Assembly (NCBI GenBank): GCA_002709305.1
Contig: PAQM01000002.1
Span: 1-43,652, forward strand
Source of the DNA: Crocinitomicaceae bacterium
GTDB lineage: Bacteria; Bacteroidota; Bacteroidia; Flavobacteriales_D; Crocinitomicaceae
DNA: 43,652 bases
Direction: 5' to 3'
Below the pieces are notes generated by a model, which saw only the letters and a program-made list of their open reading frames with translations, did not search any database and had not been told where the DNA came from. Shown here one piece after another: positions 1-43,652 of the stretch (position 1 is its first letter; every line of letters begins with the position of its first letter). The position numbers were made by a program, and so were the translations under genes.

Positions 1-3000
1 CGCATCACATCCACTTCCACTAAGACTTACTATTACACTATAGAAACTTGTACCTACCGTATCAAATACCGGTGGTAAATAAGTAGAATTTGTTGCACCT
101 ACTATATCTACACCATCTAATTGCCATTGGTAGGTTGCTACTCCTACCCCACCTGTATAACTTACAACTAATGCCTGATCTATTGTGCCACCAACGCATA
201 TCGATTGGCTTAGTAATGGGTGAATATCTATGGTTGGATCCGGATTAACAGTTATTGTAGAAGAAGAAATCGCAGGAGTACAACCTCCTGTTGTCTCGAC
301 TGTATAGTTGAAAGGACCACTAATTAATGGGTTCCCTGATATTATAACCGTGTCATTAAACCATGATCCTGATACTCCTGGAGGTAACCCTGAAAAGTAT
401 GCACCTGTTGCACCTGTTGTAGGTAAAATTATAAAAATATTAGAGCCAACACAGACAGTTTGATTTATACCCTGCTCGATAGTATTTAAAGGTGAAACTG
501 AAATGGTACCAGTAGAAATTGAAGACGGACATCCTCCTGTTGTTTCAACAGAATAATTATAAATACCACTATTTACTGGCGTACCACTAATTGTAATAAT
601 GTTATTGACCCATGTTCCATTTATTCCAGCCGGTAAGCCAGAAAAAATAGCACCTGTGGCTCCACTTGTTACCATGATAATATTATTTATTGGAGAACCA
701 ACGCAAACATTTTCATCAATACCGGCAGAGATAGTATTTAATGGGGTAACTTCAAGTGTACCTGTCGTTGCAGCTAAATCACAACCACCTGTTGTCTCAA
801 CTATATAAGTAAATGTGCCACTCTCTGTTGGTATACCGCTTATTGTTAATGTGTCTCCTGACCAACTATCAGTTATCCCTTGAGGTAAACCTGTAACATA
901 TGCTCCCGTTGCAACAGTTGTAAACAACAAAATATCTGTAATGGGAGAATTCATACAAACAGTTTGATCTATACCAGAGGTAATTGTATTTAATGGAATT
1001 ACTTCGACTATACCTGTAGTTGTAACTGATGGACATCCACCCAATGTCTCAACTGTATAAATAAATGTACCACTTTCTGTTGGTGTACCATTTATTATCA
1101 ATGTATCTCCTGACCAACTATATGTTATCCCTTGAGGAAGACCTGAAACATTTACACCTGTTGCACCAGTTGTAAATAAGAAAATATCTGTTAGTGGTGA
1201 GTTAATACAAACCGTTTGATTTATACCAGCAGTAATTGTATTTAATGGAGTGACATCAATTATACCTGTTGTTATAGCTGGAGGACAACCACCTGTTGTC
1301 TCAACAGTATAAATGAATGTGCCACTCTCTGATGGTGTACCACTTATTGTCAATGTATCTCCTGACCAACTATCTGTTATTCCTTGAGGTAAACCTGTAA
1401 CTTGAGCCCCCGTTGCACCGGTTGTAAATATCAAAATATCTGTGATGGGAGAGTTCATACAAACTGTTTGATCTATTGCAGGGGTAATTGTATTTAATGG
1501 ATTTACAATAAAAGTGGTACTATCATTTGTTGTACCACACTCATTAGATACTGATAGAAATATAGTTGTTAAACCAGTGACATCAGCAATTGTTAGTGGA
1601 GGATTCGGTAAAATTGAACTTAAACCTGAAGGAGAACTAGACCAATTATATAAAAGAGAAGAATCTGCACAATTATCAACATTTACAGACGGTTCATATG
1701 CGTAGGGTATACAACCATCTGCAATTTCATTAATGTTAACTATTGGAGGTTTTTTAACCATTACTATTTGATCTGGGGATGTTTCAGAACCACATTCATT
1801 TATTGTAGAAAGCGACACACCATATATTCCCGAATTATTAAACTGAAATACTGGGTTTTTAGATTGATTAGTAGTTGAATCTGCATATGAGAATGATGAA
1901 GTAGATCCACAATACCCACTCGAATAGTTAATATTCCATTGATATAGAACAGGAGAACATGACATAGAAGTATCCGTGTCATCTGAATTGGCTGAGATAA
2001 TCAGTGGAATACAACCTATTGTGTCATCAAGATTAAATAATGGTATTACTTTGTCTTGAACACAGAAATCTTGAGAAAAATAACTTTCTCCACAATTATT
2101 TTTCACTCTTATAGTTATTGTATAAATCCCTGGGATATTGAATGTAATAGATGGAGAAACATCTCCTGAAATCCATAAATTATGATTAGATGAATTAAAA
2201 CTATTACCTAAGTTTCCTGAAACACTCCACGCACCTGGTGTAGAAGGAGAAACAGCCCAATAAAAAGGTGCAATAGTATCACAATCACCTCCAGAAAAAG
2301 TAGGTACATTTATTCCTGGATTAGACGTGTTTGTGAGTTGAAGTGGAGACCCCACACAAACATTTATTGGTAAAGTATCATTATTACTAGGAATAAATTG
2401 AGCATTAGGCTCTTCTCCAATTACAATAATTGCTATAGCTGATGGAACAGGGGTGAATGAACATGGATTTTCAGTAACAACAACTGGTTGAATTGCATTA
2501 TCAGTAATAATTCCATTTGAGTTCGCCTGTTCTCCACATGTTGTTGATATAAAAGTATGAGTCACTATATAATCACCTGGAGTATTTGGTACAGGGACCC
2601 AATCAGGAGGAATGGGATCACCTTGAACATACGTAAATATTGGTGATCCATCTTTCCAATCAATAGTATAATTCGTTCCATTGGCGTTAGCGGGAGGTAT
2701 AGTCAAAGTCCAATTTGTAGTATGAGGAGCACATCCATTTTGTTGAAAAGGAAATAAAACTAAAGAACTTGCTTCTGGCGAACTACCAACGAAAACAGGA
2801 TAAATTTTAGTTACAGAACATCCATTGGATAAGAGCATTTGAATTGTAAAAAAACTATTTCCTATAGGAAAATTCTGTATAATTGGATTAGACCAATTAC
2901 TGTTGTCAAAGATTGTATCATATAATCCATCGTTATTCCAATCTATTTGGAAATTAGTAATAGAATCACTGAAAGAAGGAATAGATAAGAAAAAGAAAAT

Positions 3001-3873
3001 ATCTCCATTTGTCTGACCTAGATCTAGACAATAGACAAGTTGACCACCTACAAGTAAACTACTATTTATATCTATATCTGCAACTGTAATATGAATAGAG
3101 TCTTCAGTTTGACAACCTCCAACTGTTGCTGTCACAAAATATGTCCCAGACATAGATGCAGAAGAATTAGGTATTGTTGGTGTTGCTGAAGAACTAGTAT
3201 ATCCATTAGGACCAGTCCAAGAATAACTAACTGGATTAGAACCATTACCTGATATAGATGAATTTAAGTTAATAGGATCACCAGAACAAACAATAATATC
3301 TGGACCTGTAGATATATTTAGGTCTAAAACTTCAAGGTTAATACTATCCAAAGAAAAACATCCAGTTGTTGTATCGGTAGTTAATAAAGTATAGATAAAA
3401 TCTTCAGGGCTAGATGAGGTTGTTAATGAAACTAGTGGATTAGAGATTGATGGGTCACTTAAACCAGTAGAAGGAGACCAAGAGTATGTATAATCGGAAT
3501 TTGGTGCTACACCAATCTGAACATTATCTCCCGAACAAAAAGAAAGATCAACTCCTGCAGAGGAATTAGGCAACTGTAAAACTGTTATTGTAATACTATC
3601 AATTGAAGAAGCACCTTGATTTGGACATGTTCTTGTAACATAATATGTTATAGTACTTTGAGGTGCAGCTATTACATTCTGTCCAATGGTATCATTTAAA
3701 CCTGTTGATGGCCACCATTCATAAGTGCTATTTACTCCACCGGATGCATTAAGATCTATTGAATCACCAAAACAGATAATTGTATCACTGGATGATGTAA
3801 TATCTACGGCACACTGAGAAAATAAAACCTTTAACGGGAAAAATAATAATATAAAAAATATTATTCTTAGCAT
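1..3873 (-). CDS. Giant secreted Ig/PKD-like repeat protein (N-terminal part, runs off the window)
   Basis: The frame is open from an ATG at 3873 to base 1, 1291 codons, and continues past the window edge. Residues 1-20 (MLRIIFFILLFFPLKVLFSQ) look like a Sec signal peptide with cleavage near S19/Q20. About 850 residues of varied Ig/PKD-like modules rich in Asn, Ser, Thr and paired Cys follow (for example YSWSPSTGL and YSWTGPNGY), then five tandem 84-residue repeats. The repeats resemble putative-Ig (He_PIG-like) domains, with motifs such as GLPQGIT and SGTPxxSGTF. In Bacteroidota such proteins are usually surface adhesins exported by T9SS, and the sorting tail would lie outside the window. 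A possible -7 box (TACTTTTG on the minus strand) lies at 3913-3906. The specific ligand is unknown. Confidence 0.9.
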   Translation of the reverse strand, partial: MLRIIFFILLFFPLKVLFSQCAVDITSSSDTIICFGDSIDLNASGGVNSTYEWWPSTGLNDTIGQNVIAAPQSTITYYVTRTCPNQGASSIDSITITVLQLPNSSAGVDLSFCSGDNVQIGVAPNSDYTYSWSPSTGLSDPSISNPLVSLTTSSSPEDFIYTLLTTDTTTGCFSLDSINLEVLDLNISTGPDIIVCSGDPINLNSSISGNGSNPVSYSWTGPNGYTSSSATPTIPNSSASMSGTYFVTATVGGCQTEDSIHITVADIDINSSLLVGGQLVYCLDLGQTNGDIFFFLSIPSFSDSITNFQIDWNNDGLYDTIFDNSNWSNPIIQNFPIGNSFFTIQMLLSNGCSVTKIYPVFVGSSPEASSLVLFPFQQNGCAPHTTNWTLTIPPANANGTNYTIDWKDGSPIFTYVQGDPIPPDWVPVPNTPGDYIVTHTFISTTCGEQANSNGIITDNAIQPVVVTENPCSFTPVPSAIAIIVIGEEPNAQFIPSNNDTLPINVCVGSPLQLTNTSNPGINVPTFSGGDCDTIAPFYWAVSPSTPGAWSVSGNLGNSFNSSNHNLWISGDVSPSITFNIPGIYTITIRVKNNCGESYFSQDFCVQDKVIPLFNLDDTIGCIPLIISANSDDTDTSMSCSPVLYQWNINYSSGYCGSTSSFSYADSTTNQSKNPVFQFNNSGIYGVSLSTINECGSETSPDQIVMVKKPPIVNINEIADGCIPYAYEPSVNVDNCADSSLLYNWSSSPSGLSSILPNPPLTIADVTGLTTIFLSVSNECGTTNDSTTFIVNPLNTITPAIDQTVCMNSPITDILIFTTGATGAQVTGLPQGITDSWSGDTLTISGTPSESGTFIYTVETTGGCPPAITTGIIDVTPLNTITAGINQTVCINSPLTDIFLFTTGATGVNVSGLPQGITYSWSGDTLIINGTPTESGTFIYTVETLGGCPSVTTTGIVEVIPLNTITSGIDQTVCMNSPITDILLFTTVATGAYVTGLPQGITDSWSGDTLTISGIPTESGTFTYIVETTGGCDLAATTGTLEVTPLNTISAGIDENVCVGSPINNIIMVTSGATGAIFSGLPAGINGTWVNNIITISGTPVNSGIYNYSVETTGGCPSSISTGTISVSPLNTIEQGINQTVCVGSNIFIILPTTGATGAYFSGLPPGVSGSWFNDTVIISGNPLISGPFNYTVETTGGCTPAISSSTITVNPDPTIDIHPLLSQSICVGGTIDQALVVSYTGGVGVATYQWQLDGVDIVGATNSTYLPPVFDTVGTSFYSVIVSLSGSGCDA
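229..1488 (-). repeat. Five tandem 252-bp (84-aa) coding repeats
   Basis: The landmark TATTTAATGG-like segment recurs at 481, 733, 985, 1237 and 1489, exactly 252 bases apart, giving five units (229-480, 481-732, 733-984, 985-1236, 1237-1488) in phase with the reading frame. Each encodes one 84-residue module with two Cys (in TVC and GGC), a GLPxGI turn, a W-strand and an ISGxPxxSG strand. Units 733-984, 985-1236 and 1237-1488 look closest to each other by eye. The two units nearer base 1 have drifted, with YFSGLP/IFSGLP and WVNN/WFND replacing WSGD. Confidence 0.93.
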
Positions 3874-4016
3874 TTTACATGTTACATTTTAAACAATTGA
3901 AAAAACAAAAGTAACTCTTTTATCAAGCTAAATCTATACTAATAACGTTTAATAATCACATAGGTTCGCTAAAATAAGGTATTTTTATTTTTAATATTAA
4001 TCTATCCATTTATTAC

Positions 4017-4802
4017 ATGAGTTATAAATTTTATCAAGTTGATGCCTTTACAGACAAAGTCTTTAGTGGTAACCCAGCATGTGTCGTTCCTTTAAAGGAA
4101 TGGTTTTCTGATGAAATTCTATTAAAAATTGCAAAAGAAAATGCTGTTGCAGAAACTGCTTTTGTTATTGATAAAGGCGATTATTTCCATTTAAGATGGT
4201 TTACCCCAGATTTAGAAATAGATTTGTGCGGACATGCAACATTAGCAACTTCATTTGTTTTAAAATCGATTTTGAAGCACCCATCTAATGAAATTCATTT
4301 TAAAACATTAAGCGGAGAACTTGTTGTCAAAACACATAATGATTTTTATTATTTAGATTTTCCTGCAAGACCAGCATCCCCTTCTGAATTACCAAAAGAG
4401 ATAAAGTTAGGTTTAAATATTCAACCCGAAGAAATTTATAAAGCTAGAGACTATTTATTAGTATACAATAATCAAGAAGAAGTTGAAAATATAAAAATCA
4501 ACGAAGAAAAATTCAATCAAATTAATTTAGGATATGGCGGAGTTATTTGCACTTCCAAAGGAAATTCTTCTGATTTTGTTTCTAGGTTTTTTACTCCACA
4601 AGCTACTATTTTAGAAGATCCTGTGACCGGTTCTGCTCACTGCACTCTTATACCTTTTTGGTCATCTAGACTTTTGAAAAAAGAATTAATTGCTTTACAA
4701 ATTTCTGAAAGAGGTGGGAAATTATATTGTAAAGAAAATTCTAATAGAGTAATCATAGGTGGACAAGCAAAATTATTTTCTTTTGGTGAATTCAATATTT
4801 AG
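4017..4802 (+). CDS. PhzF family isomerase/epimerase
   Basis: This 261-residue protein matches the PhzF / diaminopimelate-epimerase-like fold. It has QVDAFTDKVFSGNPACVV near the N-terminus, the AETAFV motif whose Glu (E46) corresponds to the PhzF catalytic glutamate, the DLCGHATLA loop around residue 70, and DPVTGSAHC in the second half. Family members isomerise or epimerise small cyclic or amino-acid-like substrates in the cytoplasm; the substrate here cannot be told from sequence. No phenazine genes are nearby, so phenazine synthesis is not implied. It converges with the small Smr-like gene, with 9 bases between the stops. Confidence 0.88.
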   Translation: MSYKFYQVDAFTDKVFSGNPACVVPLKEWFSDEILLKIAKENAVAETAFVIDKGDYFHLRWFTPDLEIDLCGHATLATSFVLKSILKHPSNEIHFKTLSGELVVKTHNDFYYLDFPARPASPSELPKEIKLGLNIQPEEIYKARDYLLVYNNQEEVENIKINEEKFNQINLGYGGVICTSKGNSSDFVSRFFTPQATILEDPVTGSAHCTLIPFWSSRLLKKELIALQISERGGKLYCKENSNRVIIGGQAKLFSFGEFNI

Positions 4803-4811
4803 TGAAAAATA

Positions 4812-5033
4812 TCATAATTTGACTAATAGTTCTGCTTTGGATAAAAAAGAATATTCTGAAGATAGATTGTAATCAGACAAAACAGAATCAACCACATCTT
4901 TCATCTTGTCGCTATTACCTGTTATTATATATATTTCTTTTGTACCTTGATATAAATGTTTAGTTAAAAATTTATCTAGTAAATTTTGAACTTCATGGTG
5001 TCTGATGCCATGCAAATCTATTTTATTAGTCAT
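4812..5033 (-). CDS. Mini Smr-domain protein
   Basis: This 73-residue protein consists of little more than an Smr-like domain: an N-terminal DLHG motif, a helix with EVQNLLDKFL, then the IYIITGN strand-turn. Smr domains (MutS2 C-terminus and stand-alone small MutS-related proteins) bind or nick nucleic acids, with the DLHG His and a TGxG loop at the active site. Here the second motif reads TGNSDK rather than TGKG, so nuclease activity is uncertain. Usual stand-alone Smr proteins are longer, about 80-200 residues. The ATG at 5033 is the only start that includes the DLHG motif. Confidence 0.6.
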   Translation of the reverse strand: MTNKIDLHGIRHHEVQNLLDKFLTKHLYQGTKEIYIITGNSDKMKDVVDSVLSDYNLSSEYSFLSKAELLVKL

Positions 5034-5135
5034 TTTGTAATATTATATATAAACCATTTAAGTGCCTAAATATAATAGAATGAACAACTATACTATCAAT
5101 TATTGATATAAATATTCTATCTTAGATTTATTACT

Positions 5136-7034
5136 ATGAAAAATTCATCTACATCATTAATAAAATTAAAGTCTATTAAAATAAGATGTACTTTACTTTT
5201 TATATTCTTTTTTGTTTATGGTAATACTCAAAACATATATAATCCTCAAAATCTATATGAATCTCCAGGTGGGATTTTTGAAAAAGATTCTATTAGAGAT
5301 TTATACATCAATTTCTATGATTCAAATTACCACGATATTCTAGTTCAATCATTCTTTAATGATCCAGCATACCGAATTCCAGCTACTGTTACACTAAATG
5401 GGAGCTCTCATGACTTTGTAGGTGTTAGATATAAAGGTAACTCCACATTTTGTTTGCCAAACGATATACAAAATCCTAAAGTGCCATATAATCTAGACAT
5501 GAATTATTGGATTTCCGGACAAAAATTAATGGGAAAAAAGAAAATAAAGCTTGCTAATGCTTGGCTTGACCCTACATTTTCGAAAGAATTTATCGCAAGT
5601 AAAATATATCGAAAATATCTCCCATCACCTGAAGTTAATTTATTAAAACTTCATGTCCAAAATGATTATCTTGGTTTATACGTTAATACAGAGTCTATTA
5701 ATAAACAATTCTGTGAAAAACATTTTGGGGAAAAAGATGGTGCGTTGTTTAAATGTGATCCAATAGATATGTTTTGTGATCCAAGCCCTACACCAGCGAC
5801 AGGACCCCCACCAAACCTCAAGTGGCTAGGCCCTGATAGCTCATCGTATTACAATAGTTATAATTTAAAGTCTGATTCTGGTTGGGGTAAACTAATGGAG
5901 TTAATCTATACCTTAAACTTTAATCCAGAAGAGTTAGATACAATTTTAAATATTGACCGTGTTTTATGGGCATTTGCTGTAAATACTTCAACGCTGAATC
6001 TAGACACTTATAATGGTTACTATGTACATAACTATTACCTGTACCAGACAGAAGATGGCCTATTTCAAATGATTCCATGGGATTTAAGTGAAAGTTTCCT
6101 AGGTGCACTTCTTGGTTGGGATTATTTTAACCCTACACCAATCTATAATTATGATTCTTATGGAGCTCAATTTCAAACTGGACAAAGACCACTTGTAGAT
6201 TATCTATTAAATCATCCCTTGTATCGCAAAGTCTATAATGCTCATCTAAGAACAATTCTTACAGAAACTATGTTAGATACAACAGGAATAAAAAATCAAA
6301 TCAATGAGATCCAGAATATAGCTTATCCAGGATTTAACAATGATCCAAATCAACTTTTTACAACTAATCAATTTTATGCAAATGTAGACGACGCAGTATG
6401 GATAAACTGGGGTTTTGGGGGTATTATGTCGAGTATAAATGCTCGTAATTCATATCTAAATAACTTAAATGAATTATCACAAACACCACCACAAATAAGT
6501 GATGTAAAAATAAATGGGAGCTATATAGAAGCTACAGTTTCAAATACAACAGAAGTAGAGTTAATGGCTACAATAAGTCCTTATAATTCAAAATTCAACT
6601 CTTTTCAAATGCAGGATAATGGAATTTTAGGTGATGCTATTGCTAATGATGGAATTTATACAACAGAAATACCTTATTTACAAAACGGAGAAGAGATTAA
6701 ATTTTATGTTAGAGCGCATAATAGCAACTCAATCTCTTTATCTCCAGAAAGAGCAGAATATGAATTCTATTATTTCCAACCAAATGCTGTTGTAAATAAC
6801 ATTAATAAAATAAACTCAATAAAAGTATACCCTAACCCTACTAATTCAATATTTAATATTTTCACAGAAGAAAGTAATTCGATAAATTGTGAGGTCTTTA
6901 ATCTCTACGGACAGTCTGTATTAACAAAAAATATTTTATCAAATAATATTACTATTGACTTAAAAGATGAGCCAGATGGGATTTATCTAATTAAAGTGAA
7001 TGGTGAAATAATAAAAATCATAAAAAGTAAATGA
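5136..7034 (+). CDS. CotH kinase family protein with T9SS type A tail
   Basis: The 632-residue protein has an N-terminal signal segment (hydrophobic residues about 18-30, ending GNTQ) and a CotH-like kinase domain (about residues 45-440) with the RYKGNSTF and IPWDLSESF motifs typical of the family. A beta-sandwich linker follows, then a C-terminal T9SS type A domain (IKVYPNPTNSIFNIF to DGIYLIKVNG, about 560-632). CotH proteins are atypical kinases that phosphorylate secreted or surface proteins; Bacillus CotH acts on spore-coat proteins. The T9SS tail places this one outside the cell or on its surface. It leads a tight plus-strand run with a phosphoesterase, a second CotH protein, GGT and a fructosamine-kinase-like gene. 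The target is unknown. Confidence 0.87.
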   Translation: MKNSSTSLIKLKSIKIRCTLLFIFFFVYGNTQNIYNPQNLYESPGGIFEKDSIRDLYINFYDSNYHDILVQSFFNDPAYRIPATVTLNGSSHDFVGVRYKGNSTFCLPNDIQNPKVPYNLDMNYWISGQKLMGKKKIKLANAWLDPTFSKEFIASKIYRKYLPSPEVNLLKLHVQNDYLGLYVNTESINKQFCEKHFGEKDGALFKCDPIDMFCDPSPTPATGPPPNLKWLGPDSSSYYNSYNLKSDSGWGKLMELIYTLNFNPEELDTILNIDRVLWAFAVNTSTLNLDTYNGYYVHNYYLYQTEDGLFQMIPWDLSESFLGALLGWDYFNPTPIYNYDSYGAQFQTGQRPLVDYLLNHPLYRKVYNAHLRTILTETMLDTTGIKNQINEIQNIAYPGFNNDPNQLFTTNQFYANVDDAVWINWGFGGIMSSINARNSYLNNLNELSQTPPQISDVKINGSYIEATVSNTTEVELMATISPYNSKFNSFQMQDNGILGDAIANDGIYTTEIPYLQNGEEIKFYVRAHNSNSISLSPERAEYEFYYFQPNAVVNNINKINSIKVYPNPTNSIFNIFTEESNSINCEVFNLYGQSVLTKNILSNNITIDLKDEPDGIYLIKVNGEIIKIIKSK

Positions 7035-7057
7035 TTTTACAAATTTATTTAATCTAT

Positions 7058-7993
7058 ATGAAAAAAATAGTACCTCTCATCCTTTTAGCCTTTTTATGTA
7101 TTTATTATGGTTGTAAAAAAGACCAAGTTCTTGATTGTAATCAATATTCTAATGACTTTACTGTGGACTCAACAAAAATTTCAAGAAAAGTTATTATTAT
7201 AGGTATTGATGGATTTAGAAGTGATGCTATGCAACAAAGTATTTGTCCATTTATGTATAATCTTTCATTAAATAATAATGTTTACTATACACCTAATCAT
7301 ATCGTAGAGGGAGACACGTATAGTGGACCAAATTGGTCTAGTCTCTTAACAGGTGTTCATTATGATAAACATTCGGTAACAGATAATAGTTTTGTTGGTA
7401 GCGACTATACTCAATATCCACCATTCTTTAATTACATTGAAAAAATTTCTTCAAACATTAATACTGCTTCTATTGTTAATTGGACACCCATAAACGAATT
7501 TACTTTACCAAATTCTGTAGATTATGCACCTCAAGAAAGCATTAATGATTCTATTGTTTTTGAAGAGGTTAAAGAGCTTCTAATAAATTCAAACCCTTTA
7601 TCACCGGATATTCTATTCATTCATTTTGATGAGCTTGATGCAACAGGACACACTTATGGTTTTAGCCCTTTTATTGAAGAATATAAAAGTACATTAAACA
7701 GGATTGATTCCTATGTCAATGGAATATTTAACATCATCGAAAACAAAAGATTAGATGGTGAAGATTGGATTTGCTTTATAGTTTCTGATCATGGTGGCGT
7801 TGGAACAAGTCATGGAGATGCAAATAATCCTAAAGTAAATAAGACTATTTTCTATGCTCAACATCCTACCGTAGAATTTAAAGCTAACTATACTAGTAAC
7901 CAAACTGATCTAGCTGCAACTATTTTAAACTTTTTAGGCATATCAAATCCAGAATTTGATTGTAAAACAGATGGAATTTCTATTATAGAATAA
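7058..7993 (+). CDS. Alkaline-phosphatase-superfamily (nucleotide pyrophosphatase-like) lipoprotein
   Basis: I chose the ATG at 7058, not the in-frame ATG at 7031 that overlaps the upstream stop, because it gives a clean lipoprotein signal: MKKIVPLILLAFLCIYYGCKKD, lipobox Cys then KK. The domain then shows metal and active-site motifs of type I phosphodiesterases: IIGIDGFRSD, YSGPNWSSLLTG (nucleophile position), FIHFDELDATGHTYG (metal Asp and His) and IVSDHGGVGTSHGD (Asp-His and distal His). These enzymes hydrolyse phosphodiesters or phosphate monoesters using two zinc ions. The usual nucleophile Thr aligns with a Ser here. Lys/Glu-free Cys+2 suggests an outer-membrane or periplasm-facing lipoprotein. 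It sits between two CotH-type kinase genes, with 24 bases to the next start. Confidence 0.85.
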   Translation: MKKIVPLILLAFLCIYYGCKKDQVLDCNQYSNDFTVDSTKISRKVIIIGIDGFRSDAMQQSICPFMYNLSLNNNVYYTPNHIVEGDTYSGPNWSSLLTGVHYDKHSVTDNSFVGSDYTQYPPFFNYIEKISSNINTASIVNWTPINEFTLPNSVDYAPQESINDSIVFEEVKELLINSNPLSPDILFIHFDELDATGHTYGFSPFIEEYKSTLNRIDSYVNGIFNIIENKRLDGEDWICFIVSDHGGVGTSHGDANNPKVNKTIFYAQHPTVEFKANYTSNQTDLAATILNFLGISNPEFDCKTDGISIIE

Positions 7994-8017
7994 TAACATT
8001 CTTCTATATTTTCAATT

Positions 8018-9451
8018 ATGTCAAGATTTATATTGGTAGTTATTTTGTTATGTCTCTCTCCTATTCATTGTCAAGTAATACTATCACATTCAAATCTGCC
8101 AATAATAAGTATTAATACAAAAGATCAAAATATAAGTGATGATTCAAGAATAATTGCTAAAATGGGTGTAATTGACAATGAAAATATAAATTACACTTCA
8201 GATGACTTCAATAATTATAACGGCAGAATCAGTATAGAGCATAGAGGAACGAGCTCCTTATTATTTCCAAAGAAATCATACTCAATTGAGACTCAAGATT
8301 CTATTGGAGATAACAATAATGTCTCTTTATTAGGTATGCCAATAGAGAATGATTGGATTTTATACGCTCCATATGGAGACAGAAGCTTTATAAGAAATGC
8401 TTTAACATATTATTTATATGACAAAATGGGTTACTATTCTCCTAAATATAGGTTCTGTGAACTGTTATTAAATAATGAATATATGGGAATATATTTATTA
8501 ATAGAAAAAATTAAGCGAGATAAAAATAGAATAGATATTGAGGAAATGAACATAAATGATGTTGAATTTGAAGATATATCTGGAGGATATATCATACAAA
8601 TCGATAGATCAAGTGATAATAAAAATAAATATTGGACCTCTTCTTTTAATAGTAGTTCTGGAGATTCTATTTATTTCCAATATATATATCCAAAATGGGA
8701 CAATATTAATGATTATCAAAAATCTTATGTTCAAGAATTGATTTATAATTTTGAAGCCTCAATTATATATAATAACAATCTATATTTATATAATTTATAT
8801 GATAATTTAATCAATGTAGAATCATTTATTGACTACTTTATAATCAGTGAATTAAGTAAAAATATTGATGCATATAGATTCAGCACCTATTTATATAAAA
8901 ATCATGATGATATAGACAAGCGTATACATATTGGTCCAGTTTGGGATTTTAATTGGGCATACGGAAATTCAACTTTTTGTGAAGCTGACATAACAGAAGG
9001 ATGGGAATTTAATACATCTTGTGGAAAATACAACCCTATTTGGTATTCAATTTTAACAAAAGATTCTGTGTTTAATGATTTATTAAAATGTAGGTGGAAT
9101 CATCTTAGAAGAGAAATAGTTAGTATCGATAATATTAACTCCTTTATTGATAGTTTAAGTAATAATTATAAAGAAGGATTTGAAAGAGATTTTTTACGTT
9201 GGAAGCGAAAAAAAAATACAGATCATCATCAACAAATAATTAATTTAAAAGAGTGGATAAATAAAAGAATAGAATGGTTAGATAATAATATTCTAGGAAC
9301 TTGTCAAAATGAAAATCAGATTATAGATGAACCAGCTAATTTAATTATGATTACTGATATTCTTGGAAGAAAAACTGAAGAAAAACCAAACATTGTTTTA
9401 TTTTACATATACGATAATGGAACAATAGAGAGAAAAATTATTGTTAAATAA
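8018..9451 (+). CDS. Second CotH kinase family protein with C-terminal LGR..IYDNGT tail
   Basis: This 477-residue protein has a signal peptide (MSRFILVVILLCLSPIHCQ) and a CotH domain typical of the bacterial family: RISIEHRGTSSLLFPKKSY, LLGMPIENDWILYAPYGDRSF, FCELLLNNEYMGIYLLIEKIKRD, and IGPVWDFNWAYGN near residue 310. The last 34 residues (ITDILGRKTEEKPN, FYIYDNGTIERKIIVK) match the recurring tail of two other proteins in this window, so it is probably a surface-sorting module. It differs in architecture from the CotH protein at 5136 and is not a simple duplicate. It is probably co-transcribed with the phosphoesterase upstream and GGT downstream (35 bases). Confidence 0.87.
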   Translation: MSRFILVVILLCLSPIHCQVILSHSNLPIISINTKDQNISDDSRIIAKMGVIDNENINYTSDDFNNYNGRISIEHRGTSSLLFPKKSYSIETQDSIGDNNNVSLLGMPIENDWILYAPYGDRSFIRNALTYYLYDKMGYYSPKYRFCELLLNNEYMGIYLLIEKIKRDKNRIDIEEMNINDVEFEDISGGYIIQIDRSSDNKNKYWTSSFNSSSGDSIYFQYIYPKWDNINDYQKSYVQELIYNFEASIIYNNNLYLYNLYDNLINVESFIDYFIISELSKNIDAYRFSTYLYKNHDDIDKRIHIGPVWDFNWAYGNSTFCEADITEGWEFNTSCGKYNPIWYSILTKDSVFNDLLKCRWNHLRREIVSIDNINSFIDSLSNNYKEGFERDFLRWKRKKNTDHHQQIINLKEWINKRIEWLDNNILGTCQNENQIIDEPANLIMITDILGRKTEEKPNIVLFYIYDNGTIERKIIVK

Positions 9452-9486
9452 ATTTCTAAAATTTTTTGAATTAAAATTAAACTAAA

Positions 9487-11163
9487 GTGAGAGATATTAT
9501 AATAACATTAACTATTATATTCGTGATATTTATTCATTCCAATAGCCAAACATATGGTAAAAATGGTATGGTAGTATCTGATAATACTATTTCGTCCCAA
9601 ACAGGAATTGATATCTTAAAAAAAGGTGGGAATGCTATTGATGCATCAATAGCAACAGCATTCTCTTTAGCAGTAACCTTTCCTCAGGCAGGCAATCTTG
9701 GTGGTGGTGGATTTCTTGTCTATCTTGATTCAAGAGGCAAATCTACTACAATTGATTTCAGAGAAAAAGCACCTTTAGCTTCTAATTCTGTTATGTTTTT
9801 AGATTCGAATGGTAAACTAATTAAAGGAAGTAATCATAAAGGATTAAAATCAGTTGGTGTTCCTGGAACTGTTGCAGGATTATATTTAGCTCACAAAAAA
9901 TATGGTGTTCTCCCTTGGAAAGAGCTTGTTCAACCATCAATAGATTTAGCTGAAAAGGGAATTATCTTTTCTTGGAATCTTGAACAACATGCTAAAAAAT
10001 TTAATTCTGGTGATTACCCTAAATTTCTTCAAGATTATTTTAAAAATTCTAAGGAAAATATAATAAAACAAGGCGAACTTTGGATTCAAAAAGAACTAGC
10101 AGAAACCTTAAAATTCATTCGTGATTATGGAAAAGATGGTTTCTATAGTGGTCCTGTAGCTGATGAAATAGAATCTTTTATGAAAGAAAATGGAGGTCTA
10201 ATTACAAAAGAAGACTTAAAAAAGTATAAAGCGATTGAAAGAGAGCCTATTAAAGGCAAATATAAAGATTATGATATTATATCTATGCCACCACCTAGCT
10301 CAGGAGGCGTAGCAATAATTGAGATGCTAAATATGATAGAAAAGGCAAACCTTGACTCTATAAAATTCAATTCCTCAGAATATATACATCTAATTACCGA
10401 AATTATGAGACGTGCATTTGCTGATAGAGCAGAACACTTGGGCGATCCAGACTTTAATTTAAATATGCCTATAAATAAACTTATTTCAAAAGAGTTTGCC
10501 AAAATGAGATATGCAAATATAGATTTACATAAAGCATCTGTAAGCGACTCTTCAAAGTTTGGTCAATTGTATGATGGAGATAATACTACACATCTTTCTA
10601 TCATTGATAAAGATGGAAATGCTGTTTCTTTAACATATACTATTGAGCAGTCTTACGGTTCTGGATTAGGATCAAAAAAGCTAGGGTTTCTTTTTAATAA
10701 TGAAATGGGTGATTTTAACCCTAAACCTGGATACACAAATAACGGATGGCTAATTGGAACAAAGGCCAATATTATTGAACCTGAAAAACGAATGTTGTCA
10801 AGTATGAGTCCAACTATTATAAGTAAAAAAGGGAAACCTTATTTAATCATTGGAAGCCCAGGAGGTAGAACAATAATCAATACTGTTTTCCAAACAATAC
10901 TCTGTGTCCTTGAATACAACATGCCAATTAAAAAAGCTATTGAAGTATTAAAGATTCATCATCAATGGATGCCAAATAAATTAATTTATGAATCTGATCT
11001 TATTTCAATTGATAGCTTAAAAAAATTAGAAAAAATGGGACATATAGTTTCAGCCACAAAACAACTAGGACGTCTAATGGGTATTCTTTGTCCACTTGAA
11101 GAAGATATATACATTGGTGCTTCTGATTCATCAAGCCCAGATGGTGGCGCTATTGGTTATTAA
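9487..11163 (+). CDS. ggt: Gamma-glutamyltranspeptidase
   Basis: This 558-residue precursor of the Ntn-hydrolase GGT family cleaves gamma-glutamyl bonds (glutathione, gamma-Glu peptides) outside the cytoplasm. A short signal peptide ends near HSNSQ. The large-subunit motifs are present (GGNAIDASIATAF, GNLGGGGFLVY, IDFREKAP). The autocleavage site is NTTHLSIIDKDGNAVS, with T367 as the predicted nucleophile and N-terminus of the small subunit. SSMSPTI and GSPGGRTIINTV follow. The start is GTG; no in-frame ATG precedes the signal peptide. Length is normal for the family. It follows a CotH-type gene by 35 bases and precedes a fructosamine-kinase-like gene by 23. Confidence 0.93.
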   Translation: MRDIIITLTIIFVIFIHSNSQTYGKNGMVVSDNTISSQTGIDILKKGGNAIDASIATAFSLAVTFPQAGNLGGGGFLVYLDSRGKSTTIDFREKAPLASNSVMFLDSNGKLIKGSNHKGLKSVGVPGTVAGLYLAHKKYGVLPWKELVQPSIDLAEKGIIFSWNLEQHAKKFNSGDYPKFLQDYFKNSKENIIKQGELWIQKELAETLKFIRDYGKDGFYSGPVADEIESFMKENGGLITKEDLKKYKAIEREPIKGKYKDYDIISMPPPSSGGVAIIEMLNMIEKANLDSIKFNSSEYIHLITEIMRRAFADRAEHLGDPDFNLNMPINKLISKEFAKMRYANIDLHKASVSDSSKFGQLYDGDNTTHLSIIDKDGNAVSLTYTIEQSYGSGLGSKKLGFLFNNEMGDFNPKPGYTNNGWLIGTKANIIEPEKRMLSSMSPTIISKKGKPYLIIGSPGGRTIINTVFQTILCVLEYNMPIKKAIEVLKIHHQWMPNKLIYESDLISIDSLKKLEKMGHIVSATKQLGRLMGILCPLEEDIYIGASDSSSPDGGAIGY

Positions 11164-11186
11164 ACGAAAAAATTATACCTAAATAA

Positions 11187-12035
11187 TTGATCCATATAAA
11201 TCAAATATTAAAAAAAGAAATTGGTATATCACCCAATGCAATTAATCAACTTTATGGTGGAGATATTAATCTAGTCTATCATTGCATTTTTGATGATAAA
11301 CATTTGGTAATCAAAGTAAATGATTCAAAGAAGTTTCCTCAGATGTTCGAAAAAGAGAAACTAGGGCTTGATCTTCTTTCTCGTTCATACTTTAAAGTAC
11401 CAGAAGTGATTTCGATTGGAACTTTTAAAGAATATGATTACATCATAATTGAATATATAAAACAGGGTAATAAACTCACCTGGGATTTATTTGGTGAAAA
11501 TTTAGCAAAATTACATCGAATAAGTAATGACAAATTTGGACTAGATCATAATAATTACATAGGATCACTTGTCCAAAATAATTCATTTGAGAATGAATGG
11601 TCATCATTTTATTGTAATAATAGAATACTTAACCTCACAAAAATTGCGAGAAACAAAAAATTAATTGATAAAAAAGATTGCGCTTTGATAGATCAATTAT
11701 GTATTGATATTAAAAATATTATTCCTGAAGCTAAACCTTCTCTTATTCATGGTGATTTATGGTCAGGAAACCTACTCTGTAATGAAAATAATCAACCTGT
11801 TTTAATTGATCCTGCAGTATATTACGGTCACCCAGAAATGGATTGGTCTATGCTAGCTTTATTTGGTGACTACCCAGAGAGTGCTTTTAAAAAATATAAA
11901 GAAGTTTACCCTCTAGAAAATGGCTTTAATGAAAGAAAAAAAATTCACCAATTATATCCATTATTAGTTCATTTAATATTATTTGGAAGACAATATTACA
12001 ATTCAGTAAAAAGAATCATTTTGAAATTTTCGTAA
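11187..12035 (+). CDS. Fructosamine kinase family protein
   Basis: The 282 residues match the fructosamine-3-kinase / aminoglycoside-phosphotransferase-like fold across the whole length. Seen are YGGDINLVYHC, the ATP-binding Lys (HLVIKVND), the hinge IIEYIKQG, LAKLHRISNDKFGLDHNNYIG, the catalytic loop LIHGDLWSGNLL, and the metal site LIDPAVYYGHPEMDWSM. Family members phosphorylate ketoamine (glycated) lysines or sugars to trigger deglycation; the bacterial substrate is often unproven. The best start is TTG at 11187, 23 bases after ggt; no ATG lies before the conserved N-terminal helix. It ends 42 bases before the MerR operator. Confidence 0.86.
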   Translation: MIHINQILKKEIGISPNAINQLYGGDINLVYHCIFDDKHLVIKVNDSKKFPQMFEKEKLGLDLLSRSYFKVPEVISIGTFKEYDYIIIEYIKQGNKLTWDLFGENLAKLHRISNDKFGLDHNNYIGSLVQNNSFENEWSSFYCNNRILNLTKIARNKKLIDKKDCALIDQLCIDIKNIIPEAKPSLIHGDLWSGNLLCNENNQPVLIDPAVYYGHPEMDWSMLALFGDYPESAFKKYKEVYPLENGFNERKKIHQLYPLLVHLILFGRQYYNSVKRIILKFS

Positions 12036-12076
12036 AATTTAAAAAAAGTTTATTCGAAAAAGTTATACTATTCTAA

Positions 12077-12116
12077 CAATTTGTTTAACTTTGCAACTAA
12101 ATACTTAAACAAATTG
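12077..12116 (+). promoter_or_regulatory. merR/B12-regulator promoter and dyad operator
   Basis: A perfect 12-bp inverted repeat (CAATTTGTTTAA at 12077-12088 and TTAAACAAATTG at 12105-12116) contains the dyad TTTGTTTAAC-N14-CTTAAACAAA at 12080-12113. The Bacteroidota -7 box TAACTTTG (12086-12093) lies across the left arm. No clear -33 TTG was found. The same dyad occurs twice upstream of the FAS1 gene, so autoregulation by the downstream MerR protein is the simplest reading. Confidence 0.75.
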
Positions 12117-13013
12117 CAGGATATAGATAGCTTAAAAAATAAAGAACGTTTTACCATTAAAGATCTAGAAAACTTTACTGGAATAAAAGCCCATACAATT
12201 AGAATATGGGAAAAAAGATATAAGCTACTTGAACCAAAAAGAACTGAAACCAATATAAGGTATTATGACGAGAACGACTTAAAGAAAATACTTAACATTA
12301 ATTTACTTTATAACAACAGTTATAAAATATCAAAAATAGCTCTTTTGAGGGAACAAGAAATTTTTGAAGCCTCCAAATCATTAATTCTAAATTCCTCCAA
12401 TTCAACTTCAGAAGTAGATCAACTTACTCTTGCAATTCTTAAATTCGAGAAGGAAAAAGTCTTGGATATTTTTTCAAAATATTCAAAAAATATTTTCGAG
12501 TTATATGAAAAAATAATTGTCCCTTTTTTAATCAAAGTAGGAGAATTGTGGCAGGTAAATTCTATTCAAATTATTCATGAACATTTTTTCTCAATTTTAT
12601 TTAAAGAATACTTACATGAAAAAATAACAAGTTTAGATGCAACTGACAAATCAAACTCAAATGTTCTATTATTTCTTCATGAAAAAGAAGAACATGAATT
12701 TACGATACTTCTTTATTATTATCTATTCAAATCTAAAGGATATAATTGCTTCTACATGGGACAAAGTGTTCCTATAAGTGATTTAGAATTTGCTATTCCA
12801 AAAATAAAACCAACATACATCTTCACATCTTGTATAGCCAAAATTGAAGAAAAAGAATTTATTACAATAATTGATACGCTACTAACTCATGCTACTGATG
12901 CTAAAATAATAATGAGTGGATATCAAACATCTATGTACAAAAAACTTGTTCCTGAAAGTATCATTCTAATCAATTCCAAGGAAGAATTCGAGAAACTAGC
13001 TCAAAATATTTAG
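12114..13013 (+). CDS. MerR family regulator with cobalamin-binding domain (CarH/LitR type)
   Basis: An N-terminal MerR winged helix (RFTIKDLENFTGIKAHTIRIWEKRY, then RYYDENDLKKIL) is followed by a B12-binding methionine-synthase-like region. In numbering from 12081 the cap helix bundle carries W157-x9-E167-H168, the signature that contacts adenosylcobalamin in CarH. The Rossmann part carries EEHEFT with H205 in the B12 lower-ligand position (usual motif ExHxxG; Gly is Thr here). CarH/LitR proteins repress in the dark as AdoCbl-bound tetramers and release DNA in light. The frame is open from TTG 12081, but the promoter -7 box overlaps it, so TTG 12114 is the likelier start. Three matching dyads flank this gene. 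Confidence 0.86.
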   Translation: MQDIDSLKNKERFTIKDLENFTGIKAHTIRIWEKRYKLLEPKRTETNIRYYDENDLKKILNINLLYNNSYKISKIALLREQEIFEASKSLILNSSNSTSEVDQLTLAILKFEKEKVLDIFSKYSKNIFELYEKIIVPFLIKVGELWQVNSIQIIHEHFFSILFKEYLHEKITSLDATDKSNSNVLLFLHEKEEHEFTILLYYYLFKSKGYNCFYMGQSVPISDLEFAIPKIKPTYIFTSCIAKIEEKEFITIIDTLLTHATDAKIIMSGYQTSMYKKLVPESIILINSKEEFEKLAQNI

Positions 13014-13067
13014 TTTTTTTTAAATATAAATAGCTGTATAACAGGGGTTTACAAAAAAAAGTGAAAT

Positions 13068-13145
13068 TTTGTTTAATTTTTTCTTGTTTTTGTTAAACAA
13101 AATATATTACATTTGTTTAACAAAAAATTATAAACGTTAAACAAA
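13068..13145 (+). promoter_or_regulatory. FAS1-operon promoter with two 34-bp dyad operators
   Basis: Two dyads of the form TTTGTTTAA(C)-N14-GTTAAACAAA lie at 13068-13101 and 13112-13145. Their inner arms also form a perfect 15-bp inverted repeat (13087-13101 with 13112-13126). The promoter is TTG (13084-13086), a 21-base spacer, and the -7 box TACATTTG (13108-13115). The -33 element is inside the first dyad and the -7 overlaps the left arm of the second, so a bound regulator would block polymerase. Predicted transcription starts near 13121. Confidence 0.8.
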
Positions 13146-13149
13146 AAAA

Positions 13150-14724
13150 ATGAAAACAAAACTACTCAAATTAAAAAACGGATTTTTAACTCTAGTTATA
13201 TCTTTTGCTATTTCAAGTAATTTAAATTCGCAAATAACTGTTTTTGATGTTATATCAGGCAGTCCAAATCATTCTTCTTTAGCTGCTGCTATCAATACAG
13301 CTAATCTAACAGGAGCGTTGCAAGATGTAAATGCTACATACACTGTTTTTGCTCCTGATAATAATGCATTTGATAACTTAGCACTTCAACTTGGTACGAA
13401 TATTTCTGGATTATTAGCCCTACCTAATTTATCAGAAATTTTATTATACCACGTTCTAGATGTATCTGTTGATGCTGCTTCAGTAACAAATGGTCTAATA
13501 GCACAACCGTTAAATAATGCTAATACTATTAAGTTAACTAAAACATCCACTGGTAGTGTATATGCTAATCATGCAATGGTAAATGCTGCAGACCTTCAAG
13601 CTGATAACGGAATAGTTCATTCTATAGAAAAAGTCATTTTATCTGACGAGACTGTTGTAGATATAGCAATTGATAATGGATTTTCAACTTTAGCTACTGC
13701 TGTAATAACAGCTGAGTTATTGCCGGCTTTAACAGATCCTTTTTCCACTTTTACAGTATTCGCACCAGACAATAACTCTTTTGATCAATTAGCTGTAGAT
13801 CTTGGTACAGACTTAAATGGAATTTTAGCGCTCCCAAATTTAACAGACATTTTGTTATACCATGTATTAGACGCTAGTGTAGATGCAGCGTCTGTAAGTA
13901 ATGGATTAGTTGCACAACCTTTGTCAACAACAAATACCATCAAAATGACAAAAACTCAATCAGGTATGGTCTATGCAAATCAAGCAAAAGTGGTTACACC
14001 CGATTTAACTTCTTCTAATGGTATAGTTCATACTTTAGATGCAGTTATTTTACCAAATGAAACAGTTGTAGATATTGCTATCGATAACAACTTTACAGCA
14101 TTAACTACTGCAGTAATTACTGCTGAATTACTTCCTGTATTGACAAAACCTCTAGGATCATTTACGGTTTTTGCTCCAACTGACAACGCATTCAATGATT
14201 TAGCATCAAGTTTGAATACTGATATTAATGGTATACTTAACTTACCTAATTTATCAGAAATTTTATTATACCATACAGTTGCAGGAACAGTAATGTCCTC
14301 TGACTTAGTATCAGGTCCTGTAACTACAATTGAGGGAACAGAAATTTTTGTAGATCTTAGTTCTGGAGTAGTTATTAATGATGCAAATGTTACTACACCT
14401 GATATTAATGCAGACAATGGTGTAGTACATGTAATTGATAAAGTATTATTATCTCAATTTGCAAGTATTGAAACAATAAATGAAGATACAGATATCAGAA
14501 TTTATCCAAATCCTGCATCTAGTTTCATTGACATTAATTTAGATGCAAAAAAATACTCAAAATTATTTATAATCAATCCTGAAGGAAAAATTATAATAAA
14601 GCATGATCTCAAATCAGATCAAACTAGAATAGATGTGAAAAATCTAATTCATGGAAGCTATTTAATAAAAGTCATGGGAGATAGTGGAGAGAAAGCAAAG
14701 AAAATATTTATTTCAAATAAATGA
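13150..14724 (+). CDS. Secreted triple fasciclin (FAS1) domain protein with T9SS type A tail
   Basis: The 524-residue protein has a signal peptide (about residues 1-28, ending NLNSQ) and three tandem FAS1 domains (about 30-165, 166-300, 301-435). Each has a TVFAPDNNAF-like H1 motif and a NGIVHSIEKVIL-like H2 motif. The first two domains share DVSVDAASVTNGL-type segments and look recently duplicated. A C-terminal T9SS type A domain follows (IRIYPNPASSFIDI to HGSYLIKV). FAS1 domains mediate adhesion or bind small molecules; one FAS1-family group binds carotenoids, so light-related roles are possible. It is the first gene after the double operator and the most likely direct target of the B12 regulator. 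Confidence 0.92.
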   Translation: MKTKLLKLKNGFLTLVISFAISSNLNSQITVFDVISGSPNHSSLAAAINTANLTGALQDVNATYTVFAPDNNAFDNLALQLGTNISGLLALPNLSEILLYHVLDVSVDAASVTNGLIAQPLNNANTIKLTKTSTGSVYANHAMVNAADLQADNGIVHSIEKVILSDETVVDIAIDNGFSTLATAVITAELLPALTDPFSTFTVFAPDNNSFDQLAVDLGTDLNGILALPNLTDILLYHVLDASVDAASVSNGLVAQPLSTTNTIKMTKTQSGMVYANQAKVVTPDLTSSNGIVHTLDAVILPNETVVDIAIDNNFTALTTAVITAELLPVLTKPLGSFTVFAPTDNAFNDLASSLNTDINGILNLPNLSEILLYHTVAGTVMSSDLVSGPVTTIEGTEIFVDLSSGVVINDANVTTPDINADNGVVHVIDKVLLSQFASIETINEDTDIRIYPNPASSFIDINLDAKKYSKLFIINPEGKIIIKHDLKSDQTRIDVKNLIHGSYLIKVMGDSGEKAKKIFISNK

Positions 14725-14807
14725 GAAATAAAATATTTACAATAATTGCTATAGTCTCAGTAATATCTACCGCTTTTATTATCATGTGTCAAATAGTTAG
14801 TTGTTAA
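14721..14807 (+). CDS. 28-residue hydrophobic peptide overlapping the FAS1 stop
   Basis: An ATG overlaps the FAS1 stop codon as ATGA (14721-14724). The frame encodes 28 residues, MRNKIFTIIAIVSVISTAFI then IMCQIVSC, and ends at TAA 14805. It is basic at the N-terminus, then one hydrophobic stretch, with two Cys near the end. It fills the space before the terminator exactly, which suggests translational coupling to FAS1. It could be a membrane micropeptide or an uncleaved signal-like peptide; no family was recognised. A chance frame cannot be excluded. Confidence 0.4.
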   Translation: MRNKIFTIIAIVSVISTAFIIMCQIVSC

Positions 14808-14816
14808 TTTTAGTAT

Positions 14817-14854
14817 GGGCCTGGATTCTCTCCACTCCAGGCCCTTTTCCTTTT
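14817..14854 (+). terminator. Intrinsic terminator between the FAS1 and SRPBCC genes
   Basis: GGGCCTGGA (14817-14825) pairs perfectly with TCCAGGCCC (14836-14844) around a 10-base loop, followed by TTTTCCTTTT. It ends two bases before the SRPBCC start, so it would separate or attenuate expression of the downstream genes relative to FAS1. Confidence 0.85.
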
Positions 14855-14856
14855 AA

Positions 14857-15330
14857 ATGATTAAAATCCAAAACATATCAGGTCTTTACAAGATAACATC
14901 CAGCCAACATGTGGATGCCAAACTAGACAAAGTATGGGACTATTATTCTAGACCATCTAATCTTGAATCAATTACACCTAAAAGTTTATCATTCAAAATA
15001 CTAAATAACCCTATTGAAGAGATGAAAGAAGGTGATATCATAAAGTTTAAAATGAGATTACTTCCTTTAATAAACATCAGTTGGGTTACTGAAATAAAAT
15101 CGATAAAATCTTTAAAATACTTTGTTGATGAACAAAAAATAGGACCTTACAAACTCTGGCACCACAGACACAGCTTTGAAGCCAATCGTTTTGGTACTAC
15201 AATAACTGACGAAATACACTTTGCATTGCCATTAAAATTTATTTCAAACATCCTTTATACATTGTTTTTAAAGAAAAAACTCAAAGAAATATTTGAATAT
15301 AGAAACAAAAGAATAATTAACTTTTTATAA
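14857..15330 (+). CDS. SRPBCC (START-like) family protein
   Basis: This 157-residue protein has the SRPBCC hydrophobic-ligand-binding fold: LYKITSSQHVDAKLDKVWDYYSRPSNLESITP, then DIIKFKMRLLPLINISWVTEI, FVDEQKIGPYKLWHHRHSFE and TITDEIHFALPL. Similar proteins annotated as cyclase/dehydrase-like occur beside SDR and photolyase genes in light-responsive clusters of other bacteria; that is family knowledge, not proven here. The ATG directly follows the terminator tail. It leads a tightly packed cassette: 55-aa membrane protein (7-base gap), 41-aa membrane protein (1 base), SDR (1 base). Substrate unknown. Confidence 0.83.
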   Translation: MIKIQNISGLYKITSSQHVDAKLDKVWDYYSRPSNLESITPKSLSFKILNNPIEEMKEGDIIKFKMRLLPLINISWVTEIKSIKSLKYFVDEQKIGPYKLWHHRHSFEANRFGTTITDEIHFALPLKFISNILYTLFLKKKLKEIFEYRNKRIINFL

Positions 15331-15337
15331 AACTACT

Positions 15338-15505
15338 ATGAACTTTATTGAGAAATACTACCCTGTTGTCCTTGCTTTTATCAGTTTTCTTCTATCAGTA
15401 ACACTATGGTTTACAGGACAGAAAGACGAAGGTATGTTTGTTGGTATATGGGTACCATCAATCTTGTGCTTTGCTATATTCATAAGACTTGTCAAAAACG
15501 ATTAA
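15338..15505 (+). CDS. 55-residue two-helix membrane protein
   Basis: The ATG at 15338 begins 55 residues (MNFIEKYYPVVLAFISFLLS to IFIRLVKND). There are two hydrophobic segments (about 8-26 and 33-50) joined by a polar loop, TGQKDEGMF. It is only 7 bases after the SRPBCC stop and one base before the next ATG, which strongly supports a real gene. I recall similar unnamed proteins near SDR/photolyase genes, but no named family can be assigned. Confidence 0.72.
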   Translation: MNFIEKYYPVVLAFISFLLSVTLWFTGQKDEGMFVGIWVPSILCFAIFIRLVKND

Positions 15506-15506
15506 A

Positions 15507-15632
15507 ATGGAAAACTTAACTCTATTTCTAGTTGGATTTTCAATTTTTAGTGCATACATGTTCTTTCTTTTAAGAATGATATGGAAACAACATAACATAC
15601 AAAAAAAAGAAAATTCTTCTAAAATTAAATAA
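15507..15632 (+). CDS. 41-residue single-pass membrane protein
   Basis: ATG 15507 to TAA 15630-15632 encodes 41 residues. One hydrophobic helix (LTLFLVGFSIFSAYMFFLLR) is followed by a strongly basic tail ending KKENSSKIK. It is one base after the 55-aa gene and one base before the SDR gene, so it is probably translated with them. The positive tail predicts a cytoplasmic C-terminus. No known family; it may form a membrane complex with its neighbour. Confidence 0.65.
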   Translation: MENLTLFLVGFSIFSAYMFFLLRMIWKQHNIQKKENSSKIK

Positions 15633-15633
15633 A

Positions 15634-16326
15634 ATGAAAAATATTTTAATAATAGGTGGTTCATCAGGAATCGGGAGAGATGTTGTAAAAAAAATGACAG
15701 AAAACAACTGCAATGTTTTTGCCTCTTTCAACTCCAATAATGAATTCGAATCAAACACAAATTATTTCCATCTAGATGTTATGGAGCAGGAGTTAAACTT
15801 AGATTTTCTTCCTGATGTAATTGATGGTCTTGTATATTGTCCTGGATCAATTAACCTTAAACCATTTAAAAGAATTTCACCAAAAGATTTTACCAAAGAT
15901 TTCGAACTTCAGGTCGTTGGTGCAATTAAAGTGATTCAATCATTACTCAAAAAACTAGATAAATCTGAAAATGCTTCTATTGTTTTATTTTCAACTGTAG
16001 CTGTAAAATTAGGCTTTAATTTCCATACACAAGTTGCGTCTTCAAAAGGTGCAATTGAAGGTTTAACTAAATCTCTAGCAGCTGAGTTATCACCTAACAT
16101 AAGAGTCAATTGTATAGCACCATCATTAACAAAAACTCCTCTTTCATCAAAGCTATTAAATAGCGAAGAAAAAGTGATTAATAATGCTAATAGACATCCT
16201 CTCAAAAGAATAGGAAATTGCAATGATATTTCGTCATTTGTTGAGTTTTTATTATCTGAAAAATCTTCATGGATTACAGGACAAGTAATTCAAATTGATG
16301 GTGGTATCTCTTCGCTCAAAATTTAA
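15634..16326 (+). CDS. SDR family protein lacking the catalytic Tyr
   Basis: This 230-residue Rossmann protein has the NAD(P)-binding GGSSGIG (residues 8-14), LVYCPGSIN in the NNAG position, a candidate catalytic Ser in LFSTVAV (about 120), SSKGAIEGLTKSLAAEL with K138, IRVNCIAPSLTKTPL, and the C-terminal WITGQVIQIDGG. The active-site YxxxK reads V134-A-S-S-K138, so the general-acid Tyr is replaced by Val. As I recall, related SDR proteins in photolyase clusters also lack this Tyr, which suggests a family trait, not damage. It may bind cofactor without classical oxidoreduction. It follows the 41-aa gene by one base. Confidence 0.85.
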   Translation: MKNILIIGGSSGIGRDVVKKMTENNCNVFASFNSNNEFESNTNYFHLDVMEQELNLDFLPDVIDGLVYCPGSINLKPFKRISPKDFTKDFELQVVGAIKVIQSLLKKLDKSENASIVLFSTVAVKLGFNFHTQVASSKGAIEGLTKSLAAELSPNIRVNCIAPSLTKTPLSSKLLNSEEKVINNANRHPLKRIGNCNDISSFVEFLLSEKSSWITGQVIQIDGGISSLKI

Positions 16327-16364
16327 GAATTTATTTTTTGTATCTTAGGTCAAAAACCTAGACA

Positions 16365-17309
16365 ATGAAATATAAGAATAGTAGAAGAAAATTTCTTAGA
16401 AACACATCATTATCGCTACTATCCATTGCCGCTTTTCCATCTGTTGTTAACTCCGCTACTTCTAAGAAAAATGACACAAAAGATTCATGTGACGAAACAA
16501 CATTGGATGCATATGGCCAAGGACCCTTTTATACTGCAAATGCTCCGTTGATTCAAAATAATCAACTTGCAAATATAAATGAAAGTGGAGAAAGAATTAT
16601 TATTAGTGGACAGGTATATAACCTAGATTGTTCTGAGGCTATCCCTAACACAGAAATTGATGTTTGGCATGCTAATAATCTAGGTGAATATGATAATTTT
16701 GGCTACAACCTTAGGGGGAAAACAATGTCAAATAGTCAAGGTTATTACATCTTTGAATCCATTAAACCTGGTTTATATCTTAATGGTTCAACTTATAGAC
16801 CATCTCATATTCATTTTAAAATAACACCACCAGGTTTTAATACTCTTATTACACAACTATATTTTGAAAATGATCCATACATACCTACTGATGCAGCTGC
16901 TTCTATTACTAGCGGACAATATGATGCCACTAATAGAATTATTCCATTAACACAAAATACTAGTGGAGACCTTGAAGGTACTTGGGATATTATTATAAAT
17001 GGAGATGGTATTCCAATTGTTGGAATGAACAACCTTCACCTTAGTAAAGGAATGATTTATAATGCATATCCCAACCCATTTGTTGATGAAATTGAAATCA
17101 ATTATGGTGTTTTTCAAAAGGGAAATGTAAAAATATCAGTACACGACATTAATGGTCAAATGGTAGCAACACTTAATCAAAAGATGTTAGAACCTGAAAA
17201 ATATCAAATAGTTTGGAGGCCACATATTGATTTACCAAAAGGACATTACTTCATTTCAATAGTGATGAACGATATGCAAGTTCACTATATAAAAGTTCTC
17301 AAACAATAA
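16365..17309 (+). CDS. Intradiol-dioxygenase-like protein with Tat signal and T9SS tail
   Basis: The 314-residue protein opens with SRRKFLRNTSLSLLSIAAF, a good twin-arginine signal. The middle matches the protocatechuate 3,4-dioxygenase / intradiol family: LDAYGQGPFYTANAP, GQVYNLDCSEAIPNTEIDVWHANNLGEYDN, GYYIFESIKPG and YRPSHIHFKI. The Fe(III) ligands Tyr, Tyr, His, His are visible (GEY, TYRPSHIHF). About 85 C-terminal residues form a T9SS type A domain (NAYPNPFVDEIEI to GHYFISIV). The family cleaves catechols between the hydroxyls; secreted members in Bacteroidota have unknown substrates. It starts 38 bases after the SDR gene and may extend that operon. Confidence 0.87.
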   Translation: MKYKNSRRKFLRNTSLSLLSIAAFPSVVNSATSKKNDTKDSCDETTLDAYGQGPFYTANAPLIQNNQLANINESGERIIISGQVYNLDCSEAIPNTEIDVWHANNLGEYDNFGYNLRGKTMSNSQGYYIFESIKPGLYLNGSTYRPSHIHFKITPPGFNTLITQLYFENDPYIPTDAAASITSGQYDATNRIIPLTQNTSGDLEGTWDIIINGDGIPIVGMNNLHLSKGMIYNAYPNPFVDEIEINYGVFQKGNVKISVHDINGQMVATLNQKMLEPEKYQIVWRPHIDLPKGHYFISIVMNDMQVHYIKVLKQ

Positions 17310-17316
17310 AGTTTTT

Positions 17317-17739
17317 CTATAATTTCCAACCCTCTATATTAAGCGTTGAATAGGAAGGTGAATAACTTGGTGGCGGAGGTACAACGTCATTAAAAAATGT
17401 AGAATCTGTTAAAGTCCATGAATTTACTCCATTTTCATTAAGCATAAAAATCTGACTAGGGCAAGTATTACAATATTTAATAATTAACTCATATGGATTT
17501 AGACCAATAGAGATAATACCAGTACTATCATTATAATCTGATGAAGAAGACTCAGTATATGTCCATATTGGTGAATAACCTGGTGGAACATTATAGTCGT
17601 AAAAGCCTGAATAAGAATAACTATTAGATTTAAAATTCCAATCGCCGACATATCTTAATCTAGGATCAGTATTAGTAACATCTTCTTTTTGACAAGAAAC
17701 CAAAGTTATAAGAAGTAAAAAATAAAAAAACAGTTTCAT
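17317..17739 (-). CDS. Hypothetical lipoprotein (140 aa)
   Basis: A lipoprotein signal MKLFFYFLLLITLVSCQKED (lipobox LVSC) is followed by a Tyr/Ser/Pro-rich globular region with WNFKSNSYSYSGFYDYN, CNTCPSQIF and a final INGWKL-like strand (NIEGWKL). The pattern of a residual-stress sentence such as RYVGDWNFK resembles small Bacteroidota lipoproteins with lipocalin-like beta folds, but I cannot place it in a named family. It converges with the dioxygenase gene, 7 bases apart. Confidence 0.75.
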   Translation of the reverse strand: MKLFFYFLLLITLVSCQKEDVTNTDPRLRYVGDWNFKSNSYSYSGFYDYNVPPGYSPIWTYTESSSSDYNDSTGIISIGLNPYELIIKYCNTCPSQIFMLNENGVNSWTLTDSTFFNDVVPPPPSYSPSYSTLNIEGWKL

Positions 17740-17837
17740 ATACTATGCATATCCACCTAAATTAATAAAGAAAACAGATTTATTATAGTATTCTAAATAA
17801 AAAAATGAATTTAGTAACACAAATAATTAAATATACT

Positions 17838-18461
17838 TTACCAATCTAAATCTCCCCCATCAATTATTTTCCACAAATAAAGTGAAGCAATTGTTTTGAA
17901 TGGCGACCATCTTTTACTCAACAAATTTGCTTCTTCAAAAGATGGACGATAATCTAATTTATAAACAATCTTCAAAGCATTAAGTAAGCCAATATCTTTA
18001 GCAGAAAAAACATCAAGTCTACCCATTGTAAAAATTAAAAACATCTCGGCAGTCCAAGAACCTATACCCTTAATTTTAGATAAAATTTCAATTATCTCAT
18101 TATCTTTTTTGCTTTTTAAAAATTCATAATTTTTATTTTCTATAAAACTCGTGCTTAATTCTTTTAAATACTCTATTTTCTTGTTACTTACACCCGTATT
18201 TCTTATGTGTTCATTGTTTGTTTTTAAAATAATTTCAGGCTTAATATTTTTAATCAACTTTTTAAATCTGTTATAGGTTTTAGATGCAGATTTAATGCTT
18301 AATTGCTGAAAAATTATATACTTACATAGAGATTCGAAAAAGTCTTGATCAAGCGAATATTTTGGTGGTGAAATTCTATTGATATGAGGGCCTAAAATAT
18401 CATCTTTTGAGAGAAAATTAATGCCTTCTGAATACTTATTAATATTAATTTTTGGATTCAT
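17838..18461 (-). CDS. DNA-3-methyladenine glycosylase II-like (AlkA/HhH-GPD)
   Basis: This 207-residue protein matches the compact HhH-GPD glycosylases: YIIFQQLSIKSASKTYNRF in the N-terminal helical part, the helix-hairpin-helix ILSKIKGIGSWTAEMFLIF, and the catalytic-Asp segment RLDVFSAKDIGLLNAL. Such enzymes remove alkylated purines in base-excision repair in the cytoplasm. It lacks the E. coli AlkA N-terminal beta domain, as is usual for short family members. Start ATG 18461. Confidence 0.88.
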   Translation of the reverse strand: MNPKININKYSEGINFLSKDDILGPHINRISPPKYSLDQDFFESLCKYIIFQQLSIKSASKTYNRFKKLIKNIKPEIILKTNNEHIRNTGVSNKKIEYLKELSTSFIENKNYEFLKSKKDNEIIEILSKIKGIGSWTAEMFLIFTMGRLDVFSAKDIGLLNALKIVYKLDYRPSFEEANLLSKRWSPFKTIASLYLWKIIDGGDLDW

Positions 18462-18508
18462 TAATATTTTAATTATTTAATTTTAATGAAAATTTTTATT
18501 TCAAATAA

Positions 18509-19003
18509 ATGAATAAATTATTACTCATATTCATTATACTATCTCTTTTATTTTCCTGTAAAAACAATAAATCTGATTACGAAAAAAATCTAAATCACTT
18601 CAAAAATCTAATTAAAGAGATTAACAATTACTTTGTAGATCCTTCAAAAGATAGTCTAAAGATATCAAATTATTATACTGAAGATTTTATTTTCTATTCA
18701 TATCCAGCAGGTAATAAAAAAGGAATTAAGACTAGTAAGAATAAATATATTAGTGAACTTAAGCAAATGAAAAAAATGAATATATCAATTAATATTGGCC
18801 ACTCAATTTACTTGCCCGGAATTGATAAAAAAACATATAAACTAAATGGAAGTGTGCGAGTATATTATGGCGCTACCATATCTATTGATACAAAGAATAT
18901 TGATTTTTCTGGTTATCAAACTGTAGACTTTAGAGATGGTAAAATTTCAGGAATTTGGGAATGGGCAGATTATGGTGGTGTAAGTAATGGATTGATGAAA
19001 TAA
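18509..19003 (+). CDS. NTF2-like (SnoaL-type) lipoprotein
   Basis: A signal with lipobox (MNKLLLIFIILSLLFSCKNN) precedes about 140 residues reminiscent of the NTF2/SnoaL fold: an N-terminal helix (LNHFKNLIKEINNYFVDPS), FIFYSYPAGNKKGIKTSKNKYI, and C-terminal strands VRVYYGATIS and YQTVDFRDGKISGIWEWADYGG. Folds of this kind bind small ligands or act as scaffolds. No catalytic residues can be assigned. It is divergent from the glycosylase gene, 47 bases apart. Confidence 0.72.
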   Translation: MNKLLLIFIILSLLFSCKNNKSDYEKNLNHFKNLIKEINNYFVDPSKDSLKISNYYTEDFIFYSYPAGNKKGIKTSKNKYISELKQMKKMNISINIGHSIYLPGIDKKTYKLNGSVRVYYGATISIDTKNIDFSGYQTVDFRDGKISGIWEWADYGGVSNGLMK

Positions 19004-19048
19004 AAAAAAGGGCTAAAGTAGTTTTACCGTAACCCTTTAATTATTAAG

Positions 19049-19122
19049 TGGTCCCACCAGGGCTCGAACCTGGGACCCCCTGATTATGAGTCAGGTGCTC
19101 TAACCAACTGAGCTATAGGACC
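19049..19122 (-). tRNA. tRNA with CAT anticodon (elongator Met or Ile2)
   Basis: On the minus strand GGTCCTA (19122-19116) pairs with TGGGACC (19056-19050), discriminator A at 19049, no encoded CCA. The anticodon stem-loop is CCTGA-CTCATAA-TCAGG, anticodon CAT, and the T arm has GGTTCGAGCC. The first base pair is G-C and the anticodon stem lacks the three G-C pairs, so it is not initiator tRNA. Elongator Met and lysidine-modified Ile2 cannot be separated by eye. Confidence 0.93.
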
Positions 19123-19215
19123 GCTAATTTACGAAATCAAGAATGCAAATATAGTATTACAAAATCGAATTTCAAACTTCATTTTGTAATAAATATCAAG
19201 CGAAAAATGGGTTCG

Positions 19216-20229
19216 TTAAGAAATGATTCGCCCTCGATAAACACCCATGGACAATATTCCAAAAATTATTGAGGCAAAAATCAAATGACTTGTTTGAACA
19301 AGGCCTGGCATATCAGCGTGGGCTAACAATACACCAGAAATTAATTCTATAATTAAAAAAAGAACTGCTAAACGAATAAATTTATACTTCGACAAAATCT
19401 CATTCTTCCATGCAACAAATATTAAAATAGACATAACAAGCCATGAAAAACTTCGGTGAATATAGAATGAAAGTCCTAATCTATCAGTCCAGGATTCTCT
19501 TCCAAAGCCCATTTTTGTTAATTCATCAATAGATTCTCTGACTTGTGTTCCTAAAAACATTTGGTAAAAAACAATAGCAAAACTTGACCAAATCAATATC
19601 AGCATCCATTTAGGATGTCTTTGTTTATTCCTATACTTAGGACTAATTTTATATATAAAATAAATTTGTATTAAAATAATTAATAAAGCCAAAAGCATAT
19701 GAACTGTGATAGTCCAAGGAACTAAATTTGAAGCAACTACAATTGAACCAAACCATGCTTGAATGGCCATTAAAAATAGATTAAAAAGAGATAAAATAAT
19801 TATATTCAACTTTCTATATTTTAATAATAACCATATAAAAACAAACAACATTGAATTTCCTGCAAGAAAACCCAATAATCTATTAATATATTCTATCCAA
19901 GTTTTTCTTCCATTAAAATCTTCCTCGAGACGAAGTGTTGGATCTTTAACTAATTTTTCAGCTGTTTCAGTAAGCCCAATTTTAGATAAAAAACGTGAAA
20001 ATGAATCTATCTTTTTGGATCTTTTTTCAGAATAAATATCCTTGTAATTTAATGGTAATTTCTCATCTGTTGTCGGAGGAATCCACTCTCCAAAACACTT
20101 AGGCCAATCTGGACAACCCATTCCACTTCCTGTAATTCGAACAAAACTTCCAGCTACTACAACTAAATAAATTAATATTAATGTAATCCAATTAAATCGT
20201 ACAAATGCTCTTGAAAATAACATACACAA
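19216..20229 (-). CDS. ctaA: Heme A synthase (COX15/CtaA)
   Basis: The 337 residues form about eight transmembrane helices typical of COX15/CtaA, which oxidises the C8 methyl of heme O to make heme A for cytochrome oxidase. Seen are VAGSFVRITGSGMGCPDWPKCFGEWIPP, WIEYINRLLG, WTITVHMLL, QMFLGTQVRE, FYIHRSFSWL and LAHADMPGLVQTSHLIFA. Three of the four usual heme-ligand His are present (H177, H258, H315); the fourth position, in the ExxxR motif of TM2, is N116 (E113 kept). As I recall, Asn here is common in Bacteroidota homologues. The insert between TM1 and TM2 (about 55-105) is long, also seen in that group. Confidence 0.92.
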   Translation of the reverse strand: MCMLFSRAFVRFNWITLILIYLVVVAGSFVRITGSGMGCPDWPKCFGEWIPPTTDEKLPLNYKDIYSEKRSKKIDSFSRFLSKIGLTETAEKLVKDPTLRLEEDFNGRKTWIEYINRLLGFLAGNSMLFVFIWLLLKYRKLNIIILSLFNLFLMAIQAWFGSIVVASNLVPWTITVHMLLALLIILIQIYFIYKISPKYRNKQRHPKWMLILIWSSFAIVFYQMFLGTQVRESIDELTKMGFGRESWTDRLGLSFYIHRSFSWLVMSILIFVAWKNEILSKYKFIRLAVLFLIIELISGVLLAHADMPGLVQTSHLIFASIIFGILSMGVYRGRIIS

Positions 20230-20269
20230 AGATAATCATTCGTACATTTATATAAACAAAAATTATAAA

Positions 20270-21055
20270 TTGAATATTTGTATTATAGGTTTAGGTTGGT
20301 TAGGTACTCCATTGGCTGAAAAGTTAAAGGAAGATGGGCATACTATTAATGGATCAACTAAAAAAAAAACAAAAAAGAACGCAATTATTAAAAGAGAAAT
20401 TAATGCATTTATATTAGATGTAAGTAAATCTATTTTTATAAATCAACAACAAACCTCAACCATCGATATTATTGTTATTACAATTCCACCTTTAAAAAAA
20501 GAAAATCAAAATTATTACGGAGATAAGTTAATTGAAATTGTAGAACAATTTCCTGAAACATCTAAATTTATATTTACTAGCTCAATTAGCGTTTATGAAA
20601 ACCTTTCTGGAGAATATAATGAAGACTCGAAAAAATTGATTCAATCTTCTCCTATTCTTATTGCTGAAAAAAAATTAAGTGGATTACTGAATTCTAGATT
20701 AACCATTTTAAGGCTTGGTGGATTGGTTGGTTTAAATCGTCATCCAATAAATATTATTCAGGGTAAGAAAAATATTAAGAACCCTAAAGGACTAATTAAC
20801 TTAGTTCATATAAATGATGTTATTAATGCTATTAAAGTCATAATAAAAAAATCACATTTTGGTTATACTTATAATTTAGTAAATCCATATAACCCTGAAA
20901 GAAAGATTTACTACGATAAAATGATAGAAAAATACAATTTACTTCCTGTTAGCTTTGAAAGTTCAAGTAAAATTATCCACAGAAAAATAAATGCTTCAAA
21001 AATCTGTAAAGAACTTGATTTTTCATTTAATACATCAATTAAAAAAATAGAATAA
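20270..21055 (+). CDS. NAD(P)-binding epimerase/dehydratase-like protein
   Basis: The N-terminus has a dinucleotide-binding motif (ICIIGLGWLGTPLAEKLKEDGH), then VITIPPLKKENQNYYGDKLIEI, KFIFTSSISVYE (extended-SDR style SSxxVY) and LGGLVGLNRHPINI. This resembles the YeeZ-like NAD-dependent epimerase group. The classical YxxxK active site is not clear; AEKKLSGLL is the nearest match. The best start is TTG at 20270, just before the Rossmann strand, and no ATG fits. It is divergent from ctaA, with 40 bases between them. Substrate unknown. Confidence 0.78.
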   Translation: MNICIIGLGWLGTPLAEKLKEDGHTINGSTKKKTKKNAIIKREINAFILDVSKSIFINQQQTSTIDIIVITIPPLKKENQNYYGDKLIEIVEQFPETSKFIFTSSISVYENLSGEYNEDSKKLIQSSPILIAEKKLSGLLNSRLTILRLGGLVGLNRHPINIIQGKKNIKNPKGLINLVHINDVINAIKVIIKKSHFGYTYNLVNPYNPERKIYYDKMIEKYNLLPVSFESSSKIIHRKINASKICKELDFSFNTSIKKIE

Positions 21056-21124
21056 CTATCAATATTTTTTTACTTTCACGACACTATTTCCTTAACTTTA
21101 CGTTATACGAATAATTATTCTTAA

Positions 21125-23797
21125 ATGAAGGTTTTTCTTACAATAATATTATCAATAAATATATTCATTACAAATGCATCCCATATTGTTGGTGGAGAAA
21201 TATATTATGACTATTTGGGTAGCAATAATTATCAATTTTATATTTCAGTATATAGAGATTGTTTATCTACCGGAGCTAGTTTTGATAGTCCATTATATTT
21301 AGCTGTCTATAATGAAAATAATTTATTAATTCAAAACATCTCTGTTCCTTACCCTGGAAGTTCAAATGTCCCTATAATATTTAATAATCCTTGTGTAACA
21401 CCTCCATCAAATGTCTGTACAGAAAACGCATTATATACAACTATTATTAACTTACCTCCTTCTCAAGGTGGTTACAACATAACATACCAAAGATGTTGTA
21501 GAGGACCTAATATTTCTAACCTTGTCAATCCTGATGATGCTGGATTTACATTAACATGTCATGTGCCTGGCGGGAATAACTTTATCAATAGCAGCCCTCG
21601 TTTCACAAATTATCCACCATTAGTGCTCTGTAATAATGCAGATTTAATATTCGACCATAGTGCTACAGATCCAGATGGAGATCTATTAACATATTCATTA
21701 ATTACTCCATTTACTGGAGCATCGGGTCTAAACCCATTACCAAATCCAGCTCCACCACCACCATACTCTAATGTAACTTGGAATGGAGGCTTCAATTTTA
21801 CAAACCCTCTTGGGCCTGGGGCATCAATAAATATTGACCCCAATTCAGGCTCATTAAATGCTTCACCGAATCTAACAGGATTATTTGTTGTAGGAATACA
21901 AGTTCAAGAATGGCGTAATGGTGTTGTTATCAATCAAACTGTCCGCGATTTTCTTTTCAATGTATTTAGTTGTCAAGTAGATTTACAAGCAATTCTTCCT
22001 AACCAAGTTGATTTACCTAATTTCACATCATATTGTGATGGACTTACTGTAGATTTTGTTAACAATTCTTTTGGTGGAACAAATTATGCTTGGGACTTTG
22101 GTGTATCAGGTACTAATACTGATATAAGTTCTTCATTTGAACCTACTTTTACATATCCCTCACCAGGTCAATATGAAGTTATGCTTGTTGTAAATCCAGG
22201 TTGGCCTTGTACCGATACAACATATATGGATATTATAATAAATAATCAACTTGATATTTTGTTTACATCAAATGACTCAATGTGTATATTCAATAATAAC
22301 TTTGATTTTATTGGTCCTACAAATACCCTTCCCGGAACAACCTATAATTGGGACTTTGGGCCGAATGCAAATCAAGCAAATGCAACAACTCAAAATGTAA
22401 ATAATATTAGCTTTTCTTCAACAGGTTTTATACCAATAACATTAAATGCTGAATATGGAACTTGTAGTGCATCATATACAGACTCAGTATATATTTTCCC
22501 AGAACCAATATCAGAGATAATTATACCACAAAACATTGAATGTGAAGGCTTATCAATTAATTTCAGTAATAATTCACAAGAATCTACAATATATTCATGG
22601 GACTTTGGTGTTAGTGGAACAAATGCTGATACAAGTAATTTAGAAAACCCGACATTCACATTTCCTGCTTCTGGAACTTACAATATATCATTAATCTCAG
22701 GCTCATCAATTTCTTGTTCTGATACAGCAGTAGAAACTATAATTTTAAATGAAGAGTTAATGGTATCCTTTTCCTCTGAAGATTCACTATGTTTTACTAA
22801 TAATAGCTTCAACTTTGATGGAACTGTAAGCGGTCCCTCTCATGCTATATACACTTGGGATTTTGGAACCAACTCTAATGTTAATTCATCAACAGATATT
22901 GATGTTTCAAATGTTTCATTCTCTATAACAGGATCAATTCCAATTACTTTAACAGGAACTCATGATGATTGTATAGAGAGTGTGACTAATTATATTTATA
23001 TATATCAAGAACCAAGTATTAACTTCTCAAGTATGTCGAATTTTGGATGCGCACCATTTGAAGTTAGATTTATTGACCAAAGCTTTGCAGAAACTGATAT
23101 TCTTTACTCTTGGGATTTTGGAGATGGTAATATTTCTTCAGAACAAAATCCAATCAATACATATATAAACGTTGGTGATTATTCTGTATCTCTAATTATA
23201 GAAACACTATCTGGCTGTATTGACACATTAGACATGACTCAAGAAAATATGATAAGTGTGAAACCAAATCCTGTAGCAGGTTTTTCAAGCAATATGGATA
23301 TTACTGATATCTGCAATAGTTTAATCATATTTAATGATGAATCAATTGGTGCAAACTCACATTATTATATTTTTGATGATTTAAATAACACATCTAATGA
23401 ACAATCACCCCATTATGTTTATCAATCAGGTGGAACACATTACCCAATACAAATAGTTACTAATGAATTTGGTTGTAAAGATTCTATTAGATCTAAAATA
23501 ATTATAGAACCCTATACAATATATGCTCCAAATTCTTTCACACCAGATGGCGATGAATTTAATAATACATTTTTACCTGTAGCTTACCTAGGTTCTTATT
23601 CATGGCATTTAACTATTTTAAATCGTTGGGGAGGAATTATTTTTGAAAGTTACGATAGTAATATTGGTTGGGATGGCACTGCTCCTAATGGTATATTAGC
23701 AGAAGAAGGTATGTACATTTGGAAACTAGAATATACATCTTGTGAACCAGAAAATCCAACTAATATAATTACGGGGCACATAACATTATTAAAATAA
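21125..23797 (+). CDS. PKD-repeat surface protein with T9SS type B (gliding-associated) C-terminus
   Basis: The 890-residue protein has a signal peptide (about 1-18) and an N-terminal SHIVGGEIYYDYLG region typical of this Bacteroidota family, with VYRDC and QRCCRGPNISN. At least five PKD-like modules follow (WDFGVSGTN, WDFGPNANQ, WDFGVSGTN, WDFGTNSN, WDFGDGN), and then the C-terminal type B domain (IYAPNSFTPDGDEFNNTF, LTILNRWGGIIFES, YIWKLEY; about 800-890). It is predicted to be exported by T9SS and held on the surface as an adhesin or structural protein. It is monocistronic, with about 70 bases upstream. Confidence 0.92.
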   Translation: MKVFLTIILSINIFITNASHIVGGEIYYDYLGSNNYQFYISVYRDCLSTGASFDSPLYLAVYNENNLLIQNISVPYPGSSNVPIIFNNPCVTPPSNVCTENALYTTIINLPPSQGGYNITYQRCCRGPNISNLVNPDDAGFTLTCHVPGGNNFINSSPRFTNYPPLVLCNNADLIFDHSATDPDGDLLTYSLITPFTGASGLNPLPNPAPPPPYSNVTWNGGFNFTNPLGPGASINIDPNSGSLNASPNLTGLFVVGIQVQEWRNGVVINQTVRDFLFNVFSCQVDLQAILPNQVDLPNFTSYCDGLTVDFVNNSFGGTNYAWDFGVSGTNTDISSSFEPTFTYPSPGQYEVMLVVNPGWPCTDTTYMDIIINNQLDILFTSNDSMCIFNNNFDFIGPTNTLPGTTYNWDFGPNANQANATTQNVNNISFSSTGFIPITLNAEYGTCSASYTDSVYIFPEPISEIIIPQNIECEGLSINFSNNSQESTIYSWDFGVSGTNADTSNLENPTFTFPASGTYNISLISGSSISCSDTAVETIILNEELMVSFSSEDSLCFTNNSFNFDGTVSGPSHAIYTWDFGTNSNVNSSTDIDVSNVSFSITGSIPITLTGTHDDCIESVTNYIYIYQEPSINFSSMSNFGCAPFEVRFIDQSFAETDILYSWDFGDGNISSEQNPINTYINVGDYSVSLIIETLSGCIDTLDMTQENMISVKPNPVAGFSSNMDITDICNSLIIFNDESIGANSHYYIFDDLNNTSNEQSPHYVYQSGGTHYPIQIVTNEFGCKDSIRSKIIIEPYTIYAPNSFTPDGDEFNNTFLPVAYLGSYSWHLTILNRWGGIIFESYDSNIGWDGTAPNGILAEEGMYIWKLEYTSCEPENPTNIITGHITLLK

Positions 23798-23883
23798 TAT
23801 AATTTATTTAATATAGAATAATACTGCGAATTGATATCAAATAAGTCTAAAGAAGAAAATTCAGAACTAAGTAAATTTAAAAT

Positions 23884-24039
23884 TTACTTCTCTTCCTCAT
23901 CATATATTTTTTTTGGTCTCATTTTTTCAAAGACACTTAACGTAATCCAATATGGGACAATAAATCCTAATAAAAATAATAGCATCCAAAAAGCCATTCC
24001 ACCAACCAAAAGAAAAATAACTATACCAAATATGCTCAT
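23884..24039 (-). CDS. 51-residue two-helix membrane protein
   Basis: On the minus strand ATG 24039 to TAA 23884 encodes 51 residues, with two hydrophobic helices (MSIFGIVIFLLVGGMAFWML and LFLLGFIVPYWITL) and a charged tail, FEKMRPKKIYDEEEK. The amphipathic pattern and charged C-terminus look much more gene-like than the overlapping plus-strand frame, which is basic and polar. Divergent from fumC by 78 bases. No family recognised. Confidence 0.62.
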   Translation of the reverse strand: MSIFGIVIFLLVGGMAFWMLLFLLGFIVPYWITLSVFEKMRPKKIYDEEEK

Positions 24040-24117
24040 GTCTTATTATTTTTGTATTATAATTTATATTAATTAATGTAAAAATAAATAATTAATTGAA
24101 ATAACAAATATACTATT

Positions 24118-25512
24118 ATGGAATATCGTATAGAAAAAGATACAATTGGTGAAATAAAAGTCCCTGCTGACAAATATTGGGGTGCCCAAACTGAACGTTC
24201 AAGAAATAACTTTAAAATTGGACCAACTGCATCAATGCCAATTGAAATAATTTATGCCTTTGCATACCTTAAAAAAGCTGCAGCTCATGCAAATCATGAA
24301 TTAGGAATTCTAAGTAAAGAAAAAAGAGATTACATTTCTATGGCTGCTGATGAAATTATCTCTGGTAAGCTTGATGATCAGTTTCCTTTAGTTATTTGGC
24401 AAACTGGATCTGGCACTCAAAGTAATATGAACGTTAATGAAGTAATTGCAAATAGAGGTCACGTTTTATCTGGCAAAAAAATCGGTGAGGGAGAGAAAAC
24501 ATTATTAGCTAATGATGATGTAAATAAATCTCAGTCTAGTAATGATACTTTCCCAACAGGAATGCATATAGCCTGCTATAAAATGATTGTTGAAAAAACA
24601 ATCCCTAACATTGAAAAATTAAGAGATACACTAGAAAATAAATCTGAAAATTTTAATAATATCGTTAAGATTGGGCGCACCCATTTAATGGATGCAACAC
24701 CTCTTACATTAGGCCAAGAGTTCTCAGGTTATGTTTCGCAATTAAACCATGGTTTAAACGCTCTAAATAATTCACTTTCCCATCTTTCAGAACTAGCTTT
24801 AGGAGGAACCGCAGTCGGAACGGGACTTAACACACCTAAAGGATATGACATTCTAGTTGCAAAGAAAATTTCTGAGTTTACTGGTTTACCATTTATTACT
24901 GCAGAAAATAAATTTGAAGCGCTTGCTGCACACGACGCAATTGTAGAAACTCATGCAGCACTAAAGCAAATTGCAGTATCTATAAATAAAATTGCTAATG
25001 ATATCAGAATGATGGCCTCTGGCCCTAGATCAGGCATTGGAGAAATAATAATTCCTGCTAATGAACCAGGATCTTCAATTATGCCCGGCAAAGTCAACCC
25101 AACTCAAGCAGAGGCTATTACGATGGTGTGTGCGCAAGTTATGGGTAATGATGTTGCTATTACAGTTGGAGGAAGTCAAGGACACTATGAATTAAATGTA
25201 TTTAAACCAATGATGGCATATAACCTTTTACAAAGTGCTGAATTAATTGGTGATGCTTGTCAATCATTTAATATAAATTGTGTAAAAGGAATTGAACCAA
25301 ATAAAAAAAGAATTACAGAATTAGTAAACAATTCTTTAATGTTAGTCACTGCATTAAACACAAAAATTGGATATTATAAAGCTGCAGAAATAGCAAATAG
25401 TGCTCACAAAAATGGTACAACCTTAAAAGAAGAGGCTATTCGCCTAGGGTATATTAATTCTGAGGAATACGATAAATTAGTTGACCCAAAAAAAATGACA
25501 GGTAGCCTATAA
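24118..25512 (+). CDS. fumC: Class II fumarate hydratase
   Basis: This 464-residue protein is full length for Fum[33 protein letters not shown] at the start, [62 protein letters not shown], and the family signature [15 protein letters not shown] with the catalytic Ser loop. It hydrates fumarate to L-malate in the TCA cycle, as a cytoplasmic homotetramer. No frameshift or missing residue was seen. Confidence 0.97.
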
Positions 25513-25533
25513 ATAATTTAAATTTTGAAAATC

Positions 25534-25702
25534 ATGAAGAAAATAAAACTATTAATTATAATATTTTTAACTACAATTAATGCAATTTGCTAATATGACC
25601 ATTTTGTGGAATGAGAGTTACCGTGAAACTAATGCACAAAAATTAAAAGGACATGAAATAACCTTTAACATCGATATAGGAATGACAAATGATGAAAACT
25701 AA
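25534..25702 (+). pseudogene. Probable decayed small secreted-protein gene
   Basis: A signal-peptide-like frame (MKKIKLLIIIFLTTINAIC, 25534-25590) stops at TAA 25591. Directly after, in another frame, ATG 25595 to TAA 25702 encodes 35 residues (MTILWNESYRETNAQKLKGH then EITFNIDIGMTNDEN) of coding-like composition. Reading through the first stop gives only six more codons before TGA. The simplest view is a secreted-protein gene broken by a stop and frameshift. Alternatively these are two micropeptides. It accounts for most of the gap between fumC and the IPExxxVDY gene. Confidence 0.35.
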
Positions 25703-25731
25703 TCTCATTTTGCCTTATCAATAATTCAAAA

Positions 25732-26163
25732 ATGGCAAAACAAAAAAAACATACTCTAACTATAGAACAAGAAGAACTTTTTGATCTGATTGGTCTTTGT
25801 TCACATCATAGCGACTATCGCCTTGCGTGGGCATTGAACACTAAAACAGATTTAAATTTAACGAAATCCAATCTAAAATATGAGCTAACTAATAAAAAAG
25901 GCGAAACTACTTCCCTGCATTCTATGTATGAATATATTGATGAAGAAAATCGTATAGAGTATTATATGATTAAAAATAAAATCAAAGGTCAATATCTAAT
26001 ACCTGAGAAACCAAGTATTGACTACTTCCTTTTTATATGTAACAATAATATTATTGATATTAGCTGTTTTATTAATGATCTAAAAAAAATAGAAAGTATA
26101 TTAGGTGCATATAAATTCTATCCTGAAGAAATAGCATCAACAGAAAATATAGTATTTAATTAA
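25732..26163 (+). CDS. IPExxxVDY family protein
   Basis: The 143-residue protein carries the family-defining motif as IPEKPSIDYFLF (about 90-102). The N-terminal helix HTLTIEQEELFDLIGLCSHHSDYRLAWALN and the closing helix with LKKIESILGAYKFY are as expected. The family is confined to Bacteroidota, of unknown function, and commonly sits directly before pyruvate kinase, as here (one base between stop and next ATG). Coupled expression with pyk suggests a link to glycolysis regulation, but nothing is proven. Confidence 0.88.
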   Translation: MAKQKKHTLTIEQEELFDLIGLCSHHSDYRLAWALNTKTDLNLTKSNLKYELTNKKGETTSLHSMYEYIDEENRIEYYMIKNKIKGQYLIPEKPSIDYFLFICNNNIIDISCFINDLKKIESILGAYKFYPEEIASTENIVFN

Positions 26164-26164
26164 A

Positions 26165-27583
26165 ATGAAAAAAACAAAAATAATTGCAACCATTGGTCCT
26201 GCATCAAGTAATAAAAAAATTTTAAAACAAATGTTTTTAGAAGGTGTCAATGTATGCCGATTAAATTTTTCACATGGCAACTATAATGACCATTCCAAAA
26301 CAATTCAAAATATTCGTGAATTAAATAAGGAAACAGGTCTAAATGTTGCCATATTAGCTGATTTACAGGGCCCTAAAATTAGGACTGGTGAAATAATAAA
26401 TAATAAAATCGAGTTGATACAAGAATCAATTATAGAAATTAATACTAAAGAACAAATAGGAAATGAACTGTCATTCTCAATCAACTATACTCAACTTCCA
26501 AATGATGTTAAAAAAGGTGAAAAAATTTTATTAGACGATGGAAAATTAAGTTTAGAAGTTATTTCAACTGACAAGCGAAATAAAATTACTGCTAAAGTCA
26601 TAAATGGAGGGATACTCTCATCTAATAAAGGTGTGAATCTTCCCAACACAAAAATATCAATGCCTTCTTTAACAGAAAAAGATTTAAAAGACCTAGAATA
26701 CGCATTAGAAGAGAATGTAGATTGGATTGGACTTTCTTTTGTTCGTTCAGCAAAAGATATAATTCAATTAAAAAACCTTATTACTAAGAAGTCAGGTAAA
26801 GCAAAAGTAATTGCTAAAATTGAAAAGCCTGAAGCAATAACAGATATCGATAAAATAATTACAGAGAGTGATGCTTTAATGGTTGCACGAGGAGATCTTG
26901 GAGTAGAAATACCATACCAAAACGTGCCTCTAATTCAGAAAATGTTAATTAATAAATGTATTATTAATGCAAAACCTGTTATAGTAGCTACTCAAATGAT
27001 GGAAAGTATGATATTAAAATCTACTCCAACAAGAGCAGAAGTGAATGATGTTGCAAATGCTGTATTAGATGGTGCTGATGCAGTAATGCTTTCGGGAGAA
27101 ACTTCTGTTGGAAAATATCCGATTGAAGTAATTCGAACAATGAATAATATTTTATTGGAAATGGAGACATTTGACGGAATATATAATAAAGCTGAATTTC
27201 CAGAAAAAAATCAATCTAGGTTTATTACAGATTCAATTTGTTTTAACGCATGTAGGCTATCTAATAGAATTGACGCAGATGCTATTTTAACAATGTCATT
27301 TTCTGGATATACTGCATATAAAATTGCTTCCCAAAGACCAAAAGCAAAAATTTATGTGTTTACTAGTAATAAACAAATTTTAACTCAATTAAGTTTAATC
27401 TGGGGAGTTCAAGGATTTTATTACAATAAAACTATTAGTACTGACCATACAATTTATGACATAAAAGAATTATTAAAAAAAGAAGGAATATTAAAAAAAG
27501 GTAATATGGTAATCAATATAGCATCAATGCCAATAGAAGCACTTGGAAAATCTAATATGTTAAAGATAAGTTATGTTGAATAA
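26165..27583 (+). CDS. pyk: Pyruvate kinase
   Basis: The 472-residue enzyme has MKKTKIIATIGPASSN, VCRLNFSHGNYNDH, LADLQGPKIRTGE, the active-site KVIAKIEKPEAI (catalytic Lys), LMVARGDLGVEIPY, ATQMMESM and PTRAEVNDVANAVLDGADAVMLSGETSVG, then the C-terminal regulatory domain. It converts phosphoenolpyruvate and ADP to pyruvate and ATP. Length and order are normal. It starts one base after the IPExxxVDY gene. A promoter for gcvP lies over its last codons. Confidence 0.97.
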   Translation: MKKTKIIATIGPASSNKKILKQMFLEGVNVCRLNFSHGNYNDHSKTIQNIRELNKETGLNVAILADLQGPKIRTGEIINNKIELIQESIIEINTKEQIGNELSFSINYTQLPNDVKKGEKILLDDGKLSLEVISTDKRNKITAKVINGGILSSNKGVNLPNTKISMPSLTEKDLKDLEYALEENVDWIGLSFVRSAKDIIQLKNLITKKSGKAKVIAKIEKPEAITDIDKIITESDALMVARGDLGVEIPYQNVPLIQKMLINKCIINAKPVIVATQMMESMILKSTPTRAEVNDVANAVLDGADAVMLSGETSVGKYPIEVIRTMNNILLEMETFDGIYNKAEFPEKNQSRFITDSICFNACRLSNRIDADAILTMSFSGYTAYKIASQRPKAKIYVFTSNKQILTQLSLIWGVQGFYYNKTISTDHTIYDIKELLKKEGILKKGNMVINIASMPIEALGKSNMLKISYVE

Positions 27584-27606
27584 TATAATAGAACGAATTA
27601 TATTTG
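27576..27606 (+). promoter_or_regulatory. Promoter for gcvP
   Basis: TTG (27576-27578), a 20-base spacer and the -7 box TATATTTG (27599-27606) fit the Bacteroidota consensus TTG-N17-23-TAnnTTTG. The -33 element lies in the last codons of pyk. Predicted start near 27612, about 22 bases before the gcvP ATG. Confidence 0.72.
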
Positions 27607-27634
27607 TAATCTGTTGTATTTTTTAAAATTAAAA

Positions 27635-30493
27635 ATGAATAATTTCTCCAAAAGACACATAGGCCCGAATCAAGTAGAGGTAGAGTCTATGTTAAAAAAA
27701 ATTAAGGTTAATTCAATTGAAGAATTAACCAGTAAAACAATTCCATCAAATATAAGTTTAAACAAACAATTAGATATCAAAGATGGTATATCTGAACAAG
27801 ATTTTTTAAATCATATTAATGAATTAGGACAACAAAATAAATTATATAAATCATTTATTGGATTAGGTTATCATGAAACTATTGTTCCTTCAGTAATTCA
27901 AAGAAATATTCTTGAAAACCCAGGTTGGTATACAGCATATACGCCATACCAAGCTGAAATTTCTCAAGGAAGATTAGAAGCACTATTGAATTTTCAAACA
28001 ATGATTACCGACTTAACTGGACTAGAACTTTCAAATGCATCTTTACTTGATGAGGGGACAGCTGCAGCAGAATCAATGTTAATGTTTTGGAATTCAAGAA
28101 GTAGAGCAGACATTAAAGAAGGTAAAACAAAATTCTTTGTTTCCGAAGATACATTCCCTCAGACAATTGATGTTGTTCAAGGAAGAGCTGATAATCTAAA
28201 TATAGAATTAACAATTGGAAATCCACATACATTTATGCCTACAAAAGAATATTTTGGTAGCATAATTCAATACACAAATATTGAAGGAAAAATAAATGAT
28301 ATAAGTTCTTTTATTGACAAAATGCATGATGTTGGTGGCCGTGTTGCTGTAGGTGCAGACATCCTATCATTAGTAATTTTAAAATCACCTGGCTCAATGA
28401 ATGCAGATGTTGTATTTGGTTCATCACAACGTTTTGGTGTTCCAATGGGATATGGTGGACCTCATGCAGCTTTTTTCTCTGCAAAAGATGAATTTAAAAG
28501 AAATATACCGGGTAGAATTATCGGCGTATCTATGGACACTGATAATAATGCTGCTTTAAGAATGGCACTTCAAACACGAGAACAACATATTAAAAGAGGA
28601 AAAGCAACATCTAATATATGCACAGCTCAAGCATTACTAGCAGTAATGGCAAGTATGTACGCAGTTTATCATGGGCCAAATGGTTTAAAAGAGATAGCTT
28701 ACCATGTTCATTCACTAGCTACAAAGACATTCAAAGGATTGAAAAAAATAGGTATTGATGTAGGCGAGCATGAATTTTTTGATACAATTTTAATAAAAAA
28801 CATATCGTCTTCCGAAATTAAATCTACTTCAGAAAAGATAGGAATGAATTTCTATTACATTGATGATAATAATTTAACAATAAGTTTTGCAGAGTCTCAC
28901 ACAATTGAAGATGTTAATGAAATTTTATCAATTTTTGCGAAATCAAAAAATAAAACCATTGAAAAAAAACCATCTAATTATGAAAAAATTCTTTCCCCTA
29001 TTAACTTAAGACAAGACTCTATTTTAACTCATCCTACATTTAATAAATTCCATTCTGAATCAAAAATGATGAGATATTTAAAACGACTAGAAAATAAAGA
29101 TTTATCATTAGTACATAGTATGATTCCATTAGGTTCTTGCACAATGAAATTAAATGCTGCTTCAGAACTTATGCCAATATCTAATCCTAATTTCGCAAAC
29201 ATACATCCTTTTGCACCTACTAATCAAACAATTGGATACCATGAAATGTTCAAAGAGCTAGTAAAAGATCTATGCATATCAACAGGATTTGATGCTATAT
29301 CACTACAACCAAACTCTGGAGCTCAAGGAGAATATGCAGGTCTAATGGTAATTAAGGCCTATCATGAATCAAATGGAGACAAAGAACGTAATGTAATGAT
29401 TATACCATCTTCAGCACATGGAACAAATCCAGCATCTGCAGTTATGGCAGGATTTGAAGTCGTTGTTACTGGCTGTGATGAATATGGAAATATTAACATC
29501 AATGAACTAAGAGAGAAAGCTACTGAATTAAAAGATAGACTTGGAGGATTAATGGTTACTTATCCTTCAACTCATGGTGTCTTTGAAGAAGGCATCTGTG
29601 AAATAACTTCAATAATCCATGATAATGGCGGACAGGTATATATGGATGGAGCTAATATGAATGCACAGGTAGGGTTAACAAACCCAGGGAAAATTGGAGC
29701 AGATGTATGCCATTTGAACTTACATAAAACATTTGCCATTCCCCATGGTGGTGGTGGACCCGGAATGGGCCCAATTGGTGTTGCAAAACACTTGGCACCT
29801 TTCCTACCTGGATCTACTTTGATCAAATCGGGAGGAAAAAAAGCTATAAATGCTATTTCATCTACTCCTTATGGTAGTGCGCTAATTCTTTTAATCTCTT
29901 ATGGATATATTAAAATGCTGGGTGGAAAAGGATTAAAAAAGTCAACAGAAATAGCAATTTTAAATGCTAACTACATTGCAACATCACTAAAAGAACATTA
30001 TAAAATACTCTATACAGGTTCTAATGGAACTGTAGCACATGAAATGATTTTAGATTGTCGTGACTTTAAAAAAATTGCAAATATTGAAGTTGCTGATATA
30101 GCAAAAAGGTTAATCGATTATGGCTTTCACGCTCCTACTGTATCTTTTCCTGTAGCTGGCACACTAATGGTTGAGCCAACAGAAAGCGAAGATAAAGAAG
30201 AACTAGATAGATTTATTGAGGCTATGATTTCTATCCGAAAAGAAATTCAAGAAATCGAAGAAGGAAAAGCTGACAAGGAAAATAATTTACTAAAAAATGC
30301 ACCACATACCGCAGACTGTATAATCAATAAAGAATGGATATATCCCTATAGTCAAGAAAAGGCAGCTTACCCTGTTAATTATTTAAAAGAATGGAAGTAT
30401 TGGGTTCCAGTTAGACGAGTAGACAATGCGTATGGAGATAGAAATCTAATTTGCACGTGTCCAAGCGTCGATAGTTATAAAGAAAAAGTATAA
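27635..30493 (+). CDS. gcvP: Glycine dehydrogenase (decarboxylating), P protein
   Basis: This full-length P protein begins MNNFSKRHIGPN at ATG 27635. An upstream in-frame TTG (27614) is rejected because it falls at the predicted transcription start. Motifs: FIGLGYHETIVPSVIQRN, YTAYTPYQAEISQGRLEALLNFQTM, SLVHSMIPLGSCTMKLNA, MIIPSSAHGTNPASA, and the PLP-lysine loop CHLNLHKTFAIPHGGGGPGMGP. It decarboxylates glycine and passes aminomethyl to lipoyl-H protein in the glycine cleavage system. N- and C-terminal halves are fused as in most Bacteroidota. The other gcv genes are not in the window. Confidence 0.97.
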   Translation: MNNFSKRHIGPNQVEVESMLKKIKVNSIEELTSKTIPSNISLNKQLDIKDGISEQDFLNHINELGQQNKLYKSFIGLGYHETIVPSVIQRNILENPGWYTAYTPYQAEISQGRLEALLNFQTMITDLTGLELSNASLLDEGTAAAESMLMFWNSRSRADIKEGKTKFFVSEDTFPQTIDVVQGRADNLNIELTIGNPHTFMPTKEYFGSIIQYTNIEGKINDISSFIDKMHDVGGRVAVGADILSLVILKSPGSMNADVVFGSSQRFGVPMGYGGPHAAFFSAKDEFKRNIPGRIIGVSMDTDNNAALRMALQTREQHIKRGKATSNICTAQALLAVMASMYAVYHGPNGLKEIAYHVHSLATKTFKGLKKIGIDVGEHEFFDTILIKNISSSEIKSTSEKIGMNFYYIDDNNLTISFAESHTIEDVNEILSIFAKSKNKTIEKKPSNYEKILSPINLRQDSILTHPTFNKFHSESKMMRYLKRLENKDLSLVHSMIPLGSCTMKLNAASELMPISNPNFANIHPFAPTNQTIGYHEMFKELVKDLCISTGFDAISLQPNSGAQGEYAGLMVIKAYHESNGDKERNVMIIPSSAHGTNPASAVMAGFEVVVTGCDEYGNININELREKATELKDRLGGLMVTYPSTHGVFEEGICEITSIIHDNGGQVYMDGANMNAQVGLTNPGKIGADVCHLNLHKTFAIPHGGGGPGMGPIGVAKHLAPFLPGSTLIKSGGKKAINAISSTPYGSALILLISYGYIKMLGGKGLKKSTEIAILNANYIATSLKEHYKILYTGSNGTVAHEMILDCRDFKKIANIEVADIAKRLIDYGFHAPTVSFPVAGTLMVEPTESEDKEELDRFIEAMISIRKEIQEIEEGKADKENNLLKNAPHTADCIINKEWIYPYSQEKAAYPVNYLKEWKYWVPVRRVDNAYGDRNLICTCPSVDSYKEKV

Positions 30494-30523
30494 TAGACTA
30501 TCGTTAGGTCTTCTTTTGTATAT

Positions 30524-31780
30524 CTATAATTTAAATGCTAGTTTAATTTTATCTATATAGTCAAGTTTTTCCCATGTAAATAGCTCTACTTCCTTAACTA
30601 CTTTAGTTCCGTCAGGAGCTGTAAATGTTTTTTTAACAATTTCATTCTTTCTTCCCATATGACCATAAGCCGCAGTTTCAGAATAAATTGGATTTCTCAA
30701 TTTTAAACGTTTTTCAATGAAGTATGGACGCATATCAAAAATATCAGAAATCTTTTGAGCAATTTCTCCGTCTGACATATTAACTTTAGATGTATTATAA
30801 GTATCTACATATAAACCACATGGTTTAGCAACACCAATAGCATAAGAAACTTGAACTAATACTTCATCACAAAGTCCTGAAGCAACCATATTCTTAGCGA
30901 TATGACGAGTGGCATATGCAGCAGAACGATCTACTTTAGAAGGATCTTTGCCTGAAAAAGCGCCACCACCATGAGCTCCTTTTCCTCCATATGTGTCTAC
31001 AATAATTTTTCTTCCCGTTAACCCAGTGTCGCCATGAGGACCGCCTATCACAAATATTCCTGTTGGATTAATGTGGTAAGTAATTGAATCAGTAAATAAT
31101 TTTTGAATTTTTGGATGTAAGTTTTCAATAACTCTTGGTATTACAATATTTATAATATCAGACTTGATTTTTTCTAACATCACATTCTCTGTCCCAAAAT
31201 CATCATGTTGAGTAGAAACTACAATAGAATCAATTCTTTGAGGAATATTGTCATCTGAATATTCTATTGTTACCTGTGATTTTGAATCTGGTCTCAAATA
31301 ATCAATTAAATCTGGATGATTATTACGAATATTTGAAAGTTCACTTAAAATTTTATGCGCTAAGTCTAACGCTAAAGGCATATAGTTTTCTGTCTCTTTT
31401 GTAGCATATCCAAACATCATACCCTGATCACCAGCACCTTGTTCTTCTATATTAATACGTTCAACACCTTGATTAATGTTTTCTGACTGTTCATGAATAG
31501 CTGATAAAATCCCACATGAATTAGAATCAAACATATATTCAGATTTTGTGTATCCAATCCGTCTAATAGTTTCCCTAGCGATTTTTTGTACATCCAAATA
31601 TGAATTTGTTTTAACTTCTCCAGCTAAAACAACTTGACCAGTTGTTACAAGAGTTTCACAAGCAACTTTTGATTGTGAATCAAATGCTATAAAATTATCA
31701 ATTAATGCATCTGATATCTGATCTGCTACTTTATCTGGATGCCCTTCAGAAACTGACTCAGATGTAAATAAGTATGACAT
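30524..31780 (-). CDS. metK: S-adenosylmethionine synthetase
   Basis: This 418-residue protein makes SAM from Met and ATP. Motifs: [76 protein letters not shown] and [13 protein letters not shown]. It is slightly longer than E. coli MetK (384 aa), with the extra residues near [18 protein letters not shown], as common in Bacteroidota. It lies 38 bases downstream of the HMA gene on the same strand and converges with gcvP. Confidence 0.97.
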
Positions 31781-31818
31781 GTTTTTATTTTTTAAAGAGC
31801 GAAAATAGTAAAATTAAT

Positions 31819-32160
31819 CTATTTATTCATCCCACCAGGCTTACAACAATCGGGTAGTCTTTTAACCGAATTTGGATTAGCAAGAATGTCATCTGCATTG
31901 TATCCAACCTGAGATATTATATTTCTAATTTTATTTAAAGAAATTTTTTTGCTGATATATCTAACCTTAAGTTCTTTACTCTCTAAATTAAGCTCAGCAA
32001 ATCTAATTCCTGAAATATGATTTAATTTTTCTTCTAATCTAACTTTACAAGAATTGCATTCTGCTGAAGTATTAATTATTGAAGTCATAACTTTTTTTTC
32101 CTGTGCATTTGTATACCCTATTAAAAGGTATAAAAACAGAAATAAGATAAAATATTTCAT
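31819..32160 (-). CDS. Secreted heavy-metal-associated (HMA) domain protein
   Basis: The 113-residue protein has a signal peptide (MKYFILFLFLYLLIGYTNAQ) and one HMA domain with the metal-binding CxxC (C35-N-S-C38). The domain retains hydrophobic core residues of the ferredoxin-like fold (ISGIRFAELNLESKELKV, IISQVGYNADD). A second Cys pair, C105-C106 in LPDCCKPGG, ends the protein. HMA domains bind Cu(I), Zn or Cd; the periplasmic location suggests a metal relay or trap. Its start is only 4 bases after the TonB-receptor stop, so the two form an operon and probably handle the same metal. Confidence 0.86.
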   Translation of the reverse strand: MKYFILFLFLYLLIGYTNAQEKKVMTSIINTSAECNSCKVRLEEKLNHISGIRFAELNLESKELKVRYISKKISLNKIRNIISQVGYNADDILANPNSVKRLPDCCKPGGMNK

Positions 32161-32164
32161 AATA

Positions 32165-34372
32165 TTATTCTTTTGCTTTTTTTATTTTAAACCGTATTCC
32201 AATATATCCATTAATACCATATACTGGAGCCCAAATTCTTGTAGCATCAAATGATTGACTAAAAGGTGATTCAGCATTAATAATTGGATTAGACTGTGTA
32301 AAATTACCAAGATTTTCTCCTCCTAAATAAAATTCCCACTTCTTATAATTATGAGTAATTTGGGCATTTAAAATAGGATATGGTTGACTTTTATTATCTG
32401 TTGTTATAGAACCATCTTCAAGCATAATAATAGGTAATCTAAAAGAACCATATATATTAGTCGTAAAATCAAACTCCCAACGATTATTTCTTGTTTTGTA
32501 AGATAAATTTAAAAACCCTCTATGTCTTGGTGTCATTATTCTTTGTTGTAGTTCACCAGCAAATGTTGCTTGAACATCTAAATATTTATATGCTACTCTA
32601 AAATCTATTGTTTTAGTCAAATCATAATAAATTTCTGCTTGAAAACTATTGGAAAAAGAACTACCGCTTAAATTATTAAATACAATCTGTGAAGGATTAA
32701 TATCTCTATCTACTAACATCTGATTCTGAAATATTGTATAATAATAATCAAGTGTAATATTGGCCTGCCTTTTAAATAACTTAAATTCTTGTACTATACT
32801 CCCTCCTATATTCCATGAAACTTCAGGTATTATAGTATCCGGAGCAATCCAAGGTTTTGTGTTTGCTAAAAGAGATATATTATCAATCATGTAGTTCGGA
32901 ACCCTCCAGCCTTTACCTGCTGTGAATCTGATGTCTGTATATTCCGTTAAAATATATTTTAAATGTAGACGAGGCAAAGCTTGAACACCAAACAAATTAT
33001 GATAATCTATACGTCCTCCAATTACAGAAGAAACTCTCAATCCAATATAAGAATATTCAAAAAACGCACCTGGAACTACCTCGATTCTATCATCATTTAA
33101 AGAATCCATTTGTTGTACTATTTCAGAATAAACACCACTCAAGCCTAATTTAAATTTATGGTCCGATCTACCAAAGATACCATCATAAATTGCGTTAATA
33201 TAGCCCCTCTTTTCTTCTCCTGAAAATTGACGATCACCAAAAGATGAATTAGTTGTATGATATTTAATATTATATAAAATACCTATTGAATTTAATGGCT
33301 TCTTTAAAAAAAAACCAGTCTTAGCAAATAAATCTATATGCTTTGAATCAATATTCACTTGATAAATCTTACCTACTATATCTTGTAAGTTATTAATCTG
33401 TCCTCCAACCTTATTTTCTTTATATAAGTTAACACCTAACTGAGCCTCCATTTTATCCCCTTGATAATGATAACGATTCATTAATGATGCATTGGTTCCA
33501 ATAGGCATATCTCTAAATTTATCGTTGTTTCTATCCATTTCGAGAAAGTAACCTGAACCATGAATAAACCATGCTGAGCTCCATTTTTTGCTAAGATCAA
33601 AGCCAGTATCAAAATTAAATTCTGCTCTTCCCATATTGCTTCCAAAAACATTCGCAAAAACACGATTCATATTTGGTGGTTTTTTTACCTCAATATTAAT
33701 TAAGCCAGCCATTGACTCATATCCGTTTACTACGTTACCAGTACCTTTTGTGATTTGCATAGATTTTATCCAATTACCAGGCATTGAGTTTAAACCATAA
33801 GAACTCTCTAAACCTCTTAAATATGGAATATTCTCAAACTGTATCTGTGTATAAACGCCATCTAATCCCATCATTTCAATCTTTTTGGCGCCAGAAATTG
33901 CATCGGTTATATGTACGTCCACTGAAGCATTAGTTTCAAAGGTCTCAGACAGATTACAACACGCTGCTTTCCTTAACTCATCTGAACCAATCTCTTCAAC
34001 CTGCAAGGTTTTTAACCTAAGAATATTTTTTGATTTTTTCTTATAAGATGCAATAACTTCCGGTAATAATTGATCAGAGTAAAGATTTACTTCTAGAAGA
34101 ATAAAACGATCTTTTTTTGAAACTACAATACTATCAGATGAATATCCCATAGCGCTAAACACTAAAGTGTCTGGTAATTCTTTCGAAAGTATAATCTCAA
34201 ATGAACCTTTTTCATCTGAAATAACTCCTCTATTTTCTCCTAACAACTTTACTTTAGCTCCATATATCTTTATTTTTTTACCCTCATTAAATCCATAAAT
34301 AGTTCCTTTAAGTTGAGCAAATGAAAAGCCACAGTATAAAAAGATTGTCAATAAAGAGAATATTATCTTCAT
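32165..34372 (-). CDS. TonB-dependent receptor with carboxypeptidase-like N-domain
   Basis: The 735 residues comprise a signal peptide (to FAQ), a carboxypeptidase-regulatory-like beta domain (about 20-100; IYGFNEGKKIKIYGAKVKLLG), a TonB plug with RKAACCNLSETFETNASVDV and IQMxGL-like IEMMGLDGVYTQIQFENIPYLRGLESSYGL, then ITKGTGNVVNGYESMAGLINIE, and a beta barrel to the C-terminus ending IGIRFKIKKAKE. This receptor type with a Cys-Cys plug motif commonly pairs with HMA proteins in Bacteroidota, which suggests metal or metal-chelate uptake across the outer membrane. The substrate is inferred from the neighbour only. Confidence 0.9.
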   Translation of the reverse strand: MKIIFSLLTIFLYCGFSFAQLKGTIYGFNEGKKIKIYGAKVKLLGENRGVISDEKGSFEIILSKELPDTLVFSAMGYSSDSIVVSKKDRFILLEVNLYSDQLLPEVIASYKKKSKNILRLKTLQVEEIGSDELRKAACCNLSETFETNASVDVHITDAISGAKKIEMMGLDGVYTQIQFENIPYLRGLESSYGLNSMPGNWIKSMQITKGTGNVVNGYESMAGLINIEVKKPPNMNRVFANVFGSNMGRAEFNFDTGFDLSKKWSSAWFIHGSGYFLEMDRNNDKFRDMPIGTNASLMNRYHYQGDKMEAQLGVNLYKENKVGGQINNLQDIVGKIYQVNIDSKHIDLFAKTGFFLKKPLNSIGILYNIKYHTTNSSFGDRQFSGEEKRGYINAIYDGIFGRSDHKFKLGLSGVYSEIVQQMDSLNDDRIEVVPGAFFEYSYIGLRVSSVIGGRIDYHNLFGVQALPRLHLKYILTEYTDIRFTAGKGWRVPNYMIDNISLLANTKPWIAPDTIIPEVSWNIGGSIVQEFKLFKRQANITLDYYYTIFQNQMLVDRDINPSQIVFNNLSGSSFSNSFQAEIYYDLTKTIDFRVAYKYLDVQATFAGELQQRIMTPRHRGFLNLSYKTRNNRWEFDFTTNIYGSFRLPIIMLEDGSITTDNKSQPYPILNAQITHNYKKWEFYLGGENLGNFTQSNPIINAESPFSQSFDATRIWAPVYGINGYIGIRFKIKKAKE

Positions 34373-34424
34373 AAAGTTTAGTTTCTTTTTTAAAGATAAA
34401 AATTAAACTATAATAATTTAATTC

Positions 34425-34432
34425 TATTTTTG
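34425..34432 (+). promoter_or_regulatory. Possible -7 box for the Nfu-type gene
   Basis: TATTTTTG fits TAnnTTTG, 29 bases before the ATG at 34462. No TTG lies at the expected -33 distance, so support is partial. Confidence 0.35.
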
Positions 34433-34461
34433 ATAATTGATAATTAATCATAGATAAAATT

Positions 34462-35064
34462 ATGACTGTCCCAATTACGGTATATGCAGAAATGACTCCA
34501 AATCCATCAACAATGAAGTTTGTGGTCAACAAAAATATTTTAGGAGTCGGGGAATCTGCTCAGTTTAACTCCAAACCTGAAACAAAAGGTTTTTCGCCTT
34601 TAGCCGAAGAACTATTTAACCTTCCTTTTGTTGATGGTGTCTTCTTTGCGTCAAATTTTGTTACAATAACTAAAACAGATAATTTATCCTGGGATTTTAT
34701 TACTATGGAATTACGCGAATTCATTAGAAATTGGTTATCAGAAGGAAAAGAAGTATTAACTGCAATGCCTGATGAAAAAAATAGTATCCAAAAGGAAAAT
34801 AAACCTAAAAAAACATATGCTCCATCCGAATATGATGGAGCAATCTGTCAGTTATTAGATGAATTTGTTAGACCTGCGGTAGAAAATGATGGTGGAGCAA
34901 TTGATTTTTTGGGATATGAAGATGGTATCGTTACCGTTATACTGAAAGGAGCTTGCGCTGGTTGCCCTTCAAGTACTGCAACTTTAAAAGGAGGTATTGA
35001 AAGTTTACTTAAAACACACCTTCCTGAAGTTAAAGAGGTAATCGCTGAAAATGAAGTGTATTAA
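34462..35064 (+). CDS. NifU/Nfu-type Fe-S scaffold protein
   Basis: The 200-residue protein has an N-terminal Nfu_N domain (AEMTPNPSTMKFVVNKNIL to SWDFITMELREFI), a charged linker (about 100-118), and a C-terminal NifU-like domain with EFVRPAVENDGGAIDFLGYEDGIVTV and the cluster-binding GACAGCPSST (CxxC). It assembles or delivers 4Fe-4S clusters to apo-proteins in the cytoplasm. The two-domain layout is the usual Nfu form in Bacteroidota. The last base of its stop is the first of the next ATG (TAATG), so the next gene is translationally coupled. Confidence 0.93.
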   Translation: MTVPITVYAEMTPNPSTMKFVVNKNILGVGESAQFNSKPETKGFSPLAEELFNLPFVDGVFFASNFVTITKTDNLSWDFITMELREFIRNWLSEGKEVLTAMPDEKNSIQKENKPKKTYAPSEYDGAICQLLDEFVRPAVENDGGAIDFLGYEDGIVTVILKGACAGCPSSTATLKGGIESLLKTHLPEVKEVIAENEVY

Positions 35065-35357
35065 TGTCAAGATTTGTTTTCATATTAATCGCAACTATTG
35101 GAATTAATCTAATGTTTAGTTGTGAAAAATCAAAAATAAAGATGACTGTTATAAAAGATTGTACAGGCACATATCTTAGAAAGAATTCTCAAGATTTTTA
35201 TGTATGTAACGATGATATTCTTGAAAGTTATTCTAGTGGTGAAAAAATTAAAGTAAGTTATGATTTACTAGAACAATGTTTTGGGATTTTAGAACCTGTT
35301 TCTTGTGAAATGGACCACCCATATGAAAGTAAAATTGAAGTTACTAATATCTTCTAA
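35064..35357 (+). CDS. Hypothetical small lipoprotein (97 aa)
   Basis: A signal with lipobox (MSRFVFILIATIGINLMFSCEKSK) precedes about 75 residues of a small beta-rich domain: MTVIKDCTGTYLRKNSQDFYVCNDDILE, IKVSYDLLEQCFG, then SCEMDHPYESKIEVTNIF. There are four further Cys. The ATG overlaps the upstream stop, and the gene ends base-to-base with the converging GLPGLI gene. I recognise no named family, though the pattern is typical of small Bacteroidota lipoproteins. Confidence 0.78.
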   Translation: MSRFVFILIATIGINLMFSCEKSKIKMTVIKDCTGTYLRKNSQDFYVCNDDILESYSSGEKIKVSYDLLEQCFGILEPVSCEMDHPYESKIEVTNIF

Positions 35358-36089
35358 TTAGTACCATTTAAAGATGTCTTCGACAATCCCTTTACCCCAA
35401 GGTTTTCCGGAAAATCTAGATTCTAATTTGATCTTCAACTCTTCTATTGTACTAAATTTATTAGTCTTTTCATACTCTAGTGATTTTGGAGAAAATTGGC
35501 CCGCATCAACTTTTTTAGCAAAATAAATAATACCCCCATCTTCTGTTGCTAACCCCAAAATTGCACCAGGAAGACCACCAAAACCTTCTGGTCCTATTGA
35601 AGGGACAATATCAACCGAAAACCAAGCATAAATTCTAGTAGAATCATTTTTCTCCCATATTGCCTTACGACACATATATCCCCCTATTTTTCTTTTGCTT
35701 TCAGTTATTTTCCAAGCGCGATTAGGGATCTTATCTTTTACATAAGCATTATTTCCAAAAAGATCTATAACTACTACCATTTCATCTTTCTCAAGATTTT
35801 GATATGTCTTATTTCTCTGTGTTGTATAATTCATATACCCTTTTTCAGCGTTAGGATCTTCCACGACAATGAATGATGACCTTTCTTCATCAAAATGAAG
35901 ATTGAATGTTTCTTTTCTAATTTTATTCTCCTCCGTAATGAATGACTTCATTCGCTGATTATCTCCAAATTTCTTTTTCAAATTTGTCCTTCGTTCAAAT
36001 GTTATCTTTCCCGAAGTAATTTGACCATAAGAAAATACAGTTAATAGTAATGTAAAAATTACTGCTAATATTTTTTTAACGCCATCCAT
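35358..36089 (-). CDS. GLPGLI family protein
   Basis: The 243-residue protein has a signal peptide (KKILAVIFTLLLTVFSYGQ), then GKITFERRTNLKKKFG, and the family motif in the form GPEGFGGLPGAILGLATEDG. The family is secreted, restricted to Bacteroidota, and of unknown function. It often follows a TonB-receptor-like barrel gene, as here: its start overlaps the end of the 927-aa barrel gene by 14 bases, so the two are translationally coupled. Confidence 0.92.
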   Translation of the reverse strand: MDGVKKILAVIFTLLLTVFSYGQITSGKITFERRTNLKKKFGDNQRMKSFITEENKIRKETFNLHFDEERSSFIVVEDPNAEKGYMNYTTQRNKTYQNLEKDEMVVVIDLFGNNAYVKDKIPNRAWKITESKRKIGGYMCRKAIWEKNDSTRIYAWFSVDIVPSIGPEGFGGLPGAILGLATEDGGIIYFAKKVDAGQFSPKSLEYEKTNKFSTIEELKIKLESRFSGKPWGKGIVEDIFKWY

Positions 36090-38859
36090 TAAAATCTTCT
36101 TCTTTTGTCTTTCTATTGTTAAATCTAAGTGTTGCCTTTAATAAAAAATATCTTGATATAATTGTTGTTCTATAATCAGTAACAACATTTCCATTTACTT
36201 GCCTGCTTGCATTTATATTCTGATTTAATATGTCATTGCCAATGATAGCTATCTTCAAATTATTTGTTTTTAAGAATGTTTTATTAAACTCAGCATTCCA
36301 AATGAAAAAATCTGTATTATAAAACCCTTGTCCAGGTTGAGAATTCTTTGTGTATGTACATTCCGATTCAATTGTAAAACCTAATGGTAATCTCCATTCA
36401 AAACCAACACTATATTCCTGAATTGAGAATGGTGTGTTAGAAACTGTACTCAAAGAACTAGTTGGATTATTGTATGAATAACTAGAAGTAACAAAGATCT
36501 CTAAAGAGTCCCACTCAAAGTCGAAATCTAATCCTCCAGTGATATCATAGTTTTTAGTGATATTTTCTTCGCCTTGAATCAAATTTAAATATCTAAAGTA
36601 GGAAGCATTTAAATTGGGCTCAAGAGTAAACACTCCATTAAAAAAAGGAAAGCCCGCTCCTGCATATACTGTAGCGAAAATATTACCGTCAACATTTATC
36701 GTTTGAGTCAAAGAGCGTCCGAAATTATCATATGTTATTGAAGAAGCAAATGCATCATCTGTCAATGTTATATTGGAGCCACTCCATATATATCTTCCAG
36801 ACATAGCATCCCATTGATTAAAGCCTAATCGAAAATTATGTAAATAATTTGGTCTTAAATCTGGATTACCAATTTGAATCTGATTTGGATTAGAATTATC
36901 ACGGACTGGTTGAAGATCTGAAATAGATGGTTGCGAAGAACTTGTAGTGTAATTTATTTTAAACCTCTTACTAACACTAGGCTTAAAAGTATACATAAAA
37001 TTAGGAAGTATGTTGGTTATATTTTGACTAATCGTAGATTCTGTAATTAAATTTAAGTTCTGAATATCTATATTACGAACTTTAACACCAGCTTTAAGAG
37101 TATACTTACCTTTTTCGAAAATTAATTTTAACCCTCCTCTATGTTGTTGACGATTAGTTTCAAATATATTAGAAAAATCTGTATTTAGTTCTGTTGAGTA
37201 TGCCCCATTTTCAAAGTCATATGTCTCGGTGTTTTGGTTTATTGTTCGAAAACCATATAAATATTCAAACTCAGTCCTCCAATTTTTTGCAATTGGTTCT
37301 ATATAAGTCAATGTTGTGTAATGACTATTAGAACTATTATTATTTATTTTGGATTGATTAACTTGATTAAATAAAGAATCTTCTAAAATCAATCTGGAAT
37401 CAGAAATTAAATTTCCATCTGTTTTATTATCAACTATATCTATATCATACCTTAATTCTAGCTCACGTTTTTTCTTCCTAAACTTTCTATTTATGATTGC
37501 AGTGGCATCTATGTTGTATCCTTTTGAATCATTCTTATTACCAATAGATGTTCTTAAAACTTCTAATGTATTCTCCGTTTCAAATTTTGAAATATCATTG
37601 CTTTCTAGAGATCCAATATCATATGTGAAAGATGGTTTAATCTTCAGTGTTGTTAACGAATCAAGAGGGGTCTCAAAAGAAAGATTAAATCGATGAGATT
37701 GATCTTTTGAATAATTACGTGTAGAATCATCTGTATAATAAGTTGTGTCGGCTAAAAAGTATTGAGACTTACTTGCTGTTATAGCATCTAATTGTGTATT
37801 GTAATAAGAATAGTTCATATTAATTTTAGCTGCTTTATTCTTCCCTATTTTATCGCTAAAATAAATTCCTGCTCTAAGTGTTCGTGGAATCCCACTTGTG
37901 TTTTGGTTATTATCAGCTTCCCAAAATCTTCCACCAGCACCTTCTTCATTTGATAAACCAAACTTATTCATATCGTTTCGACCAAAATTAGATCTAGGTG
38001 TATTAGATCCTAAAGCAAAAACAGAGAATTTTTGAGCGCCATTAAATTTATTAAATAACATCTCACCCTCAAAAAATGGATTGGTTCCAATTTTATCATT
38101 AATCGGTGTTAAAGTATAATCACTTGCTGCTGAAATCCTTCCAAAATATCCTTTTTTCGCACTATCTTTTAATTTTAAATCTAGTACTTGTATTTTTTCA
38201 TCATCTCCACCTATGCCATCATCATTTTCCTTCTCATAGACCTCTACAGTTTCTATACCATCAGCTTGTAAGTTTTGTGTTGCAATAGTTGGATCTGAAC
38301 CAAAAAACTCATCTCCATCAACAAGAACCTGACTTATTTCTTGACCTTGAGAAGTGATGTTTCCATTTTTATCTAACTTGATTCCAGGCAACTTTTTTAA
38401 GAGATCTTCCACCACAGCACCTTCGTGAACCTGAAAGGAATCTGCTACATAAACCAAAGTATCACCCCTGTAAAAAATAGGCTGACGATTAGCATAAATG
38501 ACAACCTCTTGGATTTCTTGAGACTTAGATTGCATCTTAATAGATGGTATATCTATTTCACTATTTTCTTTGTGACCAAACATGTAATAAACCTTGTCAT
38601 CAAATGATGGGTGATCAATAATTAATGAAAATGTGTCTATAGAAAATCCTGACAATTCAAATTTTCCGCCTGCATCTGTTCTATCAAACCCAAGCAATAA
38701 TGAGTCCTTAACTCTTACAGCCATAATCATTGCATTCTTCAATGGTTTAAATCCAGTAGAATCGTAAACAGAACCCGTAACTTTCATCTCTTGACTATAG
38801 CTCGAAAATCCTATTAAATAAAAAACAACAAATAATAAGGCTCTAAAAATTGAATTCAT
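36076..38859 (-). CDS. Outer-membrane beta-barrel protein (TonB-receptor-like, CarboxypepD_reg + barrel)
   Basis: The 927-residue protein has a signal peptide (to SSYSQ), a carboxypeptidase-regulatory-like domain (about 25-110; VTGSVYDSTGFKPLKNAMIM) and a plug-like segment with VVEDLLKKLPGIKLDKNGNITSQGQEISQVLVDGDEFFGSDP and IETVEVYEK. A large barrel follows with aromatic-alternating strands, ending SRYFLLKATLRFNNRKT. The segment LLKKLPGIKL with VDGDEFFG is typical of the outer-membrane beta-barrel family that pairs with GLPGLI proteins. The transported or exported substrate is unknown. Leads a two-gene operon. Confidence 0.9.
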   Translation of the reverse strand: MNSIFRALLFVVFYLIGFSSYSQEMKVTGSVYDSTGFKPLKNAMIMAVRVKDSLLLGFDRTDAGGKFELSGFSIDTFSLIIDHPSFDDKVYYMFGHKENSEIDIPSIKMQSKSQEIQEVVIYANRQPIFYRGDTLVYVADSFQVHEGAVVEDLLKKLPGIKLDKNGNITSQGQEISQVLVDGDEFFGSDPTIATQNLQADGIETVEVYEKENDDGIGGDDEKIQVLDLKLKDSAKKGYFGRISAASDYTLTPINDKIGTNPFFEGEMLFNKFNGAQKFSVFALGSNTPRSNFGRNDMNKFGLSNEEGAGGRFWEADNNQNTSGIPRTLRAGIYFSDKIGKNKAAKINMNYSYYNTQLDAITASKSQYFLADTTYYTDDSTRNYSKDQSHRFNLSFETPLDSLTTLKIKPSFTYDIGSLESNDISKFETENTLEVLRTSIGNKNDSKGYNIDATAIINRKFRKKKRELELRYDIDIVDNKTDGNLISDSRLILEDSLFNQVNQSKINNNSSNSHYTTLTYIEPIAKNWRTEFEYLYGFRTINQNTETYDFENGAYSTELNTDFSNIFETNRQQHRGGLKLIFEKGKYTLKAGVKVRNIDIQNLNLITESTISQNITNILPNFMYTFKPSVSKRFKINYTTSSSQPSISDLQPVRDNSNPNQIQIGNPDLRPNYLHNFRLGFNQWDAMSGRYIWSGSNITLTDDAFASSITYDNFGRSLTQTINVDGNIFATVYAGAGFPFFNGVFTLEPNLNASYFRYLNLIQGEENITKNYDITGGLDFDFEWDSLEIFVTSSYSYNNPTSSLSTVSNTPFSIQEYSVGFEWRLPLGFTIESECTYTKNSQPGQGFYNTDFFIWNAEFNKTFLKTNNLKIAIIGNDILNQNINASRQVNGNVVTDYRTTIISRYFLLKATLRFNNRKTKEEDFNGWR

Positions 38860-39026
38860 TGATTTTTTTTATTCAAAAAAGAAGATAAAAATACACATTA
38901 TTGTTGTTCAATCAACTAAAGATGAACCTTTAGATTTTTGTTATTAAAGTATTGGGGCATTAAACATCAACTATGATAGATATAATTATATTGAATATAA
39001 TTTTATTTTTAAGCTAAAAATCAAAT

Positions 39027-39521
39027 ATGGGTAAGCACGAAGATCACTTTAAAAAAACAAGATTAAAAGAAAATGAGGAAATCATTAAGGTAATCGCTGG
39101 TTATATCGGAAGAATGTTTGGATCGGGAAAAGATGAACAGTTTAACGGTGAATTAATTCTGTCTAATGAACGTATAGTATTTATTTCTAAAACTTGGTTA
39201 AGAGAAGTATATAGGTCTATACCAATTGTACAAGTCTCCTCTATTGATTATTCAGCAGGTCTTATGGCAAAGACTATAACTTTTGTTTCCAATAATGACA
39301 CTATAGAGTTTACATCTCTCGGTGACAAAGAACAATTAAACGAATTACATAATTTAGCTGAAGAAATGAGAGGGCAAACAACCCAAGAGAAAACTTCCCA
39401 AAGTACAAAAACAGATGATATTCCCGGTCAAATTAAAAAATTATCAGAATTAAAAGATGCAGGAATACTTACAGAAGTGGAATTTGAAAACAAGAAAAAA
39501 GAGCTTTTAAATAAAATGTAA
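39027..39521 (+). CDS. Bacterial PH-domain protein with C-terminal SHOCT motif
   Basis: The 164 residues split into a PH-like domain (about 15-110; GELILSNERIVFISKTWLREVYRSIPIVQVSSIDYSAG, then ITFVSNNDTIEFTSLGDKEQLNELHNLAEEM), a polar linker, and a C-terminal SHOCT helix pair (KKLSELKDAGILTEVEFENKKKELL). SHOCT motifs often accompany bPH domains and are thought to mediate oligomerisation. No signal peptide, so cytoplasmic. Monocistronic; converges with the lipoprotein gene. Confidence 0.86.
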   Translation: MGKHEDHFKKTRLKENEEIIKVIAGYIGRMFGSGKDEQFNGELILSNERIVFISKTWLREVYRSIPIVQVSSIDYSAGLMAKTITFVSNNDTIEFTSLGDKEQLNELHNLAEEMRGQTTQEKTSQSTKTDDIPGQIKKLSELKDAGILTEVEFENKKKELLNKM

Positions 39522-39571
39522 TTTGAATAAATTAATCTATAAACTTTACAATGATTATAAATAATCTATTG

Positions 39572-40357
39572 CTATCGTAATCTTGTACTTAAAAGAATTT
39601 GATAATCATATCCCTGAGTACCACTTAAAGTCTCAAATTCAACTTGAATTCCCTTACCAATCATTTCAGCTTCATACATTTGAAGCTTTTTTATTGTTTG
39701 ATCCTCATATTGAACAACAAGAGCTGATGTGTAACCATTATCTTCATTATCACCAACAATTAAATACAAGTATGGTTCTTCTTTAATAAAACCCTGAAAA
39801 GTTGTGGAAAACTCACCTTCTTGATTTAAAGCCATTAGAGCTCTCTTTGAACTACAATTATAATTTTCGACAACTTTAAATTCCTCACGATATAATTGAT
39901 CTTCAAAATCAGCTACTCTCTCAATAGTTTTAATTGGATTTTCCTTTTCATCATAGTATGATATACGTTCCACAAAATATCCCGAAAGTTCATCTCCTCG
40001 CTCAAATAATTCTTTTGAAATATATTTTAAACCTTTATTAAAATAAAATGTATTTGAACACATACTGGAAGAGCTAGCGTTAGAATATAACTCTTCTATT
40101 TTTACTGTTTGTTTTTCTTCATTAAGATTTATAAAAACCTCCATAGTAGAACCATCCTCTTTTGAATAGTATAAACTATTACCCCTTATTAAACTAGTAT
40201 CATTATCAACGCTAGATGAATAATTTTGATACTCTAACTCTTGAGTTGATGGTGTATAACTAACACTATCTTTTCCTTGTTTTGAATCTTTATTTTCTTT
40301 GCAAGAAGAAATGAACATCAAAACAATCAACGACACATATAAACTAAATTTATTCAT
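39572..40357 (-). CDS. Hypothetical lipoprotein (261 aa)
   Basis: A lipoprotein signal (MNKFSLYVSLIVLMFISSCKEN) is followed by about 240 residues with alternating beta strands (SLIRGNSLYYSKEDGSTMEVFINLNEEKQTVKIEE, PYLYLIVGDNEDNGYTSALVVQYEDQTIKKLQMYEAEM) and a C-terminal FETLSGTQGYDYQILLSTRLR. No catalytic motif or named family recognised. Likely periplasm-facing membrane lipoprotein. Confidence 0.78.
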   Translation of the reverse strand: MNKFSLYVSLIVLMFISSCKENKDSKQGKDSVSYTPSTQELEYQNYSSSVDNDTSLIRGNSLYYSKEDGSTMEVFINLNEEKQTVKIEELYSNASSSSMCSNTFYFNKGLKYISKELFERGDELSGYFVERISYYDEKENPIKTIERVADFEDQLYREEFKVVENYNCSSKRALMALNQEGEFSTTFQGFIKEEPYLYLIVGDNEDNGYTSALVVQYEDQTIKKLQMYEAEMIGKGIQVEFETLSGTQGYDYQILLSTRLR

Positions 40358-40454
40358 ATTTCTCTTTTATTTGAAATAACGTATATAAGTGATAAAAGTA
40401 ACAAGTTTTGATATAAAGTAAATTGAACAAAGGTTTAAATTCTTTACTAAAAAC

Positions 40455-40484
40455 TTGTGAATAGATAAAGAAGGTTTAAATTTG
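40455..40484 (+). promoter_or_regulatory. Promoter of initiator tRNA
   Basis: TTG (40455-40457), a 19-base spacer and TAAATTTG (40477-40484) match the Bacteroidota -33/-7 consensus. The predicted start is near 40490, about 28 bases before the tRNA. Confidence 0.75.
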
Positions 40485-40517
40485 TAGTCCCAATCTTATT
40501 AAATAAGATATTTATAT

Positions 40518-40590
<73 letters not shown>

Positions 40591-40597
40591 CTAAAAT

Positions 40598-40631
40598 GAC
40601 TCATCGGTTTCAGATCGGTGAGTCTTTTTTT
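40598..40631 (+). terminator. Terminator of tRNA-fMet
   Basis: GACTCATCGGT (40598-40608) pairs with ATCGGTGAGTC (40614-40624) over 11 bp with two G-T pairs, loop TTCAG, then seven T. Confidence 0.88.
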
Positions 40632-40967
40632 ATGGGGGTTTCTAGAGTTTTAGGTATCACTTTTCACAATTCACTTGCCATGATTAATAATACTTAAATA
40701 TACGAAAAATGGCAGTAAAAAAGGCAAAAACTGGCAGTAAATTTGGCAATTAAACCAAAAAAATATCCACAAGGGGGTAGTTTTAAAATAGGGCATTGCT
40801 TCTGAAAAATGATGTATAATACCTAACCTAAACACAAAGGATACCATCTCCCACTCTATTTAATCACCAATCCCTTTATTTATAGGTATTTAAGACTTGT
40901 GTTAGTTGGTGTTTTGTTTAGGATGCTGAAAGTCCTGGGGGTGTTTGAGAGATGTCCGAATCAATTA
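40632..40967. other. Intergenic region without a recognised gene
   Basis: About 335 bases between the tRNA terminator and the LamG-gene terminator. It holds short repeats of GGCAGTAAA (near 40711 and 40733) and higher GC patches (GTCCTGGGGGTG), but no frame of convincing coding character. There is no tRNA 3'-end duplication that I can see and no integrase. It marks the passage from housekeeping genes to an accessory-looking stretch. Confidence 0.5.
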
Positions 40968-41004
40968 AATAAAAAAGCCCTCCGATGTGGAAGGCTTTAG
41001 TTGT
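40968..41004 (-). terminator. Terminator of the LamG gene (repeat copy A)
   Basis: On the minus strand AAAGCCTTCC-ACATC-GGAGGGCTTT forms a hairpin with one mismatch followed by TTTTTTATT, starting at the LamG stop. The same 37-bp block recurs at 41909-41945 with 35 of 37 bases identical. Confidence 0.82.
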
Positions 41005-41861
41005 TATTCTTTAATTATCATTTTCCTCTCCACTGTACCATCATTATAGATGTATAGAAGAGGAGTGTTTGGTTTAAATGGTGTTTCTCTGCCTAGTACA
41101 TCAACAATCTTTATTAGTTTTTTTGTTTCTTTTGAAACCTCTTCAAGGCCTATTGTACAAGGGTTTACTCCTGTATATAACTCTTCAATTTCACAATCAG
41201 TTATCTCTCTATTATAAATCCTAATATCATCAATACTTCCTTCAAAGAAAAATCCAAAAGGAGTGTCGTCAGTTCTTCCACATCCTATTAGAAGTGTATC
41301 AATTTTAGGAGCACTACTATTTATTAAAGTAAAATTCTCCAAGACACCATCTTTGTAAAATTTTAATGAATCACCATCAAAAGTAGTGGTAATGAAGTGC
41401 CAGTCTAAATCAATATCGAGATTGTCAGATGCTGAAATAAACGTTCCATCGCTTGCTCTATGACGTCCAAAAATTCTGTCTTCCGACCCCATTGTTGCAA
41501 TACCAAAAGAAGTCATGTTCTCTAAAAGACCTGTGTGTGTGCCCACTTGGTTTAGAATTCCCTTATCATTTTGGTCTACAATATCAGCTTTAATCCATGC
41601 ACAGAAACTATAATTTAAATGTGTGTTAGGAAATGCTGGAACAAATATATTATCATCCACTCCATCAAAATGGTATGCAGATAAAGGATTACCTTGTCTA
41701 TCATTTACTAGTGTTGCACTCGTAACCACACCATGATTATTATTACCTGATACATCAAGTGCATCGCCAGAAAAGTCATATTGTGCTATTAACCCAGCAC
41801 TCAGTTGAGAAAATGAAAATGAGGAAATTAATAAGCCAGCAAACAGTAGTAGTGTTTTCAT
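41004..41861 (-). CDS. Secreted LamG (concanavalin-like) domain protein with LGRETPFKPN tail
   Basis: The 285-residue protein has a signal peptide (MKTLLLFAGLLISSFSFSQ) and a LamG/concanavalin A-like beta sandwich (about 22-225; GLIAQYDFSGDALDVSGNNNHG, YSFCAWIKADIV, FITTTFDGDSLKFYKDGVL, FFEGSIDDIRIYNREIT). The C-terminal tail is IKIVDVLGRETPFKPNTPLL followed by YIYNDGTVERKMIIK. LamG domains bind glycans or glycoproteins. The tail recurs in Flavobacteriales surface proteins and is probably a sorting or anchoring module. Its DNA is about 95% identical to the 3' end of the leucine-rich-repeat gene at 43302. Matching terminators lie on both sides of the gene. Confidence 0.9.
   Translation of the reverse strand: MKTLLLFAGLLISSFSFSQLSAGLIAQYDFSGDALDVSGNNNHGVVTSATLVNDRQGNPLSAYHFDGVDDNIFVPAFPNTHLNYSFCAWIKADIVDQNDKGILNQVGTHTGLLENMTSFGIATMGSEDRIFGRHRASDGTFISASDNLDIDLDWHFITTTFDGDSLKFYKDGVLENFTLINSSAPKIDTLLIGCGRTDDTPFGFFFEGSIDDIRIYNREITDCEIEELYTGVNPCTIGLEEVSKETKKLIKIVDVLGRETPFKPNTPLLYIYNDGTVERKMIIKE
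41010..41119 (-). repeat. C-terminal tail module, copy 1
   Basis: These 110 bases at the 3' end of the LamG gene align without gaps to 43305-43414, with six mismatches by eye. They encode the conserved tail (VDVLGRETPFKPNTPLLYIY and the residues after it). Confidence 0.85.
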
Positions 41862-41908
41862 AGTTGTTTTTAGTTAGTGACAACTAAATTAATAATTATT
41901 TGTGAGGT

Positions 41909-41945
41909 AATAAAAAAGCCCTCCGATGTGGAAGGTTTTATTTGT
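41909..41945 (-). terminator. Orphan terminator-like repeat (copy B)
   Basis: This is a 37-bp block with 35 of 37 identities to 40968-41004, same orientation, 48 bases upstream of the LamG start. As a minus-strand terminator it has no adjacent upstream minus-strand gene to serve: the next one ends at 43302. Confidence 0.75.
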
Positions 41946-42035
41946 CATATTATAAACTATTTCCGTCATTAAAATTCAACACCATTAATTATTAAATAAA
42001 GGATTTCTTGATGTTAGAGAAACAAATATTATTTC

Positions 42036-42043
42036 TATCTTTG
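42036..42043 (+). promoter_or_regulatory. Possible -7 box for the 96-aa lipoprotein gene
   Basis: TATCTTTG fits TAnnTTTG, 23 bases before the ATG. The nearest upstream TTG (42008-42010) is 25 bases away, slightly beyond the usual spacing. Confidence 0.45.
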
Positions 42044-42066
42044 AACAGAATTTAAAACAAATCACT

Positions 42067-42357
42067 ATGAAAAAAACTTACTTATTATTAGTTGGTGTAG
42101 CCGGTGCATTATTTAGCTGTAAGAAAGACTACAATTGTCAATGCACGTATACCTACACTGCAACTAACAACGCAACAGGACAAACTATTTCCTCAACCTC
42201 CGGACAAACAAGCATCAGTACTATTAATGACACAAAAGATAATGCTGAAGATAGATGTGGGGAACTTAGCACCACTATAACAGATACATATGTTGATAGT
42301 TATACAGGACAAACAATTACTTACACATATGGGAATAATTGTTCTATAATCGATTAA
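42067..42357 (+). CDS. Small Thr-rich lipoprotein (96 aa)
   Basis: The lipoprotein signal MKKTYLLLVGVAGALFSCKKD is followed by a Thr/Ser-rich domain with NCQCTYTYTATNNATGQTIS, DNAEDRCGELSTTITDTY and a final TYGNNCSIID. Five Cys after the lipidated one could form disulfides. The pattern is common in small Bacteroidota lipoproteins of unknown role. It has its own terminator (42376-42408) and probable promoter. Confidence 0.85.
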   Translation: MKKTYLLLVGVAGALFSCKKDYNCQCTYTYTATNNATGQTISSTSGQTSISTINDTKDNAEDRCGELSTTITDTYVDSYTGQTITYTYGNNCSIID

Positions 42358-42375
42358 AATATTGCTTGCAAATAT

Positions 42376-42408
42376 AAAAAGGTGCTAGATTAGGCACCTT
42401 TTTTTTTT
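42376..42408 (+). terminator. Terminator after the 96-aa lipoprotein gene
   Basis: AAAAAGGTGC (42376-42385) pairs perfectly with GCACCTTTTT (42394-42403) around an 8-base loop, with a T run continuing to 42408. Confidence 0.88.
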
Positions 42409-42419
42409 AAGAGTTTACC

Positions 42420-43265
42420 ATGAGTGATAAAATTCTTCAATTACTGAGTAGATTAACAAATTTTCTAATTAATAGGCTTAGTAATGTTAAAAGGTATCTC
42501 GATTATGAATTATATATGAAAGCATTCAAGACTTATGCGGACGATATATATGTGGTCACTTACCCTAAATCTGGCACAACATTGTGTCAAGTGATTCTTT
42601 TTCAAATGTTGAACAATGGTAAAGTAAATTTTGACCATGTTAATGACGTTTCCCCATGGATTAGAAATGAGGTCTTCAAGAATAACCCAGTAAAAAAAAT
42701 AAAAGGAAGAAGAGTTATAAAATCTCATGATTATTATAAACTTTTCCCGCGAAGTCACAAAGGTAAGATTGTCTATATATATAGAAATGGGTGTGATGTC
42801 TGTGCCTCATTATTTCATCAGAAAAGGAACTATAACAATCCTGAATTAACTTTTCAAAAGCATTTTGAAGATATGTTTGGTAATGGCTCAATGAATTGGT
42901 TCAGATTTAACAAGGATTGGTTTGTAAATAAAAGGAATTATAAAATCCTTTATCTTTCATATGATCAACTTATAGAGGATAAACGGAATTCAATAATTAA
43001 GCTTGCCGACTTTTTGAACATCGATCAAAAGAGTTTCAATATCGATACCGTGTTAAATCTCAGTAGTTTTGATTACATGAAAGAAAATGAGCAAAAATTT
43101 GGAGAAAAGCCCCCTGCAAAACCAGATAAAATTTATGATAACTTTATCCGTAAAGGGGTTTCTGGTGAAGGAAAAGCATATTTGAATACTGAACAATTAT
43201 CTTTCTTTGAAAAAAACATGAAAGTTGAATTACAAGAGATGGTTGATAAGACTTTTTCTTGCTAG
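42420..43265 (+). CDS. Sulfotransferase domain protein
   Basis: The 281-residue protein matches the cytosolic-type sulfotransferase family that uses PAPS. The 5'-phosphosulfate loop is TYPKSGTTLCQ (residues about 47-57). The candidate catalytic His is in IKSHDYY (H103). The 3'-phosphate site is IVYIYRNGCDVCASLFH (R122, S130). The C-terminal RKGVSGEGK corresponds to the RKGxxGDWK loop, with Trp missing. It transfers sulfate to a hydroxyl or amine of an unknown acceptor; no signal peptide. The start is 11 bases after a terminator. Its opposite orientation between two minus-strand surface-protein genes that share a 3' module suggests later insertion. Confidence 0.9.
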   Translation: MSDKILQLLSRLTNFLINRLSNVKRYLDYELYMKAFKTYADDIYVVTYPKSGTTLCQVILFQMLNNGKVNFDHVNDVSPWIRNEVFKNNPVKKIKGRRVIKSHDYYKLFPRSHKGKIVYIYRNGCDVCASLFHQKRNYNNPELTFQKHFEDMFGNGSMNWFRFNKDWFVNKRNYKILYLSYDQLIEDKRNSIIKLADFLNIDQKSFNIDTVLNLSSFDYMKENEQKFGEKPPAKPDKIYDNFIRKGVSGEGKAYLNTEQLSFFEKNMKVELQEMVDKTFSC

Positions 43266-43301
43266 TAGAAATTGATTACATCACCTATATCTAACTTAAT
43301 T

Positions 43302-43652
43302 TTATTTAATTATCATTTTCCTCTCAACTGTACCATCATTATAGATGTATAGAAGTGGTGTGTTAGGTTTAAATGGTGTCTCTCTGCCTAGCACATCAAC
43401 AATCTTTATTAGTTGTTTAGGGGTGTTGTTTAGTTCACCTATTCCTGCTGAGCCTGAACAATCATTATTACAATCTGTACTAAATGATGTTTGAGGGTCT
43501 ATGTTTGTCCAATTAACTGCTGAATAGTTCATATTATCTACCTCAATACAGGTAAGGTTTGGGTTATTAATAGTATTAAAGTATGTAATAGCCGAGGGAT
43601 TTACATTTTTAACATTTAAGCACTCTAGCTGGTTATATGGACAAGAAAGTTC
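43302..43652 (-). CDS. Leucine-rich-repeat surface protein (C-terminal part, runs off the window)
   Basis: The frame is open from 43652 to the stop at 43304-43302, 116 residues plus stop. The upstream part, ELSCPYNQLECLNVKNVNPS then FNTINNPNLTCIEVDNMNYS, is the last leucine-rich-like repeat of a known Bacteroidota surface-protein type ending WTNIDPQTSFSTDC. The tail IKIVDVLGRETPFKPNTPLL then YIYNDGTVERKMIIK is almost identical to that of the LamG protein. It is probably exported and surface-attached. A Met at 43532 is internal, not the start. Confidence 0.9.
   Translation of the reverse strand, partial: ELSCPYNQLECLNVKNVNPSAITYFNTINNPNLTCIEVDNMNYSAVNWTNIDPQTSFSTDCNNDCSGSAGIGELNNTPKQLIKIVDVLGRETPFKPNTPLLYIYNDGTVERKMIIK
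43305..43414 (-). repeat. C-terminal tail module, copy 2
   Basis: This is the partner of 41010-41119: 110 bases, six mismatches by eye, no gaps, same frame. A more divergent protein-level copy ends the CotH-type gene at 9451. Confidence 0.85.

Follow-up and report, generated by a model that had tools for sequence, protein, structure and literature searches.

The closest described relatives of the regulator studied here are the CarH or class I LitR proteins of Thermus, Myxococcus and Bacillus. According to the available sections of two papers, the operators of known CarH proteins are tandem 11-bp direct repeats (PMC9304148, PMC8156234). For the class II LitR proteins of Pseudomonas (PplR and PmlR2), the available sections of another paper describe light induction of a photolyase, a cryptochrome-like protein, folE and other pterin genes, and a short-chain dehydrogenase (SDR; PMC9758184). 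Class II LitR consists of a helix bundle only, and PmlR2 is driven by a LOV protein. In another arrangement, reportedly represented by LitR/LitS of Streptomyces, LitR occurs together with an ECF sigma factor gene. MliR, a MerR-type regulator of Bacteroidetes, lacks an effector domain as far as its available description goes, and was rejected as a counterpart of the window protein.

The stretch of DNA analysed here (the window, 43,652 nucleotides) encodes a regulator that resembles CarH/class I LitR in its MerR head, its four-helix and B12 domains, its W-x9-EH motif and ligand histidine, and the TnnACA core of its presumed target. It differs from CarH in the half-sites, which are inverted, 25 bp apart and often doubled at 44 bp, and in the predicted regulon, which is broader than carotenoids and includes proteorhodopsin. 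The kinds of targets are the same as those of class II LitR in Pseudomonas, to the extent that the available sections describe them; however, the structural model of the window protein comprises the whole CarH-like fold, which rules out the bundle-only architecture of class II LitR. We estimate a probability of about 80% that the window encodes an autoregulated, B12-dependent light repressor of a photoprotection and phototrophy regulon, with the inverted repeats (dyads) in Table 1 as its operators.

Table 1. Features of the window around the regulator gene (merR) and the FAS1 gene.
Feature	Position	Strand	Remarks
Dyad 1, candidate operator	12080..12113	.	Abuts merR start codon; spans predicted -7 box and start point (~12098)
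Predicted merR -7 box TAACTTTG	12086..12093	+	Fits consensus TAnnTTTG; no TTG at expected -33 place
MerR-type regulator, B12-binding_2 domain, CarH-like	12114..13013	+	299 aa, TTG start
Dyad 2, candidate operator	13068..13101	.	44 bp upstream of dyad 3; TTG 13084-13086 at centre
Predicted -33 element TTG, FAS1 promoter	13084..13086	+	
Predicted FAS1-promoter -7 box TACATTTG	13108..13115	+	TTTG = first four bases of dyad 3
Dyad 3, candidate operator	13112..13145	.	Covers end of -7 box and predicted start point (~13120)
Secreted protein, three fasciclin (FAS1) stretches and Por secretion tail	13150..14724	+	
157-aa protein	14857..15330	+	Weak Polyketide_cyc2 match below cut-off; BLAST relatives behind dyads in other genomes
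55-aa protein	15338..15505	+	No Pfam family; relatives behind dyads in G015, G020, G033
47-aa protein	15489..15632	+	No Pfam family; one relative behind dyad in G020
Short-chain dehydrogenase (SDR)	15634..16326	+	Last likely operon gene; operon inferred from spacing
Intradiol-dioxygenase-domain protein, Por tail	16365..17309	+	38 bp after SDR; operon membership uncertain

The residues of the W-x9-EH motif are key residues of CarH. The motif and the ligand histidine, both reported in the earlier note, were present in the window protein as W146, E156, H157 and H194; among 28 aligned relatives W146, E156 and H194 were invariant and H157 nearly so. The N-terminal helix-turn-helix matched PF13411 (2e-14) and aligned to the CarH head, the region of the four-helix bundle matched PF02607 (B12-binding_2), and Pfam at a threshold of 0.001 reported no second B12 domain besides the latter. 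The AlphaFold2 model (pLDDT 89.6) had CarH as its top fold matches in Foldseek over ~300 columns, the closest solved structures being 5c8d, 5c8e and 3whp. The TM-scores were 0.47–0.56 by query length (full-length chains) and 0.73–0.79 by target length (CarH B12-domain chains). In this predicted model a B12-binding Rossmann domain with the ligand histidine is present. The CarH equivalog of NCBIfam was the best-matching family, yet at 74.2 bits against a cut-off of 400, so the protein was considered a distant branch of CarH. The glycine found in CarH three residues past the ligand histidine is a threonine in the window protein and is variable among the relatives. A cobalamin adenosyltransferase is encoded in the same genome. 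AdoCbl binding and a light response of the window protein are predictions from its family and from the genes that it is proposed to control.

All three dyad copies claimed in the earlier note are exact matches to TTTGTTTAA-N16-TTAAACAAA, a pattern that did not occur in 100 shuffles of the window. Their identical spacing was confirmed, but the claimed 14 bases were replaced by perfect 9-bp arms around a 16-bp spacer: the tenth base behind the 14-base count pairs in the third copy alone, the second having T/G and the first C/C at this position. A search of the genome with a 14-base spacer, 8-base arms and up to two mismatches gave 14 matches vs. 15 for the control, which is chance level. The whole genome (2.32 Mb, 99.7% complete) contained six exact dyad copies, and the reversed-pattern control had none. 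With up to three mismatches the pattern was at chance level (41 vs. 41) and uninformative in a single genome, as would be expected of a chance pattern or repeat family in AT-rich DNA. Exact and one-mismatch sites lay far above the control, and the spacer was fixed, the 44-bp phase recurrent and the targets coherent; the reversed-pattern controls already refute an origin by chance or repeats, to which we assign a nearly negligible probability.

Across all loci scanned, part of which had been chosen by the 16-base pattern, the spacer was 16 bases long at 115 sites, 17 at 12 and of any other length from 8 to 25 at three. At 80 loci selected by protein, with up to one mismatch, 37 sites had spacer 16 and 12 had spacer 17, and the control gave 0 and 0. 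The spacer length is thus specific. The sequence TAAACA, present in each arm, fits the core TnnACA of the CarH half-site. Two same-strand TnnACA motifs 11 bp apart, as in the tandem repeats of CarH, were found in 4 of 114 site segments, which is level with neighbouring spacings; same-strand pairs clustered at 21 bp (33) and 44 bp (29). The tandem repeat nnnnTnnACAn was therefore ruled out as the operator form, the half-sites being inverted instead. The 12 sites with a 17-base spacer (L159, L175, L183, L189, L196, L215, L216, L219, L223, and others) form a second dyad class.

In the available part of the relevant paper, the -7 box has the consensus TAnnTTTG and spans -12 to -5 (PMC9723704). Both -7 boxes proposed earlier lie where they had been placed. 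The FAS1 box fits a recurrent register and the merR box sits elsewhere in its own dyad. The register was examined in 78 listed sites, from the window's own genome and regions fetched around listed dyads (27 genomes): at 38 of them a -7 box began four bases ahead of an arm, its TTTG coinciding with the four opening bases of that arm, and at 7 sites it lay one 44-bp step further on (both registers together, 43/78). Among 44 distinct pairs of dyad neighbours within 250 bp (one partner with up to three mismatches), 21 were exactly 44 bp apart, vs. 0/8 neighbours of the control pattern. A TTG was centred in the upstream dyad in 12 of 13 distinct tandem pairs, the FAS1 promoter of the window among them; these pairs had been chosen because their downstream dyad carried a -7 box in register. 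If the -7 box occupies -12 to -5, as in the sections available, the FAS1 transcript is predicted to start at 13120, inside dyad 3. A dyad over the -7 box and start point is therefore placed where a repressor would close the promoter, and repression fits this geometry. The -7 register occurred at just 4 of the 37 protein-selected sites, so this layout appears to be lineage-specific. The merR reading frame has no ATG near its start, and the TTG at 12114 is the likely start codon; in G015 and G007, too, the distance between a dyad and the start of merR is at most 3 bp.

The targets claimed in the earlier note, merR and the FAS1 operon, were retained, but the claim proved too narrow. Genes for DNA photolyases and a DASH cryptochrome are further predicted targets, as are those for the synthesis of pterin, for proteorhodopsin and for the synthesis of retinal. 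One exact dyad stands upstream of an operon for 6-pyruvoyl-tetrahydropterin synthase (PTPS), GTP cyclohydrolase I, an 80-aa protein with no Pfam match, and DNA photolyase (L005). Another precedes genes for a flavin reductase, a DASH cryptochrome (TIGR02765, above cut-off), the photolyase-related protein DPRP and a TIGR03643 protein, and a glutathione peroxidase gene lies divergently to them (L007). A further exact copy separates a TonB-dependent receptor gene from an O-methyltransferase gene (L006). A two-mismatch copy (C24:45133) precedes a gene of the bacteriorhodopsin family, behind which lies a lycopene cyclase-Blh fusion gene. Alone it would not stand out; it counts because it is common to orthologues. 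The 157-aa protein of the FAS1 operon is presumably of the SRPBCC type. The intradiol-dioxygenase-domain gene was linked to a dyad in the window's own genome only. The pair of receptor and O-methyltransferase with its dyad (L006 5509-8681, C18) also exists in G008 and G010, and the TIGR03643/DUF2805 gene (L007 11698-11982) was in dyad-headed operons of three genomes, namely the window's own, G015 and G022.

In 60 genomes (the window's own and 59 relatives), a dyad with up to one mismatch was found in 41 and the control pattern in 3. A gene type on the reference list stood behind 68 of the 78 listed sites (10 without), although this list, labelled by BLAST at 1e-6, is partly circular because some types entered it from genes next to dyads. 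Gene types were counted in the window's own genome and in 60 regions drawn from part of the listed sites, so the numbers of genomes are lower bounds: FAS1 and the 157-aa protein, at least 9 each; SOUL and TonB receptor, at least 8 each; SDR and PTPS, at least 7 each; FolE and merR, at least 6 each; CrtI-like, flavin reductase, TetR-type and glutathione peroxidase, at least 5 each; rhodopsin, 55-aa protein and a type that we take to be AlkB-like, at least 4 each; and others. Genes of the genus were also fetched regardless of dyads, although their types had themselves been picked from the regulon. With up to two mismatches, a dyad preceded 8/9 rhodopsins (those above the family cut-off, from 11 matches in 34 genomes), 14/18 light-type folE genes (the folE loci cover 30 of the 34 genomes) and 15/16 FAS1 genes (one locus per genome), while the reversed-pattern control gave 0. 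Four light-type folE genes, one of them having no upstream sequence, and one rhodopsin were without a dyad. No dyad was found upstream of the low-identity folE of 12 further genomes (0/12) or of the second folE copies in the same 18 genomes as the light-type folE (0/18). The latter is the better control because 7 of the 12 genomes had no MerR match.

The dyad thus marks repair, pigment and light-driven pump genes in many relatives, and so is very likely bound by a light-sensing repressor. It might instead be bound by a MerR protein that responds to cobalamin status or oxidative stress, as CarA-like proteins do, or that depends on a partner photoreceptor, as class II LitR does on LOV. B12-independent CarA and LOV-controlled class II LitR have the same kinds of targets in the literature sections available, and the glutathione peroxidase and SOUL genes behind dyads would suit oxidative stress; the retention of W, EH and the ligand histidine in the 28 aligned relatives and the adenosyltransferase gene argue against this explanation, which we regard as unlikely.

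The co-occurrence of dyad and regulator gene was analysed in 295 other genomes of the class (completeness ≥95%) by a Fisher test that ignores kinship. A dyad with up to one mismatch was found in 149/201 genomes with a MerR match (absent from 52) vs. 10/94 without, and two or more dyads in 81/201 vs. 1/94. The control pattern was also commoner in the MerR-positive genomes (24/201 vs. 4/94), which indicated that base composition differs between the two sets. Among 33 genomes of the same genus, 20/21 with and 5/12 without a MerR match had a dyad. The five dyad-bearing genomes without a match would be expected if another regulator, such as a TetR-type protein, bound the dyads and merR were merely one target, and a gene for a TetR_C_23 protein stood behind a dyad in at least 5 of 27 genomes examined. 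The genomes without a match were 76–90% complete. A search by MerR protein alone turned up dyads beside merR across the phylum, and we consider another regulator very improbable. The sole same-genus MerR-positive genome without dyads (G027, L078) had an in-frame stop inside the merR match, possibly a joint loss of regulator and operators; the merR match of G022 likewise had an in-frame stop, yet eight dyads were kept.

The 80 loci found by the MerR protein profile alone (several of them genus genomes again) had a spacer-16 or spacer-17 site with up to two mismatches in 54 cases, and in 26 no site was present within the DNA scanned. A site lay just downstream of merR in 38 loci and just upstream in 12. 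Dyads were therefore conserved in orthologous promoters, which supports the earlier interpretation as an autoregulated repressor of the CarH/LitR type, with binding, light and cobalamin control as predicted properties. The proposed restriction to a Flavobacteriales branch was abandoned: loci of Bacteroidales, Algoriphagus, Spirosoma, Chitinophagaceae and others carry the dyad. Matches to an ECF sigma factor were detected at 46 of the 80 loci, mostly directly after merR, and a CrtI-like gene at 28 (two sigma and two CrtI-like proteins were checked with Pfam). This resembles the case of LitR with an ECF sigma gene and suggests that outside the window's lineage the repressor may act via a sigma relay. 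The window's genus differs in having dyads on the target promoters themselves. There, no ECF match was found in the 1.5-kb flanks of merR examined, and one was located ~1.3 kb from the FAS1 dyad of G007.

The sequence comparisons strongly support the assignment of regulator, putative operator and predicted regulon, and the following mechanism is proposed. In the dark, the AdoCbl-bound MerR/B12 protein, in an oligomeric state taken over from CarH, would hold the dyads and shut promoters that the main sigma factor serves, among them that of merR. Light would break the Co-C bond and release the protein, allowing transcription of photolyases, cryptochrome, pterin-cofactor synthesis, the FAS1 operon, and proteorhodopsin and retinal synthesis. 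Many target promoters would be wrapped by two dyads at a distance of 44 bp, one having the -33 TTG at its centre and the other containing the -7 box with the start point. A wider proposal, to which we give even odds, is that of a phylum-wide Bacteroidota branch of CarH with a new operator grammar. Its half-sites would be inverted at a distance of 25 bp and repeated after 44 bp (four 11-bp units), allowing a single assembly to enclose both promoter boxes, and one B12 photoreceptor would switch on light-damage repair and light harvesting by proteorhodopsin, directly in the window's lineage or by an ECF sigma relay in other families.

Literature searches for the operator or a Bacteroidota CarH regulon gave no description in the titles and abstract beginnings of the matches listed, subscription papers being mostly outside the coverage. 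An inverted, 44-bp-phased operator and proteorhodopsin control in Bacteroidota were thus not met in the literature searched; the fold and similar targets are already known. The operator geometry is unlike the CarH geometries described in the available sections of the literature consulted. The dyad offers a concrete, testable candidate for light switching of proteorhodopsin and photolyase genes in aquatic Bacteroidota, and a DNA signature recognisable in genome and metagenome sequences.

In G052, a sigma-70 gene that encodes regions 1.2 to 4 has two dyads (L092 4940 and 4994) in its upstream DNA, at distances of 171 and 225 bp, which suggests that a primary-type sigma factor is light-controlled in that family. 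A 135-aa protein with no Pfam match ends a rhodopsin operon (L297 3930-4337) and shared 37% identity over 135 residues with the protein directly behind a G007 dyad (L117 3144); the two possibly represent a new light-response family.
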